From: Peptostreptococcus russellii
Lineage (GTDB): Bacteria; Bacillota; Clostridia; Peptostreptococcales; Peptostreptococcaceae
NCBI RefSeq assembly: GCF_003012055.1
Contig: NZ_JYGE01000001.1
Span: 124,001-188,000 of the forward strand
Length of the DNA: 64,000 nucleotides
Direction: 5' to 3'
The position numbers were made by a program, and so were the translations under genes. Of the stretch, positions 1 through 64,000 are shown one piece after another; the stretch's first letter is position 1, and every line of letters begins with the position of its first letter. The notes beneath the pieces are model-generated. The model worked only from the letters and a program-made list of their open reading frames with translations. It was not told where the DNA came from and did no database searches.

Positions 1-511
1 TAACTGCGATGGCAGTGATAATCTTAGCAGGAGAACCAATCTGTCCTATAGCTTCAACATATCTTTGTCCATATATCAAATAAATTAATCCTAGTACGCC
101 GACAGTATTAATTAAAGAAGCTAAAAAACCAGTTATCATGGCAGATATTTTTTTATTCTTACTTGATTTGAAAATACCTGTGAAAATATAATATGAAGCA
201 AATCCCATAACAACTCTTGGTAATACTGAAATAATTGGATTCATCATTAAAAATGAAGTAACCGTTGGCATTGTAAAGGCTCTGATTAGGCTTGTCAATC
301 CGAATATCAGGCCAATGGCAAGACCTACTATAGGTCCTTCAATAACTGCACCGATTATTACCGGTATATGCATAATAGTTGCATTAACTGGACCAATCGG
401 TATAAAACCTAATGGGGTGATAGAAAGCATTATACAAATGCCTGATAGCACACCAATAACTACTAATCTTCTTACATCCAACCTTTTTTTTGTGTAAACA
501 TCACTATTCAT
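1..511 (-). CDS. ECF transporter S component (PanT-like), truncated by window edge
   Basis: The reverse strand from an ATG at 511 encodes a hydrophobic protein that runs off the left edge; about 170 residues are visible. After a short basic N-terminus (MNSDVYTKKR) come several membrane helices with the segment LGFIPIGPVNATIMHIPVI followed by glycine-rich EGPIVGLAIG. This pattern is typical of substrate-binding (S) components of energy-coupling-factor vitamin transporters and most resembles the family annotated as pantothenate transporter PanT. S components work in the membrane with a shared EcfT/EcfA module, which is not in the window. The ribosome binding site GGAGG (515-523 on the plus strand) sits correctly spaced. 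The substrate is inferred by resemblance only; riboflavin or another vitamin is possible. The C-terminus is missing. Confidence 0.75.
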   Translation of the reverse strand, partial: MNSDVYTKKRLDVRRLVVIGVLSGICIMLSITPLGFIPIGPVNATIMHIPVIIGAVIEGPIVGLAIGLIFGLTSLIRAFTMPTVTSFLMMNPIISVLPRVVMGFASYYIFTGIFKSSKNKKISAMITGFLASLINTVGVLGLIYLIYGQRYVEAIGQIGSPAKIITAIAV

Positions 512-925
512 AAGAAACCTCCGTTCCAGCTCATAAAAGATGCCGGACTTAACCTATTAAAATTATTTGCCTATTGGTCATATTCAACTGATATATGCCA
601 TTAAACATACTAATTTTAACAAAAAAAGTCTATAAATGTCAATCACTTTATAAAAGGGACTTATTTCAAAAATAATGTAAAACTTTAATTGTTAAAAAAT
701 AGATATAGTTTTTTCTTATTTAGATATATTAATTGATATAAAACAAGAAAAAAAGTATTTTATAATAGAAAAACAAAAAATAAAAATAAAGCTATATTTA
801 ATTGAATTTTCAAAAAAACAAGAAGGAATTCTATAGATTTAGCTTTAAAGAATCATAAAATTAATGATAGAAAGTAAGATATATGATAAACTTATTAGTA
901 ATTAAAATGTTTGGTGGTGACCATA
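512..925. other. Divergent intergenic region without a gene
   Basis: About 410 bases of very AT-rich sequence separate the divergent ECF and CPBP genes. It should hold both promoters, but no convincing -35/-10 pair with 17-base spacing was found. Apart from the small hairpin next to the ECF gene nothing specific is seen. Confidence 0.5.
520..550 (-). promoter_or_regulatory. Small hairpin immediately upstream of the ECF S-component RBS
   Basis: On the minus strand TCCGGC and GCTGGA (plus-strand 542-547 and 525-530) can pair over an 11-nt loop just before the GGAGG ribosome binding site. ECF S-component genes are often riboswitch-controlled, but I could not match this short element to a known riboswitch consensus. 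Confidence 0.25.
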
Positions 926-1846
926 ATGATAGATAATTATGTGATTGATAGAAAAAAAGATATGTCACATTTAGCTAGAGCACTTATTGCTCAAGGTTTG
1001 ATTTTTAATATTGTAGGATTTTTAATTTCAGACTTTATTAAAGATCAGGGAATATCAATAATATTTACAGCCATTTTAGGAATTTTGCCACTTTATTTGT
1101 ATGCAGGAAGAGATAACTTTAATGTATATATAAAATCTGAAAGAAAAAAGTTTAATATAGTAGATATTTTGATATTATTTAGTATTATGATGCTTTTAAA
1201 TACGCTATTTTCACAGATTTTTGATTATATAGAAGTATTTTTGAATTTATTTGGTTTAAGTGCTGTTTCAGAAGCTAATTCAGGTGAGGCATCTGCAACT
1301 GTGTCTATGATTGTATATGGAATAGTCATAGCACCAATTGTAGAGGAAATCATATACAGGGGCGTTCTTATGAGAAGTCTTGAAAAGTATGGTTCTTACT
1401 CGGCAATTATTATATCGAGTATTTTATTTGGGACAATGCATCAGGATATACTACAATCGCCTGTCACTATGTTTGTAGGAGTAATTCTAGCGTATGCAGC
1501 CTATAAATACTCAATTAAACTTTCAATAATACTGCATATATTAAATAATTTAATAGTGGAAATGTCTGCTCAGCTTAGTGGCTCAAAACTATTGTTGGTA
1601 TATATATTTAATATATCTGTAAATATATTAATATCTTTTATATTTGTTGTATTTATATTTAAAAATAGGCAAAAGATAAAAGAAAAGTTGATTGATTTGA
1701 AGAAGTTATACTTGAGGATTAAAGAAAGAAATAAAGAATTTAAAATTAAAGGAAGTATAAGGACATTTTTCAGAACTAAATCAGTAATTGTACTTTTAAT
1801 ACTTGACTTTATTGTTATGTTTGCGGGTATTGTGCCAATGAAGTAA
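926..1846 (+). CDS. CPBP family intramembrane metalloprotease
   Basis: A multi-pass membrane protein of 306 residues. About residue 139 it has the EExxxR motif (VEEIIYRGV), followed by FGTMH and a third motif HILNN; these are the metal-binding and catalytic elements of CPBP (CAAX protease and bacteriocin-processing, formerly Abi) proteases. Family members cleave prenylated proteins or peptides within the membrane or give immunity to bacteriocins; the substrate here is unknown. I chose the ATG at 926 because GGTGGTG lies six bases upstream; an upstream in-frame TTG at 911 would overlap that ribosome binding site. A basic cytoplasmic stretch (about residues 245-285) and a last membrane helix end the protein. 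It appears monocistronic. Confidence 0.85.
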   Translation: MIDNYVIDRKKDMSHLARALIAQGLIFNIVGFLISDFIKDQGISIIFTAILGILPLYLYAGRDNFNVYIKSERKKFNIVDILILFSIMMLLNTLFSQIFDYIEVFLNLFGLSAVSEANSGEASATVSMIVYGIVIAPIVEEIIYRGVLMRSLEKYGSYSAIIISSILFGTMHQDILQSPVTMFVGVILAYAAYKYSIKLSIILHILNNLIVEMSAQLSGSKLLLVYIFNISVNILISFIFVVFIFKNRQKIKEKLIDLKKLYLRIKERNKEFKIKGSIRTFFRTKSVIVLLILDFIVMFAGIVPMK

Positions 1847-1878
1847 TCTGAGTAAACTCGTTAAAATACTATTAATAG

Positions 1879-1907
1879 TTCACTTTTTTGTTTTTTTTTG
1901 GTAAAAT
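1879..1907 (+). promoter_or_regulatory. Promoter of the glycerol facilitator gene
   Basis: TTCACT (1879-1884) and TAAAAT (1902-1907) are separated by exactly 17 bases, made up almost wholly of T. The transcript would start near 1914 and carry a leader of about 65 bases containing an unusually GC-rich patch (CGCGCGCCGG, 1927-1936). Confidence 0.5.
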
Positions 1908-1978
1908 AGAGCAAGCAAACGTATTCGCGCGCCGGTGAATATTGCTAAAATTAAATATTTATAAGCGAGGTGTAAGTT

Positions 1979-2845
1979 TTGAACAGTTATTTTTATAAGG
2001 ATGAATTTCTAGGGGAATTCATCGGAACGTTCTTCTTAGTACTTTTTGGTTTAGGAGCTATTTGTGCATCTACAATCTTTGGATCTCACAGTGGATTATT
2101 TCAAGTAGCATTACTGTGGGGAGTGGCAGTAACGATTGCCGTATACGTGGGCAGACACCTCTGTAATGCACATTACAATCCAGCAGTATCAGTAGCTATG
2201 GTAGTGAGTGGAAGAATGGATGCCAAGAAGTTGCCAACTTACTTGTTATCGCAATTCCTTGGAGGATTTGTTGGAGCTTTGATGGTTTACATATTATTTA
2301 ATCCTTCTATTGTAGCATTTGAAGCTAGCAATGGTATTGTAAGAGGCAGCTTTGAGTCTGTTACAACAGCCAAAATGTTCGGAGAGTTTTATGTTCAGCC
2401 TGGCGCTACTTCACAAGTAAGTTTTGGGCTTGCTATGTTTGCAGAAGTTTTCGGTACCTTTATGTTGGTATTGACTCTATTTTTGCTTACAGATAGTGCT
2501 AATGTTGCTAGACCAAATGACCAACTAGGACCATTACTTGTGGGACTTGCAGTTACTTCTGTGATTTGTCTGATAGCACCATTAACTCAGGCTTGTATAA
2601 ATCCTGCTAGAGACTTAGGTCCAAGAGTTGTAACTATGATATTTGGTTGGGGTAAAAATGCCTTTCCAGATTCACAAGGTGGCTTTATATGGATATATGT
2701 TCTAGCTCCAATACTTGGTGGAGGTTTGGCAGCTGTGGCATTTTCAAAGGTTATTGAACCAGCTCTAAATAGAAGAAGTAAACTTCAGGAGAATGAACTT
2801 AAAGATATACTTGATGAGAAGTCAAGTATAGAAATTGCTGAATAA
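1979..2845 (+). CDS. glpF: Glycerol uptake facilitator (MIP/aquaporin family)
   Basis: A 288-residue channel of the major intrinsic protein family. It shows both pore motifs: HYNPAVS near residue 66 and CINPARDLGPR near residue 207. The NPA-x3-D pattern (NPARD) after the second motif favours the glycerol-conducting (GlpF) rather than strict water subgroup. It has six predicted membrane helices and a charged C-terminal tail. The start is a TTG at 1979 preceded by GCGAGGTG, and translation from it gives a normal N-terminus that reaches the first helix quickly (FLGEFIGTFF). No glpK or glpD lies next to it, so the gene stands alone between its own promoter and a terminator. Glycerol is the most likely substrate; other small neutral solutes are possible. 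Confidence 0.9.
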   Translation: MNSYFYKDEFLGEFIGTFFLVLFGLGAICASTIFGSHSGLFQVALLWGVAVTIAVYVGRHLCNAHYNPAVSVAMVVSGRMDAKKLPTYLLSQFLGGFVGALMVYILFNPSIVAFEASNGIVRGSFESVTTAKMFGEFYVQPGATSQVSFGLAMFAEVFGTFMLVLTLFLLTDSANVARPNDQLGPLLVGLAVTSVICLIAPLTQACINPARDLGPRVVTMIFGWGKNAFPDSQGGFIWIYVLAPILGGGLAAVAFSKVIEPALNRRSKLQENELKDILDEKSSIEIAE

Positions 2846-2888
2846 TAGAAACTTCATGGCGCTTTTAAATTTTGTTGATCGTAGAAAT

Positions 2889-2925
2889 CTCTCTAAATAT
2901 AATTTAGGGGGGTTTCTTATTTTAT
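2889..2925 (+). terminator. Rho-independent terminator after glpF
   Basis: A 10-bp stem, CTCTCTAAAT (2889-2898) with ATTTAGGGGG (2902-2911), including G-U pairs, has a 3-nt loop and is followed by a T-rich run. Confidence 0.75.
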
Positions 2926-3051
2926 AGATATAAAATACAGTAAAATACTGTAAGAGTATGAAAAATCAAGGCAAAAGATTAAAAGTGATTATTTATATTA
3001 AAATAATAACAAAAATATTTTAAAATAAAATTATAAAAATGAAAATTAATT

Positions 3052-3103
3052 TTATAACATGTTTTTATATTTTTATACAACTAAATATAAAAACATGTTA
3101 TAA
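3052..3103. repeat. Perfect 21-bp inverted repeat upstream of the large orphan gene
   Basis: Arms 3052-3072 and 3083-3103 are exact reverse complements (TTATAACATGTTTTTATATTT) around a 10-nt loop. The right arm is followed by mixed A/T rather than a T run, so it is not a standard terminator for the plus strand. It lies 77 bases before the start of the 1161-residue gene and may be an operator or a leader hairpin. Confidence 0.8.
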
Positions 3104-3179
3104 TTATATATAAGTAGTTTATTAAATAATTATGTTGTATTTTAATCAAAAAATTTAATTAGTCAGCGGGGAAAGCGAT

Positions 3180-6100
3180 ATGGGTGAAAAAACAAAAGAA
3201 TTGATTCATATTAATGAAGAGAAAACAGATGATGAAATATCCAGTAAATATAAAAATGAAAATATGGATATTTATACAGATATAAATGTGTTATCATATA
3301 ACAAAATATTACACAAAAAAGATATATCTCCCCTTGAGTATTTAAAAGAAAGTTATCCAGAAGATATTAAAAAGGTTACAATGGATGACATTTTTTATAG
3401 TAAAATTTATATTGATTTTATTAAATATTGCTCTAGTAATGAGATTATTACACTATATGATTTAACGGATAGTTGTATAGAGAGTTTTTTAGAGAGTGTG
3501 GAGAACTTATCTGATAGAAATAAAATTGAGTTTAAAATAGAAAATATACTAGAAGATATGAAAGAAAGCTTCAATAGAAATTTCTTTGAACTAGACTATT
3601 TAAAGGAAAATTATGAGGATATCCTTAGAAATAGTCTTATTGAAAGTATTTTTGACGAGCGAAAATATTTGTTATTTAGAGAATTTTGCGTCAAAAATAA
3701 AATTGTAACGTTAATGGATCTTAGAAAAGAAGCTTTGGTTAGATTCACATTTAGCAAAAGTATAGGAAAAAGAAAGAAAGAAGAAATAATCCTAAAGATT
3801 GAACATTTTCTATTAGATATTTTAGGAGATGATGAGGATGGGAGTATTTTTAATTACATAAAAGAAAACTATCCAGAAGATCTTAAGGATTTGAAAATAA
3901 ATGATATATTTAAGGAGTACAAGCATATAATGTTTAGAATTCATTGTGAAGATAATGATATTATCAGTTTGTATGATTTAAATATAGAGGCTCAAAAGGA
4001 TTATTTTAATAAATTTAATATTAAGGATTCTAAGAAAAAATTAATAATAAACGCTCTTAAAAAAGAGTATTTATCGATTATAAAGAAAAATTTAATTTTA
4101 TCTAGTGTTATACCGCAAGAAAAGAAAATAGGTATTGATGAATATTCACATATCAATGTCGAAAAGAATTATTTCAAGTTGATTCCTATAGATAATCTAC
4201 TTCCAGATAAATATCTAGCATACGAATATATGAAGAAAAAACTTGAAGAAGATGGTGTTGAAAATTTACTAGATTTGATGGGATATGATATATCAAAGCT
4301 TAGATATGTTCCTGGAGTAGGTGAGAAGAGATATTCTGAATTTTTTGACCATATAAAGGAAAATATTAGAAAGGCAAAAGAAACTGTTAGAGTAATTGAA
4401 ACAGAAAGATTTTTGCTTGAAGAAAATATTTACTCTGTGGTATCAGAAAAGACTGTTTGGGAAGTAATATCTGGAGTAGGGCTTAAGGTAGGTAGAAAGT
4501 CCTATAATCAAGATGAGATATCTCAGTATCAGGGTATGAGATATATTGATATCAAGGATTATAGTTTGATAAGATATCTTATTAACATAAAAAAGAATTT
4601 AGAAAAAATAATGAATATAGAAGAAACTGTAAGTGAGATGAAATTTTCTGAATATAGCGAGTTAGAGAAGACGATGCTTTTTGATAGAATAATTGGCAAA
4701 AAATCTTTAGAAGAAATATCTGAACTTACAGGGGAAAGTACGCTAAAATTAGACAAAATAGAAAAAGAAATTATTCAAAACATAAACAGGGTTTTAAAAG
4801 AAAAAAAATTCACAATAGCTTTGAGGGCTATATATGATAATTATAAGAGAATGCCTATAGAAAAATTAGATGATTATCTTGGAGAAAACGAGAAAATACT
4901 GATAGATTTAATAAAGGCAAATGTAGTCTATAATATATTTTATATAAAAGAATATAAAAGCATGGCCTATTTCAATTTAGAAGGAATAGCAAGTAATGTT
5001 GAGTATGAAAAAGAGCAGCTAGACTCATTCGGCGAAATTAGAAGTATTAAAAATATTTTTAGAAAATATAATCAAGTAAGTGTTGAGGATACTATATTTG
5101 CAGAAATATTTAAAAACTCGGAATGCAAAAGATTTATGAGGGAAAATGGTGTTTACTTAGTAGATGATTATTATTACAAAGAAGGAATAAGTAAGATAGA
5201 TTTATTTGAATTCTATCTTAGATACTATCACAAGGAGCCTCTACGTCTGAATTCAAAAACTGTTCCAGAGTACAATAGATTTTTTAAAGAGAAGCTTGGA
5301 ATAGAAATGAAGATGAACAGTAGAAGCCTTGAAGGTCTGGCTTCTAGGTCAGATAAAATAATACTTGTAAATCCTAGGACCTACTCACATATAGATTTGG
5401 TAGATATAGATGAAGTGACACTTTTACATATGAAGAAAATATTAGATTTAAGGTTATCAAAGAAAAACTATGTAAATGCCAAGGAAATATATGAAATTAT
5501 GGAGGAATATTATCCAGGAACTTTTTATGGTAAGCATCATGTATATTCTTTGATCAATCATCATTTTGATGACTATAATACTAGTAAAGGAAACTCACTA
5601 GATATTACAACCAAAGGGAATCAAATATCAATGAAAACAGATGTTATTTTTGATATCTGCAAAGAGAATAACTCCATCATAAGTATAAAAGATTTAAAAG
5701 ATAAGACTGATTGGTCTACAAATAGAATATATAATGCTATTGATAACTCCGAGGAAGTAATAAAAATGGGACCTAGCAAGTGTGTAATTATAGAAGATAT
5801 ACTAAATGAAGAAATAAAAGAAAAAATAAAAAAAATATCTTTGGAAGCATTTAAAGAAGGATATGCTTTTACAAAGAAACTATATAGTGAGTATATTTTA
5901 AAAGATGATGTTTTATCTGAATTTGTAGATAGATATGATATAAAACATCCCAAAGAGATTGCATCATTGATTAAATATATGAATGAAAATATAGTGGGAA
6001 ATAATAATTTTCTATACTGTAAAAATCAAGATATAAAAAGTATAGAGGATGTAATAAGACTTAAGTACCCAAAATATTTGACGGTTGATAATCTAAGAGA

Positions 6101-6665
6101 ACTTTTATCTAAGTTTGGATATTCTCAGATATCTATATATCAAACTGTTGATAGAATAGTAAATAAAGGAATATATATTCAGGTAGATAAGGAAACTTTT
6201 TTGGCTAAGGATAAATTCTTACTTGAGAATAAGGAAGTTGAAAAATTAGTAGAATTTGCTAAAGACACAATATCTAAAAATGGATTCTTTATTCCAAAAG
6301 AGTATATAAAAGAAATACAAAAAGATATAGATTTTAAGGAATTTGAGATAAATCAATTTACGATTTCAAATATATTGGAAGAAAATGGATTTAAAAAACT
6401 ATTTAGATATAAGATGAAAAATTCTATGGATGTTATAGTTTTGGTGGATGAAGAATCTGAGTATAAGGACATAGATGAGCTAGCATATGATATTTTAAAA
6501 GAATCATATGAAGGTAATATGAATGAAAGAGATGTTTATGATTTTCTATCAGAAGTTGGTATCTATGAAGAAATTGAAGATCCAATATATAAAAAGATGT
6601 ATAATGATATGAAGATGAACGGATATATATCAGTTGACGATGAGGGAAAGGTAATTTTAAAATAA
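3180..6665 (+). CDS. Large protein with repeated helix-hairpin-helix-like and winged-helix-like modules
   Basis: I do not recognise this 1161-residue protein as a named family. The N-terminal 300 residues hold three copies of a module of about 80 residues that starts YLKESYPED/YLKENYEDI/YIKENYPED and contains an F-x(2)-C/H...I-x-(T/S)-L-x-DL core. A fourth, diverged unit near residue 350-400 contains PGVGEKR, a helix-hairpin-helix signature like that of the RNA polymerase alpha C-terminal domain. Around residues 495-540, LEKTMLFDRIIGKKSLEEISELTG resembles a sigma-region-4 type helix-turn-helix. The C-terminal half looks like a series of small winged-helix units. There is no signal peptide, membrane segment or nuclease/ATPase motif. 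Start ATG 3180 follows GGGGAAAG. It stands alone between a palindrome and a terminator. A DNA-binding or RNA-polymerase-associated role is inference. Confidence 0.6.
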   Translation: MGEKTKELIHINEEKTDDEISSKYKNENMDIYTDINVLSYNKILHKKDISPLEYLKESYPEDIKKVTMDDIFYSKIYIDFIKYCSSNEIITLYDLTDSCIESFLESVENLSDRNKIEFKIENILEDMKESFNRNFFELDYLKENYEDILRNSLIESIFDERKYLLFREFCVKNKIVTLMDLRKEALVRFTFSKSIGKRKKEEIILKIEHFLLDILGDDEDGSIFNYIKENYPEDLKDLKINDIFKEYKHIMFRIHCEDNDIISLYDLNIEAQKDYFNKFNIKDSKKKLIINALKKEYLSIIKKNLILSSVIPQEKKIGIDEYSHINVEKNYFKLIPIDNLLPDKYLAYEYMKKKLEEDGVENLLDLMGYDISKLRYVPGVGEKRYSEFFDHIKENIRKAKETVRVIETERFLLEENIYSVVSEKTVWEVISGVGLKVGRKSYNQDEISQYQGMRYIDIKDYSLIRYLINIKKNLEKIMNIEETVSEMKFSEYSELEKTMLFDRIIGKKSLEEISELTGESTLKLDKIEKEIIQNINRVLKEKKFTIALRAIYDNYKRMPIEKLDDYLGENEKILIDLIKANVVYNIFYIKEYKSMAYFNLEGIASNVEYEKEQLDSFGEIRSIKNIFRKYNQVSVEDTIFAEIFKNSECKRFMRENGVYLVDDYYYKEGISKIDLFEFYLRYYHKEPLRLNSKTVPEYNRFFKEKLGIEMKMNSRSLEGLASRSDKIILVNPRTYSHIDLVDIDEVTLLHMKKILDLRLSKKNYVNAKEIYEIMEEYYPGTFYGKHHVYSLINHHFDDYNTSKGNSLDITTKGNQISMKTDVIFDICKENNSIISIKDLKDKTDWSTNRIYNAIDNSEEVIKMGPSKCVIIEDILNEEIKEKIKKISLEAFKEGYAFTKKLYSEYILKDDVLSEFVDRYDIKHPKEIASLIKYMNENIVGNNNFLYCKNQDIKSIEDVIRLKYPKYLTVDNLRELLSKFGYSQISIYQTVDRIVNKGIYIQVDKETFLAKDKFLLENKEVEKLVEFAKDTISKNGFFIPKEYIKEIQKDIDFKEFEINQFTISNILEENGFKKLFRYKMKNSMDVIVLVDEESEYKDIDELAYDILKESYEGNMNERDVYDFLSEVGIYEEIEDPIYKKMYNDMKMNGYISVDDEGKVILK

Positions 6666-6680
6666 AAATCAAAATATATA

Positions 6681-6713
6681 AAAAAGGCATAGAATTTATT
6701 TTATGCCTTTTTT
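6681..6713 (+). terminator. Terminator after the large orphan gene
   Basis: AAAAAGGCATA (6681-6691) pairs perfectly with TATGCCTTTTT (6702-6712) over a 10-nt loop and ends in T residues. Confidence 0.9.
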
Positions 6714-7179
6714 AATATTCAAATTTATTACTTAATTAGATTTAATTTAAGTGAAACGCTAGCTATTAAAAATAATCTACGGACTTGCATACAAGATATA
6801 GATAATAATAGGAGCATGTGCTATAATAATAACTACATATTGAATAAGAAAAATAGAAATAAAATAAGATTGTTTATAAAATATTAATTAAATGTATTAT
6901 ATATTTAATTAATATAATCGATATTTTTTAAAATTTTAGAAAGAATTATAAAAAGATAGAGCTCCTTATCTATAAAAATATTATAGTAAGGCATTGCTAT
7001 GTGAAGATTGCACCTTAACAAAAAGTTGAAAAAAATAAAAATAGTACGACGTTTATAGAATTATTTTAAAAATAAATATATAAATATTCGTAAAAAAATG
7101 GCTTCTTTTATAGAGTATTTTATTGAATTCGATGAAAAAATAAGTAAAAATATAACAAATAACTTATTTCAAAAAACTA
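6714..7179. other. Non-coding AT-rich region upstream of pflB
   Basis: About 465 bases with stop codons in all frames and no tandem repeat or strong hairpin. Several TATAAT-like strings occur (for example 6822-6827) but none has a convincing -35 partner. The pflB promoter I can support lies just after this region. Confidence 0.5.
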
Positions 7180-7208
7180 TTGAATATTGTATACAGCTAT
7201 GTTATTAT
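7180..7208 (+). promoter_or_regulatory. Promoter of pflB
   Basis: TTGAAT (7180-7185) and TATTAT (7203-7208) are separated by 17 bases. The predicted start near 7215 falls at the left edge of the 27-bp palindrome. Confidence 0.55.
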
Positions 7209-7217
7209 GAAGGTAAT

Positions 7218-7244
7218 CTTTAATGATATTGAATATCATTAAAG
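7218..7244. promoter_or_regulatory. 27-bp perfect palindrome, Fur/PerR-like operator candidate
   Basis: CTTTAATGATATT and AATATCATTAAAG (13 bp each) flank a single G. The core TGATATT-G-AATATCA has the 7-1-7 layout of Fur-family boxes and differs from the Bacillus Fur core TGATAAT-N-ATTATCA at one position per half. It covers about +3 to +30 of the pflB transcript, where a bound repressor would block elongation. It could also act as an RNA hairpin. Confidence 0.5.
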
Positions 7245-7295
7245 CCTTATAGATTTATATTAAAACTAAATTAGTATTTGTATGGAGGTAGAAAT

Positions 7296-9527
7296 ATGAC
7301 TGCTTGGAATGGATTTAAAAATGGAAAATGGTCAGAAAATGTGGATGTTCATGACTTTATTGATTTGAACTACACTCCTTATGAAGGTGACTCTAGATTT
7401 TTGGAAGGCGCTACAGAAAATACTGAGAAGCTTTGGGAAGAAGTTTCAGAATTATTTAAAAAAGAAAGAGAAAATGGTGGTATGTTAGATGTAGATGTGG
7501 ATACAATATCTCAGATAGATGCATATGCACCAGGTTATATAGATAAAGATAGAGAAAAAATAGTAGGTTTACAGACTGATGCTCCTCTAAAAAGAGCAGT
7601 TATGCCTTTTGGTGGTATAAGAACTGTTGAAAATTCTTGTGAGGCATATGGATACAAACTAAATCCAGAAATTGAGGAGATATTTACAAAATATAGAAAA
7701 ACTCATAATCAAGGTGTATTTGATGTATACAATGATGAGATGAGAGCTGCTAGAAAGTCAGGTATAATTACTGGACTTCCAGATGCTTATGGTAGAGGAA
7801 GAATAATTGGTGATTATAGAAGAGTTGCATTATATGGAGTAGATTTCTTAATTGAGAAAAAGAATGAAGAAAAACTTTCATTGGCAGATAAGCCAATGAC
7901 TGAAGAAGTTATTCGTTTAAGAGAAGAATTAACTGAACAAATTGTAGCTTTAAAGAAGCTTAAGAATATGGCAAATTCATATGGATATGATATATCTAAG
8001 CCAGCAAAGAATGCTCAAGAAGCAGTTCAGTGGTTATACTTTGCATATCTAGGAGCTATAAAGGATCAAAATGGTGCAGCGATGTCTATAGGTAGAATTT
8101 CTACATTCTTGGATATTTACTTTGAAAGAGACTTAAAAAATGGAGTAATAACAGAAAAAGATGCACAGGAAATTATGGATCACTTTGTTATGAAGCTAAG
8201 AATGGTAAAATTCCTTAGAACACCTGAATACAATGAGTTGTTCTCAGGAGATCCAACTTGGGTTACTGAATCAATTGGTGGAATGAACGCTGATGGAAGA
8301 ACATATGTAACTAAAAACTCATATAGAATGTTAAACACTTTATATACACTAGGGCCATCACCAGAACCAAATCTAACTGTTCTTTGGTCAACTAAACTTC
8401 CAAAGGAGTTTAAAGATTTCTGCTCTAAGGTATCTATAGACACTAGTTCAGTACAGTATGAAAATGATGATTTAATGCAGAAATTTACTGGAGATGATTA
8501 TGGAATAGCTTGTTGTGTATCAGCTATGAGAATAGGAAAGCAGATGCAGTTCTTTGGAGCAAGAGTAAATCTAGCAAAGACACTTTTATACGCTCTAAAT
8601 GGTGGAATAGATGAAAAGTCTGGTGCTCAGATAGCACCAAAGATGGATCCAATAAAGGGAGATTTACTTAACTATGAAGAAGTAAATGAAAGATTTGAAA
8701 AGTATTCTGAGTGGCTAGCAGGCCTATATGTAAATACTTTAAATGTAATTCATTATATGCATGATAAGTATTCATATGAATCACTTGAAATGGCCCTTCA
8801 CGATATGGAAATTTTAAGAACTATGGCTTGTGGTATAGCTGGACTATCAGTTTGTGCAGACTCTTTATCTGCAATAAAGTATGCAAAGGTTAAGCCAATA
8901 AGAAATGAAGAAGGCGTAATAGTAGACTTTGAAACTGAAGGAGATTTCCCTAAATATGGAAATAACGATGATAGAGTAGACCAGATAGCAGTAGACATAG
9001 TGAGTGGATTTATGGATAAGATAAGAAAGCATAAGACTTACAGAGATGCTGTTCACACTCAGTCAGTTCTTACTATTACATCAAATGTTGTATATGGAAA
9101 GAAGACAGGAAACACTCCAGATGGTAGAAAGTCAGGAGAACCATTTGCACCAGGAGCAAATCCAATGCACGGTAGAGATTCAAACGGAGCACTTGCATCG
9201 CTTTCATCAGTAGCAAAGATACCTTATGAAGAGGCACAGGATGGCATATCTAATACATTCTCAATAGTTCCTAAGGCTCTAGGAAAGTCTGAAGAAGATA
9301 GAATGAGCAATCTATCAGCTATGATGGACGGTTACTTTATGCAGAAAGCTCAGCACTTAAACGTGAATGTATTTGATAAGGAAACTCTTCTAGATGCTAT
9401 GGAAAGACCTGAAGAATATCCTCAGTTAACTATCAGAGTATCTGGATATGCAGTTAACTTTATCAAGCTAACAAGAGAACAACAGTTAGATGTAATAAAC
9501 AGAACTTTCCATGATAAAATGGCTTAA
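7296..9527 (+). CDS. pflB: Formate C-acetyltransferase (pyruvate formate-lyase)
   Basis: This 743-residue glycyl-radical enzyme converts pyruvate and CoA into acetyl-CoA and formate, the main anaerobic pyruvate exit in fermenters. The adjacent active-site cysteines are visible in IACCVSAM (about residues 405-406). The C-terminal glycyl-radical loop is RVSGYAV, with the radical glycine near residue 717. Length and both motifs are standard for true PFL rather than a diol dehydratase or arylacetate decarboxylase. ATG 7296 is chosen because GGAGG lies eight bases upstream; an in-frame TTG at 7278 lies before that site. Its activase gene follows directly. The stop codon lies inside the first unit of an AAAAGC repeat. 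Confidence 0.97.
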
Positions 9528-9572
9528 AAGCAAAAGCAAAAGCAAAAGCAAAAGCAAAAGCAAAAGCAAAAG
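9526..9572 (+). repeat. Hexanucleotide tandem repeat (AAAAGC)n at the end of pflB
   Basis: Seven full copies plus a partial eighth of AAAAGC. The repeat begins within the pflB stop codon. Because the unit is a multiple of three, copy changes would not alter the reading frame, but they would change the distance from the stop codon to the downstream terminator. Confidence 0.95.
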
Positions 9573-9591
9573 ATAAAAATTGAAAATTTAA

Positions 9592-9626
9592 GAAGGGGGT
9601 TATGCTAAATAGTATGCCCCCTTTTA
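9592..9626 (+). terminator. Terminator between pflB and pflA
   Basis: AAGGGGG and CCCCCTT flank a loop that can extend the stem (TTATGCT/AGTATG, imperfect), followed by TTTATT. pflA transcription would therefore need partial read-through or its own promoter. Confidence 0.75.
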
Positions 9627-9675
9627 TTAAAATATATATTATGTATTGGGGGATAACAGATATAGGAGGAGCATT

Positions 9676-10398
9676 ATGATCAAAGGAAGAGTACACTCAA
9701 TAGAAACATTTGGAACTGTAGATGGTCCTGGAATTAGATATGTGGTATTTACCCAAGGATGTAATTTACGATGTAGATTTTGTCATAATAGAGATACTTG
9801 GGAGTATGGAGAGGGCAAGCTAATGTCAGCTCAAGAAGTAGTAGATGATATGATGAAGTATAAAACTTTTATAGATGCATCTGGTGGAGGAATTACTATC
9901 TCTGGTGGAGAGGCAACTACTCAAGCTGAATTTGTCGAAGAGATATTTAGACTTGCAAAGGAAAAAGGCGTTCATACTTGCCTTGATACGAGTGGCTTTA
10001 TAGATATTAAGTCTGTAGAATCTCTATTAAAGTATGTAGATTTAGTTCTTCTAGATATAAAACATACGGATACAGAAGTATCTACATGGCTTACAGGTCA
10101 ATCATCTGAAAAAGCAATGCAACTGGCAAGATATTTAGATAAGGAAAACATAGCAGTATGGATAAGACATGTCTTAGTTCCCACAATAAGTGATGAAGAA
10201 GAGTATCTAAAAGATTTGTCTGACTTTGTAAAATCATTAAAAAATGTAGAAAAATTTGAGTTGTTAGCATATCACACTATGGGAATACATAAGTGGGAGC
10301 AGATGGGAAAAGAATATTCGCTAAATGATATAGAAGCGGCAACAGAAGAAGACCTTGAAAGAGCTTATAAAATTATGGATATAGATAATTTAAGATAA
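9676..10398 (+). CDS. pflA: Pyruvate formate-lyase activating enzyme (radical SAM)
   Basis: A 240-residue radical S-adenosylmethionine enzyme that installs the glycyl radical on PflB. The cluster-binding motif C-x3-C-x2-C is at residues 29-36 (GCNLRCRFCHN), preceded by the conserved TFGTVDGPGIRYVVF segment of PFL activases and followed by the SAM-binding GGE motif (ISGGEAT). I chose ATG 9676 because AGGAGG lies six bases before it; upstream in-frame codons overlap that site. It follows pflB by about 150 bases with a terminator between. A heptanucleotide repeat follows the gene. Confidence 0.97.
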   Translation: MIKGRVHSIETFGTVDGPGIRYVVFTQGCNLRCRFCHNRDTWEYGEGKLMSAQEVVDDMMKYKTFIDASGGGITISGGEATTQAEFVEEIFRLAKEKGVHTCLDTSGFIDIKSVESLLKYVDLVLLDIKHTDTEVSTWLTGQSSEKAMQLARYLDKENIAVWIRHVLVPTISDEEEYLKDLSDFVKSLKNVEKFELLAYHTMGIHKWEQMGKEYSLNDIEAATEEDLERAYKIMDIDNLR

Positions 10399-10443
10399 AA
10401 TACTAGAATAATATTGACGATATATTTGGAAAAAGTATAATCA

Positions 10444-10518
10444 GTTAGTAGTTAGTAGTTAGTAGTTAGTAGTTAGTAGTTAGTAGTTAGTAGTTAGTAG
10501 TTAGTAGTTAGTAGTTAG
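10444..10518 (+). repeat. Heptanucleotide tandem repeat (GTTAGTA)n after pflA
   Basis: Between ten and eleven uninterrupted copies of GTTAGTA lie 46 bases after the pflA stop. The near-perfect identity of the units suggests recent slippage expansion. It lies upstream of the terminator hairpin at 10539. Confidence 0.95.
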
Positions 10519-10538
10519 GTAGATAAAATAAATGTTAT

Positions 10539-10602
10539 CAATATAAATAATCCACAAGCTAAGATTAAATTCAAATTATTGTGGATTATTTATATTGTTT
10601 TT
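10539..10602 (+). terminator. Terminator of the pfl region
   Basis: A perfect 19-bp stem: CAATATAAATAATCCACAA (10539-10557) pairs with 10579-10597, with a 21-nt loop and TTTTT at 10598-10602. Confidence 0.85.
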
Positions 10603-10626
10603 GATACTGTTATCAAAAACAATATA
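10591..10626. repeat. Second perfect hairpin overlapping the terminator
   Basis: TATATTGTTTTTGATA (10591-10606) pairs perfectly with TATCAAAAACAATATA (10611-10626) over a CTGT loop. Its left arm shares seven bases with the right arm of the preceding terminator, so the two stems are mutually exclusive. Confidence 0.7.
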
Positions 10627-10726
10627 TAAAAGCTTGGAATTTATAATATATATAAAGAAAAAAGTTATTATATTACTCTTAGATTATCCTAAAAAATTAG
10701 GGATATATAATATAATAAGAGTAAGA

Positions 10727-10860
10727 TTAAAAGTAAGTGAAAAGAGTAAGTGAAAAGAGCAAATTAAAAAAGTAAGTAATAAGAGCAAGTAAAAGAGCAA
10801 GTAATAAAAGTAATAATTAAAAATAATAGCACAAAAAATATAAGTGAAAAATATAAGTAA
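10727..10860 (+). repeat. Purine-rich degenerate tandem repeat
   Basis: Diverged units of the type AAGTAAGTGAAAAGAG fill most of the stretch before the phosphatase-family gene. Apart from these repeats and the hairpins at 10539-10626, the 486-base interval 10399-10884 also holds a weaker two-part stem (10673-10724) and no gene. Confidence 0.7.
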
Positions 10861-10884
10861 ATAAGTATATAAGAGGGGTAAATT

Positions 10885-12189
10885 ATGGGGAAAAAATACC
10901 TACATATTCTATCTTATGACGGACTTTCAAAGGTAGATATAGATAAATTGAAGAGATTGACAAATTTTAAAAAGTACTTAAAAGAGGCATCAGGATGTCT
11001 AAATGTGTCAAGTGTATATCCAAGTCTAACATATTGTGCTCATACATCAATTACAACAGGAGTATATCCAAGTAAGCATAAAATTGTAAGCAATACCAAG
11101 CTTGAGCCATATAGAAAAAGTCCTGATTGGTATTGGTATGATAGAGATATAAAAGCGGAAACATTTCAAAGTCTAGCCAAAAAGTCTGGATATGATATAT
11201 TATCTATATTTTGGCCAGTAACCGCAGCATCAAGAGATATCAAGTATAATATGCCAGAAATATTTGCGAATCGCTGGTGGAAAAAACAAACTTTTGTATC
11301 ACTTTTTAATGGTAATCCATACTTTCAGTTTTTATTAAATTCTAAATTTGGAAAGCTAAGAAAAGGATTGAAAGAACCAGAACTCGATAATTTTTCTCAT
11401 CAGTCATTTCTCTATTCACTAGAGCATTTTAGGGCGGATATAAATATGATTCATTATATAGACCTTGATTCCCAAAGACATGAGTTCGGATTTAACTCAA
11501 AAGAAGCGGATGCAGCATTGATGAGATTAGATATAAGACTAGGAGAGATAGTTGAAAAATTAAAGGAAATGAATATTTATGAAGATTCAGTAATAGTTAT
11601 ACTGGGGGATCACAGCAGCAAGGATGGACATAGCAATATATATCTAAATAATTTATTTTATAAGGCCAATTTATTAGAAAAAAATAAAGATGGAACAGTT
11701 AAAAAATTTAAAGTAATATGTAAATCTTTGGATGGCTCAGCTTATATTTATTCAAAGAAAAAATCAAAGGATAAAGAGATAATGGAGCTTCTCCTACCTT
11801 TGCTTAAAAATAAAATAATAGAAAAAATATATAGAGGAGAAGAAGCTGAAAGACTTGGAGCAGATCCTAACTGTAGATTTATGTTAGAAGCATCAGAAGG
11901 CTATTTCTTTGTAGATGGAGTAGCTGACGAGTTGATAGTAAGTGTAGATGAGATAAATAGCAATCGATCAATCGGGCAAAAAAAGGCACATGTTAATAAT
12001 CATGGATATAATTCATCATTGAAAGAAGATTATAAGACAGTTTTTTTGATTTCGGGAAAAGGAATAAAGAAGAATATCTCTATAAATGAAATGAGCTTAA
12101 TTGATGAAGGACCAACTTTTGCTAAAATAATGGGATTTGAGATGAAAAATTGTGACGGAAGAGTAATAGAAGAATTTTTGGAAGAGTAG
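10885..12189 (+). CDS. Alkaline phosphatase superfamily hydrolase (nucleotide pyrophosphatase/phosphodiesterase type)
   Basis: A 434-residue cytoplasmic metal-dependent hydrolase. Residue D12 in SYDG, the threonine in YPSLTYCAHTS (nucleophile, about residue 49), the pair in DLDSQRHEFG, the pair in ILGDHSSKDGH and a late histidine in NNHGYNS reproduce the two-metal site of the nucleotide pyrophosphatase/phosphodiesterase branch of the alkaline phosphatase superfamily. No signal peptide is present. Substrates in the family include nucleotide diphosphates, phosphodiesters and phospholipid headgroups, and the true one cannot be read here. ATG 10885 follows GAGGGG. The gene is monocistronic with its own terminator. 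Confidence 0.85.
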   Translation: MGKKYLHILSYDGLSKVDIDKLKRLTNFKKYLKEASGCLNVSSVYPSLTYCAHTSITTGVYPSKHKIVSNTKLEPYRKSPDWYWYDRDIKAETFQSLAKKSGYDILSIFWPVTAASRDIKYNMPEIFANRWWKKQTFVSLFNGNPYFQFLLNSKFGKLRKGLKEPELDNFSHQSFLYSLEHFRADINMIHYIDLDSQRHEFGFNSKEADAALMRLDIRLGEIVEKLKEMNIYEDSVIVILGDHSSKDGHSNIYLNNLFYKANLLEKNKDGTVKKFKVICKSLDGSAYIYSKKKSKDKEIMELLLPLLKNKIIEKIYRGEEAERLGADPNCRFMLEASEGYFFVDGVADELIVSVDEINSNRSIGQKKAHVNNHGYNSSLKEDYKTVFLISGKGIKKNISINEMSLIDEGPTFAKIMGFEMKNCDGRVIEEFLEE

Positions 12190-12293
12190 ATAGTTAAAAA
12201 GATGATATTTTTAAGAGTATTTTATTATATAGAAGGGAGCTAGGTACTATAGTTCTCTAGTGAATATTTAATAAATTCATAATATGAGTATTT

Positions 12294-12325
12294 AAAAAAG
12301 CTGTTGAGTATCTCAACAGCTTTTT
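12294..12325 (+). terminator. Terminator after the phosphatase-family gene
   Basis: AAAAAGCTGTTGAG and CTCAACAGCTTTTT form a perfect stem with a TAT loop, ending in T residues, about 105 bases after the stop codon. Confidence 0.92.
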
Positions 12326-12499
12326 CGGAGGTTTAGGATTTTATGCCTCAATATGAAATTTTAAAAAATGAAAATATTATGCTTATTAATAGTATAATAT
12401 ACTTTTCAGAAAATTTGTTTATTTAGAGATATTAAGAAGAGTTAAAGTAATTTATGAAGTATAATTAAAGATAAAAGTATTTTAAGGGATCTAAAAAAT

Positions 12500-12712
12500 A
12501 AATATTAAAGATAGTAGTGTAGTAAAGTTAGTTACATAGTGAAAATAGTTAGATAGCAAAGTCAGTTATATAGTAAGGTCAATTAATTATCAAAAAAGTT
12601 AGATGACAAAGTCAGCTATATAGTAAAGATAGTTATCTAGTTATATAGTAAAGGTACTATATAGTAAAAATAGTTAGATAGTAAAAAAGATAGATATACA
12701 ATATAAATAGAT
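12500..12712 (+). repeat. Degenerate tandem repeat of AGTTATATAGTAAAG-like units
   Basis: Roughly ten diverged units built on AGTTA(G/T)ATAGTAAAG lie between two terminators, with stop codons in all frames. No coding gene is visible. Confidence 0.65.
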
Positions 12713-12713
12713 A

Positions 12714-12747
12714 AAAAAAGACAGCAGATATATCTGCTGTCTTTTTT
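12714..12747 (+). terminator. Strong terminator without an upstream coding gene
   Basis: AAAAAAGACAGCAGATA is followed directly by its exact reverse complement TATCTGCTGTCTTTTTT. The closest coding stop is more than 500 bases upstream and already has its own terminator, so this one may end a non-coding transcript. Confidence 0.85.
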
Positions 12748-12861
12748 GCATTAAAAATTTAGATGCAGTTCATTCCAATGTGGAGGTTCATGATGCTATA
12801 ATAGAATTAAGAAATAAAAGAAAAGCATTAAACTTAGTTATAAGAAATAAAAAATACTAAA
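12748..12861 (+). pseudogene. Possible degraded gene fragment (short open stretch, no start)
   Basis: One frame stays open from the preceding terminator to a TAA at 12858 and would encode a C-terminal piece including NVEVHDAIIELRNKRKALN. The composition looks protein-like, but no start codon or ribosome binding site is placed before it and I cannot name a family. It may be the remnant of a gene destroyed by the repeats upstream, or chance. Confidence 0.2.
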
Positions 12862-12873
12862 GTTGGTGTTATC

Positions 12874-12911
12874 AAAAATAATAGAACATAATATTATGTT
12901 CTATTATTTTT
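12874..12911. terminator. Perfect 19-bp palindrome, terminator-like
   Basis: Bases 12874-12892 (AAAAATAATAGAACATAAT) are the exact reverse complement of 12893-12911, which end in a T run. The symmetrical A and T flanks would allow termination from either strand. Confidence 0.65.
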
Positions 12912-13417
12912 CTCAATAATTTATAACAATTACACTGTTTGAAATGTCAATACCAGAATACCACAACACTTTATATTATTGAGAACATATTAAATACCAT
13001 ACCTTTTTAAAATAGTTTATAGTAAGGAAATTAGTTGTTTTTAATGATTCAATACCAACCAATAAAATATAGATATAAATAATAACAACTAATTTTCGGC
13101 TATATTCTATATGCAAAGTAAATACAGTTTAGATGAAACTTATATATTATATAAGTTTTATATTAATTAAAATAAGTGATAATAATTTAATTATAACATG
13201 AAATCAAATAAAGATGAATAGCAGGTCTATAATAAAAAGAATATTTTAAATATTTTATAGAATTATTTCAAGATAGTTAGAAATTTATTAAAAAATTTAT
13301 ATTTAAAACACAGAAAATTTGGAATTATTTGCACTTTAAGATAAGAAATATAGTAAAGTTTTTTAGAATATTATAAAATTAATTTTATAAATAAAAATAA
13401 TGAAAAGGAGGATATAG
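12912..13417. other. Non-coding region upstream of the cas operon
   Basis: About 500 AT-rich bases with no open frame. ATTAGTTGTT (from about 13029) and AACAACTAAT (to about 13094) form a widely spaced 10-bp inverted repeat, and CAATACCA occurs twice. The cas promoter must lie here, but I could not find a -35/-10 pair with 17-base spacing. Confidence 0.5.
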
Positions 13418-14161
13418 ATGAGGATTTTAATGAAATTTAGTATGGATGAGACTTTTATGCCTACTGATTATCACAAAATGATAATTAGTTTTATAAAAAA
13501 GTCAATTAGTGAGTATTCTGAAGGAAGCTTTTTTGATGAGTTTTACAATGAAGATATTTCACAAAATACAAGAAAGGATTTTTCATGGAGTATGAAATTG
13601 ATGAATCCTGAGTTTCATAGAAATAGAATAGAGGTTTTAGATAGGAAGTTTGATCTTACATTTGCAGCAGCAGATAAAATGAATATCTTGATCTTATTTA
13701 ATTCTTTTTTAAATCAGAAAGGAAAAAAATTCAAAATTTCTAAAGAAAATTCAATAAAATTGGAAAAAATAAGCATTTTAAAGGAAAAAAATGTGGAAGG
13801 AAATGTTGCTCAGTTTGCACTTTATTCGCCACTAGTTATAAGAGAGCATAATAAAGAGAGTAATGTAGACAGATATGTAACTGTTGAGGATGAAGATTTT
13901 ATTGAAGCATTTAAGTTAAATCTAGAAAGAGCATATCCAGCTTTAAAGAATGAAATTCAAGAAATGAAAATAGATACTTCTAGAATGAAAAAGCAGGTAA
14001 TTCCATTGTTTGGTCATATGATAGAAGTTTCTTTAGGTAATTTTCTTGCTATGGCAGATAGAAACTTACTAAATTCTATGCTAATCAATTCAATTGGAAG
14101 TAGAAAAAGTGCAGGGTTTGGTTTACTAAACCTTATAGATTCGTGGGAGATGAGACTATGA
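13418..14161 (+). CDS. cas6: CRISPR-associated endoribonuclease Cas6
   Basis: A 247-residue RAMP-fold ribonuclease that cuts the pre-crRNA within each repeat. The C-terminal glycine-rich RNA-binding loop typical of Cas6 is present (GSRKSAGFGLL, about residues 225-236). In type I-B systems Cas6 cleaves eight bases from the 3' end of the repeat, which would leave the handle ATGTAAAG on each crRNA here. The catalytic histidine cannot be assigned with certainty. ATG 13418 follows AAGGAGG. It is the first gene of the cas operon, and its last four bases (ATGA) overlap the start of cas8b, indicating translational coupling. Confidence 0.9.
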   Translation: MRILMKFSMDETFMPTDYHKMIISFIKKSISEYSEGSFFDEFYNEDISQNTRKDFSWSMKLMNPEFHRNRIEVLDRKFDLTFAAADKMNILILFNSFLNQKGKKFKISKENSIKLEKISILKEKNVEGNVAQFALYSPLVIREHNKESNVDRYVTVEDEDFIEAFKLNLERAYPALKNEIQEMKIDTSRMKKQVIPLFGHMIEVSLGNFLAMADRNLLNSMLINSIGSRKSAGFGLLNLIDSWEMRL

Positions 14162-15666
14162 TAAGAAGAGATTTAGAAGGAAAATTTGATACAGTTTTAG
14201 AGTTTTCCGACTGGAGGTATTCTGCATCAGCAGTAGGTCTTATGAGATATTTTGAAGAAGAGGGAATAGACTATTCTACTAGCTATGAAGAAGAATACAC
14301 TCTTGATGGAGAAAATAAAAGTAAAGTAAGAAATGATGTTTTATGTTATAACACAAAAGATATTTTATTAGATGATGAAGAAAATAGGGAAAGATATCTA
14401 GATTTTGTTGAAAAGTATTTTAAGTCTAAGATGCATCATTTAGGACTAAAGGCTTTGATTAAAAATGACACTTTAAGTGATGAGGATGTAAAGTCTATAA
14501 AGGATTTAATGAAGGCCAATGTCATAATGAAGAAAGTATTTAAAGGAATTGATATAGATATTAACTCTGATAAATCTTTTAAAAATAATGTATTAGATTT
14601 GATGGAAAAAAATAGATATAGCTTGATAGAAGAAACTTATAAAAATGGTATGGCGACATATAGAAATTTTTGCAATCAGAACTCTTTAGGAACAGCTGAG
14701 GGGAATGTTTGCAGACTAGTTGGCTACTATGTTGACTTACCTAAAAAGAAAAAATCAATGGCTTTTAATTGGGATTATGATACATATGTTTATGAAGACT
14801 GTCCAGAGTTTGACTATATTCCTTTTGGGTTCAGTAAAACTAGAGATGCATTTTTCATAAATAATAATTTTAGTTCAAAGGAATTATTAAAGGCCAATAA
14901 TAACTTAAACAATTCTTTGTATCAAGAAAACGATATAAAAGACGATAATAAAAATGCTAGAAGTGCTTTGTTTTTATCTTCGTCAAAAGCCGCTGAATTT
15001 ATAAATTATCAAGTAGAAATTGTAGTTAAAAATAGGGATAAAGACTATTTTGAAACAGTATTTGTAAGAGATTTAGCAATAGATGTATTTAAAAAGATAT
15101 CTGACTCTGAAGATGAACTTATTGTAAAGGCACTTAGTAAAGCTTGTAAATACGGAAGGGATTCTTATCTAAATATAACGGATATTGTGGTCAATTCTAT
15201 ACTGAATATGGTAAGGCTAGACCAATTGATTGATAGACTTTTAAAGGATAAAAATGATCATAAGTTTTTAATTAGTCAATTGATTAGAATAAATACATAT
15301 CTATATGAAAAAATAGATGGTGCAAGTGCTTTAGAAGAATTAAAGAAAAATATTAGTTTAGAAAAAGGAGTGTATAAGAATATGAATAAAGGTAATTACT
15401 TTGCTAAAAAAGCAGCTGATGAAGTAATAAGTAAAATTGAAAAAAATAAGGTTATAGGCTATAGAAATAAGTTAATATCTTGCCTTACATTCAAGGACTA
15501 CGATCGTTTCTGTACAGTTTTGTTACAGCTATCAGCCTATAGTACTGTAAGTTTTGGATTTGCATATGATCTATTTGAAAACTTTGAAGAAAATAAAAAC
15601 CTAGCATATACATTTGTAAATGCACTAAAAAAGAATGAAGTAGCTAAGGAAGTAAATGAAAAATAA
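14158..15666 (+). CDS. cas8b: Type I-B Cascade large subunit Cas8b (Cst1-like)
   Basis: A 502-residue protein in the position of the Cascade large subunit, which recognises the PAM and recruits Cas3. Large subunits are poorly conserved, so the call rests mainly on context (between cas6 and a Cst2-type cas7), on the size, and on the N-terminal segment FSDWRYSASAVGLMRYFEE, which resembles Cst1/Cas8b1 proteins. The ATG at 14158 overlaps the cas6 stop codon (ATGA) and has GGGAGATGAG before it; a GTG five codons upstream is less likely. No nuclease motif is visible. The small subunit of I-B complexes is often made from an internal start in cas8b, which I cannot confirm here. Confidence 0.85.
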   Translation: MIRRDLEGKFDTVLEFSDWRYSASAVGLMRYFEEEGIDYSTSYEEEYTLDGENKSKVRNDVLCYNTKDILLDDEENRERYLDFVEKYFKSKMHHLGLKALIKNDTLSDEDVKSIKDLMKANVIMKKVFKGIDIDINSDKSFKNNVLDLMEKNRYSLIEETYKNGMATYRNFCNQNSLGTAEGNVCRLVGYYVDLPKKKKSMAFNWDYDTYVYEDCPEFDYIPFGFSKTRDAFFINNNFSSKELLKANNNLNNSLYQENDIKDDNKNARSALFLSSSKAAEFINYQVEIVVKNRDKDYFETVFVRDLAIDVFKKISDSEDELIVKALSKACKYGRDSYLNITDIVVNSILNMVRLDQLIDRLLKDKNDHKFLISQLIRINTYLYEKIDGASALEELKKNISLEKGVYKNMNKGNYFAKKAADEVISKIEKNKVIGYRNKLISCLTFKDYDRFCTVLLQLSAYSTVSFGFAYDLFENFEENKNLAYTFVNALKKNEVAKEVNEK

Positions 15667-15843
15667 TAAATATGTAAACTGTTGTAAAAAATAGCTAAGT
15701 TATAAGAATAAATCATTAAAATAAAGCTTTTATCACGCTTTAAATAATATAAGCTTAAAGATAAATTGAAAAACCCAGAGTAAATTTACTTATAACAAAG
15801 GGTGATAAAGGCTATTAATATAATAAAATCAGGAGGAAAAATC

Positions 15844-16722
15844 ATGAAAAATAAAGCTTTAACTATGACAATTGTAGCAAATATGACATCAAACTACGGA
15901 GAAGGTCTTGGAAATATATCTTCTGTTCAGAAGGTATTTAGAAACGGAAAAGTATATGCAACTAGAAGTAGAGAAAGTTTGAAAAATGCAATAATGGTTC
16001 AAAGTGGAATGTATGAGGATCTGGAAGTAGTAGTAGATGGAGCAACTCAAAAGAAAGTTGACGAAGAAAAAAATGCAAGTAACTGTAGAGCTCTAGAAGG
16101 TGGATATATGAGTACATCTCCTACAACAAAGATTAGAAAGAGTTCTTTTTATCTAACAGATGCAGTGGCTTGTGATGAGTTTGTAAATGAAACAAGATTC
16201 CATAACAATTTATACTTAGCATCTAGCTATGCAAAGGCAAATAATATAAATCTTCAAGAAGATGCCAAAAAATCTGGTTTGATGCCATATCAGTATGAAT
16301 ATGATAAATCAATGAAGCAGTATAGTATTACATTTGATTTGGATAAAGTGGGAGTAGATGCAAACTATGATGTAGAAGCTAGTAAAGAAGAAAAAATATT
16401 AAGAGTAAAAACTATATTAGATGCTATTGAAAATTTAGCATTAGCAGTGAAAGGAAATTTAGATAATGCAGAGCCACTATTAGTATTTGGTGGAATTGGT
16501 GACTATAAGACTCATTACTTTGAAAATGTAGTTAGGGTTGATAGAAATAAACTTGATATAACAGAAGATTTAAAGAGAAGATTGGATAATGGATATAGAG
16601 TGGGTCTTTTAAGAGGTGGAAACTTTGATAATGAAATGGATATTATTGAAGAATTAAAGCCTATTAGTATGGCAGAGTTCTTCAGTAAACTTGAAGAGGA
16701 TGTGAAGGAATACTATGAATAA
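15844..16722 (+). CDS. cas7: Type I-B Cascade backbone protein Cas7 (Cst2/DevR family)
   Basis: A 292-residue RAMP protein that polymerises along the crRNA spacer to form the Cascade backbone. The N-terminus LTMTIVANMTSNYGEG-LGNISSVQK and the later EGGYMSTSPTTKIRKS stretch match the Cas7/Cst2/DevR family. ATG 15844 is preceded by AGGAGG; codons further upstream lie before that site. A 177-base gap separates it from cas8b, which might hold an internal promoter, although none stands out. Its stop overlaps the start of cas5 by eight bases, so the two are translated together, as expected for subunits of one complex. Confidence 0.92.
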   Translation: MKNKALTMTIVANMTSNYGEGLGNISSVQKVFRNGKVYATRSRESLKNAIMVQSGMYEDLEVVVDGATQKKVDEEKNASNCRALEGGYMSTSPTTKIRKSSFYLTDAVACDEFVNETRFHNNLYLASSYAKANNINLQEDAKKSGLMPYQYEYDKSMKQYSITFDLDKVGVDANYDVEASKEEKILRVKTILDAIENLALAVKGNLDNAEPLLVFGGIGDYKTHYFENVVRVDRNKLDITEDLKRRLDNGYRVGLLRGGNFDNEMDIIEELKPISMAEFFSKLEEDVKEYYE

Positions 16723-17857
16723 AAAAATCTTAAGGATAAAGTTACACCAAAATAAAGCTCATTATAGAAAAGAAGAAACTATAAATAATAAGATGACATA
16801 TCCCCTACCACCATATTCAACAGTAATAGGTGCAATACATGCAGCCTGTGGATATGAAGAGTATAGACCTATGGATATAAGCATACAGGGGAGATATGAA
16901 TCCATGGATCAAGAAATTTATAAAGATCTTGGATTTTTAAATAGTGTGATGGATGATAGAGGAGTGCTAGTAAAGCTTAAGAGCCCTAATAAATTAAATG
17001 ACGGCTATAAAGAAATAGCAAAGACTCTAAAATCTAAGGGAAATAGCTTTAAGAAGAAGATAACAATTGATATATTAGATGAAGAAGAACTAGATGAATA
17101 TATCAGGATATCAGATCTTAGAGAAGTTTTTCAGGAAGAAAATGCTCTTCTTAAGAAAGAGGATAAGGAAATAAAGGAAAAAGTTAAAGCTCTAAAGGCA
17201 AAGCAAAAAGAAGAGGACAAGTCTTCTCATATATATGAAATGATAGATCAGGAGATAAAGGAATTAAATAATTCTATAAAAGCCAAGAAAAAAGAGCTAA
17301 AAGAAAAAAAGGATAAAGAGTACACAGAACCAATGTCTTTTTATGCAAATTTAACTACTTCTATCAAAAGATATGAAATTTTGTATGGAGTAGATTTAGT
17401 ACTACATATTAGAAGTGATGAAAAAACTATGGAAGAAATAATGGACAATGTATTGAATATTACTTCTATAGGAAGAAGCGAGGACTTTGTAGATAGTGTG
17501 GAAGCCAAGTTTGTTGAGATATCAGAAGATGAGGACTTTGTAGAGGAACCTTCAGAGTTACTTAGAAATTACAGTGGATATGTAGATTATGATTCTTTGA
17601 ATGATGATATATTAGATGAAGAAAGCATATACTATCCAGAATCAATAAATACAGCAGCTTCTATAGCTACTAGAGGAACTTGTTACTATCTCAATAAAGA
17701 TTATGAAATAATAAAAAATAAAAGAATTTTCAATAAGAAAAAGGTAGTATATTTATCAGGCTATAAAATAAATATAGATAGCAGCGAATACAATAGCGCC
17801 TACCCTGAAAGAGGAATATACATAGATGAAGACGGCTATGTAATAAGTTTAATGTAG
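16715..17857 (+). CDS. cas5: Type I-B Cas5 with a coiled-coil insertion
   Basis: Cas5 binds the 5' handle of the crRNA and caps the Cascade backbone. The N-terminal RAMP strand and the signature YPLPPYSTVIGAIHAACGYEEY (residues 29-50; about 15 residues of glycine/proline-rich core) identify the Cas5t/Cst group. At 380 residues it is far longer than the usual 220-260. The excess is a highly charged segment at roughly residues 110-205, rich in E and K with heptad-like spacing, which predicts a long antiparallel coiled coil inserted into the fold. The normal C-terminal part resumes at EPMSFYANLTTSIKRYEILYG in two blocks. It overlaps cas7 by eight bases. Confidence 0.9.
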   Translation: MNKKILRIKLHQNKAHYRKEETINNKMTYPLPPYSTVIGAIHAACGYEEYRPMDISIQGRYESMDQEIYKDLGFLNSVMDDRGVLVKLKSPNKLNDGYKEIAKTLKSKGNSFKKKITIDILDEEELDEYIRISDLREVFQEENALLKKEDKEIKEKVKALKAKQKEEDKSSHIYEMIDQEIKELNNSIKAKKKELKEKKDKEYTEPMSFYANLTTSIKRYEILYGVDLVLHIRSDEKTMEEIMDNVLNITSIGRSEDFVDSVEAKFVEISEDEDFVEEPSELLRNYSGYVDYDSLNDDILDEESIYYPESINTAASIATRGTCYYLNKDYEIIKNKRIFNKKKVVYLSGYKINIDSSEYNSAYPERGIYIDEDGYVISLM

Positions 17858-17865
17858 ATTTTTAG

Positions 17866-17905
17866 ATTATTGCCCTAGTATTTATTAATATTGGGGCAGT
17901 AATTA
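17866..17905 (+). terminator. Hairpin between cas5 and cas3
   Basis: ATTATTGCCC and GGGCAGTAAT form a 10-bp stem around an AT-rich loop shortly after the cas5 stop. No T run follows, so it may be an RNA-processing or stability element rather than a true terminator. The rest of the 229-base gap is a purine-rich repeat of AAGTAAGTAAA-type units. Confidence 0.4.
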
Positions 17906-18086
17906 AAACTTATATGAAATTGAGCAAAATCTAATATACTAATAAAAGTAAGTAAATAAATGAGAAGTAAAAGTAAGTAAAATAATAAATAAAAAAAATA
18001 TAAAGCTTGAGTAAGAAATAAAAAGATAACTTTTATTTTAAGGTTGAATGTATAAATAAACAATAAAAACTAAAATGGAGGAGTAT

Positions 18087-20480
18087 ATGAAGAAAATAGA
18101 TTACTTATATGTTGGAGATTATCTAGCTAAGCCTGATGAAACAATCAAAGAGCATACTGAAGAATTATTAAAAAGAAAGTCAGAGCTAATATCAAATGGA
18201 TATTTAACTGATAAAAAAGAAATTGAAATGTTGGAAAAAGCGATAAAATTGCATGATATAGGTAAGTTTAATAGTCATTTCCAAAATAGGTTAATAAAAG
18301 GTGGAAATTTTAATCTTCAAATAGAAGTGCCTCATAATATACTATCCTATTATATATCAGATACAGATAAGAGTGAATTTATTGTGGACAAGGCAGTTAT
18401 TGACCATCATAGCTATGACGATAACTTTAAAGTAGGATATGACGAACCTTTAGAACTAGTTAAAAGAGATATTCTTGAATTATACAATATCGATGAATTA
18501 AATTTATCTGCTGATGAAAAAAAAGAATTTATATCAAAACTAAAAAAAGAAATTAAAAAAAAGAGAAATTATTTAAATAAGATAAAATCTAAGACAAATG
18601 ATCTTATAGATAATGGAGATTTAACTCCAGTTAAAATACTGGGATTACTAAAAAAGTGTGATTACTCTGCAAGTGCCCATATGCCAATAGAGTATCCAGC
18701 AGATTTTCTAGAAAATAAATTAGATGAAATGATGAATAGATGGAAATGCGAAAATAATTCTTCTTGGAATGAACTACAAAAATTCTGCATTGAAAAAAGA
18801 GAAGAAAATATCATAGCAATAGCATCTACTGGAATGGGAAAAACAGAAGGAGCACTATTATGGATAGGTGATAATAAAGGATTTTTTATATTACCACTTA
18901 AAACAGCTATAAATTCAATCTACAAAAGAGTTGTAGATTCGGTAGTTTCTGGTGAAGATATCAATAAAAGAGTTGCACTTCTTCATGGTGATAGTATGAA
19001 TATATATCAAGGTACAGATAAAAAAAATGATATAACTGATATTATTTCATATTATAATGAAAGCAAAAGATTTTCAATGCCTTTAAACATATCTACTCCG
19101 GACCAGCTATTTGACTTTATATTTAAATCAAAAGGCTATGAACTTAAGTATGCGATGATGTCTTATTCAAAGGTTGTTATAGATGAGATTCAAGCATATA
19201 GTCCAGATTTACTAGCATCTATGATTTTGGGAATACAAAAAATTATAGATATAGGAGGAAAGGTTTCTATATTTACGGCGACTTTTCCACCATTTATTAA
19301 GGATCTTTTAATGAAGACAAAGAAAAATGGGAAAATTGTTGATAAATATAGATTTGAAGAGGCAAAGTTTGTAACTGAAGTTGATAGACATAATGTAAAA
19401 GTAATTGAAGAAGAACTTAATTCCAAAGATATTATAAAACATTACCAAGAAAATAATTCTGACCATAAGAAGTATCTAATAGTATGCAACACTGTGAAAA
19501 ATGCTCAAAAGATATATGAAGACTTGAAAAATGAAGGCTTTGAAAATATAAACATATTGCATAGTAAGTTTATAAAGAAAGATAGATCAGAAAAAGAAGA
19601 CAAAATTATGGATACTGGATCTACATTTTTAGAAAATGGTGAGTTTAATAATAAAGATGAGATATGGATATCAACACAGATTGTAGAAGCAAGTCTAGAT
19701 ATAGACTTTGACTATTTATTTACGGAATTATCAGATTTAAATTCATTCTTCCAAAGACTGGGAAGAGTCAATAGAAAAGGTAAGAAATCAATAGATAAAT
19801 TTAATTCATTTATATACACAGAGATTGATAACAAGCTTTTGATAAATATCTATAAAGAAACAGGTTTTATAGATGAAGGCTTGTATAAACTAAGTAAAGA
19901 AGCCTTGCTTGAATTTAAAGAAGGAGTACTTACAGAAAGAAAGAAACAAGAAATGATAGAAGAGTACTTTACTACAGAAAAAGTAGTCGCCAAAGAAAGT
20001 AGATTTATGGATAAGTACTGGGAAACATATAATTATTATGAAGATCTTAATGAGTTTGAACTGTCAAATAAGATAGTTAATAGGAAGTTTAGAAATATTA
20101 TTTCTTTTGATGTATTTCCAGTAGATATAGAAAAAGGACTAATCAATAAAGAAGAGATAGAAGAAATAATATCTCAGATAGAAGAAAATAATGAAAAAAT
20201 ATATACTTGTGAAAATAAAGAAGAAAGAAAAGGAATTATTTTAAAAGGATATGAACTGAAAGATAAGCTAATGCAGTATACTGTGTCAGTCGGAATATAC
20301 GATATAAATAAAGGCGACTTAGAAAATGCCGAAAAGATAGAAATATCCAAGCATAGATTCATAAGAAAAGCAAACTGTCATTATAATGAGAAGGGCTTTC
20401 AGAGGTTGAATAAAGAGGATTATGATAACTGTGCAAATAGTAAAAAAGAAAAAGAAGAAGAATTTGATAGCTTTATATAA
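18087..20480 (+). CDS. cas3: CRISPR-associated nuclease-helicase Cas3
   Basis: The 797-residue effector that unwinds and degrades DNA after Cascade binding. The N-terminal HD nuclease domain shows KLHDIGKFNSHF (HD at residues 56-57) and a later DHHSYDD. The superfamily 2 helicase follows with Walker A ASTGMGKTEG (about 246-255), Walker B DEIQ (about 364), motif III FTATFPP, and motif VI QRLGRVNRKGK. All catalytic signatures are intact, so interference should be functional. ATG 18087 is preferred because GGAGGAG (18077-18083) is its ribosome binding site; an ATG at 18075 overlaps that site. The gene lies about 230 bases after cas5 and 90 bases before cas4. Confidence 0.96.
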   Translation: MKKIDYLYVGDYLAKPDETIKEHTEELLKRKSELISNGYLTDKKEIEMLEKAIKLHDIGKFNSHFQNRLIKGGNFNLQIEVPHNILSYYISDTDKSEFIVDKAVIDHHSYDDNFKVGYDEPLELVKRDILELYNIDELNLSADEKKEFISKLKKEIKKKRNYLNKIKSKTNDLIDNGDLTPVKILGLLKKCDYSASAHMPIEYPADFLENKLDEMMNRWKCENNSSWNELQKFCIEKREENIIAIASTGMGKTEGALLWIGDNKGFFILPLKTAINSIYKRVVDSVVSGEDINKRVALLHGDSMNIYQGTDKKNDITDIISYYNESKRFSMPLNISTPDQLFDFIFKSKGYELKYAMMSYSKVVIDEIQAYSPDLLASMILGIQKIIDIGGKVSIFTATFPPFIKDLLMKTKKNGKIVDKYRFEEAKFVTEVDRHNVKVIEEELNSKDIIKHYQENNSDHKKYLIVCNTVKNAQKIYEDLKNEGFENINILHSKFIKKDRSEKEDKIMDTGSTFLENGEFNNKDEIWISTQIVEASLDIDFDYLFTELSDLNSFFQRLGRVNRKGKKSIDKFNSFIYTEIDNKLLINIYKETGFIDEGLYKLSKEALLEFKEGVLTERKKQEMIEEYFTTEKVVAKESRFMDKYWETYNYYEDLNEFELSNKIVNRKFRNIISFDVFPVDIEKGLINKEEIEEIISQIEENNEKIYTCENKEERKGIILKGYELKDKLMQYTVSVGIYDINKGDLENAEKIEISKHRFIRKANCHYNEKGFQRLNKEDYDNCANSKKEKEEEFDSFI

Positions 20481-20570
20481 AATAGTATAAAAATTGCATC
20501 TTGAAAACTAAATATATTTTTGAATAGACATCTTTAGTAAAAAGCAAAGATAGCTTGAAGGGAAGTTCAT

Positions 20571-21065
20571 ATGAAAAAAGAAATAACAGGAATAATGATG
20601 TATTACTATATAGTATGTAAAAGAAAGCTCTGGTATTTCAATAGTGGATTGAGTATGGAACATACAAATGAAGATGTTTCAATTGGAAAGGCAATCGATG
20701 AAGAGTGTTACTATGATGAGGAAAAACATATAAATATAAGAAATATCATAAACATAGACTATATAAAAGATAAAAATGTAATACATGAAGTGAAAAAAAG
20801 TAAAATTGTTGAAGAAGCATCAATCCAACAAATAAAATATTATTTATGGTTTTTAGAAAAAGAAGGTGTTAAAGATGTAATGGGTATATTGGATTATCCC
20901 CTAATAAGAGAAATAAGGAAAGTGAAGTTGGAAGATGATGATAGAAGTAATATAGAAAAAAACTTAAATGAGATCCAAGAAATAATAGAAATGAAAACAC
21001 CTCCAGAATTATGTAAAAAAAGTATATGTAAAAATTGTGCATATCATGATATTTGCTTTATTTAA
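20571..21065 (+). CDS. cas4: CRISPR-associated exonuclease Cas4
   Basis: A 164-residue RecB-family nuclease with an iron-sulfur cluster, which trims prespacers and selects those with a correct PAM for Cas1-Cas2. The four cluster cysteines are visible: C16 in VCKRKLWYF and C153, C156 and C162 in SICKNCAYHDICFI. Nuclease residues are suggested by GILDYP and IHEVKKSK. The start has AAGGGAAG upstream. It is the last gene before the leader and array, and is separated from its functional partners cas1-cas2 by the whole 9.3-kb array, an unusual arrangement. Confidence 0.94.
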   Translation: MKKEITGIMMYYYIVCKRKLWYFNSGLSMEHTNEDVSIGKAIDEECYYDEEKHINIRNIINIDYIKDKNVIHEVKKSKIVEEASIQQIKYYLWFLEKEGVKDVMGILDYPLIREIRKVKLEDDDRSNIEKNLNEIQEIIEMKTPPELCKKSICKNCAYHDICFI

Positions 21066-21240
21066 GATAGTCGACATCAGATAAGTCAAAAAGACTGTTG
21101 AGTCGACTAAAGAAAGAAGTGTGTAGTATCAAATGCTCTGAACTTTATGATATACTAAAGGTATAAATTAGAGGAGTATCTCCGAGGTCGACAGAAATGG
21201 AACTTGAAAGCCAGTAACAGCAAGGCATTAAATCGTAGCT
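21066..21240 (+). promoter_or_regulatory. CRISPR leader
   Basis: The 175 bases between cas4 and the first repeat form the leader, shown by intact repeats at this end and degenerate ones at the far end. It has a nested hairpin: AGTCGAC (21069-21075) with GTCGACT (21102-21108), enclosing AGTC-AAAAA-GACT (21084-21096), and a third GTCGAC near 21186. TATACT (21151-21156) and TATAAAT (21162-21168) are candidate -10 boxes, without a clear -35. Confidence 0.75.
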
Positions 21241-24200
21241 GTATTAAACTAACCAAAGTGGAATGTAAAGATTTTAGAAAGAAGCTGATAGCGCTAGAAA
21301 TAGATAGTATTAAACTAACCAAAGTGGAATGTAAAGTTTCAATAATGGAGTTTCCACTTGCGTTTTGATTTGGGTATTAAACTAACCAAAGTGGAATGTA
21401 AAGTTCTTCCGCCTTTTAAGCTACCGGCTACTATGTTATGTATTAAACTAACCAAAGTGGAATGTAAAGATCGAAGCCATAAACTCATTTATAAAGGGAT
21501 TAGGTGTATTAAACTAACCAAAGTGGAATGTAAAGTATAGTTACTGCAATGATACAACAATTGCAGTATGGGTATTAAACTAACCAAAGTGGAATGTAAA
21601 GACTACAAGTTGAACTAAACCAGTAAATAACGTTTTTGTATTAAACTAACCAAAGTGGAATGTAAAGTTGCGTCTGTAAATAGTAGGTTCGCTTTAATAA
21701 ATACGTATTAAACTAACCAAAGTGGAATGTAAAGTTTGAATCCTCATTTACTTCTTTCTTTTCATCATTGTGTATTAAACTAACCAAAGTGGAATGTAAA
21801 GTGCTTTTGCATCTGAGAGATCACTATTTTTGTCAGGGTATTAAACTAACCAAAGTGGAATGTAAAGAAAGAAAGAAGATTTTAATAATTTCAAAAATGC
21901 ACTTGTATTAAACTAACCAAAGTGGAATGTAAAGACCTTCTAAGCTCTGCATAAGCTTCATCAAGTGGGAGTATTAAACTAACCAAAGTGGAATGTAAAG
22001 TTAGACGACTCAGTAACATATACTATGACTCTAGAGTATTAAACTAACCAAAGTGGAATGTAAAGAATGTTGTAGACATTATAGTTGAGGATAAGTGGGT
22101 GTATTAAACTAACCAAAGTGGAATGTAAAGCTATTTTAAAAGAGGTTCTTCCACATATCTTATTGCTGTATTAAACTAACCAAAGTGGAATGTAAAGCTA
22201 GTTCAGTTAGTTCTCTCTTTATTATAGCCTTTTGTATTAAACTAACCAAAGTGGAATGTAAAGTATGCTGTGGTAAAAGTCACTTTAAAAGACTTAAGGG
22301 TATTAAACTAACCAAAGTGGAATGTAAAGATTGACGCCTCACCAACTAAGGCGATGTATATCGGGTATTAAACTAACCAAAGTGGAATGTAAAGAATCTG
22401 AAATCACTAACATGTCATTAAGATTGGCTGGTATTAAACTAACCAAAGTGGAATGTAAAGATGATTGCCGGAATAGGGGCTACAGTTAAAGTTGCAGTAT
22501 TAAACTAACCAAAGTGGAATGTAAAGTAAGAACACGTTATTCTTACGTATTTACACGTTATTGTATTAAACTAACCAAAGTGGAATGTAAAGTTTTGTGT
22601 AAACTCGTAAAAATAAGCACCCTTATTAGTATTAAACTAACCAAAGTGGAATGTAAAGATTGCTATAACTATTCCAGTCAATGTGATTATGAATGTATTA
22701 AACTAACCAAAGTGGAATGTAAAGCTAAATTCCCAAATCTTTTCCCCCTCTGGAGATATCTGTATTAAACTAACCAAAGTGGAATGTAAAGAGTTCTTTC
22801 TTTATTTCAGTTATTGCTTGTTCACTAGTATTAAACTAACCAAAGTGGAATGTAAAGAAAGTGCTAGAGTCAATCACTACCGAGGCGGTGATTAGTATTA
22901 AACTAACCAAAGTGGAATGTAAAGGTCACCCATTTTTTAAAACGCTTAGCACTCTCTAGCGTATTAAACTAACCAAAGTGGAATGTAAAGACTATAGATA
23001 CATTAAGGGTTTACTTGGCTAGTGGAGTATTAAACTAACCAAAGTGGAATGTAAAGAACGTTTCATTTTCTAACAATGCTTTAATACTATTAAGTATTAA
23101 ACTAACCAAAGTGGAATGTAAAGGAGGGTATGGCAGTTGGTGTTGAGAGAAACACAGGAGTATTAAACTAACCAAAGTGGAATGTAAAGTCTTATCTAAA
23201 TCACCTTTTGCAAGTATTTTAAATGGTATTAAACTAACCAAAGTGGAATGTAAAGTTATACGATTTTTAAATAATTCTTCAAGCTTAACATGTATTAAAC
23301 TAACCAAAGTGGAATGTAAAGGCACTGCTAGATTATGAATATGAAGATAAAGATAAAGTATTAAACTAACCAAAGTGGAATGTAAAGACGACAGATTTAA
23401 CTTTATCAGCTAATTGAGATGCTGTATTAAACTAACCAAAGTGGAATGTAAAGGTTAATAAGGCAGGTAATACATTTACAATCCTTATGTATTAAACTAA
23501 CCAAAGTGGAATGTAAAGTGATTTATCAGCATAAAGTAATCATTATTTAGTGCAGGTATTAAACTAACCAAAGTGGAATGTAAAGTTAGCTATGTTAGTC
23601 TTAAAAGTCGCTTTGAACTTAGTATTAAACTAACCAAAGTGGAATGTAAAGTTTGATGTTGACTTTCTCAATAACATAAAAGTTAGAGTATTAAACTAAC
23701 CAAAGTGGAATGTAAAGTCTGAATGCTTTGAACAACTTTATGCAACTAATATAGGTATTAAACTAACCAAAGTGGAATGTAAAGGGAACGATTGTAACAA
23801 GTCCCTCATCTATTGCTCTAGTATTAAACTAACCAAAGTGGAATGTAAAGAACTATAAAGGTTGTGCGATACTTCTACATCTGATTGTATTAAACTAACC
23901 AAAGTGGAATGTAAAGAATATATATTGGGTGTATATATAAATATATTAAGTCGTATTAAACTAACCAAAGTGGAATGTAAAGGTCACGCACACTTGCATA
24001 GTCAATTGCTCCTACAGTATTAAACTAACCAAAGTGGAATGTAAAGGAATATCTTTCAGAGTGGTTTCTAAATGAAGTTAAAGTATTAAACTAACCAAAG
24101 TGGAATGTAAAGACTATTGAAAAGATATTTGCTGATGAAAACTTGATAGTATTAAACTAACCAAAGTGGAATGTAAAGCAATTGTACTGCAAACACGGGA

Positions 24201-27200
24201 TTCTCATTAAGTATTGTATTAAACTAACCAAAGTGGAATGTAAAGACTCAAAAGCCAGTCGGATTATTGAAAAAGTTAAGTATTAAACTAACCAAAGTGG
24301 AATGTAAAGACATTTGTAGAGTGGACTATTCAGCACTTGTATTTAAGTATTAAACTAACCAAAGTGGAATGTAAAGTTTTTATCTTTTACTTCATCTACT
24401 GTTTTTCTAACTCGTATTAAACTAACCAAAGTGGAATGTAAAGTAATATAATTACGATTAAGCCACTCTTTCTGTGAGTGTATTAAACTAACCAAAGTGG
24501 AATGTAAAGTTTAGTATAACAGTTATCTATTATAATACTTCTTTAGTATTAAACTAACCAAAGTGGAATGTAAAGAATTCTTTCGCGACAACGTCTAACA
24601 CTGTCGTTTTGTGTATTAAACTAACCAAAGTGGAATGTAAAGACTTCTTTTTGTATAATCTCAGCTAACTGTGGAGCGCGTATTAAACTAACCAAAGTGG
24701 AATGTAAAGTTGTAAGTTGATAGATGTTGAAACTGGTGATAGCTTGTATTAAACTAACCAAAGTGGAATGTAAAGAAAAAAAGAATGGAAATGCTAGTTT
24801 TTATCCTTTGTGTATTAAACTAACCAAAGTGGAATGTAAAGGAAATAGAATTAAACAATTTACTGAGATTATTTAGGTATTAAACTAACCAAAGTGGAAT
24901 GTAAAGTCAAATAGCTCTCCTGACATCTGTAAAAGCTGACTTGTATTAAACTAACCAAAGTGGAATGTAAAGCTTACTTTGAGCTTTTTTAAGAGCTTCA
25001 GTAACCCTGTATTAAACTAACCAAAGTGGAATGTAAAGTCTGCTTCTTCAATTATTTCAGATGTATCTTTTTCGTATTAAACTAACCAAAGTGGAATGTA
25101 AAGAAACTACCTTTGAAGATGTATATAACACTATTGGAGGTATTAAACTAACCAAAGTGGAATGTAAAGTACCACTAATGGATATGTAAGGGGAGCAGTA
25201 TTAGAGTATTAAACTAACCAAAGTGGAATGTAAAGTATTCTTTTATTTCATTCTCAATGTCTCCAATTTCAGTATTAAACTAACCAAAGTGGAATGTAAA
25301 GCTCAATCCTTTTTTCAAGCTCTTTGTTTTTTTCTTCGTATTAAACTAACCAAAGTGGAATGTAAAGCTTTGACGGCGTCTAGCACTACTGCAGACTGTT
25401 GAGTATTAAACTAACCAAAGTGGAATGTAAAGGTCATTTGCCCCCATTTTCGTATTTGGCAGGTTTGAGTATTAAACTAACCAAAGTGGAATGTAAAGTT
25501 TGCTTTCTCCTTTTCGATTTTTTTTGTGTTTGTCGTATTAAACTAACCAAAGTGGAATGTAAAGCGAATCCACATATTACCGCTAGAGTCAACAGTCATA
25601 GTATTAAACTAACCAAAGTGGAATGTAAAGCTAACTTAGTAGCTTCCGAAACTCTCTTTTCTTCCGGTATTAAACTAACCAAAGTGGAATGTAAAGACGA
25701 TTGACACATTAAGGGTTTATCTAGCTAGTGGAAGTATTAAACTAACCAAAGTGGAATGTAAAGTAAATTATATGGAAAATCAGATGTATTAGAGGGAACG
25801 TATTAAACTAACCAAAGTGGAATGTAAAGTTAGAAGGTCTAGCAGTCCCTTGATATTTCTTTATAGTATTAAACTAACCAAAGTGGAATGTAAAGTATGT
25901 CTTTCAAGCTAAAAAGGAAAACGTTCTTGATTTAGTATTAAACTAACCAAAGTGGAATGTAAAGTCCGAAAATACTTGTTTCACTCCGTCAAAAAATGCG
26001 GTATTAAACTAACCAAAGTGGAATGTAAAGCCATTTATTTTTAAATCTTTATAGTCTATCACTCCGTGTATTAAACTAACCAAAGTGGAATGTAAAGTAT
26101 ATTACGAACATTTTAAAGCTTTAACATTGCATCGTATTAAACTAACCAAAGTGGAATGTAAAGCAAGAAGCGATTTTAACGTGTGAAAATGGAATGCAGG
26201 TATTAAACTAACCAAAGTGGAATGTAAAGACTGAGGCTTGGTCTAGTAATTTTTGATGATCTTCAGTATTAAACTAACCAAAGTGGAATGTAAAGTACTT
26301 GATACGTATAGACAGTCATCATATCTTGTATGTATTAAACTAACCAAAGTGGAATGTAAAGGCTCATCTTTCTTGGGATATAGAGTTCACATATAGAGTA
26401 TTAAACTAACCAAAGTGGAATGTAAAGAATGACAACTATTCTCAATGATATTTAAGAAACACAGTATTAAACTAACCAAAGTGGAATGTAAAGGAAAAGT
26501 ATAAATGATTAGAGGTGATAAAGATTGTCGTATTAAACTAACCAAAGTGGAATGTAAAGGATAAACACGGACGGCGTAGCATTTTGTGGCGGTAAGTATT
26601 AAACTAACCAAAGTGGAATGTAAAGAGGTTAGTATTTTAGATGTGTAATGTAAATATAGTGCGTATTAAACTAACCAAAGTGGAATGTAAAGTATCCTAC
26701 CCCCTGCACATCTTTTCAATATGATAAAGTATTAAACTAACCAAAGTGGAATGTAAAGAATGATTACTTTATGGGAGTAGGATTTAAGGGCGGGTATTAA
26801 ACTAACCAAAGTGGAATGTAAAGGACACTATCCCTAGAAAGCTTCAGTTGCTTGTTGGAGTATTAAACTAACCAAAGTGGAATGTAAAGACATACATTAT
26901 CTTTGCCAAATTTATTAGAAAGGACGTATTAAACTAACCAAAGTGGAATGTAAAGATATAATATCACAATATATATACTATTGTCAACTAAGTATTAAAC
27001 TAACCAAAGTGGAATGTAAAGTACTTGTAGCACAATCCCTTCGAATTTCAAAAGCTATGTATTAAACTAACCAAAGTGGAATGTAAAGAAGAAAGAAGAA
27101 AAGGACACTATGACTACTACATCAGTATTAAACTAACCAAAGTGGAATGTAAAGTGAAATTAAATGGCACATCTGGGAAGGGCTATGGATGTATTAAACT

Positions 27201-29933
27201 AACCAAAGTGGAATGTAAAGCTAATAATGAATTCTACTTCATTCAATCTTTTTTTAGTATTAAACTAACCAAAGTGGAATGTAAAGATCTATGTTAAACT
27301 TTGCTTTATAGCTAGGCTCATGTATTAAACTAACCAAAGTGGAATGTAAAGATTGCTATATTCTCAGCTATTAATTGATTTAAAAAAGTATTAAACTAAC
27401 CAAAGTGGAATGTAAAGTGTAGTGCAGATGTCATAAAAGAATGTCAAAAGCAGTATTAAACTAACCAAAGTGGAATGTAAAGATACTATTAATCTTGTTA
27501 CTTAAAAAAACAGTTGCGTATTAAACTAACCAAAGTGGAATGTAAAGCAGGATGTCCATTGGGTGAAACCAAACGAACTAAAGGTATTAAACTAACCAAA
27601 GTGGAATGTAAAGCTGTTTTTTCGACTACTTCATACTTTAAATCCATTACGTATTAAACTAACCAAAGTGGAATGTAAAGTGGCTTGTATTGACCGTATC
27701 ATTTTTAGAAGAGTTCGTATTAAACTAACCAAAGTGGAATGTAAAGTAAGTCATCGGTTAGTTCTTCATTCTCGCATTTATAGTATTAAACTAACCAAAG
27801 TGGAATGTAAAGCTTACAAGAGTATGGAAATGCTGTATATTACAAAGCGTATTAAACTAACCAAAGTGGAATGTAAAGATAAGTATGGATTTATTTATAC
27901 TAAAAAAGCTTTAGGTATTAAACTAACCAAAGTGGAATGTAAAGATATAATCACCATGCTGGAGAAATGTTTACGGCAACGTATTAAACTAACCAAAGTG
28001 GAATGTAAAGGTTGCGGACATGCAAAATAACGTAAACAAACTTATGGTATTAAACTAACCAAAGTGGAATGTAAAGGATGGTGGGACTGCTGGGTATATT
28101 GCTAAGGTGTGGTATTAAACTAACCAAAGTGGAATGTAAAGACATTTATACCGTTTAGCTTAACTAGGTGTGAGTGGTATTAAACTAACCAAAGTGGAAT
28201 GTAAAGTATTGTTTCATTTTGCTACCTCCTAAAATATTATTTAGTATTAAACTAACCAAAGTGGAATGTAAAGAGAGTACACTTATAGAAGTATGAGTGG
28301 TGAAAAATCGTATTAAACTAACCAAAGTGGAATGTAAAGATAGATGATAATATTGTATTTTAGACATAAAAATAAGGTATTAAACTAACCAAAGTGGAAT
28401 GTAAAGAGGGATCTCTTATTATGACGTGACTCCGCATGGCGAAGTATTAAACTAACCAAAGTGGAATGTAAAGACTGACGGTCAAATAGGGCAATGGGAT
28501 AAGTTTGATTGTATTAAACTAATCAAAGTGGAATGTAAAGAACTCTATTATATTGCCAAACTCTTCAATCTTTACTGTATTAAACTAACCAAAGTGGAAT
28601 GTAAAGATAGACTTGGATACTCAAAGATAGCAAATGCGATAGCGTATTAAACTAACCAAAGTGGAATGTAAAGTTTTTTGATGATGCAATAGCAGCACTT
28701 AGATATGGGGTATTAAACTAACCAAAGTGGAATGTAAAGATCAATCATTTCCGGAGTATAAAAATAATCAAAAGAGCATTAAACTAACCAAAGTGGAATG
28801 TAAAGGCTGTTGTTAAAATTATGGATAATTTATTTTTATTACCGTATTAAACTAACCAAAGTGGAATGTAAAGACAGAGCAATAAGGGCTATAAATTGGG
28901 TTATTAAAGGTATTAAACTAACCAAAGTGGAATGTAAAGATTTTTATTAAAAAATAATATATTGTTATTTTACTTAAGTATTAAACTAACCAAAGTGGAA
29001 TGTAAAGAATAGAGTGTGTCGAGAAATTCAATAAATTAAAGGTGTATTAAACTAACCAAAGTGGAATGTAAAGATTTGATAATTATGAGGATATTCATGT
29101 ATCTATAAGGTATTAAACTAACCAAAGTGGAATGTAAAGCATCAAGATGCTACTTATGACTTTATAGATGTAAGTATTAAACTAACCAAAGTGGAATGTA
29201 AAGAGGACTTGGTGCAATAGGTGCTTTTGTAATTGATTTGTATTAAACTAACCAAAGTGGAATGTAAAGGGACAATGCACATTTACTATTATGCAAGAAA
29301 CTGCGTATTAAACTAACCAAAGTGGAATGTAAAGGATGCACTGATTTAAGGAGGGAGCTAATGGAGGATAAGTATTAAACTAACCAAAGTGGAATGTAAA
29401 GAACAATAAGATAGTTAACCCTTATCCAAAATACATTGTATTAAACTAACCAAAGTGGAATGTAAAGATTAATCAAGTTTGCGATAAGATATTATGACGT
29501 TGGGTATTAAACTAACCAAAGTGGAATGTAAAGAATAGAATCTGAGATAAGAATGAGATTAGATGAATAGTATTAAACTAACCAAAGTGGAATGTAAAGT
29601 TGGCTAAAGCTAGGGGAGAGAAAAGACTATATTATGTATTAAACTAACCAAAGTGGAATGTAAAGTAGTTAGACATATGGAACGTCTAAAAAGATATGAC
29701 CGTATTAAACTAATCAAAGTGGAATGTAAAGGTCTCTTTTTATTTAACTCAGTCCCTACAAAATTTTGTATTAAACTAACCAAAGTGGAATGTAAAGTTT
29801 TTGTCTTATATGATATTTTTATCAAACAACTTAGTATTAAACTAACCAAAGTGGAATGTAAAGTACACAATTAATATCATACGCCATTATCAATTACTTG
29901 TCAGTATTAAACTAACCAAAGTGGAATGTAAAG

Positions 29934-30035
29934 GTTGATTTGAACTGCTTTAACCTACGATAAATTTCTGTATTAAACTAACCAAAGTGGGATATAAAGG
30001 TTTTAAATTATTTCCAAATCAAACATGAATACAAG
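29934..30035 (+). repeat. First copy of a duplicated two-spacer block in the array
   Basis: This block is spacer GTTGATTTGAACTG... (29934-29969), the degenerate repeat ending GGGATATAAAG, and spacer GTTTTAAATTATTTCC... (30000-30035). It recurs base for base at 30400-30501. Confidence 0.95.
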
Positions 30036-30399
30036 GTATTAAACTAACCAAAGTGGAATGTAAAGTCTACTTCTCTTTTAAACAACAAGCCGACTCCAAT
30101 AGTATTAAACTAACCAAAGTGGAATGTAAAGACCCACCAACTGATACATTAAACATTACACTAATTCCAGTATTAAACTAACCAAAGTGGAATGTAAAGT
30201 TAATCTTTACGTTCTATTATCTATAGATGCAATTAAGTATTAAACTAACCAAAGTGGAATGTAAAGGATTTGAAAACACATTAGGACAACCTAATAAAAT
30301 TGGTATTAAACTAACCAAAGTGGAATGTAAAGAATAGACTTGTACCAATTATCTTTACAAAACTAAGTAGTATTAAACTAACCAAAGTGGAATGTAAAG

Positions 30400-30501
30400 G
30401 TTGATTTGAACTGCTTTAACCTACGATAAATTTCTGTATTAAACTAACCAAAGTGGGATATAAAGGTTTTAAATTATTTCCAAATCAAACATGAATACAA
30501 G
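30400..30501 (+). repeat. Second copy of the duplicated two-spacer block, at the array end
   Basis: Identical to 29934-30035, including the variant repeat, and followed by the terminal degenerate repeat. Five unique spacers separate the two copies. Confidence 0.95.
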
Positions 30502-30599
30502 GTATTAAACTAACCAAAATGGAATGTAAAGTGTTTCTATGATTTTTAATTCAGTATTAATTATTAAGCTAAATAATAATCCACAGAAGGAGGAGTCTT

Positions 30600-31592
30600 A
30601 TGAAGAAAAACATCTATATATACTCAGAATCTCAACTTAGGAGAAAAGACAACACAATTCAAATAAATTTGGATGGTGGAGGAAAAAAAGATATACCGAT
30701 AGAGAGAGTATCTGATATTTATGTTATGACAGAGATGAGTTTTAATACTAGTATTATTAATTTGCTATCAAAATATGGAATTACCATGCATTTTTTTAAT
30801 TACTATAGTTATTATACGGGAAGTTTTTATCCTAGGGAAACAAATGTATCAGGTAAGCTGCTAGTTCATCAAGTGGGGCATTTTATAGATGAAGAGTTGC
30901 GTTTAGAGATTGCCAAAGAGTTTGTACTAGGTGCTACAGATGGAATTTTAAGAAATTTAAAATACTATAATAATAGGGGAAAGGATCTTTCAAAATATAT
31001 TAAGGACATTGATTTTCTTAGGAAAAAAATAAAATTACAGAATAATGTATCTGAATTGATGGGAATTGAGGGAAATATTCATAAGATTTATTATGATTCT
31101 TGGAATATTATAGTAAATCAAGAAATTGATTTTGAAAAAAGAGTAAAGAGACCTCCAGATAATATGATTAATACTATGATTTCATTTGTGAATAGTCTAA
31201 TATATACAACAGTTTTATCTCAAATATATATTACTCAACTTGATCCAACGATTAGCTACTTACATGTTCCAGGTGAAAGGCGTTTTTCTCTTGCTTTGGA
31301 CATAGCAGAGGTATTTAAACCTTTAGTTGGAGATAGGCTTATATTTTCATTGCTAAATAGAAATCAAATAACTGAAGATTGTTTTAGTAAAGACTTAAAT
31401 TATCTCCAGATGACAAAGAAAGCTTCTCAGATAATTCTTAGGGAATTTGACGAGTCTCTCAAAAGGACTATAAAGCATAAGGAGTTAGGAAAAAGTGTAA
31501 GTTATAAATATTTAATGAGATTAGAGGCTTATAAGTTAATCAAACATTTATTGGGTGAAAAGGAGTATCAGAGTTTTAAGCTTTGGTGGTAA
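30600..31592 (+). CDS. cas1: CRISPR integrase Cas1
   Basis: A 330-residue integrase that, with Cas2, inserts new spacers at the leader end of the array. The metal-binding residues are recognisable as E in MGIEGNI (about 156), H in SYLHVPGERRF (about 222) and D in LALDIAEVFKP (about 234). Length and motifs fit type I-B Cas1. ATG 30600 follows AAGGAGGAG. The gene begins only 69 bases after the last repeat, and I see neither a terminator nor a good promoter in that gap. It is followed closely by cas2. Confidence 0.96.
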   Translation: MKKNIYIYSESQLRRKDNTIQINLDGGGKKDIPIERVSDIYVMTEMSFNTSIINLLSKYGITMHFFNYYSYYTGSFYPRETNVSGKLLVHQVGHFIDEELRLEIAKEFVLGATDGILRNLKYYNNRGKDLSKYIKDIDFLRKKIKLQNNVSELMGIEGNIHKIYYDSWNIIVNQEIDFEKRVKRPPDNMINTMISFVNSLIYTTVLSQIYITQLDPTISYLHVPGERRFSLALDIAEVFKPLVGDRLIFSLLNRNQITEDCFSKDLNYLQMTKKASQIILREFDESLKRTIKHKELGKSVSYKYLMRLEAYKLIKHLLGEKEYQSFKLWW

Positions 31593-31609
31593 TTTGTGTG
31601 AGGTGGATT

Positions 31610-31888
31610 ATGTATATTATTTTGGTATATGATATAGCTTTGGATGAGAATGGAGCAAAAGTTTGGAGAGATACATTTAAAATTTGCAAAAGATATTTAA
31701 CTCATGTGCAAAACTCTGTATTTGAAGGAGAAGTATCAAAGTCTCAGTTATTTGAACTGAAAAAAGCTTTCAAAAAGGTGATAAGAAAAGATAAAGATTC
31801 CTTGATTATATTTTCTAGTAGGGATCAGAGGTGGCTGGATAAGGATATTTTTGGTATATATAATGAGGATATGGATAATTTTATATAG
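31610..31888 (+). CDS. cas2: CRISPR integration factor Cas2
   Basis: A 92-residue ferredoxin-fold protein that bridges two Cas1 dimers during spacer integration. MYIILVYDIAL carries the conserved aspartate of Cas2 proteins (YDI), and SSRDQRWLDKDIFGI fits the C-terminal part of the I-B group. ATG 31610 is preceded by GAGGTGG; an in-frame GTG at 31583 inside the end of cas1 has no good site. It lies 17 bases after cas1 and closes the CRISPR-Cas locus. Confidence 0.95.
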   Translation: MYIILVYDIALDENGAKVWRDTFKICKRYLTHVQNSVFEGEVSKSQLFELKKAFKKVIRKDKDSLIIFSSRDQRWLDKDIFGIYNEDMDNFI

Positions 31889-31970
31889 ACTTTAAAGAGT
31901 AAACTTCTTTTAATAAAGGTATTTACAAGAATTAAAGTTATATTTATTTATATAAAAAACATGGTTGATA

Positions 31971-32011
31971 TTGACAGCTATGTTTTTTTGCTGTAAAATG
32001 AACAGTGTTCA
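31971..32011 (+). promoter_or_regulatory. Promoter and operator of the TetR-type gene
   Basis: TTGACA (31971-31976) and TAAAAT (31994-31999) are 17 bases apart. The palindrome TGAACA-G-TGTTCA (31999-32011) touches the last base of the -10 box, which would allow repression of this promoter by its own product. Confidence 0.85.
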
Positions 32012-32027
32012 GAGGAGGCGATTAAAG

Positions 32028-32585
32028 ATGAATATAACATCTATTTCAAGGGAGAAAATCCTTGAAGAAAGTAAAAAAATAGTTTCGAATGAAGGTTTAT
32101 CAGCAGTAAGTATTAGAAAATTGGCTTCTGAGTGCGATGTATCGATAGGTACTATATATAATTATTTTGAATCAAAGTCAGATCTTGTGCTTGCTGTGAT
32201 AGAGGATACTTGGAAGGATATATTCCATATGTCTGAAGAAAATCTATACTTTGAAAATTTTTCTGAATGCGTTGACTTTATATTTAAGGCAGTGGAAAAA
32301 GGTGTTCTTGAATATAGAAACTTTTTTGATTTTCATTCAATGAGTTTAGCTGCTGTCAACAAAGAAAAAAGTAAAATGATGATGGAAAAGTACTTTATGC
32401 ATATAAAGCATCAAATGTTTGAGACTTTGGACAAAGATAAGGGAATTAGAGAAGGTGCTTTTGATAGTAATTTTTCAAAAAAAGATTTTGTGGAAATTAT
32501 ATTTTCAATGTTGTTATCTTCAGTAATGGATAAGACTAACAATAGCGATGTTGTTGTTGAGATAGTGAGAAGGTGTATATACTAG
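32028..32585 (+). CDS. TetR/AcrR family transcriptional regulator
   Basis: A 185-residue regulator. The N-terminal helix-turn-helix is clear (SREKILEESKKIVSNEG, then SIRKLASECDVSIGTIYNYF) and is followed by a mostly helical ligand-binding and dimerisation domain. ATG 32028 has AGGAGG upstream; the open frame extends further back but only through the promoter. Its putative operator TGAACA-N-TGTTCA overlaps its own promoter and recurs 41 bases after its stop codon, ahead of three membrane-protein genes, so those are the probable targets. The inducing ligand is unknown. Confidence 0.92.
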   Translation: MNITSISREKILEESKKIVSNEGLSAVSIRKLASECDVSIGTIYNYFESKSDLVLAVIEDTWKDIFHMSEENLYFENFSECVDFIFKAVEKGVLEYRNFFDFHSMSLAAVNKEKSKMMMEKYFMHIKHQMFETLDKDKGIREGAFDSNFSKKDFVEIIFSMLLSSVMDKTNNSDVVVEIVRRCIY

Positions 32586-32621
32586 GTATGTAATAATATT
32601 CTAGTATATTATTTTTAGAGG

Positions 32622-32642
32622 AATATGAACAGTGTTCATATT
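32622..32642. promoter_or_regulatory. Second TetR operator, 10-1-10 palindrome
   Basis: AATATGAACA-G-TGTTCATATT is a perfect palindrome that contains the same 13-base core found at the TetR promoter. It lies upstream of the membrane-protein genes. Confidence 0.8.
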
Positions 32643-32659
32643 TGGCTTTACTAGATTAT

Positions 32660-32727
32660 CTAGTTATTAAAGTTTTCTAGTTATTGAAGTTTTTAAGTTA
32701 TTGAAGTTTTCTGGTTATTTAAGCTTT
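32660..32727 (+). repeat. Four 17-bp tandem repeats
   Basis: Units CTAGTTATTAAAGTTTT, CTAGTTATTGAAGTTTT, TAAGTTATTGAAGTTTT and CTGGTTATTTAAGCTTT follow one another between the second operator and the next gene. Confidence 0.9.
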
Positions 32728-32769
32728 AGTAAGAGATATTTATATGTAATAAGAGTTAGGGGTGTTTTT

Positions 32770-33195
32770 ATGAAAGTAAAAAAAATCAATTTATTGGCAA
32801 TAGCATCTTTAGTGTGGTTGATAGCGGGATTTAATATTTTGAGAATAGGTGTTATATCTTATAAAAATCATGTGACAGTTCTGGGAATAGCAATATCTAT
32901 AATTGTTTTTTTGTTATTCTGGACAAAAGTGTTTCATAAGCTTGTAAAAAAACATACGACTAGAATAATAAATTATAAGGAAGAAAAGCAATTGTTTTTT
33001 AAGTTTTTTGATAAGAAATCATTTCTTATAATGGCATTTATGATGACTTTTGGGATAGCATTGAGAGTGAGTAATTTGCTAGCAGATGTATATATTGCAG
33101 AATTTTATACAGGTCTTGGTACTGCTCTTAGTTTGGCAGGACTATTATTTGGAGTAAACTATATTAAAAATAGTAGTTGTCCTATTTTAAATTAG
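32770..33195 (+). CDS. Small membrane protein of unknown function
   Basis: A 141-residue protein with about four membrane helices (roughly residues 8-28, 33-55, 82-102 and 111-131), joined by a basic cytoplasmic loop. I do not recognise a family. ATG 32770 is chosen because AGGGGTG lies before it and because codons upstream run through the tandem repeat. It is the first gene after the second TetR operator and is probably controlled by that regulator. Its neighbours are also small membrane proteins. Confidence 0.65.
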   Translation: MKVKKINLLAIASLVWLIAGFNILRIGVISYKNHVTVLGIAISIIVFLLFWTKVFHKLVKKHTTRIINYKEEKQLFFKFFDKKSFLIMAFMMTFGIALRVSNLLADVYIAEFYTGLGTALSLAGLLFGVNYIKNSSCPILN

Positions 33196-33296
33196 CTTCA
33201 GTTTTTATTAGGAAAGTACTGAATTTATATGCATTTACTTATATTAGGTCATTCATATAAACAATAAATTATTTTATAAATAAGGAGGTAATTATT

Positions 33297-33716
33297 TTGA
33301 AGAAATATATTAATCTATCATTTATATACTTTATATTTGCTATGATTGCGGGTGTATTTTACAGGGAATACACAAAATTTGTAGGATTTACAGATAGGAG
33401 TAGCCTTTCACTTGTTCATGGGCATTTACTGGCTTTGGGTATGATTATGTTTTTAATAGTGGCTTTATTTAGTATGAAGTTTGACTTTGAAAATAATAAA
33501 AAAATAAAGCTTTTCTATAAAATATACAATTCTGGAGTTATTTTGACGGCAGTGATGCTTTTTGTAAGAGGAATGGTTCAGGTAAATAACACTGTAATAT
33601 CAAAGGGATTAGACGCTTCTATATCTGGTATATCAGGTATTGGTCATCTACTACTTTTGGTAGGTTTGGTGTTTATGTTTTTAGCTTTAAAGGAAGAGGC
33701 AGGAAAGCTCGAGTAG
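33297..33716 (+). CDS. DUF2871 family membrane protein
   Basis: A 139-residue protein with four predicted membrane helices. YREYTKFVGFTDRSSLSLVHGHLLALGM in two blocks, with its conserved histidines (HGH) and a later GHLLLLVG, matches the DUF2871 family of Gram-positive membrane proteins. No biochemical function is known for the family; histidines within helices could bind a metal or haem, which is inference. The start is a TTG at 33297 with GGAGG nine bases before it. It probably belongs to the TetR-controlled group. Confidence 0.75.
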   Translation: MKKYINLSFIYFIFAMIAGVFYREYTKFVGFTDRSSLSLVHGHLLALGMIMFLIVALFSMKFDFENNKKIKLFYKIYNSGVILTAVMLFVRGMVQVNNTVISKGLDASISGISGIGHLLLLVGLVFMFLALKEEAGKLE

Positions 33717-33779
33717 TTTTCTAGGGTTAAAAAATAATAAGTATTTAAATAAAGAGAGTATTACAAGGGAGGAATTAAT

Positions 33780-34451
33780 ATGCAAGCAATATTTGAAACT
33801 ATTTTTGATATAGTTTATCTGCTAAGTGTAATTAGCTTGGGAATTATTATGATTAGAAAGAGTAAAGGAAGAGAAGAAATAAGGTTATTTGGACTGATGG
33901 CAGTAGTACTTGGGCTTGGAGATGCCTTTCATCTAGTTCCAAGAGCGTATGCACTTTGTACAAATGGATTGGAAAATCATGTAGTAGCTTTAGGAGTGGG
34001 TAAGTTAATAACTTCTATAACAATGACTGTGTTTTACTTTATACTTTATAAGATCTGGTGCTTGCGATATGATGTTGATATGGAGAAGGCTGGACTTACA
34101 AAGACAATATATTCTTTGGTGCTTTTGAGAGTAGTTCTATGTTTATTGCCACAGAATCAGTGGACAAGTGCAACTCCGTCGCTAGCTTTTGATATATTGA
34201 GAAATATTCCTTTCGCTATATTAGGAATAGTGATTATAGTAATATTTTATAAGAAGTCAAGAGAACATAATGACCACGCATTTAAAAATATGTGGCTAGC
34301 AATTGTTTTAAGCTTTGCCTTTTATATTCCAGTGGTTTTATTTTCAGGAGTATTTCCTCCTATTGGAGCCTTGATGATACCAAAAACTTGTGCTTATGTG
34401 TGGATTGTATGGATGGGCTACAAGGATATGAAAAATAAGGAACTAGTATAG
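33780..34451 (+). CDS. Multi-pass membrane protein of unknown function
   Basis: A 223-residue protein with about seven predicted membrane helices and very short loops. Conserved-looking polar residues inside helices (GDAFHLVPRAYAL near residue 48, and FPPIGALMIPKTCAYVW near the end) suggest a transporter- or sensor-like fold, but I cannot assign a family. ATG 33780 has GGGAGG upstream. It follows the DUF2871 gene by 63 bases, so the two probably share a transcript, and both lie downstream of the second TetR operator. Confidence 0.65.
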   Translation: MQAIFETIFDIVYLLSVISLGIIMIRKSKGREEIRLFGLMAVVLGLGDAFHLVPRAYALCTNGLENHVVALGVGKLITSITMTVFYFILYKIWCLRYDVDMEKAGLTKTIYSLVLLRVVLCLLPQNQWTSATPSLAFDILRNIPFAILGIVIIVIFYKKSREHNDHAFKNMWLAIVLSFAFYIPVVLFSGVFPPIGALMIPKTCAYVWIVWMGYKDMKNKELV

Positions 34452-34907
34452 AAAGTATTGTATAAAGTTAAAGTGCTAAAAATAGTATTAAATAAAAAAA
34501 CTAATTTTAGATAGTATTAACAGAAAGTCAAAGTGCTGAAAAAGTTTTTATAGAAATAAAAAATTGAATTAAAAAGTATTATGAGAAATAAAAAACTGAT
34601 TTAGATAGTATTATTAAAGATAATAAATTAGTATAAAGATATAAAAGCAGTCAAATATATTATTGGCTGCTTTTTTATTTAAACAATTAGAGATTAGTAT
34701 ATAGAAGTAAGAGTGTGTATTTATTAGAAGAATACTAAATAGATATATCTAAGAAATGACAGAGAATATATAAAAAAACAGTAGATAAAATAAGAATGCA
34801 AAAATATGAAAGTAGTTGATAATAATTATTATTCTTTGGGTATAGGTACTAATATCTCGTGTAGATATTTTAGATCTACAAAATGTTAATAATTTTAGGA
34901 GGACAAA
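34452..34907 (+). other. Intergenic region with degenerate repeats
   Basis: 456 bases without a gene. The first 170 bases hold diverged direct repeats (AAAGTGCTAAAAATAGTATT-like). A terminator is at 34643-34677, and a 7-bp hairpin (TGTAGAT/ATCTACA) precedes the ribosome binding site of the next gene. Confidence 0.6.
34643..34677 (+). terminator. Terminator of the membrane-protein group
   Basis: AAAAGCAGTCAA (34643-34654) pairs with TTGGCTGCTTTT (34663-34674), with one G-U pair, and is followed by T residues. Confidence 0.85.
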
Positions 34908-35717
34908 ATGTCAGATATTTTTGCAGTTAAATTAATAGATATAATAGATGAGGGAGATAAGAGAGTAAGCTTGTATTTTGATATACCAAAAGATTTTGTA
35001 TGGGAAGCTGGTGCTCATATATCTCTTGCTTTAGAAGGTTATGACAAAAAAGGAAGTGTTAACAAGGACTATGTAAGAAAGTTTTCTATACAAACACTTA
35101 TGAATGAGGGAAAGATAGGAGTAACTACCAGACTAGATAGCTCAGATTCTGTATATAAGGAGAAGATAGCTTCTCTTAAAATAGGAGATTATTGTTATAT
35201 TATAGAGTCAGGATGTAGAATGAGTTTGAGAAGAGAAAATAAGGATATAGTACTTATAAGTATGGGGGTAGGTATGGCCACTATGAGACCACTAGTTCAT
35301 GCTTTTGAAGAGTGCCCAGATGGAATTAGATCTCTTACAAATATTTGTGTAAATAAAACAGATAATATCTTATATAAGAATGAATTTGATAGTATGAAAG
35401 ATATTTGTGATAGTCATTGCTGTCACAATAGAGAAGAGTTAAAGGTAGACTTGGCAGAGATATGCAAGGAAAGTAAAGATAAGATATTTTACCTTGTAGG
35501 AAGTAAGCCTTTTGTAGAAAATATGGTCTCTCAGTTGAGGGGACATAATGTAGCGAAAGAAAATATAGTGATCGATAAAAAGACAGGAGTTCTAGATGGA
35601 ATTTATGCAGGTGCTAGTTTTAATTCCTACAAAGATTTCAAGAGTTCTAGTTCTTTTAAAGCTATAGAATTACCAAAAAAGCCTTGCGACTGTAATGGAA
35701 ATTGTACTTGTAAGTAA
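34908..35717 (+). CDS. Ferredoxin-NADP reductase-like flavoprotein with a cysteine-rich tail
   Basis: A 269-residue protein of the ferredoxin reductase fold. YVRKFSIQT is the flavin-binding RxxS element, and GVGMATMRPLVHAFEEC and YLVGSKPFVENM are the nucleotide-binding elements. Unusually, the protein ends in KPCDCNGNCTCK, a CxCx3CxC cluster that could bind a metal or a small iron-sulfur centre in place of the 2Fe-2S domain of ring-hydroxylating reductases; a central CDSHCCHN adds three more cysteines. AGGAGG precedes ATG 34908. The redox partner is unknown. It lies upstream of the sulfur/selenium operon but has its own terminator, so it is a separate unit. Confidence 0.75.
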   Translation: MSDIFAVKLIDIIDEGDKRVSLYFDIPKDFVWEAGAHISLALEGYDKKGSVNKDYVRKFSIQTLMNEGKIGVTTRLDSSDSVYKEKIASLKIGDYCYIIESGCRMSLRRENKDIVLISMGVGMATMRPLVHAFEECPDGIRSLTNICVNKTDNILYKNEFDSMKDICDSHCCHNREELKVDLAEICKESKDKIFYLVGSKPFVENMVSQLRGHNVAKENIVIDKKTGVLDGIYAGASFNSYKDFKSSSSFKAIELPKKPCDCNGNCTCK

Positions 35718-35828
35718 AAATACATAAATGCTAATATAAATTTAAATATTTGAAAGTAATGATTTAGTTAGTCTGTGAAAGAAAATTAGCTTTTAAAAAA
35801 AGGTTTAAATAATAGTATTTTTTTTATT

Positions 35829-35858
35829 GAGAGGGTGTAATAAGCCCTCTTTTTTTAT
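35829..35858 (+). terminator. Terminator after the flavoprotein gene
   Basis: AGAGGG (35830-35835) pairs with CCCTCT (35845-35850), followed by seven T residues. Confidence 0.85.
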
Positions 35859-35875
35859 TTCAAATTTTAAAAATA

Positions 35876-35914
35876 CAACATACAACTATTGATAAAAGTA
35901 ATAGTTGTATGTTG
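35876..35914. repeat. Perfect 15-bp hairpin upstream of the sulfur/selenium operon
   Basis: CAACATACAACTATT (35876-35890) and AATAGTTGTATGTTG (35900-35914) flank a 9-nt loop. No T run follows. It lies 140 bases before the desulfurase gene and is an operator or leader-structure candidate. The rest of the gap 35718-36053 is AT-rich and holds no gene. Confidence 0.75.
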
Positions 35915-36053
35915 ATTTATAGTTATTTTATATAAAAACTATTATTTATTGTTATATTTTTATATAAATGCTATTCTTAATTAGAAGTATATCTATAAAT
36001 TACTATATATATGCTTTTTAGTTATTGACTGTACTAAAAAAGGGGGTGGAAAG

Positions 36054-37211
36054 TTGATATATTTGGATAATGCGGCTACATCTAAAACAAAACCAGATGA
36101 AGTTATACAAGCAGTTATAGATGCTATGCACTCAGCTGGTAATGCTTCTAGAGGTGCAAGCAATGAAAGTCTTTCATCTGATAGAATAGTATTTCAAGCC
36201 AGAAAAAAAATATCAGAGCTATTCAATGTTTCAAATCCTCGACAGGTAGTATTTACCAAAAACTCAACGGAGGCAATAAATATAGCATTACAAGGCATTA
36301 TTGAAGAAGGTGACCATGTAATTACAAGTTGTATGGAACATAATTCTGTTTTAAGACCACTTAATTATCTTAAAAGAGATAAAAATGTAGAGCTTGATTA
36401 TATTCATATAGACGAAAATGGAGATCTTAAATATGAAGAAATAAAAGGACTAATAAAACTTAATACTAGAGTACTCGTACTAAACCATGCGTCTAATGTT
36501 ACTGGGAATATAAACAATTTAAAGCTTGTAGGCGATATTTGTCGTGCAAAAAATATTATATTTATAGTAGATGTATCTCAAAGTGCGGGTTCATTTGATA
36601 TAGATATGATAAGAGACAATATAGATGTAGTTTGTTTCACTGGACATAAGTCACTTTTGGGACCACAGGGAACTGGCGGTTTGTGTGTTAGGGATTATAT
36701 ATATATAAATCCATTGATGTCTGGAGGAACAGGGGTACATACATATGACTCATATCAACCAGATAGGATGCCAACTAGATTGGAGTCAGGAACACTAAAT
36801 GCTCATGGAATTGCAGGTCTTGCTGCAGGTATTGATTATATAAACTCCAAGGGTATAGATAATCTTACAGAAAAAGCTACATTTCTTAGCAAAAGATTTT
36901 TTGAAGGTATTAAATCACTGGAGAATATAAAACTATATGGAAACTATAGCACAGATTATAGAGCTCCTATAGTATCTATGAACATAGGAGATATGGACTC
37001 TTCAAAGGTGAGTGCTATCCTTTCAGAACAGTATGATATTTCGACTAGACCAGGTGCACACTGTGCTCCACTTCTTCATAAATCAATGAATACTGTAGAT
37101 CAGGGGATGGTGAGATTTAGTTTTTCTCATCAAAATACAATAGAAGAAGTTGATATAGCGATAAATGCAGTAAAGGAAATAATAGAAAAAGAAAACGTTA
37201 CAACAATTTAG
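36054..37211 (+). CDS. Cysteine desulfurase family protein (class V aminotransferase fold)
   Basis: A 385-residue PLP enzyme. YLDNAATSKTKP at the N-terminus, the PLP lysine in FTGHKSLLGPQG (about K198) and the catalytic cysteine in RPGAHCAPLLH (about C337) fit the group of cysteine desulfurases that accompany YedE and YedF-like genes. It would remove sulfur from cysteine, or selenium from selenocysteine, as a persulfide or perselenide. The start at 36054 is a TTG preceded by GGGGGTGG. It heads an operon with a YedE-type transporter, a TusA-like carrier and a DUF3343 protein, suggesting delivery of S or Se to an acceptor. It is unlikely to be the housekeeping IscS or SufS, as no iscU or sufU is next to it. 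Confidence 0.88.
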   Translation: MIYLDNAATSKTKPDEVIQAVIDAMHSAGNASRGASNESLSSDRIVFQARKKISELFNVSNPRQVVFTKNSTEAINIALQGIIEEGDHVITSCMEHNSVLRPLNYLKRDKNVELDYIHIDENGDLKYEEIKGLIKLNTRVLVLNHASNVTGNINNLKLVGDICRAKNIIFIVDVSQSAGSFDIDMIRDNIDVVCFTGHKSLLGPQGTGGLCVRDYIYINPLMSGGTGVHTYDSYQPDRMPTRLESGTLNAHGIAGLAAGIDYINSKGIDNLTEKATFLSKRFFEGIKSLENIKLYGNYSTDYRAPIVSMNIGDMDSSKVSAILSEQYDISTRPGAHCAPLLHKSMNTVDQGMVRFSFSHQNTIEEVDIAINAVKEIIEKENVTTI

Positions 37212-37301
37212 TAAGAATATTAATCAGTCAATGAAATCAGTCAATAACGTGTAATTATTAAATAATATGTTTGTAAAATTAAAAAAAGGAGAGTATTTTA
37301 A

Positions 37302-38402
37302 ATGAATTTTGACAGCAAAAAAGGTTTGTTTTCATTAGGTATTATAGCTGGTATTGGTGCGGCTATACTTGCTGCTTTAGGAAATCCAAAGAATATGGCT
37401 TTCTGTATAGCTTGTTTTATAAGAGATACAGCAGGATCTATGAAGTTTCATCAGGCAGAAGTAGTACAGTATTTTAGACCAGAGGTAGTAGGTATTATTT
37501 TAGGGGCATTTTTGATTTCCCTTTACAAAAAAGAGTATAGATCAACAGCAGGATCATCACCAGCAATAAGATTTTTATTAGGTGTTATAATGGTTGTTTG
37601 TGCTTTGGTATTCTTAGGATGCCCGCTTCGTATGGTATTAAGAATGGCAGCAGGTGATATAAGTGCTTACATAGGACTTATAGGTTTTGTTGCTGGAGTA
37701 TATACAGGGGTTGTATTCCTTAAAAAGGGATTCACACTTGGAAGAGCACATATAACAAAGAAGGAAAGTGGATATATACTTCCTCTTGTAGTAACAGTAT
37801 TATTTATACTTAGCATAACAGTAACAACTTTATTTGTTACAAGTGTTAAAGGACCAGGTAGCATGCACGCTCCAGTAATTGCTTCTCTATTAGTAGGTTT
37901 ACTATTCGGTGTAATATCTCAAAAGACAAGAATGTGTTTTGCAGGTTCAGTAAGAGATGTATTCCTAATAAGAGATTTTAGCTTACTTAGTATAATCGGT
38001 GGTGTATTTGTAGCAATGCTAGTATATAATGTTGCAACAGGTAACTTTGAATTTGTAGCTTTTGGACCAGTAGCACATGCACAGACACTTTGGAATATAC
38101 TATCTATGTATGCAGTAGGATTTGCAGCAATATTATTAGGTGGTTGCCCTCTTAGACAGTTGGTAATAGCATCTACAGGATCTTCAGATGCAGTATTTAC
38201 AGTGATAGGTATGTTTATCGGTGGAGCACTTGCTCATAACTTTGTATTAGCATCTGCACCTGCTGCTGCAGCAACAGCAACAGAAGCAGCTAGTATAGGT
38301 GGACCAGGACCAAACGGTAAAATAGCTGTAATAGTTTCTATAGTATTATTATTCATAATAGCTATGTGGGGACTTAAGAAAGAAAAAACAGCATCTAAGT
38401 AA
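37302..38402 (+). CDS. yedE: YedE family membrane transporter (putative selenium/sulfur transport)
   Basis: A 366-residue polytopic protein with about ten membrane helices. Paired YeeE/YedE signatures appear twice (FLGCPLRMVLRMAAGD and LLGGCPLRQLVIAST), together with KTRMCFAGSVRD and CIACFIRDTAG. The conserved cysteines in these loops are thought to relay thiosulfate or selenium compounds through the membrane. Members of this branch co-occur with selenium-use genes, so they are annotated as putative selenium transporters, but sulfur (thiosulfate) uptake is an alternative. An alanine/threonine-rich loop occurs near residue 325. It lies 90 bases after the desulfurase in the same operon. Confidence 0.92.
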   Translation: MNFDSKKGLFSLGIIAGIGAAILAALGNPKNMAFCIACFIRDTAGSMKFHQAEVVQYFRPEVVGIILGAFLISLYKKEYRSTAGSSPAIRFLLGVIMVVCALVFLGCPLRMVLRMAAGDISAYIGLIGFVAGVYTGVVFLKKGFTLGRAHITKKESGYILPLVVTVLFILSITVTTLFVTSVKGPGSMHAPVIASLLVGLLFGVISQKTRMCFAGSVRDVFLIRDFSLLSIIGGVFVAMLVYNVATGNFEFVAFGPVAHAQTLWNILSMYAVGFAAILLGGCPLRQLVIASTGSSDAVFTVIGMFIGGALAHNFVLASAPAAAATATEAASIGGPGPNGKIAVIVSIVLLFIIAMWGLKKEKTASK

Positions 38403-38474
38403 TTTTTAGTGAAAAATTAAGACATTTAATATAATTGATAAATATATTTGTATATAAAATAGGGAGGAATAGGA

Positions 38475-38681
38475 ATGAAGGAAGTAGATGTAAGAGGACT
38501 ATCTTGCCCAGAACCAGTGATAAGAGTAAAAGAGGCAATAGATAACAATAGTGCTGAAGAACTTAAGGTATTTGCTAATGAAGCTCACACAGTAAAAAAT
38601 ATTACAAAGTTTTGCAAGAAATTAGGAAAGGATGTTCATACTGAAGAGGTTGGTCTTGAATATGAACTAATTATAAAATAA
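38475..38681 (+). CDS. TusA-like sulfurtransferase (YedF N-terminal type)
   Basis: A 68-residue carrier with the TusA signature DVRGLSCPEPVIRVKEAI; the cysteine at residue 11 would carry a persulfide or perselenide. In many clostridia this domain is the N-terminal half of YedF and is genomically tied to YedE. It probably accepts S or Se imported by YedE or released by the upstream desulfurase. AGGGAGGAA precedes ATG 38475. Its TAA stop overlaps the ATG of the next gene (TAATG), so the two are translationally coupled. Confidence 0.9.
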   Translation: MKEVDVRGLSCPEPVIRVKEAIDNNSAEELKVFANEAHTVKNITKFCKKLGKDVHTEEVGLEYELIIK

Positions 38682-38911
38682 TGAATAGCAAGGAGAAAAA
38701 TCTATTCGTAACTTTTTATACTACTGCTGAAGCGATGGCAATAGAACAATCGTGCAGCGATAACAATATAGAGGGTAAGCTAGTACCAGTTCCAAGAGTT
38801 TTATCTGCAGGTTGTGGAGTTGCTTGGAAGGGGAGACCAGAAGATATAGATATTACTACTCAAATATTAAAAGATGATGATATTGAGTGGGAAGAAATTA
38901 CTATTTTATAA
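38681..38911 (+). CDS. DUF3343 domain protein
   Basis: A 76-residue protein with FVTFYTTAEAMAIEQ and PVPRVLSAGCGVAWK, typical of DUF3343, a small family usually found beside TusA, YedE and cysteine-desulfurase genes. The cysteine in AGCG may serve as a further S/Se relay site; the function is not established. The ATG shares one base with the TusA stop codon, showing tight coupling. It ends the operon and is followed by a terminator. Confidence 0.88.
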   Translation: MNSKEKNLFVTFYTTAEAMAIEQSCSDNNIEGKLVPVPRVLSAGCGVAWKGRPEDIDITTQILKDDDIEWEEITIL

Positions 38912-38918
38912 AATATTA

Positions 38919-38945
38919 GGGGACAGTTTTTACTGTCTCCTTTTT
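38919..38945 (+). terminator. Terminator of the sulfur/selenium operon
   Basis: GGGGACAG (38919-38926) pairs with CTGTCTCC (38933-38940), with one G-U pair, and is followed by five T residues. Confidence 0.88.
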
Positions 38946-39048
38946 ATATAGTTTGATTAAAAAGTAAGTAACTTAAAATAAAATACAATATATTTTTAAA
39001 TATATGATATAATTTATTTTGTGACTAAAATTAGAATAGAGGTGAAAA

Positions 39049-39915
39049 ATGAGTAGAGAAAATGAAAATAAATATATATTAGTACAGTTGTTAGGTATAG
39101 CCTTTCTTTGTAGCGCTGGTATTTGGGTCAAGCTTTCATCAGTAGGACCAATCAATCAGGGCTTTTATAGAATGCTTCTAACACTTATTATGATGTTTCC
39201 TTTTACCTTTAAAAGTTTAAAAGGAGTTACGAAAAGGCAGTTTGTCATGTCCTTTTTGGCAGGAGTATGCTTGGGTGGAGATGTTTTATTCTGGAATCTA
39301 TCACTTATGAAGACATCAGTTGCAAATAGTGCACTGTTGGTCAACTTAACAGTATTTATAGTATCTCCAATTTCTTTCTTTTTATTTAAAGAGAAAATCA
39401 AAAAAGAGTTTGTTATAGGGTCTGTGATTGGATTTATAGGTGTAGTAATAGTAATATTTGCATCTGCAAGTGGGCATGGACAATCCAGTATTTATGGGAA
39501 TTTACTAGCTATGTTGGCATCGGTATCATATTCGGGTTATGTTTTATTTGTTTATAAGGTAAGAGATCATCTAAACAACAATGCAGTAGTTCTTATTAGT
39601 ACTCTTGGAGCAATGGTATTTTTATTTGGAACAATGGTCCCAACGGAAGGGATTCAAGTACCACCAAACACTAAAGAGTGGTTAATTGTTATAGGTTATG
39701 CGATTTGTACACAAATACTAGGTCAAGGCTTGGTTTCAATGTGTCTAGGAAAGCTAAATGCTACACTTGTAACTGTAATATCACTGATTGGAATAGGGAT
39801 ATCTTCAATATATGCATATATTATATTTGGTGAATCACTTTTAATGATGGAAATAGTAGGTATGGTGATCACTATTATAGGTGTATTTATAGCGAAAAAT
39901 TCATCTCAAGGATAA
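39049..39915 (+). CDS. EamA/DMT family transporter
   Basis: A 288-residue membrane protein with ten predicted helices arranged as two EamA repeats (about residues 8-140 and 155-285). GPINQGFYRMLL and VANSALLVNLTVFIVSPI are family-typical. Such proteins export amino acids, nucleobases or other metabolites; the substrate is not readable. ATG 39049 is preceded by GAGGTG. It is a single gene that ends at a bidirectional terminator shared with the convergent rhodanese gene. Confidence 0.88.
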   Translation: MSRENENKYILVQLLGIAFLCSAGIWVKLSSVGPINQGFYRMLLTLIMMFPFTFKSLKGVTKRQFVMSFLAGVCLGGDVLFWNLSLMKTSVANSALLVNLTVFIVSPISFFLFKEKIKKEFVIGSVIGFIGVVIVIFASASGHGQSSIYGNLLAMLASVSYSGYVLFVYKVRDHLNNNAVVLISTLGAMVFLFGTMVPTEGIQVPPNTKEWLIVIGYAICTQILGQGLVSMCLGKLNATLVTVISLIGIGISSIYAYIIFGESLLMMEIVGMVITIIGVFIAKNSSQG

Positions 39916-39929
39916 TAAACTTGATATTA

Positions 39930-39966
39930 AAAAAGAGATAATTGCAAAATGCAATTATCTCTTTTT
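39930..39966. terminator. Bidirectional terminator between EamA and rhodanese genes
   Basis: AAAAAGAGATAATTGC pairs perfectly with GCAATTATCTCTTTTT over an AAAAT loop. A and T flanks serve both convergent genes. Confidence 0.93.
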
Positions 39967-39976
39967 AATTTAAATA

Positions 39977-40906
39977 TTATTTTTCTAATTTTTCAACGGC
40001 TGACCATCTGTAGAAAGATTCGTCATAGTTTTTAACATTGTCATATCCTAGCATATTTAGGACCAGCTTCATGTGTGCAGAACGTATTCCTGCAGTACAG
40101 TAAGTTACAACATTATCTGATGGTTCAATTCCTTTTTCTTTAAAAATTTTCTTCAACTCATCATTACTTTTCAGATATCCGTCTTCATTGAATAAACTAG
40201 TAAAGTTTATATTGATAGCACCTGGAAGATGCCCACCATTTTTTTCACCGTATTTTGTAGCACCATCATACTCATCTTTTTCACGTACATCAATTATTTT
40301 ATACTTATCATAATCTTTTTTAAGTTCTTCTGTATTTATAATCCCGCTATTATCAATAGAATCTATTTTAACATTGGCAGGTTTTATATCAGTCTGACCT
40401 TTTTGAGTTTCAACACCTGCTAATTTTATAGCATTGTATCCACCATCAACTATTTTAACATCTTTGTATCCAGAAGCCATTAATTCCCAAGCTATCCTTC
40501 CATCTTCGCCCCAGCCTTGATCTGCAGACGCAAATAAAACTACTGCTTTATCCATAGATACTCCTTTTTCAGAAAGTCTCTTGCCTAGCTCTTCTTTATC
40601 TAGTATACAACCCCAGTTTTCGTCTCCAGGCTCTCCAGTCTCAGTAGTAGCTAAATATTGCCAATCAAGTGGAATTGCACCCTTGACGCTTTCCTTTTTA
40701 GCAGCTTTTTCACCTCTAGCATCAATCAAAGTAATATCATTTAGATTATCCTTAACATAATCAGCACTTACTACATAGTCTCCTTTAAAAAGCTCAGTTT
40801 GACTAGTATTGTTTTCGCTCTTTTTCTCAGTAGTAGTATCGTTGGAATTACAAGCAATGAGAGAAAGACAAGCTGTAAGAAGTATAGCAGTTAAAATCTT
40901 TTTCAT
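39977..40906 (-). CDS. Lipoprotein with two rhodanese domains (sulfurtransferase)
   Basis: A 309-residue exported lipoprotein: a signal peptide with lipobox SLIAC (residues 15-19), a polar linker, then two rhodanese domains. The second domain has an intact active loop CTAGIRS (cysteine about residue 270). The first, around FASADQGWGEDG, lacks a cysteine at the loop and is a structural rhodanese-like domain, as in thiosulfate or 3-mercaptopyruvate sulfurtransferases. It would act on the outer face of the membrane, moving sulfane sulfur to cyanide or thiols. GGAGG precedes the start. Its proximity to the YedE/TusA operon suggests a shared role in sulfur handling, but it is transcribed on the opposite strand. 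Confidence 0.88.
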   Translation of the reverse strand: MKKILTAILLTACLSLIACNSNDTTTEKKSENNTSQTELFKGDYVVSADYVKDNLNDITLIDARGEKAAKKESVKGAIPLDWQYLATTETGEPGDENWGCILDKEELGKRLSEKGVSMDKAVVLFASADQGWGEDGRIAWELMASGYKDVKIVDGGYNAIKLAGVETQKGQTDIKPANVKIDSIDNSGIINTEELKKDYDKYKIIDVREKDEYDGATKYGEKNGGHLPGAININFTSLFNEDGYLKSNDELKKIFKEKGIEPSDNVVTYCTAGIRSAHMKLVLNMLGYDNVKNYDESFYRWSAVEKLEK

Positions 40907-41167
40907 TTTTAAACCTCCAAGTAAATTATAGTGTAATTCAATCTTATAACATATAATAAATAGTGTAAATGAATAAAAAGTTGTATTGATTAAAAGTATA
41001 CTTATAAAGCTTATAATATAGATAGGCTATAGAAATGAGTAAATTTATAGCTTATGATTTCTAAAATATAAGTTGTAAAAAAGTGATATTTGGACTATAG
41101 TATATTTAATATTAAAATCGAACAATTATAATAATAAGATAAGATATATATAAGGGAGGAAAAATCA

Positions 41168-41959
41168 TTGGAAAAAAAATGGGCTTTGATTACGGGCGCA
41201 AGTTCTGGAATAGGAAGAGAGTTTGCAAGGCTATTGAGTGCAAATGACTATTCATTAATTTTAGTGGCAAGAAGACTAGAAAGATTAGAGGATCTAAAAG
41301 AAGAATTAGAATATAATTCTCAGGATGAAGATTTTGAGTGTAGAGTTATTCAAAAGGATTTAAGGGGAGTTTATGCTCTTAATGAACTTTATGATGAAAC
41401 AAAGGATCTGAATATAGATATACTGATTAATAATTCAGGGTTTGGAGATCATGGTGAATTTGTAGATACGGATTTACAAAAAGAAATGGATATGATAGAT
41501 GTAAATATTAAGGCTATGCATGTCTTAACCAAAAAATATTTGAGAGATTTTGTTAAGAAAGATAGTGGGTATATATTAAATGTATCGTCTAGTGCTGGTT
41601 TGATGCCTGCAGGACCTTATATGGCTACATACTATGCTAGTAAAGCTTACTCAACTAGCCTAACTTCTGGAATAGCAGCAGAACTTAGAAAGAGAAAAAG
41701 CAATGTATACATAGGGGCTTTGTGTCCAGGGCCAGTGGATACTGAATTTAATGATGTTGCAAACTGTAAATTTAGTATTGGTGGAATAAGCCCAAGATTT
41801 TGTGCTAAATATGCTTTAGAGAAGATGTTTTCTAGAAAAGAAATTATTATACCTTCTGTAAAAATGCAAATAGCAGCAAAGGTTGGTAAAGTAGCTCCTA
41901 GAAAATTGGTGATTGATATTTGTGGAAGACAGCAAAAAAGAAAAAATGGCGAAGTATAG
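41168..41959 (+). CDS. Short-chain dehydrogenase/reductase
   Basis: A 263-residue classical SDR. The cofactor motif TGASSGIG occupies residues 9-16, NNSG appears mid-protein, and the catalytic serine (NVSSSAG) and Y-x3-K (YYASKAY, Y155/K159) are present. An arginine pair after the first strand (LVARRLERLE) hints at NADP(H) preference. The start is a TTG at 41168 behind GGGAGG. The substrate is unknown; related proteins are often annotated as DltE-like or ketoacyl reductases. It is followed by a long repeat-filled 3' region before its terminator. Confidence 0.9.
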   Translation: MEKKWALITGASSGIGREFARLLSANDYSLILVARRLERLEDLKEELEYNSQDEDFECRVIQKDLRGVYALNELYDETKDLNIDILINNSGFGDHGEFVDTDLQKEMDMIDVNIKAMHVLTKKYLRDFVKKDSGYILNVSSSAGLMPAGPYMATYYASKAYSTSLTSGIAAELRKRKSNVYIGALCPGPVDTEFNDVANCKFSIGGISPRFCAKYALEKMFSRKEIIIPSVKMQIAAKVGKVAPRKLVIDICGRQQKRKNGEV

Positions 41960-41976
41960 TAGAAAGTAAGTTCTAG

Positions 41977-42160
41977 TAAAATGCTATTAAATATGAAAAG
42001 AGTTAGTAAAAATAGATATTACTTGATAACAATAAAATGCTACTAAATTAGGAATATAACTAGTAAAAATTCATATTGTTTAATAAGAATAAAGTGCTAT
42101 TAAATAGGAATATAGCGAGTAAAAATTCATATTGTTTAATAAGAATAAAATGCTTTTAAA
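41977..42160 (+). repeat. 57-bp imperfect tandem repeat
   Basis: About 3.3 copies of a 57-base unit starting AAAATGCTATTAAATA (units begin at 41977, 42034, 42091 and 42147). Copies two and three are nearly identical over ATTCATATTGTTTAATAAGA. Confidence 0.85.
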
Positions 42161-42286
42161 TAGGAGTACTATTAAAGTTTTGTATTACTAACATAGCAAA
42201 ATAAAGTTATATTAATTATTAATAGCTAGCAAAATTTTGAGGTTATTAAAGAAGAAAAATAACAATAAAATAATAAAAAATATTCT

Positions 42287-42322
42287 AAAAACCCCTTCTA
42301 ATATTGCTTAGCAGGGGTTTTT
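42287..42322 (+). terminator. Terminator downstream of the SDR gene and its repeats
   Basis: AAAAACCCCT and AGGGGTTTTT form a stem that extends inward with CTAA/TTAG. The A and T flanks allow function in both directions. Confidence 0.88.
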
Positions 42323-42529
42323 AATTAAAGATCTAGATATTTTTTGAAAAGATAGAATAATTAATATTTTTTTTTAGAAATATGGAGTATAATGTATATT
42401 ACAAAATATGGAATATACTTTATAATTATATTTAATTAGATTGTAATTAAATATAATATCAATAGCTAGCTTTAGTAAAGCCGTATAAATTAGAAAAAAT
42501 TAAAACGATAGTCGATAGCTTAGGTGTGA

Positions 42530-42690
42530 AAAAATAAAGATGGATGTTATTTAAATAAAGATGGATATGTTTGAAAGAGATAGATGTATTTGAAATAAAG
42601 ATAGATATGCTTTAAATGAAGGCAGCTATGTTTGAAATAAGATAGAGATATTTAAAATAGAAGTGGATAAATTTGTAAGGACAATAGATA
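42530..42690 (+). repeat. Degenerate direct repeats before adenine deaminase
   Basis: Diverged units around AAATAAAGATAGATATGTTTGA recur five or six times in the leader region. The interval 42323-42530 shows nothing else. Confidence 0.7.
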
Positions 42691-42730
42691 TATTTTAGAA
42701 AGGGGAGCAATTTTAAGTTGCTGTATAGAT

Positions 42731-44536
42731 ATGAAAATAAAAGAATATAAAGAGTTAGTAGATTATACTATGAAAAGAAAAAAATCGGACCTTGTATTGA
42801 AAAATGCAAATGTATTAATGCTTCAAACATCGGAAATTATAAAGGCAGATGTAGCTATTAAAGGTAAATATATTGTAGGCGTGGGAGAATACAATGGAGA
42901 TATAGAGATAGATTGTAGTGATAAGTTTCTAGCTCCTGGATTTGTGGATTCTCATCTTCACTTTGAGTCTACAATGGCAAATCCAAATGAATTAGTTCAC
43001 TATGCATCAATGAATGGAACGACAGCATTTATAGCAGATCCGCACGAGGCAGCAAATGTATCAGGTTTAAGAGGTATTGAATATATACTAGAGCAGACAA
43101 GGTTCAGCACTGGAGATGTATTTATTATGCTTCCGTCATGTGTTCCGTCCAAAGATAGTGAGGATACAGGGTATATAATGAACTCTGATGATATGAAAAA
43201 AATTATAGACAATAGTAGAATTTTAGGATTAGGTGAAGTAATGGATTGCAAGGCAGTTCTAGACTGTAAAGATTCTATGATGGAGAAATTAGAATTATTT
43301 GAGGACAAGCCAAAAGATGGTCATGTACTAGGTCTCAATGATTTGGAATTATCAGCCTATGCAATGTCTGGCATACTAACAGATCACGAGTGTTCATCAT
43401 ATGATGAGGCAATTAAAAAAATAAGAAACGGTATGTATATACATATTAGAGAAGGGTCTGCTGCAAAAAATTTGAAAAATATTGTAGAAGGTATTGTATC
43501 TAATGATATGGATATATCTAGGTTTAACTTTTGCACGGATGATAAACATATAGAAGATATTCAAAGAGAAGGGCATATCAGTTATAATATTAGAAAATCT
43601 ATAGAGCTTGGAATGAAAGCGATCGATGCCTACAAGATAGCTAGCTATAATCCATCGCTATGCTATGGACTGTCTGATATAGGAATGATAGCTCCTGGGA
43701 AAAAGGCCAATCTTGTAATTTTAAATAACTTAGAAAAAGTTGAGATAGTAGATGTATTATTTGAAGGAAATATTATATCAAAAAATTATAAACAGACGAC
43801 TAATAATAGAAAAATAGAAGATAAAAAAATAAAAAATAATAAGCTGGAAAATGACAAAATTAATTCTAGCAATCACATAAATTCTGATGATTTACATAGG
43901 GAAAATATTAAAAAATCAGCAAATATAAGCGAAATTATTGATGATAAATTTGATGATTTAATGGACACAATTCATATAGGTGAATTTAATAAGAGTATGC
44001 TTGCCTTTAAGAGTGAAAACTATGCGATTGAATTAGTAGATGGAGAGCTATTGACCAAAAAAATAAAGGCTAGTTCTGGAAAAGGGCATTTAAATAAGGT
44101 GGTAGATATAGAAAGACATCATAATACTGGGAAATATCATGTAGCTAAAGTTTTTGGATTTGCTATTAAAAATGGAGCTATTGCATCGAGTGTATCTCAT
44201 GATTCTCATAATGTTATAGTAATTGGAGACAATGATAGAGATATAATGATAGCAATAGAAAAGTTAAAAGAAATAAAGGGTGGATACGTTTTAGTCGAAA
44301 ATGGAAGTGTATATCAGTTTGTACCGCTTCCTGTTATGGGACTTATGAGCAATCTTTCAAGTGAAGAAGTTAATATCAGGATTTCTGATATGACCAAGAA
44401 AGCACATGAGATGGGAGTAAATGAGAATATAGAAGCCTTTATTACACTTTCATTTATAGCTCTTCCAGTTATTCCAGAGATAAGAATTACTACAAATGGA
44501 CTTTATGATGTGATTGAAGACAAGTATTTAGATTAA
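42731..44536 (+). CDS. ade: Adenine deaminase
   Basis: A 601-residue amidohydrolase that converts adenine to hypoxanthine and ammonia in purine salvage. The metal-binding DSHLHFEST motif is near residues 73-81, ADPHE follows, and FCTDDKH supplies the late aspartate. The C-terminal domain typical of the Ade family (VSHDSHNVIVIG and later LPVMGLMS) is present. A lysine/asparagine-rich stretch at about residues 353-400 (for example NNRKIEDKKIKNNKLEND) looks like a low-complexity insertion between the two domains. ATG 42731 has no strong ribosome binding site immediately before it (GGGGAGC is about 25 bases upstream), so the start is slightly uncertain. Confidence 0.93.
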   Translation: MKIKEYKELVDYTMKRKKSDLVLKNANVLMLQTSEIIKADVAIKGKYIVGVGEYNGDIEIDCSDKFLAPGFVDSHLHFESTMANPNELVHYASMNGTTAFIADPHEAANVSGLRGIEYILEQTRFSTGDVFIMLPSCVPSKDSEDTGYIMNSDDMKKIIDNSRILGLGEVMDCKAVLDCKDSMMEKLELFEDKPKDGHVLGLNDLELSAYAMSGILTDHECSSYDEAIKKIRNGMYIHIREGSAAKNLKNIVEGIVSNDMDISRFNFCTDDKHIEDIQREGHISYNIRKSIELGMKAIDAYKIASYNPSLCYGLSDIGMIAPGKKANLVILNNLEKVEIVDVLFEGNIISKNYKQTTNNRKIEDKKIKNNKLENDKINSSNHINSDDLHRENIKKSANISEIIDDKFDDLMDTIHIGEFNKSMLAFKSENYAIELVDGELLTKKIKASSGKGHLNKVVDIERHHNTGKYHVAKVFGFAIKNGAIASSVSHDSHNVIVIGDNDRDIMIAIEKLKEIKGGYVLVENGSVYQFVPLPVMGLMSNLSSEEVNIRISDMTKKAHEMGVNENIEAFITLSFIALPVIPEIRITTNGLYDVIEDKYLD

Positions 44537-44567
44537 GACCGAAATAAAAGTGTAAAGAATTTATATT

Positions 44568-44601
44568 AGAGCTAGAAGTAAAATATTTTTAGCTCTTTTT
44601 T
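44568..44601 (+). terminator. Terminator after adenine deaminase
   Basis: AGAGCTA (44568-44574) pairs with TAGCTCT (44590-44596) and is followed by T residues. The loop contains AAAATATTTT. Confidence 0.7.
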
Positions 44602-44753
44602 AATGAAGAATTATTAAATGGCTTTAATAATAGAAAGTCAGCAAATAAAATTAAGTATTAAAAATTTCTATTGATAAAAAAATAGCTTTAAAAAGTATCC
44701 GATAATAAAATATAAAATAATATAATGTTAAAAAACATAAAAAAAGAGAGGAT

Positions 44754-44820
44754 ATGAGTAAGTTTTATCAATAAAACATAGTAAAAATATATTATGGAGT
44801 TGACAATAAAACTTACTCAT
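44754..44820. promoter_or_regulatory. Perfect 15-bp inverted repeat overlapping the ABC-F promoter
   Basis: ATGAGTAAGTTTTAT (44754-44768) and its exact reverse complement (44806-44820) are 37 bases apart. The right arm fills the spacer between the -35 and -10 boxes of the following promoter. It is a candidate operator pair, possibly acting through DNA looping. Confidence 0.75.
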
Positions 44821-44828
44821 AATATAAT
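44800..44828 (+). promoter_or_regulatory. Consensus sigma-A promoter upstream of the ABC-F gene
   Basis: TTGACA (44800-44805), 17 bases, TATAAT (44823-44828): a perfect match to the housekeeping consensus. Transcription should start near 44835 and give a leader of about 310 bases before the ABC-F start codon. Confidence 0.9.
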
Positions 44829-44857
44829 CAAGTTATAAATTAAAAAGGAGGATGTCG

Positions 44858-44869
44858 ATGATTTTATAA
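44858..44869 (+). CDS. Very short upstream ORF (putative leader peptide MIL)
   Basis: AGGAGG (44846-44851) is placed six bases before ATG ATT TTA TAA. An in-frame ATG at 44852 would give MSMIL but lies directly against the Shine-Dalgarno sequence. A strong ribosome binding site in front of so short a frame, followed by two terminators and an ABC-F gene, is the layout of ribosome-mediated attenuators of antibiotic-resistance ABC-F genes. A second short frame, 44874-44942, encodes 22 hydrophobic residues (MEKLKILIGLKG...) without its own Shine-Dalgarno. The peptide role is inference. Confidence 0.45.
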   Translation: MIL

Positions 44870-44959
44870 TAATATGGAGAAGTTGAAAATTTTAATAGGC
44901 CTTAAGGGCTTTATTTTAGTTGCCATATTATTAGTAGAATAGTCGTATTATCCTTATCT

Positions 44960-44986
44960 GTATATTTTGAGAAAAATATACTTTTT
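44960..44986 (+). terminator. First of two leader terminators before the ABC-F gene
   Basis: GTATATTTT (44960-44968) pairs with AAAATATAC (44973-44981) and is followed by TTTTT. An AT-only stem, so probably weak. Confidence 0.55.
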
Positions 44987-44990
44987 GACT

Positions 44991-45014
44991 AATCTGCCTA
45001 GAGCAGATTTTTTT
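44991..45014 (+). terminator. Second leader terminator (putative attenuator) before the ABC-F gene
   Basis: AATCTGC (44991-44997) pairs with GCAGATT (45003-45009) over CTAGA and is followed by a T run. Located about 160 bases after the predicted transcription start and 134 bases before the ABC-F gene. Confidence 0.8.
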
Positions 45015-45147
45015 AGTTATACAGAATTTAGCGAGATTAATTTGATGGAAATGATTTAATAATATATTTCTTGAAGATTAAGTTATAAGCATATCTGACT
45101 GACTTTACGACTCTATAAATAGTGGCAATATTAAAGGAGGAGTAGAT

Positions 45148-46722
45148 ATGTTTTATATAAAGAATTTAAATATATACATGAAAAAAGATTTAAGAAAGTT
45201 AATAGAAAATTTTAGTTTTTCTATAGAAGAAGGTGACAAAGTTGCTCTTATTGGAGAAGAGGGAAATGGAAAGTCAACACTTCTAAAAGCAATATATAAT
45301 AAAGATTTATTAGAGGATTATGCAGATATTGAGGGTGAAATAAATAAATCAAAAGAGATTATAGCATACCTATCTCAGCAGCTTAGCAAAGAAGAGTTAG
45401 AGAGTACAATGACACAGTATCTGCTTTCTAAAGTAGATTATGAAGATATAGATTATAGTTTAGCATATAGGCTAAATGATGAGTTTGAACTAGAAGATCA
45501 TTTATTTGATAATAGCAAGACTTTGAAGGATTTATCGGGTGGAGAAAGAGTTAAGTTTATGCTTTTATGTGAACTTTTAAAAAATCCAACGATATTACTA
45601 TTAGATGAGCCAAGTAATGACTTGGATATGGAGTCTGTTTTATGGTTAGAAAATTTCATAAAAAATAGTAAGGAAAAAATTATATTTGTATCACATGATG
45701 AAGATTTAATAAGAAATTGTTCAAATGTAATTATTCACTTTGAACAGATTAAAAATAAAAGTGAGTTAAGATACAGTGTCTCTAGAATGAGCTATGATGA
45801 ATATATCAAGAATAGAGATAGCATAATAGCAAGTCAAATAAAAAATGCAAAGAAAGATGAAGAAGAGTACAATAAGCAGATGGAGAGGTTTAGAAAGATA
45901 AATCAAAATGTCGAAAATGACCTAAGAAGTGTTTCAAGGCAGGATCCAGTTGCAGCTAAAAATCTAAAAGATAAAATGAGATCAGTGAAGTCTATGGGAA
46001 AAAGGTTTGAAAAAGAAAAAGAGAATATGACTAAGAGACCAGACTTTGAAGATAGCGTGCTTGTGAAATTTGAAGATGTAAGTATATCAAATAGTAAGCA
46101 GATTTTAGATCTTTACTTGGAAGAGTTGTCAGTAGAAGAAAAAATACTGTCAAAAAGCATAGATTTGAAAATATTTGGCCCACAAAAGATAGCAATTGTA
46201 GGTAAAAATGGAGCGGGAAAGACAACTTTATTGAAAAAAATATTAGAAAACCTTGATAGTAATAAAATAAAATATTCATATATGCCACAAAATTATCTAG
46301 AGGAGTTGGATTCAGAGATTACTCCTACTGAATATCTATCAGGGGAAGCGAGTAAGGATGAAATTACAAGGGCTAGAACTTATTTAGGATCAATGAACTT
46401 TACTAGAGAAGAGATGTTTCACCCTATAGAGAATCTTTCAGGAGGACAAAAAGCAAAGTTATTTTTTATAAAAATAATATTTGATAAAGTAAATGTTCTT
46501 ATTTTAGATGAGCCAACTAGAAATTTATCTCCACTTTCAGCTCCAGAAATAAGAAGAGAGCTTAAAAAATTTAATGCTTGTATAATATCTGTATCACATG
46601 ACAGAAAATATATAGAAGAAGTTTGTGATGAAGTATTTTATTTGGATGAAGAAGGATTGCAAAAAATAGATAAAGATGATTATTTGAGAGGCTTGAGCAA
46701 AGTAAGCGAAAAATCAAAGTAA
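45148..46722 (+). CDS. ABC-F family ATPase (possible ribosome-protection factor)
   Basis: A 524-residue protein with two fused ATP-binding cassettes and no membrane domain. Walker A motifs GEEGNGKST (about 36-44) and GKNGAGKTT (about 352-360), signatures LSGGE and LSGGQ, and Walker B segments LLLDEPSND and LILDEPTRN are intact. Between them lies the charged linker (about residues 225-300) that in ABC-F proteins enters the ribosomal E site. Family members are translation factors, and some protect ribosomes from macrolide, lincosamide, streptogramin or pleuromutilin drugs. The attenuator-like leader favours a resistance role, but drug specificity cannot be read. AAGGAGGAG precedes the ATG. Confidence 0.88.
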   Translation: MFYIKNLNIYMKKDLRKLIENFSFSIEEGDKVALIGEEGNGKSTLLKAIYNKDLLEDYADIEGEINKSKEIIAYLSQQLSKEELESTMTQYLLSKVDYEDIDYSLAYRLNDEFELEDHLFDNSKTLKDLSGGERVKFMLLCELLKNPTILLLDEPSNDLDMESVLWLENFIKNSKEKIIFVSHDEDLIRNCSNVIIHFEQIKNKSELRYSVSRMSYDEYIKNRDSIIASQIKNAKKDEEEYNKQMERFRKINQNVENDLRSVSRQDPVAAKNLKDKMRSVKSMGKRFEKEKENMTKRPDFEDSVLVKFEDVSISNSKQILDLYLEELSVEEKILSKSIDLKIFGPQKIAIVGKNGAGKTTLLKKILENLDSNKIKYSYMPQNYLEELDSEITPTEYLSGEASKDEITRARTYLGSMNFTREEMFHPIENLSGGQKAKLFFIKIIFDKVNVLILDEPTRNLSPLSAPEIRRELKKFNACIISVSHDRKYIEEVCDEVFYLDEEGLQKIDKDDYLRGLSKVSEKSK

Positions 46723-46750
46723 AAAGCTTACTAAAGAAGGCAACTTGATG

Positions 46751-46960
46751 TAAAAAGTGAGTGCAAAACTAGAGTTAAAAGCTTATAAGAACTCGTTTGA
46801 AGAAAAAGTAAGTGCAAAAGTAGAGTGAAAACTTATAAGAGCTTATTTAAAAAAAGCAAGTGCAAAAGTAGAATGAAAATTTATAAGAATTTATTTGAAG
46901 AAAAAGTAAGTGCAAAAGCAGAGTGAAAGCTTATAAGAATAAGAACTTATTTGAAAAAAG
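46751..46960 (+). repeat. About 50-bp imperfect tandem repeat after the ABC-F gene
   Basis: Four diverged copies beginning AAGTAAGTGCAAAAGTAGAGTG (AGTGC at 46760, 46811, 46859 and 46909). The rest of the gap to 47070 holds only the terminator. Confidence 0.8.
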
Positions 46961-47001
46961 AAAATAGAAAAGTAAATAGAAAATAAATTAATAAAAACTA
47001 T

Positions 47002-47040
47002 AAAAGGTCGATTTCAACTAAATAGTGAAATCGACCTTTT
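47002..47040. terminator. Bidirectional terminator between ABC-F and lipoprotein genes
   Basis: AAAAGGTCGATTTCA (47002-47016) pairs perfectly with TGAAATCGACCTTTT (47026-47040). Confidence 0.93.
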
Positions 47041-47070
47041 ATTTATAAATCTTTGATATAAAATTATATT

Positions 47071-47514
47071 TTAATCTGTTGTATTATCCGATTTTTTAAT
47101 ACTATATATAGAGCTATCAAGTATTTGAGGTGGTATAGAGTGAGTCATAGCAGGTACTGAATCTATTTTAAACTCCAGCTTTTCATTTTCAGTTATATTT
47201 TCGATTAAATTATTATTCTTTATTTTTTCTTTACTTATATTTAGCATTATCCTATCATTTGAAGTAATCATTTTTTCTCCTTCATTATCTCCGCTTATCA
47301 AGGATAAATCGCTAAGTTCAAAGGAGTAAGTATGGTCATTTTCTAGGATACTAACAATTTCTCCTTCATATGTAGAATACTTTTCTTCCTTCTTTTCCTT
47401 ACTTACAGAATTAGAGTTATCCTTTTCTGTTTTTTGGTTGTTATTATTAGATGAACATGATATTAAACTCAAGCTAATTACTATTAAACTAAAAAACAAG
47501 CCGACTTTTTTCAT
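47071..47514 (-). CDS. Small lipoprotein of unknown function
   Basis: A 147-residue protein with a lipoprotein signal peptide (lipobox SLISC, cysteine at residue 20), then an asparagine- and lysine-rich linker and a small domain with alternating beta-type segments (YEGEIVSILENDHTYSFEL and a C-terminal SIPPQILDSSIYSI). The composition resembles DUF3221-type secreted domains, but the match is weak and I do not assign a family. AAGGAG precedes the start. It is monocistronic. Confidence 0.75.
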   Translation of the reverse strand: MKKVGLFFSLIVISLSLISCSSNNNNQKTEKDNSNSVSKEKKEEKYSTYEGEIVSILENDHTYSFELSDLSLISGDNEGEKMITSNDRIMLNISKEKIKNNNLIENITENEKLEFKIDSVPAMTHSIPPQILDSSIYSIKKSDNTTD

Positions 47515-47628
47515 ATTATTTACTCCTTTTTATATATTCTTTATAAACAATATGTTATCAACAAAATAGAGTATAGTCAACAAAATAGAGTGAATAAGCA
47601 GAAAATTCAAGGAGCTTTAAAGTAGAAA

Positions 47629-48144
47629 TTATTTAACTAAAAAGCCTAGGTTATCTAGTATATGCTCAACATCTAGTAAGGTAGATTTATTTTTTGCCGA
47701 AATGGTGTGATAATGATAATTTTCAGTGAGCTTTTTTAGTGGTTTGCTAATTCCAGACTCTATCTCAAATAAAAAATCATCAACATCTTTTCTACAGCTA
47801 ATATTTAGATCAACTTTAATCACGCCATATGCCCTGTGAGATATAAATACATCTTTTACAGTGGCGCCTAAATCAACTATTGAGTATAGTTCATCTTTCA
47901 TTTCTTGGTCGCTATGTGACACTTTAAATACTTTAGAAATTTCATTATTACATGTTTTTTCTAAGCAATAACCTTTATTAGTAGAGATTATTCTATTTTC
48001 CTCAGCCTTTAGTATTGCAATATCTTGTACAATAACCTGCCTAGATACTCCGAGTAGCTTGGAAAGTTCAGATCCACTAATTATATGATTGCTTGATTCG
48101 AGCAGTTTGAGAAGTTTCTCTCTTCTAGATTGAGTTCCATTCAT
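47629..48144 (-). CDS. niaR: NAD-biosynthesis repressor NiaR (3H domain)
   Basis: A 171-residue regulator with an N-terminal helix-turn-helix (RREKLLKLLES, then GSELSKLLGVSRQVIVQDIAILKA) and a C-terminal 3H domain. The conserved histidines are seen in VSHSDQE, FISHRAYG and YHYHTIS; the domain binds a metal and niacin. Nicotinic acid-bound NiaR represses NAD synthesis and salvage genes in Firmicutes. Its start overlaps the end of nadC by about 20 bases, so it is the last gene of the nadA-nadB-nadC-niaR operon and presumably controls that operon. Confidence 0.9.
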   Translation of the reverse strand: MNGTQSRREKLLKLLESSNHIISGSELSKLLGVSRQVIVQDIAILKAEENRIISTNKGYCLEKTCNNEISKVFKVSHSDQEMKDELYSIVDLGATVKDVFISHRAYGVIKVDLNISCRKDVDDFLFEIESGISKPLKKLTENYHYHTISAKNKSTLLDVEHILDNLGFLVK

Positions 48145-48997
48145 CTATGTACCTCAGATTCTTAAGACTAAAGTCAAGACTTTTAGCAGAATGTGTAAGT
48201 GAACCACTAGATATAAAATCTATTTTAAGATTTCTAAATCTAGATATATTATCGATTTCAATATTTCCAGAACACTCTATAAGAGCCTGACCATCGACTA
48301 TATTTATAGCCTCTTTTATAGTATCTATATCCATATTATCCAGCATAATAATATCCACATTTGAGTCTAGAGCTTCTCTAAGCATATCTAGATTCTCAAC
48401 TTCTACTTCAATTTTTTTTATAAATGGTTCAGCTTTTCGAACTAACTCTACGGCTCTTTTAATTGAGCCTGCTGCATCTATGTGATTGTCCTTTAGCATT
48501 ATTCCATCTGATAGATTATATCTATGGTTATTTCCTCCACCTACGCGTACAGAATATTTTTCAAAGATTCTTAGATTTGGAGTAGTTTTTCTAGTATCAA
48601 CAATAGCTATATTAGGATCATCAAGTGCATCAATCATATTTTTAGTTAAGCTTGCAATACCACTCATTCTTTGGAGAAAATTCAGGGCAACTCTTTCGCC
48701 ACTAAGCATAGAAGAGGCCTTACCTATTATTTCTAAGATAAGGTCACCGTGAGAGACTTCATCTCCTTCTTTTTTATAATCTACAAAAAATATTTCATCA
48801 TCTAGTATTTTGAATGTTCTTTTGAATACATCTAAGCCAGAAACAACTCCATTATCTTTTGATATTAAAGAGATTTTGGCAAGTTTATTATCTTCGTATA
48901 TAGCATTTGTTGATAAATCCCAAGAGGTAATATCTTCTCTAAGAGCGGATTTTATCACATCATCTATTTGAAAATTATTTAGCTTTGGCAAGTTCAT
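48125..48997 (-). CDS. nadC: Nicotinate-nucleotide diphosphorylase (quinolinate phosphoribosyltransferase)
   Basis: About 290 residues. NadC converts quinolinate and PRPP to nicotinate mononucleotide. Typical segments are LREDITSWDLST near the N-terminus, LNFLQRMSGIASLT, VDTRKTTPNLR, GGGNNHRYNLSDGIMLKDNHI in two blocks, and EVEVENLDMLREAL. I favour the second of two nearby ATGs (48997; the first is at 49003) since AAAGGA then has a spacing of nine bases. The gene overlaps the 3' end of nadB by roughly 23-29 bases, showing translational coupling. Confidence 0.96.
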   Translation of the reverse strand: MNLPKLNNFQIDDVIKSALREDITSWDLSTNAIYEDNKLAKISLISKDNGVVSGLDVFKRTFKILDDEIFFVDYKKEGDEVSHGDLILEIIGKASSMLSGERVALNFLQRMSGIASLTKNMIDALDDPNIAIVDTRKTTPNLRIFEKYSVRVGGGNNHRYNLSDGIMLKDNHIDAAGSIKRAVELVRKAEPFIKKIEVEVENLDMLREALDSNVDIIMLDNMDIDTIKEAINIVDGQALIECSGNIEIDNISRFRNLKIDFISSGSLTHSAKSLDFSLKNLRYIDEWNSI

Positions 48998-50264
48998 CTT
49001 CATAAATCCTTTCTTTTATTATAAGAGATATCTCAGCATCTGATATAAGTGTTTTTTTAGTTAAATCCTCCATATAAGTTATAAGGGGAGGATTTTCTTT
49101 TATTATTGATTTTGCCGATCTTTTGGCAAAGACTACTCCTTCTAGTAGAGAATTACTTGCAAGACGATTTTTTCCGTGAACTCCTGTGCAAGCAACTTCG
49201 CCGATAGCATATAGGTTTTTCATTGAAGTTTTAGAATCCATATCTACCTTTATACCTCCCATAGTATAGTGCTGAGATGGTACAACTGGGATTGGGTCTT
49301 TCAAAGGATTTAAACCTATTTCAATTATTTTATTATATATATTTGGAAAACGCTTTTCTATTGAATCCTTCAAAGGATTTAAATCTAAGAGCTCATATTT
49401 TGTTCCATCTTTTTCCATTTCTTTTAGTATTGCCTTGGAAACTATATCTCTAGGATTAAGTTCATTAGTGAATCTTTCGTGCTTATGATTTATTAGTTGT
49501 GCACCTTCACCTCTCACTGATTCAGATATTAAAAATCTACGTCCTAATTTTTCTTCATATAGGGCAGTAGGGTGTATCTGTACATATGATATATCCTTAA
49601 GCTCAATATTATGCTTGATTGCAAGAGCTATTCCATCGCCTCTAATATGTGGGAAATTAGTTGAATTTTTATATATTCCTCCAATTCCACCTGTTGCCAA
49701 AACTGTAGATCTAGAATTAATTACTAGATTTTTACCGTTATGAATTGCATATATTCCCAGACACTCTTCATTTTTTTTGGATATTAAAAGATCAGTCATA
49801 CTACAGTTTTCCATAATATTAATATTTTTACGCTTTTTCATTGTCTCTATAAGAGATTCCATAATAGATTTTCCTGTTACATCATCGTGGTAAAGTATTC
49901 TAAAGTTACTATGTCCACCCTCTCTAGTATAATAGGGTCCATTTTCATCTCCAGTAAAAACAACTCCTAGCTCTTGTAAGGTTTTTATAGCTGCATTTGA
50001 TTCATCAACAAGTATTTCCACAGCTTCTTTGTCATTTTGGAAGTGACCAGCACGAAGAGTATCTTCAATGAAGCTATCTCTATCAGAATCACCTCTCATC
50101 ACGCAAATACCACCTTGTGCAAGATAGGAATTTGAATCTATAAGACTTTTCTTTGTTATCAGTACTATATTTTGATCTTTTGGCAGGCTAAGGGCACATA
50201 CTAAAGCAGCAACGCCTGAACCAACAATCACAACGTCGCAAGTAATATTTTCAAAATTATTCAT
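48975..50264 (-). CDS. nadB: L-aspartate oxidase
   Basis: A 429-residue flavoprotein that oxidises L-aspartate to iminoaspartate, the first step of quinolinate synthesis. The FAD motif VVIVGSGVAAL is at the N-terminus, SYLAQGGICV and YYTREGGHS are family hallmarks, HGKNRLASNSLLEGVVF is the C-terminal FAD and substrate region, and HYTMGGIKVD is conserved. In an anaerobe fumarate rather than oxygen probably accepts electrons. It starts one base after the nadA stop codon and is preceded by GGGGCAG. The C-terminus is shorter than in the E. coli enzyme, ending soon after the helical domain begins. Confidence 0.95.
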   Translation of the reverse strand: MNNFENITCDVVIVGSGVAALVCALSLPKDQNIVLITKKSLIDSNSYLAQGGICVMRGDSDRDSFIEDTLRAGHFQNDKEAVEILVDESNAAIKTLQELGVVFTGDENGPYYTREGGHSNFRILYHDDVTGKSIMESLIETMKKRKNINIMENCSMTDLLISKKNEECLGIYAIHNGKNLVINSRSTVLATGGIGGIYKNSTNFPHIRGDGIALAIKHNIELKDISYVQIHPTALYEEKLGRRFLISESVRGEGAQLINHKHERFTNELNPRDIVSKAILKEMEKDGTKYELLDLNPLKDSIEKRFPNIYNKIIEIGLNPLKDPIPVVPSQHYTMGGIKVDMDSKTSMKNLYAIGEVACTGVHGKNRLASNSLLEGVVFAKRSAKSIIKENPPLITYMEDLTKKTLISDAEISLIIKERIYEDELAKAK

Positions 50265-50265
50265 T

Positions 50266-51174
50266 TTACTGCCCCATTTCTAGCATTCTATTTAGAGGAA
50301 TTTTAGCCTTATCCACAATGCTTTTATCTACTATCACTTCTGTAGCTTTGCTTTTAAGAGCATCTATTATCTTACTTACTGAATTTAGTTTCATATCATG
50401 GCAGATCATACTGTCTATAAAATGAAAGTTCTTATTTGGACATTCTTTTTCAAGCATATATGAAATACCCTTTTCCGTAGCAATAATAAATTCCTGACAG
50501 TCATCTTCTTTTGCCATCTTAATTATCCCCTTAGTACTTCCAATAAAGTCAGCAAGAGATAATATATCACTATGACATTCTGGATGAGCTAGTACTTTTG
50601 CTTTTGGGAACTTAGATTTTAGTTCTTTTAATTCATTTACATCTATATTGTTATGAACAGGGCAGTAGCCGTCATTTGCTATAACATTTTTACTCTGAAC
50701 GGACTTTGCCACATATCTAGCTAAATTTCCATCAGGTATAAAGAAAATATTTTTTTCTTCTAAGTTTTCGACTATTTTTAAAGCATTTGATGAAGTGACA
50801 CATACATCACTTAGGGCTTTAATATTAGCAGTGGAGTTAATATAGCATACTACTGCCAAATCATCATATTTATTTCTCATCGCCTCAATTTTTTCTTTTG
50901 TTATCATATGAGCCATCGGACAGTCAGCTGTTTTATCAACTAGTAAAACATTTTTGTCTGGATTTAATATCTTTATACTCTCTCCCATAAAGTAAACACC
51001 AGCCATTACAATTGTTTTATTTTCCAACTTGCTCGCTAATTGAGCCAAAAAGAAAGAGTCGCCAATATAATCAGCGATTTCCTGAATCTCACTATCTACA
51101 TAATAATGAGCAAGTATAACTGCATCTTCTTTTTCCTTTAATTGATTTAATATCTTGATTGTATTTTTTTCCAA
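50266..51174 (-). CDS. nadA: Quinolinate synthase
   Basis: A 4Fe-4S enzyme of about 300 residues that condenses iminoaspartate with dihydroxyacetone phosphate to quinolinate. AHYYVDSEIQEIADYIGDS, then GVYFMGESIKIL, HPECHSDI and IATEKGISYML are diagnostic. The three cluster cysteines are probably those in TADCPMAH (about 85), DGYCPVH (about 170) and SMICHDM (about 260). The start is taken as the TTG at 51174, which leaves seven bases after GGGGGG; a GTG at 51183 abuts that site. It is the first gene of the nad operon. Confidence 0.95.
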   Translation of the reverse strand: MEKNTIKILNQLKEKEDAVILAHYYVDSEIQEIADYIGDSFFLAQLASKLENKTIVMAGVYFMGESIKILNPDKNVLLVDKTADCPMAHMITKEKIEAMRNKYDDLAVVCYINSTANIKALSDVCVTSSNALKIVENLEEKNIFFIPDGNLARYVAKSVQSKNVIANDGYCPVHNNIDVNELKELKSKFPKAKVLAHPECHSDILSLADFIGSTKGIIKMAKEDDCQEFIIATEKGISYMLEKECPNKNFHFIDSMICHDMKLNSVSKIIDALKSKATEVIVDKSIVDKAKIPLNRMLEMGQ

Positions 51175-51204
51175 GATAATCACCCCCCTAAACTTTTCTC
51201 AATC

Positions 51205-51233
51205 AGTATAACATAAGTATATACATGTGACAA
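51205..51233 (-). promoter_or_regulatory. Promoter of the nadABC-niaR operon
   Basis: On the minus strand TTGTCA (51233-51228) and TATACT (51210-51205) are 17 bases apart. GTATA and TATAC form a short inverted repeat around the spacer and -10, a candidate NiaR site. Confidence 0.75.
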
Positions 51234-51294
51234 GACATAAAACCATATACAAAATATTAATAATAAAAATAGTAAAAAATATAAAGAAAATTAA

Positions 51295-51502
51295 ATGAAA
51301 TTAAAGAATAAAAGAAAGAAGTAATACAAGGAAGTCTCCAGATAAAAGTTACGAGGCTAAGAATATTAAAAAATCTTCTGGAGATAACTCAAGTCCAACT
51401 AAACTAGTAAAAACAGCTGAAAAGGACAATTTTGTATTCAAGCGGATTGGAATATTATTCTTATTAGTAGGAGTATTTGTCTTTAACAGAAATAAAAATT
51501 AG
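51295..51502 (+). pseudogene. Possible frameshifted small membrane protein gene
   Basis: ATG AAA TTA AAG at 51295 opens a basic N-terminus (MKLKNKRKK) that stops at 51322. The next frame runs on as SNTRKSPDKSYEAKNIKK, then a polar stretch, then a convincing C-terminal membrane helix (FKRIGILFLLVGVFVFNRNKN in two parts) and stops at 51500. A one-base change near 51319 would join them into a protein of about 67 residues. The ribosome binding site is weak, so either a decayed gene or a sequencing error in an A/G-rich run is possible. No other gene is seen in 51184-51640. Confidence 0.4.
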
Positions 51503-51528
51503 GTAGAAATAAAATATGTTAAGTAATA

Positions 51529-51559
51529 AAAAAAGGGGCTTTTAAAAAGCCCCTTTTTC
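51529..51559. terminator. Bidirectional terminator between the small ORF and the MATE gene
   Basis: AAAAAGGGGCTTTT and AAAAGCCCCTTTTT form a strong hairpin with A and T flanks. Confidence 0.9.
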
Positions 51560-51643
51560 ATATAAAAATCAAATTAATAAGTGATTTATAGACAATAGAT
51601 TATTAAGATTATAATTTTTCATATAAAAATCAATAATCTATTT

Positions 51644-53041
51644 TTATGCTATATTTTCATTATCCTTTTTTTGAGTAAATTTCTTCATGAAAGGTATAAA
51701 GAAGCATGCTGTAACAGTTGCAGAAGTAATATCAGCTACTGGAGCTGCATATAAGACTCCATCTATACCAAAATATTTAGAAAAAATAACTATACAAGGC
51801 ATCAAGACTATTACCTGTCTTAAAAGTGTTAATACCATTGCGCGTTTTGGCATTCCTATTGCTTGGAAGAAATTGGCAGCTATAATCTGGAAGCCAGCAA
51901 CTATAATTCCCATAAACCAAATCTTTAGTGCATATACACTAAATTTCATCAATTCAGGTTCTCTATTAAACAATGATACTAGCAATTCTGGTATTAATCT
52001 TGAAAGTAAAAAGCCAACTGTAGAGATAATAAGTCCCGCTATTATAGCTAGTTTTACAGCTCTTTTTACTCGATCATACTTTTCAGCACCATAGTTGAAA
52101 CTTACTATTGGTTGAAGCCCTTGATTTAGACCGATAATCGGAAGTATAAGTAGCGTTTGTAAACTATTTACTATTCCCATACCGGATACTGCGATATCAC
52201 CACCGTATCTTATAAGATAAGTATTAAGTAGAAATGCTAATAAACTGTTTGCTAGCTGTAATAAGAATCCTGGCATACCAAGAGATGTAATCTCTAGAGC
52301 TAAAGAAGCTTCTAGTTTTAAATATTTCTTCTGTATTCTGTGCATTGCATCTTTTTTTAGAAAATGATAAATACTCCAAACCATTGATACAAACTGAGAT
52401 GTTATAGTAGCTATTGCAGCACCGCTCATACCCATATTGAATCCGAAAATTAATATTGGATCTAGTATTATATTTATTCCTGCACCTATAAACATAGTAG
52501 TCATAGCAAGTTTTGGTTTACCATCTGCTCTAAGAAAGTTATTCATTCCCATACCAATTACTTGAAAAAGTGTTCCTAGCAGTATGATTCTCATATATTC
52601 ACGTGCGTATGGAAGTACAGTTTCGCTGGCACCAAATATAATTAGAAGTTTATCTAAAAATACCTGTCCAAATATCATAATAAAAAGTCCCAAAATAATT
52701 AATAGAGAAGTTGAATTTCCTAGTGCTTTATCTGCTTTTTCTATATCACCTTTTCCTAGACTTATAGAAAATAAAGTTGCACCACCTTGTCCAAATAGTA
52801 TACCAATTGACATCATTATAATCATAGCCGGGAAACATATAGTAATAGCTGCCAATCCATTTGCACCTAGATCAGGGCTATTACCTATAAATATTCTATC
52901 GACAACATTATACAGTGCATTTACGGTCATACCTATAATCGCTGGAAGAGAAAATTTATAAAGAAGACTAGAAATTTTCTCAGTACCTAAGGGATTGTTA
53001 TATTGAACTTTTACTTCTTGAGAAGTAGTGTTGTTTTCCAA
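51644..53041 (-). CDS. MATE family multidrug/sodium antiporter
   Basis: A 465-residue exporter with twelve predicted membrane helices. The N-terminal half carries YNVVDRIFIGNS and GANGLAAITICFP, and the C-terminal half PIIGLNQGLQPIVSFNYGA, all typical of the MATE superfamily (DinF/NorM-like branch). It would exchange cationic drugs or metabolites for Na+ or H+. The start is taken as the TTG at 53041, eight bases after AGGAG; a GTG at 53050 touches the site. A MarR-type regulator gene lies 188 bases upstream on the same strand and probably controls it, a common pairing. Confidence 0.93.
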   Translation of the reverse strand: MENNTTSQEVKVQYNNPLGTEKISSLLYKFSLPAIIGMTVNALYNVVDRIFIGNSPDLGANGLAAITICFPAMIIMMSIGILFGQGGATLFSISLGKGDIEKADKALGNSTSLLIILGLFIMIFGQVFLDKLLIIFGASETVLPYAREYMRIILLGTLFQVIGMGMNNFLRADGKPKLAMTTMFIGAGINIILDPILIFGFNMGMSGAAIATITSQFVSMVWSIYHFLKKDAMHRIQKKYLKLEASLALEITSLGMPGFLLQLANSLLAFLLNTYLIRYGGDIAVSGMGIVNSLQTLLILPIIGLNQGLQPIVSFNYGAEKYDRVKRAVKLAIIAGLIISTVGFLLSRLIPELLVSLFNREPELMKFSVYALKIWFMGIIVAGFQIIAANFFQAIGMPKRAMVLTLLRQVIVLMPCIVIFSKYFGIDGVLYAAPVADITSATVTACFFIPFMKKFTQKKDNENIA

Positions 53042-53228
53042 TTTTATCACTCCTTTTTAAATAAATAATAACGCAAATCTGCGTTTTAAAATATTACTGT
53101 AAAGAAAAATACCTTTATAAAGAAAACAAGCAAAAAAATAGACTCATATTTAATATATGAATTTGCTCGTAAAGAGATATTTATAGCTCTTAATTTTTTA
53201 AATACAGTAATAAAAAGTTTTAATTAAG

Positions 53229-53687
53229 TTATTTATAATTAAACTCTTTTTTCTTTTCATCTATATATTCTTCTACGTTTTCTACCATTCTCTCTAGACA
53301 AGAGTAGGCAAGATCTTTTTCTTCTTGTGTCATATTATTAGTAAGTATCGCACTCCAAGCATCTAACACCTCAAAAACATCACTTTGGCTATTTTTACCT
53401 TTGTCAGTAAGGTAAATTCTATTAATTCTTTTATCATTTTTGTCTTTTTCTTTAGTTACAAAACCTTTTTTTATTAAAGATTGTATAACTCTAGCAGTTG
53501 AAGCCTTATCCATATATAAGTACTTGCATAATAAGTCTTGTGAGACTCCATCTTTATGATAAAGAGCATTTAAAAAGGGTTGTTCTGAAGCTGTTATATT
53601 ATGTTTTTTTAAGTAAAAATTCTTATATACTTGACCTTTTCTATAAAGGATAGATATCAATCTTCCTGGACTTTTAATTTTTCTCAT
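53229..53687 (-). CDS. MarR family transcriptional regulator
   Basis: A 152-residue winged-helix regulator: helix-turn-helix LLCKYLYMDKASTARVIQSL, wing KGFVTKEKDKNDKRINRIYLT in two blocks, and dimerisation helices at both ends. It likely represses itself and the MATE exporter downstream, with a phenolic or drug-like ligand relieving repression. Two copies of AGTTG-N6-CAAC(C/T) flank its own start of transcription. TAGGAG directly touches the ATG at 53687, an unusually short spacing, so the precise start is uncertain. Confidence 0.92.
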   Translation of the reverse strand: MRKIKSPGRLISILYRKGQVYKNFYLKKHNITASEQPFLNALYHKDGVSQDLLCKYLYMDKASTARVIQSLIKKGFVTKEKDKNDKRINRIYLTDKGKNSQSDVFEVLDAWSAILTNNMTQEEKDLAYSCLERMVENVEEYIDEKKKEFNYK

Positions 53688-53733
53688 CTCCTATTTTAGT
53701 ATAAATTATTATATGAACAAAAAATTTCAATAT

Positions 53734-53787
53734 AGTTGTTATATCAACCATTATTTATTATACGGCGAAGTAGTTGCGTTGTCAACT
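53734..53787 (-). promoter_or_regulatory. MarR promoter with two AGTTG-N6-CAAC operator copies
   Basis: On the minus strand TTGACA (53785-53780) and TATAAT (53762-53757) are 17 bases apart, a perfect consensus. AGTTG-N6-CAACT (53772-53787) covers the -35 box, and AGTTG-N6-CAACC (53734-53749) lies at the expected transcription start. This fits autorepression. Confidence 0.85.
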
Positions 53788-53929
53788 ATTTTATTTTGGG
53801 AAAACGAAGTCTTTTTTATTATTTTGAAAAGAGCAAAGATAAATACTAGTAGGTATGTTAAAAGCTAATAAAAAATAGCTTTATTATAGTATTTATTATA
53901 TTGCGTTTAGAAAAATTATATGAAGAGTA

Positions 53930-54020
53930 TAAATCCAATAAATCAAGAAGAGTATAAATCTAATAAATCAAGAAGAGTATAAACCTATAAATCAAGGAGG
54001 GGATAGATCTAATAAATTAA
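53930..54020 (+). repeat. About 27-bp tandem repeat upstream of the HAD gene
   Basis: Three to four diverged copies of AAGAGTATAAATCTAATAAATC. The rest of 53790-54170 is AT-rich with no gene. Confidence 0.8.
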
Positions 54021-54170
54021 AAAAATAGAAATCTATAATTTATACAGTTTAGATATATATAAGTCAGATTTGCAATATAGCTTCTAATATTTTATAATAG
54101 AACTTTGAATAGTTTTTTGATTAACGAATAATTATAGAGTCTTGATAATAGTTTTGAAGGAGGAAAGATT

Positions 54171-54956
54171 ATGATAAAGGCAATTTTTTTTGATATAGAT
54201 GGAACTTTAATAAGTTTTAATACACATAAGGTTCCCCAGAGTACAAAGGATTCACTAAATAAATTAAGAGAAAATGGTGTGAAATTATTCTTGGCAACAG
54301 GGAGATCTCCTATGTGGCTAGAAATGATTAAGGATATGGTAGAGTTTGAATTCGATGGATACGTTATGATCAACGGTCAATACTGTATATTGAATGATGA
54401 AGTAGTCCATGAAATGAAAATACCTACTGAATCAATAGAGAAATTAATTCCTTATTTAGATGAAAAAAAGATTTCTTGTGAGTTTGTTGAACTGGATTAT
54501 ATGTATATAAATCATATCAATGACAGGGTAAAGGAGTTAAGAGAGTATTTAGGTGCTACAGCTCCAGAATCCCCAATTGAAAGTATGGAGAGAATATATA
54601 AAAATGATATTTTTCAGTTGTGTGCTTATATAAAAGAGGAAGAGGAAGAAGAGTTTTTGGAGAATCTACCAAAGTGCAGAGCTGTTAGGTGGAACCCAGT
54701 ATTTGCAGATATAATTCCTGAAAGAGGCGGAAAAGATGTAGGAATAGGTAAAATATTGAAGCATCTAGGAATAAAAAGAGAAGAATGTATGGCATTTGGA
54801 GATGGTGGAAATGATATCTCTATGTTGAAATATGTTGGTCTAGGAGTAGCAATGGGAAATGCTGGCGAAGATGTAAAAGCTGTAGCAGACTATGTTACAG
54901 AAGATGTGGATAACTCAGGTATAAAACTTGCGCTTGAAAAATATAACATTCTATAA
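54171..54956 (+). CDS. Cof-type HAD superfamily phosphatase
   Basis: A 261-residue HAD hydrolase with a type IIB (Cof) cap. Motif I is FFDIDGTLI with nucleophile D8 and acid/base D10; motif II is LATGRSP; motif III/IV is FGDGGNDISMLKYVG. The segment after it (GVAMGNAGEDVKAVADYVTEDVDNSG in parts) is typical of the Cof subfamily. Substrates are usually sugar phosphates, flavin or pyridoxal phosphates; none can be chosen here. AAGGAGG precedes ATG 54171. Single gene. Confidence 0.94.
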   Translation: MIKAIFFDIDGTLISFNTHKVPQSTKDSLNKLRENGVKLFLATGRSPMWLEMIKDMVEFEFDGYVMINGQYCILNDEVVHEMKIPTESIEKLIPYLDEKKISCEFVELDYMYINHINDRVKELREYLGATAPESPIESMERIYKNDIFQLCAYIKEEEEEEFLENLPKCRAVRWNPVFADIIPERGGKDVGIGKILKHLGIKREECMAFGDGGNDISMLKYVGLGVAMGNAGEDVKAVADYVTEDVDNSGIKLALEKYNIL

Positions 54957-55195
54957 ATCAAATAAATAAATTAGACAATAAATGATTATCTATTAAGGAT
55001 AATATATAAATAATGTTAAGTAAGAAAAAAATCAATGAAAAATAAAAAATATATGTTTTATAAAAGAGTAAATTTTTTGAAAAATGTGTATTATAATGTG
55101 GACAATGTGGATAAATAAAATTAAATAATAGTATTTTAGTGAGATCTAAGATTTTATTTAAAATATTTACTGCTTAAAAATACAATAAAATAAAG

Positions 55196-55229
55196 AAAAA
55201 GACCGATAGTTTTTTTATCGGTCTTTTTA
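55196..55229. terminator. Bidirectional terminator between HAD and YjiH-type genes
   Basis: AAAAAGACCGATA and TATCGGTCTTTTT pair perfectly around a T-rich loop. Confidence 0.93.
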
Positions 55230-55231
55230 TA

Positions 55232-56731
55232 TTATACTAAGTGAAGAATAAATCTTCCTATTAAAGTAACAAAAATAAGTGAAATAATGGTTCTTTCTAC
55301 AAATATAACAAAAATTTCCCATACTTTTACAGGTATCCTAGATCCAACAATTAAAGCTCCAACCTCACTCATATATATAAGCTGGGTAACTGAAACAGTT
55401 GCTATAACGAACCTTGTAAGTTCACTATTTATTTCCTTGCCTGCTATAATAGATGGAATAAACATATCAGTAAATCCAACAAGAATAGTCTTAGATGCAG
55501 ATACAGCTTCTGGAAGTTGTAAAAGCTCTAATAAAGGTATAAATGGTCTTCCAATAATTTCAAATATTGGAGTATAGTTAGATACTATAAGTGCAATTGT
55601 TCCAAAAGCCATTACAACTGGAAGAACTCCAAGCCACATATCTATGGCATTTTTAATACCGTTTTTCATAAATTGAGCAAATCCATCATGACCCTTGGCC
55701 TTTTCAACTGCCTGATACAAGCCCCAGCTAAAGTAAGTTTCTCCTTCTGGTATACTTTCATCTAGTTTTTCAGCATTTCCATAATAGACATCCTTTTTTA
55801 GTGATAAAGGTGGTATTCTAGGAACGATTATGGCACATATAACACCAACTATACATATAGTAATGTAATATGGGACAAATAAATGAGCCATATCAACCTG
55901 TTTAAGGACTACAAGGCAAAATGTAATTGATACAGCAGAAAAAGTTGTAGCAATTATAGAAGCTTCTCTTTCTGAATAAAATCCTTCTTCATATTGTTTT
56001 GCAGTAAGCATTACACCTAAAGTACCATCTCCTAGCCAAGATGTAAAACAATCTACAGCAGATCTTCCAGGCAAAGTAAAGACAGGTCTCATTATCTTAG
56101 CGAGTAGAGTACCAATAAATTCTAATAGACCAAAGTCTAAAAGTAGAGGTAATAATAGGCCTGCAAATACAAATATAACTATAAGAGTAGTCAAAAGATT
56201 ATTTAGTATAAAGTTTCCAGTATCATCAGAAATTATATATTCAGGTCCTATTTTTAATATACACATAATAACAAATATCATAGCTAAAATCCTAGTAATA
56301 AACCATATAGGACTAGGGTTAAACATATTCATTAGATACTGACTCTTTGGCTTATAAATTTTTAGCTTGACGAGTAAAGTAGCGATTGCCGATAACATAA
56401 GTACGGCAACTATAATTGCAGGAAGAAATGAGCCGATATGCTTCTGTATGAAAGATGCTATATAAGCGATTGGTATTGTAACTTTATTTTGATTTATATC
56501 AGGGTCAAACTCTGTTATAGGCAGCATAAAAATTACTATTCCTATAATAGATGGAATAATAAATTTTAAAATATCTGATACTTTATAATTCCTATTATTT
56601 TTTTGGGGAGAAGGATTCTCTCCGTTTTCTTGATTAAAAAAATTAAGTTCCTTATTGTAGATGCTTTGTGAAGGGTTACCACCGTCAGATGCAACTTTTT
56701 TTAAGGTTAACTTTTTTTGTTTTTTTTGCAT
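55232..56731 (-). CDS. YjiH family membrane protein (nucleoside-recognition/Gate domain)
   Basis: About 499 residues: a long polar, lysine/asparagine-rich N-terminal cytoplasmic part (about 50 residues), then ten or so membrane helices. Gate-domain (nucleoside-recognition) segments are visible, e.g. GRSAVDCFTSWLGDGTLG and GVLPVVMAFGTIALI. YjiH proteins are predicted transporters of unknown substrate. I chose the third codon ATG (56731), which sits six bases after AAGGAG; the first ATG (56737) touches that site. Monocistronic, sharing a terminator with the HAD gene. Confidence 0.82.
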   Translation of the reverse strand: MQKKQKKLTLKKVASDGGNPSQSIYNKELNFFNQENGENPSPQKNNRNYKVSDILKFIIPSIIGIVIFMLPITEFDPDINQNKVTIPIAYIASFIQKHIGSFLPAIIVAVLMLSAIATLLVKLKIYKPKSQYLMNMFNPSPIWFITRILAMIFVIMCILKIGPEYIISDDTGNFILNNLLTTLIVIFVFAGLLLPLLLDFGLLEFIGTLLAKIMRPVFTLPGRSAVDCFTSWLGDGTLGVMLTAKQYEEGFYSEREASIIATTFSAVSITFCLVVLKQVDMAHLFVPYYITICIVGVICAIIVPRIPPLSLKKDVYYGNAEKLDESIPEGETYFSWGLYQAVEKAKGHDGFAQFMKNGIKNAIDMWLGVLPVVMAFGTIALIVSNYTPIFEIIGRPFIPLLELLQLPEAVSASKTILVGFTDMFIPSIIAGKEINSELTRFVIATVSVTQLIYMSEVGALIVGSRIPVKVWEIFVIFVERTIISLIFVTLIGRFILHLV

Positions 56732-56896
56732 TTTCATCTCCTTTTTAGCAGTTTTATTATATTATTAATTTCATAGATTATTAGAAAAGTCGCTTAATTT
56801 TAAAAATCCACTAAATTGATTATTGTAAATGATATAAATAATAATTGTTATACTCCAATCTGTTTATAAAAGTATGAAATCTATATAGATCTACAG

Positions 56897-57334
56897 TTAA
56901 ATAATCTCATCGGGTATATCATCTGAATTATCAGCAGAAAGAGCGCTATTCTCTGTTAGATATTTTTTTATTAGGAAAAGTCCACCTATTGCGACTACAC
57001 CCAATAAAATTTCAAACATACTATTACTTTTAGGAAGTAGCAACATTTTTCTGGCTATACCAAACAATAAAACTTCTAAAAGGGCAGTTTGTATATGTAG
57101 AGTTAGCATGACTGCAATTTCAACACCGATAACAAGTAGCAGAATCTGAGCGAAAATCTGGTTTAGTTGCGTATAATCTACAGGGCTATTAAAATTAATG
57201 ATATAAAAACCATATATGATTCTTATAGTGTCAAAGATGCCTAGTAATACAGCAATTAAAATAACTATAGCTAGTATTGTTTCAAAAGCATAGGCAATTT
57301 TAAGAATATTTTTTTTCTTCTCTTGAGTTTTCAT
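56897..57334 (-). CDS. Small membrane protein, PsiE-like
   Basis: A protein of about 145 residues with four membrane helices and an acidic tail (SADNSDDIPDEII). The segment LLLVIGVEIAVMLTLH with following LEVLLFGIARKMLLL resembles PsiE/phosphate-starvation-inducible-type membrane proteins of unknown activity. The start could be ATG 57334 or GTG 57346. The nearest Shine-Dalgarno-like GAGGTG is further upstream than usual, and TCACA-TTTTT-TGTGA spans the gap, so translation may be controlled by that hairpin. Confidence 0.55.
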   Translation of the reverse strand: MKTQEKKKNILKIAYAFETILAIVILIAVLLGIFDTIRIIYGFYIINFNSPVDYTQLNQIFAQILLLVIGVEIAVMLTLHIQTALLEVLLFGIARKMLLLPKSNSMFEILLGVVAIGGLFLIKKYLTENSALSADNSDDIPDEII

Positions 57335-57690
57335 AAGTATTATCACAAAAAATGTGAATATTTCACCTCTCTTTCTAGTATTTTTACTAGTAGTAAAACA
57401 AAGCGACTTAATAAAAATAAATATCTAAAAAATATAGTATACTTAATATTATCATAAAATCATATTTATATATAGTATAAAATATATAGAATTAATTTAA
57501 AAACAGCAAACGATTTATAATAATTTATTTTTTCTTAATAAACTAAATATAATAATGATTAAATTTAAAAATACTTCAAATAATATTTTCATAAAAAATA
57601 GATAAATTTACTTTTTTTATATTTTGCTCTAAAATATAATTATAAATAAAAAATAAAAAATAAAAAATAAAAATAAAGGTTGGTGTGATT
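57335..57690. other. Divergent intergenic region with nested palindromes and a 7-mer repeat
   Basis: CTAGTA-TTTT-TACTAG and TTTTACTA-G-TAGTAAAA overlap around 57374-57397, upstream of the PsiE-like gene. At 57644-57671 four perfect copies of AAATAAA stand directly before the ribosome binding site of the oxidoreductase gene. Otherwise AT-rich, with no gene. Confidence 0.7.
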
Positions 57691-58656
57691 ATGAAGCTAG
57701 GTATTGCAGGGGCAGGTATGATAGTAAAGGAAGCACTAGGAGTATTAAATGACTTAGACATAGATCTAAAGGGTATTTGTGCAAGAAAAAACTCAGAGGA
57801 AAAACTAAAAAAATTGTCTGAAAAGCACAATATAGCAAATTATTATACTGACTTTGATGATATGTTAAGAAATAGTGAGATTGATACAATTTATGTAGCA
57901 GTTCCAAATATACTTCACTATGAATTTTGTAAAAAAGCCTTAGAAGCAGGAAAAAATGTAATATGTGAGAAGCCCTTTACAGTAAGTTTAAATGAGCTAG
58001 AAAAACTTAATGATTTAGCAGTTAAAAATAACTTGATATTGATTGAAGCAATTACAACATTGTATCTAGAAAATTTTCTAGAGATAGAAAGGATTGTTAA
58101 AAATGGAGAGATTGGAGAAGTGAAACTAGTGTGTGCCAATTTTTCCCAGTATTCTTCTAGATATGACAACTTTAGAAAGGGAATTATATCACCTTCTTTT
58201 GACCCTAAATTTGCAGGTGGATCCTTGATGGATTTAAATATATACAATATACATTTTATATGTGCCATATTTGGGCAAGCTAGAGAAGTAAGATACATTC
58301 CAAGTATAGAAAAAAATATCGATGTATCAGGAGTGTTAATTCTTACTTATCCAGATAAGGAGTGTGTATCTATAGCTAGCAAGGCTTCAAATTGTACTAA
58401 AAATATGCAGATACAGGGAAGCAAAGCTACTATAAGTATGGATGTTCCAACTAATGGATGTGAATCATTTTCTATATATAAAAAGGGTGAAGGCGAAGAA
58501 GAGTTTAATCTTAATAAATATAATCATAGAATGTGTAGAGAATTTATAGAGATTGAGAAAATAATAGATAATAAAGATTTTAATATGGCTGAAAAAATGA
58601 TGGAAAAATCATTGATAGTTATGTCAGTCGTTGAAAAAGCAAGGAAAGTTCTTTAA
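57691..58656 (+). CDS. Gfo/Idh/MocA family oxidoreductase
   Basis: A 321-residue NAD(P)-dependent oxidoreductase. The Rossmann motif is LGIAGAGMIV at the N-terminus, and the family motif CEKPF is near residues 92-96 with the conserved lysine. A C-terminal beta-sheet domain contains GGSLMDLNIYNIHF. Substrates in the family are sugars, inositols or dihydrodiols; none can be named. ATG 57691 is preferred over a GTG at 57685, because AAGGTTGGTG sits just before it. Single gene with a strong terminator. Confidence 0.92.
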   Translation: MKLGIAGAGMIVKEALGVLNDLDIDLKGICARKNSEEKLKKLSEKHNIANYYTDFDDMLRNSEIDTIYVAVPNILHYEFCKKALEAGKNVICEKPFTVSLNELEKLNDLAVKNNLILIEAITTLYLENFLEIERIVKNGEIGEVKLVCANFSQYSSRYDNFRKGIISPSFDPKFAGGSLMDLNIYNIHFICAIFGQAREVRYIPSIEKNIDVSGVLILTYPDKECVSIASKASNCTKNMQIQGSKATISMDVPTNGCESFSIYKKGEGEEEFNLNKYNHRMCREFIEIEKIIDNKDFNMAEKMMEKSLIVMSVVEKARKVL

Positions 58657-58661
58657 TAAAT

Positions 58662-58695
58662 AAATCCCACAAGGTATATACTTTGTGGGATTTTT
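58662..58695. terminator. Terminator between the oxidoreductase and symporter genes
   Basis: AAATCCCACAA pairs with TTGTGGGATTT around GGTATATACT, with T residues on the plus strand and A residues on the other side. Confidence 0.92.
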
Positions 58696-58753
58696 ATTGT
58701 CTAAGCTATTATAGAAGTAGCTTTTTAAAAGTGACTATTAAAATAAAAATATA

Positions 58754-60130
58754 TTAGGCTTTATCTAAAAGCTTTTTATTTTTACCTCTATTCAAATTCT
58801 TTTGAACAATCAAGGCATTTGTCATAGCACCACTTACATTTAGCATAGTTCTTCCCATATCTAGCAGTGGATCAATAGCTATTATTGGATTGATTAGTGC
58901 AAAATGCTGACCTAAACCAACACCTGAAATACTTACAGATGCTGATGTGATAGCAGTTCCAGGTATTCCGGCAATTCCTATTGAACCAAGAGAAACTACT
59001 ATAATACTAGTTACTATAAGATTGAAATCAATAGGAACTCCAACAGAGTTTGCTACAAATACTATCAACATTGCAGGGTATATACCTGCACAACCTTGCA
59101 TACCAGCAGTTGATGAGAAACTAGCGACAAAACTTGCAGTGGCATCATCAACATCTAGATTATCAGTAAGTGTAGTGATAGTAGATGGAAGTACTCCCAT
59201 ACTTGATCTAGAAGTAAAAGCTAAAATAAGTGTTGAAATAGCACCCTTAAAGTACCATATAGGATTTATTCCGTGAATCATAAGGGCTACTGATTGAACA
59301 AGCAACATAATTATAACTGAAATATAAAGTATTACCATAAAAGCTACTACATCTATCATTGCTGAAAGTCCATTTTCTGCAATAGTGTTTGCAAGCAGAG
59401 GAACTACCGCAAAAGGCATAAAGCCAAGTATCATATCTGCCATATAAGATATTATTTTATGAAGATCATCAATTAAATTTCTAAATGTTGTTAATTGATA
59501 CTCTGTATGTTTCATAATTCCACGAGCTGATATTCCAATAAGTATTGAACATATAACTATTGCTATAACATTAAAGTCCAATATAGCCTGGAATGGATTG
59601 GCAGGCAAGATATTTCTAAAAGTATCAACAACATTCTTTGTTTCCACGATCATACTTTCTCCACTTGATGATACTGAAGAAGTACCTAAACCATAGAAAT
59701 ATGATAGTAAAAAACCTATAGCAGCAGCTATTGCCAACATTATCAATGTAGTTATTATTGTATAGTTGGTTAACTTACTGATATCTGTGTTGGCGTCCAA
59801 GTTTATAATAACGTGTATTATAGAGATAGTGATCAGTGGTATAATCAACATTCTGATAATATCTATATAACCTCCACCAAATAATGAAAACCACTTTGTT
59901 GTTTCTGCTACGAACCCAATTTTCATTGGATCATCAGCAAATCCAGAAAAAATCTGAATTACAAGTCCCAACAAAAGACCTGCTATAGTACCGATTATTA
60001 CTAGCTTAGAATAATCGAATTTCTTTATTAACTTTGCGATAATAAAGAAAATTAATGCTAAGAGTATAAGAAATCCTATTGTTTCAATATGAGAAATCAT
60101 TAGAAAATCCTTTAAAAAACTTCCTTTCAC
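58754..60130 (-). CDS. Dicarboxylate/amino acid:cation symporter (TcyP-like)
   Basis: A 458-residue symporter with eight membrane helices and re-entrant loops. The sodium and substrate-binding regions are visible: TSRSSMGVLPSTITTL (hairpin 1 region), SSTAGMQGCAGIYPAML (in place of the usual NMDGT) and AGIPGTAITSASVSISGVG. These variants point to the L-cystine transporter TcyP branch rather than glutamate GltP. The start is taken as GTG 60130, eight bases after AGGAGG; an in-frame ATG at 60172 lies before that site. Cystine import would fit the sulfur-handling genes elsewhere in the window. Confidence 0.88.
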   Translation of the reverse strand: MKGSFLKDFLMISHIETIGFLILLALIFFIIAKLIKKFDYSKLVIIGTIAGLLLGLVIQIFSGFADDPMKIGFVAETTKWFSLFGGGYIDIIRMLIIPLITISIIHVIINLDANTDISKLTNYTIITTLIMLAIAAAIGFLLSYFYGLGTSSVSSSGESMIVETKNVVDTFRNILPANPFQAILDFNVIAIVICSILIGISARGIMKHTEYQLTTFRNLIDDLHKIISYMADMILGFMPFAVVPLLANTIAENGLSAMIDVVAFMVILYISVIIMLLVQSVALMIHGINPIWYFKGAISTLILAFTSRSSMGVLPSTITTLTDNLDVDDATASFVASFSSTAGMQGCAGIYPAMLIVFVANSVGVPIDFNLIVTSIIVVSLGSIGIAGIPGTAITSASVSISGVGLGQHFALINPIIAIDPLLDMGRTMLNVSGAMTNALIVQKNLNRGKNKKLLDKA

Positions 60131-60222
60131 TTTTTCTTCCTCCTGATTTTTAATTTTGCAATTTCCGAGCATTTACATCAGCCTAATCCCGAATAAAACG
60201 GATGTCTGAAATTCATGTCTCA

Positions 60223-60259
60223 CTAAATTAAAAATTTAGCCAAACGATTATGCATAATC
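60223..60259. promoter_or_regulatory. Two palindromes upstream of the symporter gene
   Basis: CTAAATT-AAA-AATTTAG (60223-60239) and GATTATGCATAATC (60246-60259) lie about 95-130 bases upstream of the symporter start codon and are operator candidates. The remaining sequence to 60733 (about 470 bases) is AT-rich with no gene. Confidence 0.5.
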
Positions 60260-60733
60260 ATTGTACTTTTAGTTAAATAATATATATATCAAAGAGTGTA
60301 CTCTAAATATTTTATAAAACCAGTAAAAAACACTTCAAAATATTGCATGGATATATTATATATCAAAAAAAAGGAAAATGAACAAAAGATATTATATTTT
60401 TAGTAGATATAAAGAGAAACAATATTTCCATCCGTTAAGCATAGATTAAAAGTATAATTCAGGTAATAGCTAAATATACTTTATATTTTCTCGTTGAAAA
60501 CGTTATTTTAAAAAGCATGACAAAAAATAGAAGAAATTTCATTATAAAATAATGCCAAAGCTTAAAAAGCTTACTGTTTATAATTCCTATAAAAAAGAAA
60601 TAGTATATAATCTAGTTAATTTTTATAGGGATATATTTATGGGTATGTATAATATGGAAGGATAAATATTATAAATATATTTAATTCTAGATATAAGGAT
60701 AGAATTTTGATATGTAAAAATATGGAGAGTAAT

Positions 60734-61177
60734 ATGATAAGAAAAATAAATAAAGATGCAAAAGGATTGATTGGTATTTTACTAATTGGAGATGAGCAAT
60801 TAGATATGATAGAGAAATATTTATATCGAGGAGATGTTTTTGCAATATACAATGATAAAAAAATAATAGCAGCTTGTGTTGTAACTAAGGAAGGAGATAG
60901 AATATATGAGCTTAAGAATATCTCAGTTGATATAGAGTTTCAAAAGTGTGGAATTGGTCAAAAAATGATATCATTTTTAGAAAAATATTATTCAGATAAG
61001 GCGGATATATTACTTGTAGGAACAGGTGAAAGCCCTATAACTCTAGGTTTTTATAGAAAATGTGGATTTAAAGAATCTCATAGAATTAAGGATTTTTTTG
61101 TAAATAATTATGATCATCCTATATATGAGTGTGGAAATCAATTAATAGATATGATTTATTTTAAGAAAGAATTATGA
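60734..61177 (+). CDS. GNAT family N-acetyltransferase
   Basis: A 147-residue GNAT-fold enzyme. ELKNISVDIEFQKCGIGQKMISFLE in blocks carries the acetyl-CoA pyrophosphate-binding Q/R-x2-G-x-G/A element (QKCGIG), and ITLGFYRKCGFKESHRI is the C-terminal GFY...CGF motif. The acceptor is unknown. ATG 60734 has GGAGAG five bases before it; the frame is open upstream, but no better site exists. Single gene. Confidence 0.88.
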   Translation: MIRKINKDAKGLIGILLIGDEQLDMIEKYLYRGDVFAIYNDKKIIAACVVTKEGDRIYELKNISVDIEFQKCGIGQKMISFLEKYYSDKADILLVGTGESPITLGFYRKCGFKESHRIKDFFVNNYDHPIYECGNQLIDMIYFKKEL

Positions 61178-61324
61178 TTATATTTTTAGTTAAAGTTTTT
61201 TTAGAAAGATATATGTAGATACTTATAATATAAAAATAGTAAGTATAAATATTTTATTTACAAAAAAAGGATTATTTTCAAAAGAAGATCTAATAAAAAG
61301 GTGATAGAATTTAATTGAGAATAC

Positions 61325-61359
61325 TTTCAATTGACAATCAATTGAAAAGATGTTAAATT
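61325..61359 (+). promoter_or_regulatory. Promoter and palindrome of the CDF transporter gene
   Basis: TTGACA (61331-61336) and TAAATT (61354-61359) are 17 bases apart. TTTCAATTG-ACAAT-CAATTGAAA (61325-61347), a perfect 9-bp inverted repeat, spans the -35 box. A metal-responsive repressor is a reasonable guess given the gene that follows. Confidence 0.65.
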
Positions 61360-61494
61360 ATGATATAGTATTTAAAACAAAATAAGAATTTATAAAATAG
61401 GTCTAATTATTGATTAGATTATTTTATGTTTAATTAAAATATACTAAAGATAGTAGAAAGTTATATAGAGAATAAAAATAAGGGAGATGATTTG

Positions 61495-62430
61495 ATGAGT
61501 GATAAGGGTTTAAGTGAGAAGCAAATATTGGAAAATAAAATGATAAACAAGGTATCTACAGTAGGTATATTTGGAAATATAGTCCTGACTGTATTTAAGT
61601 TATTTGCTGGTATTTTTGCACATTCAGGTGCTATGGTATCGGATGCAATGCATTCTCTTTCAGATGTATTTGCTACTTTGCTAGCTTTTGTTGGCGTAAA
61701 GGTAGCTAAGAAAAAGCCAGATAAAAACCATCCATATGGTCATGACAGGCTAGAAAGTATAGCAAGTATATTGTTGGCACTAATTTTAATAGGAACAGGC
61801 GTTGCAATAGGTATATCTGGAGTAAATAAAATTTTAAATAGAAATACTATTGCCATAGAAATTCCAGGAGTAATAGCCTTGGTAGCTGCTGTAGTATCAA
61901 TAGTTTCGAAAGAGGCTATGTTTTGGTATACAAGATATTATGCAAAAAAACTAAATTCTCAGGCATTTATGGCTGATGCTTGGCATCATAGGTCAGATGC
62001 TATATCTTCTGTGGGATCGCTAATAGGTATTGGATTTGCAAGAATGGGATATCCAATCTTTGACCCTATAACAAGTATTTTGATTGCACTTTTAATACTA
62101 AAGGTAGGCTACAATATATTCACAGATGGATTTAGCAGAATGATAGATAGAAGTTGTGGTGAAGAAGTAGAAGAAAAAATAAGAGAAGTTGTAATAAGCC
62201 AAGATGGAGTAGAGGGAATTGATCTTTTAAAGACAAGAGAGTTTGGATCTAAGATGTATGTAGATATTGAAATATTAGCTGATGGAGATTTGAGTCTAAG
62301 AGAGTCACACTCAATAGCTCAGCGTGTACATGATGAGGTTGAAATACATATACCGGACTGTAAACATTGTATGGTTCATGTCAATCCAACAAAGAAAAAT
62401 CCTTCAGATAATAAAAAAAATATAATATAA
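61495..62430 (+). CDS. Cation diffusion facilitator transporter
   Basis: A 311-residue CDF protein with six membrane helices and a C-terminal cytoplasmic metal-sensing domain. The metal-site motifs SDAMHSLSD (helix 2, about residues 45-53) and DAWHHRSDA (helix 5) are intact, and HPYGHDRLE follows helix 2. The HxxxD in helix 5 and D-x3-D pattern in helix 2 fit Zn/Fe or Mn exporters; selectivity is uncertain. The C-terminus has CKHCMVHV. ATG 61495 has GGGAGATG before it; a TTG three bases upstream is a less likely start. Confidence 0.92.
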   Translation: MSDKGLSEKQILENKMINKVSTVGIFGNIVLTVFKLFAGIFAHSGAMVSDAMHSLSDVFATLLAFVGVKVAKKKPDKNHPYGHDRLESIASILLALILIGTGVAIGISGVNKILNRNTIAIEIPGVIALVAAVVSIVSKEAMFWYTRYYAKKLNSQAFMADAWHHRSDAISSVGSLIGIGFARMGYPIFDPITSILIALLILKVGYNIFTDGFSRMIDRSCGEEVEEKIREVVISQDGVEGIDLLKTREFGSKMYVDIEILADGDLSLRESHSIAQRVHDEVEIHIPDCKHCMVHVNPTKKNPSDNKKNII

Positions 62431-62435
62431 TTAAA

Positions 62436-62479
62436 AAAATCCTCGCAGTTAAAATGATAATATATGTGGGGATTTTTAT
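62436..62479 (+). terminator. Terminator after the CDF gene
   Basis: AAAATCCTCGCA pairs with TGTGGGGATTTT, allowing two G-U pairs, with a 20-nt AT loop and following T residues. Confidence 0.8.
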
Positions 62480-62579
62480 TTTTGAAAGAAATAGATATTG
62501 TTGTATAATATATTTAACTAAAGAATTTGATTAAAGGAAATGATTTTTAGAAATAGATATATAAAAAAGAAAAAATAGA

Positions 62580-62800
62580 AATAAAAAGTAGGAAAATTGA
62601 AGTCTCGATAGAAATTAAAAGTCTAACTAGAAATAAGGGAGAAATAGAAACTAAAGGTCTAGTTAGAGCAAAGAAGTATATAAATAAAAAAAAGTATATA
62701 ACTAAAGAAGTATATAACTAAAGAAGTATATAACTAAAGAAGTATATAAATAAAAACCTAAATAGAAACTAAAGGTCTAGCTAAAGCAAAAAAAGATAGA
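62580..62800 (+). repeat. Degenerate repeats including 16-bp tandem units
   Basis: AAGTATATAACTAAAG is repeated exactly three times (62692-62739) plus a partial fourth. It is flanked by two copies of AGAAACTAAAGGTCTAG about 115 bases apart. No gene is seen in 62480-62922. Confidence 0.85.
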
Positions 62801-62922
62801 TAGAGAAGAATGTAGATAAAGAAGTATGAAAATATATAAGGTAAAAGTATATATTTTATGAGAAAAAATTATAGTGAGCAGGCTTTATAAGAGAGAATTT
62901 TATTAAAGATTGGAGAAAAGAT

Positions 62923-63681
62923 ATGTTGACAACAGTGTGTTACTTAGAAAGAGATAATAAAAGATTAATGCTACATAGGACAAAGAAGAAAAATGATATA
63001 AACAAGGGAAAATGGATAGGTGTAGGTGGCAAACTAGAAAAAAATGAAAGTCCTTTAGAGTGTATTAAAAGGGAAATAAAGGAAGAAACTGGGTATATAG
63101 CAAATACTTGTGATCTTAAAGGCTTGGTAGTTTTTAATTACAATGATAATGAATCGGAATTTATGTATTTGTATACTTGCGAAGATTTTTCAGGTGAAAT
63201 GATAGAGTGCAATGAAGGAGATTTAAAATGGATAAGAAAGGAAGATATCAAGGATTTAAATCTTTGGGAAGGTGACAGAATTTTTATAGACTTAATTCAT
63301 AATAATGCAGAATTTTTTTATCTAACATTAAACTATAAAGACGATGTCCTAGTAGATCACCAGCTAGAGTTTGAAGAGGATGAATTTGCAAGATTTGAAG
63401 TATTTGTTCCAGAAGACTATGTTCAAGCTATTGTAGATGAGCTAGGAAAGTACAAACTTATAGATCAGGGATATTATGGTTCAGCGTATTCAACTGTAAG
63501 TGTCTTGGGTCATTGGACTTCTCTAGATGGAGCTAATCCCTTTGATGGAGAACTTGGTAAGGAAACAGTGGCAAAAGAAAGTTTGATGAAATTTAGAGTG
63601 AAAAAAGAATTCAAAGAATTGGCTTATTATTTGGTTAAGAGAGCACACCCTTATGAAACGGCAGTAATAAATATTTTTTAA
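62923..63681 (+). CDS. NUDIX hydrolase fused to a YqfO/NIF3-middle-like domain
   Basis: A 252-residue two-domain protein. Residues 1-140 are a MutT-type NUDIX hydrolase with a perfect box, G-x5-E-x7-RE-I-x-EE-x-G-Y (from GGKLEKNES to KEETGY), suggesting pyrophosphohydrolysis of an oxidised nucleotide such as 8-oxo-dGTP. Residues 150-252 (ARFEVFVPEDYVQAIVDEL, then GANPFDGELGK and RAHPYETAVINIF) look like the PII/CutA1-like middle domain inserted in YqfO-type NIF3 proteins. The second domain may be a sensor or oligomerisation unit. The box residues are known catalytic ones; the fusion role is inference. GGAGAA precedes the ATG. Confidence 0.88.
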   Translation: MLTTVCYLERDNKRLMLHRTKKKNDINKGKWIGVGGKLEKNESPLECIKREIKEETGYIANTCDLKGLVVFNYNDNESEFMYLYTCEDFSGEMIECNEGDLKWIRKEDIKDLNLWEGDRIFIDLIHNNAEFFYLTLNYKDDVLVDHQLEFEEDEFARFEVFVPEDYVQAIVDELGKYKLIDQGYYGSAYSTVSVLGHWTSLDGANPFDGELGKETVAKESLMKFRVKKEFKELAYYLVKRAHPYETAVINIF

Positions 63682-63930
63682 TTCATAGTAAAAGTCAGTA
63701 ATTTGTGTGAAAGAGCAGTGATAAATTTTCTAATCCATAGTAAAATCAGCAATATATATGTAAAAGACTCTTAATTCAAAGAAAAAATTATGAGGACAAA
63801 AATATAGCTATATGAAAAATGATGGACAAATCTATGAAAAGTAAAATATAGCCTGTAAATTTGGCAATAAATGAACTTGAAAAAGTTAAATAAATCTTAT
63901 AGAAAGCTAGACAAATTAGGAGGGGTATAA

Positions 63931-64000
63931 ATGATAGAGCTTATGAATTTAAAAATGATATGTGATTTTGAGTATAGAATAATAAAAAGTGATGAAAAAA
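63931..64000 (+). CDS. Start of an unidentified gene, cut by the window edge
   Basis: ATG 63931 follows AGGAGGGG with good spacing and the frame stays open to the edge (MIELMNLKMICDFEYRIIKS...). Twenty-three residues are too few to assign a family. The preceding 249 bases hold no gene or clear terminator, only weak repeats of ATTCATAGTAAAAGTCAGTAAT. Confidence 0.6.
   Translation, partial: MIELMNLKMICDFEYRIIKSDEK

What the first reader, a model, noticed from the sequence alone, without database searches (positions are those of the whole stretch)
22991..25733. Two spacers from the same codons of two diverged phage genes, differing only at synonymous sites
Spacer 22991-23026 and spacer 25697-25733 align without gaps over 36 bases with six differences. 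In one shared frame both encode TIDTLRVYLASG. The changes are ACT/ACG, ATA/ATT, GAT/GAC, TAC/TAT and TTG/CTA, all synonymous. This pattern implies two acquisitions, at the same position and on the same strand, from homologous genes under purifying selection, rather than duplication in the array. The older spacer would mismatch the newer phage at six sites, which fits primed adaptation or a strong preference for one PAM site.
Basis: seen in the sequence. Interest (0 to 1): 0.75.

Follow-up and report, generated by a model that had tools for sequence, protein, structure and literature searches.

The report
Twin CRISPR spacers, silent differences only
A bacterium's 140-entry CRISPR memory holds two entries that spell the same 12 amino acids and differ only by silent DNA changes, so the same spot in two related (probably viral) genes was recorded on two occasions; it is a neat but fairly ordinary trace of repeated encounters with related invaders.

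Summary
Confirmed: spacer 27 (22991-23026) and spacer 68 (25697-25733) of a 140-spacer type I-B array align from their first base with 6 differences in 36. All six are silent in the frame starting at spacer base 1, the only one of six frames without stops in both (TIDTLRVYLASG). Random placement of six changes gives this with P about 1.4-2.2e-4. The pair is far outside the rest of the array (score 21; shuffled maxima 9-12.5). In-array duplication with drift is a poor fit. Best reading: two independent acquisitions at one codon-exact site in homologous coding sequences.

Not shown: the source gene. No protospacer turned up in 50,697 phage records, IMG/VR, GTDB species genomes, or 394 genomes of the order. 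A weak lead to the N-terminus of RecT-type recombinases is contradicted by the PAM.

Other spacers in the array hit diverged phage homologues with CCN upstream (8 of 11). For this pair a CCN PAM would be an in-frame proline codon, which silent change cannot destroy.

Neither priming nor PAM preference is required: about 2,000-2,900 CCN sites per 40 kb phage make a chance repeat plausible if a few dozen spacers came from one lineage. Silent drift under spacers in conserved phage genes was reported in 2009.

The parts
22991..23026 (+). spacer 27 (36 nt), encodes TIDTLRVYLASG from its first base; the newer of the pair (nearer the leader)
   Evidence: array parse; translation
25697..25733 (+). spacer 68 (37 nt), same peptide, six silent differences; the older of the pair
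21241..30531 (+). CRISPR array, 141 repeats of 30 nt (GTATTAAACTAACCAAAGTGGAATGTAAAG), 140 spacers; six variant repeats, all at 28511 or later
   Evidence: no other copies of the repeat (up to 3 mismatches) in the genome or eight congeners
21066..21240 (+). presumed leader region between cas4 and the first repeat
   Evidence: position opposite the degenerate repeats; CCN found 5' of homologous sites in spacer orientation agrees with + strand transcription; inference
13418..14161 (+). cas6b
   Evidence: PADLOC PDLC02103 E 5e-68
14143..15666 (+). cas8 (Cas8b/Csx8-type, subtype I-B)
   Evidence: PDLC00968 E 1e-121, PDLC01310 E 4e-119
15802..16722 (+). cas7b
   Evidence: PDLC00961 E 8e-61
16715..17857 (+). 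cas5b
   Evidence: PDLC02094 E 1e-124
18075..20480 (+). cas3b
   Evidence: PDLC02081 E 7e-243
20571..21065 (+). cas4b
   Evidence: PDLC02086 E 1e-63
30600..31592 (+). cas1b, downstream of the array
   Evidence: PDLC02065 E 2e-149
31583..31888 (+). cas2b
   Evidence: PDLC02076 E 2e-36

Best explanation
An ordinary type I-B CRISPR array sampled the same PAM-defined site on two separate occasions, from two homologous coding sequences whose protein is conserved at this site while the codons have drifted. Shown: the alignment, the silent-only changes, the single open frame, the intact I-B cas set, and CCN upstream of other spacers' homologous sites. Inferred: the source is phage (or another mobile element); both protospacers carry CCN upstream, which here would be an in-frame proline codon, so that silent drift leaves the PAM and hence the acquisition point unchanged; the older spacer 68 became a poor match to the later relative (one mismatch in the seed at position 3; positions 6 and 24 fall on the every-sixth base that type I complexes are known to leave unpaired), so a fresh spacer was useful. 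Whether the second uptake was naive or primed is not determined.
For: Six differences, all silent in the only frame open in both; P of silent-only 1.4-2.2e-4; pair is an extreme outlier among 140 spacers; identical start base, as expected when the PAM sets the start. The cas set is typed as I-B. Eleven other spacers match homologous phage genes (terminase, portal, tail sheath, tail tube, antirepressor-like protein and others) with 6-14 mismatches, and 8 of the 11 have CCN directly 5' in at least one homologue (background CC 3.3%), in line with CCN/YCN PAMs of clostridial I-B systems (PMC8482600; PMC8406132). Four of those (38, 40, 78, 124) read in the same frame as this pair and have the CCN as an in-frame proline codon.
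Against: No source gene or protospacer was found anywhere searched, so homologous genes, phage origin and the PAM of this pair remain inference. The P value treats substitutions as random and was computed after the pattern was noticed.
Confidence: 0.82

Rival explanations
1. Both spacers come from two paralogous copies of one gene within a single phage or mobile element (for example repeated domains), taken up in one or two episodes.
For: Purifying selection on paralogues gives the same silent-only pattern; sequence alone cannot tell the two cases apart.
Against: The spacers lie 41 array positions apart, which suggests well separated uptake; codon-exact identity over 12 residues with six silent changes is more usual for orthologues than for repeats. 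No direct test was possible.
Confidence: 0.1
2. Spacer update by primed adaptation: the crRNA of spacer 68 partly recognised the later phage, recruited Cas3 and Cas1-2-4, and the very same protospacer was re-taken in matching form as spacer 27.
For: Six mismatches lie within the range reported to prime (more than 10 in type I-F, PMC5059440). Spacers 35, 36 and 38 all match one phage contig (L126), a close-set group with chance about 1e-3 (chosen after the fact), which suggests bursts of uptake in this array.
Against: Published priming shows no apparent location bias towards the priming site in I-E (PMC5059440), so exact re-uptake is no more expected than by naive sampling. Spacers next to 27 could not be tied to the same source.
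Confidence: 0.12
3. Duplication inside the array followed by mutation of one copy.
For: This array does duplicate: spacers 132-133 recur as 139-140 with the same doubly variant repeat between them.
Against: That real duplication is exact and carries neighbours and variant repeat with it; here neighbours 26/28 and 67/69 are unrelated, and random drift would leave all six changes silent only about 2 times in 10,000. A spacer is under no selection to keep a reading frame.
Confidence: 0.03
4. A sub-hypothesis on the target: it is the N-terminal motif of a phage RecT/Bet-type single-strand annealing protein.
For: Best match in the phage DNA tested is TADTVKNYLTSG in a RecT protein; relatives include TADTVRNYLTSG; a motif profile built from 18 RecT proteins scores the peptide above all but 1 of 1.04 million unrelated 12-mers.
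Against: Shuffled peptides reach the same top score in 21 of 300 trials, so the lead itself is weak, and the profile test is not independent of it. The peptide scores 17 bits against 25.6-32.2 for true members. The residue before the motif is Leu or Ile in all 22 RecT proteins aligned there, whereas a CCN PAM would require Pro.
Confidence: 0.15

Closest known systems
Silent variation under spacers in a conserved viral lysozyme/lysin gene, Synechococcus hot-spring mats (PMC2612747, 2009)
   Same: Viral reads covering one protospacer differ from the spacer (down to about 70% DNA identity) almost only by silent or conservative changes, with the peptide kept.
   Different: There one spacer was compared with many viral reads; here two spacers in one array record two silent versions of one site, and no viral sequence is in hand.
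Type I-B CRISPR-Cas of Clostridioides difficile (PMC8406132)
   Same: Same family of system, 5' PAM with C at position 2 (CCW/YCN), Cas1-Cas2-Cas4 adaptation module.
   Different: One very long array here sits between cas4 and cas1; C. difficile 630 has a dozen arrays. The PAM here was inferred from diverged homologues only.
Primed adaptation in type I systems (PMC5059440)
   Same: A partly matching old spacer and a newer spacer against a relative of the same target.
   Different: Priming predicts new spacers elsewhere on the target; nothing here shows that the second uptake was primed.

Membership tests
Type I-B CRISPR-Cas locus | cas8b, cas7, cas5, cas3, cas6, cas4, cas1 and cas2 next to a repeat array | tested here: met
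   PADLOC profiles; array parse
Type I-B CRISPR-Cas locus | C-rich 5' PAM (CCN/YCN in clostridia) | tested here: met
   8 of 11 spacers with phage homologues have CCN directly 5' in at least one homologue, background 3.3%; not testable for spacers 27/68 themselves
Two acquisitions from homologous coding sequences | differences silent in one shared open frame | tested here: met
   P 1.4-2.2e-4
Two acquisitions from homologous coding sequences | protospacers found in homologous genes of two elements | tested here: inconclusive
   no source in phages, IMG/VR, GTDB, family and order genomes
In-array duplication | flanking spacers or repeats copied together, differences blind to reading frame | tested here: not met
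   neighbours unrelated; contrast with 132-133/139-140
Primed adaptation (spacer update) | second uptake dependent on the older, mismatched spacer | not testable with these tools
   needs uptake assays; sequence gives only compatibility

The most novel reading that the evidence does not exclude
The array corrects its own memory: a decayed spacer primes re-uptake of exactly the protospacer it once matched, favoured because the PAM is a proline codon that silent drift cannot remove, so spacers at such in-frame CCN sites in conserved proteins would be repeatedly refreshed.
Probability: 0.1. Interest if true: 0.6.

Novelty: new member of a known kind. Interest (0 to 1): 0.3.

Why it matters
Pairs of this kind are a direct, database-free sign that a lineage met related invaders at well separated times, and that the target is a conserved protein whose source genome has not been sequenced. 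They also suggest a simple testable idea: where the PAM is a codon fixed by its amino acid (CCN = proline), protospacer sites in conserved proteins stay usable through silent drift. One pair cannot show that such sites are favoured.

Tried and rejected
Exact back-translated peptide patterns of different lengths and one relaxed pattern in IMG/VR: no hits. GTDB scan: three hits, in Tsukamurella, a Methylococcaceae MAG and Mycobacterium, about what chance gives for the pattern (the chance figure is my own estimate from the pattern's information content). Pattern with up to 3 mismatches in 71 family and 394 order genomes: only the array itself. BLAST of both spacers and of the whole array against phages and plasmids: nothing convincing. 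Padded peptide against relatives, 46 viral records, phages, Pfam, PHROGs, NCBIfam and PDB sequences: nothing usable. RecT motif lead followed and held at low weight because of the chance rate and the Leu/Ile before the motif. No arrays with this repeat in congeners, so no cross-strain comparison.

Full report
Observation. The window holds one CRISPR array, 21241-30531, with 141 repeats of 30 nt and 140 spacers on the + strand. Around it lies a complete subtype I-B cas set: cas6, cas8b, cas7, cas5, cas3 and cas4 upstream, cas1 and cas2 downstream. The six variant repeats all lie in the right part (28511 onward), which makes the left end the leader end and spacer 27 younger than spacer 68.

Is it more than chance? 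In an all-against-all comparison of the 140 spacers the pair scores 21; apart from two exact duplicates the next best is 7.5, and three shuffled arrays gave best scores of 9 to 12.5. Only one of six frames is open in both spacers, and all six differences are silent in it. Random placement of six substitutions leaves the peptide unchanged with probability 1.4e-4 to 2.2e-4, depending on transition bias. No other pair of spacers shows peptide-level likeness beyond the shuffled level.

Duplication. The array does contain a true duplication: spacers 132-133 recur as 139-140 exactly, together with a repeat that bears two changes (29970 and 30436). The pair 27/68 has none of these marks, and a spacer inside an array has no reason to keep a reading frame. 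Duplication followed by drift is therefore very unlikely.

Source of the spacers. None of them found the source: BLAST of each spacer against 50,697 phage records, the whole array against phages and plasmids, degenerate peptide patterns in IMG/VR, GTDB (three hits at about the chance level), the genomes of the family and 394 genomes of the order with up to three mismatches, and a padded peptide against relatives and 46 viral records. The host genome itself has no match outside the array. This is not unusual: most spacers in general lack a known source (PMC7308287).

What the rest of the array targets. I translated all spacers in all open frames and compared them with prophages of the genus and with viral contigs related to these. 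Eleven spacers match homologous phage genes at 6-14 mismatches, including terminase large subunit (35, 113), portal (124), one tail sheath gene hit by two spacers (7, 10), a second sheath C-terminus (38), a tail-tube-like protein (36) and an antirepressor-like protein (26) (the gene names are my reading of the sequences, except the terminases, of which L004's and L019's were found with a terminase profile). CCN lies directly 5' of the homologous site in at least one homologue for 8 of the 11, against a 3.3% background for CC. This agrees with published clostridial I-B PAMs: CCN in Clostridium (PMC8482600), CCW/YCN in C. difficile (PMC8406132). It also agrees with + strand transcription of the array.

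Consequence for the pair. In both spacers the open frame begins at the first spacer base. If the PAM is CCN, it is an in-frame codon for proline, and every proline codon is CCN. Silent drift therefore cannot remove the PAM or shift the uptake point. Spacers 38, 40, 78 and 124 show this arrangement in real phage homologues. For 27/68 it is a prediction: the source protein should read P-TIDTLRVYLASG.

Identity of the protein. The best hit among about 1.1 million residues of phage ORFs was TADTVKNYLTSG near the N-terminus of a RecT-family annealing protein. RecT relatives in the family and in phages share the motif, and a profile of 18 of them places the peptide above all but 1 of 1.04 million unrelated 12-mers. 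Against this, shuffled peptides reach the same top score in 21 of 300 trials, true members score well above the peptide, and the residue before the motif is Leu or Ile in all 22 aligned proteins, which does not fit a CCN PAM. I keep RecT as a weak lead, about 15%.

Naive repeat or priming? Related phages carry about 2,000-2,900 CCN sites per 40 kb on both strands. If 40 of the spacers came from one such lineage, the chance of at least one repeated site is about 0.27-0.32 at 2,000-2,500 sites; with 20 spacers it is 0.07-0.09. The number of spacers per lineage is not known, so this is only a plausibility estimate, and it makes a coincidence reasonable without excluding preference. Of the six mismatches one (position 3) lies in the seed and two (6 and 24) fall on every-sixth positions that are usually tolerated in type I systems (general knowledge, mainly from I-E). 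The older spacer could have primed, but published priming shows no apparent location bias towards the priming site (PMC5059440), so exact re-uptake is not a sign of it. Spacers 35, 36 and 38, all matching one phage contig (L126), hint at uptake in bursts; that concerns other spacers.

Known or new. Silent and conservative drift beneath CRISPR spacers in a conserved viral gene was described for hot-spring Synechococcus (PMC2612747). The present case adds the mirror image, two spacers in one array holding two silent versions of one site. It is a good example of a known kind. The only reading that would be of wider interest is targeted refreshing of the same site, for which there is no direct evidence.

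Noticed in passing
29934-30035 and 30400-30501: Spacers 132-133 are exactly repeated as 139-140, and the repeat between them carries the same two changes in both copies (GTATTAAACTAACCAAAGTGGGATATAAAG): a true segmental duplication at the old end of the array.
   Followed up: partly
20571-31888: The 9.3 kb array lies between cas4 and cas1, splitting the cas genes, and its repeat is absent (up to 3 mismatches) from eight congeneric genomes.
   Followed up: partly
23519-23754: Spacers 35, 36 and 38 all match homologous sites of one phage contig (L126: terminase, tail tube, tail sheath), and 37 matches a related phage (L026): neighbours in the array from one kind of phage, suggesting uptake in a burst.
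   Followed up: partly
21668-21704 and 21868-21904: Spacers 7 and 10 hit the same phage tail sheath gene (L041, L006), on opposite strands.
   Followed up: partly
28674-28709: Spacer 113 encodes FFDDAIAALRYG, the conserved C-terminal stretch of phage terminase large subunits, matching many phages at 6-9 mismatches.
   Followed up: yes
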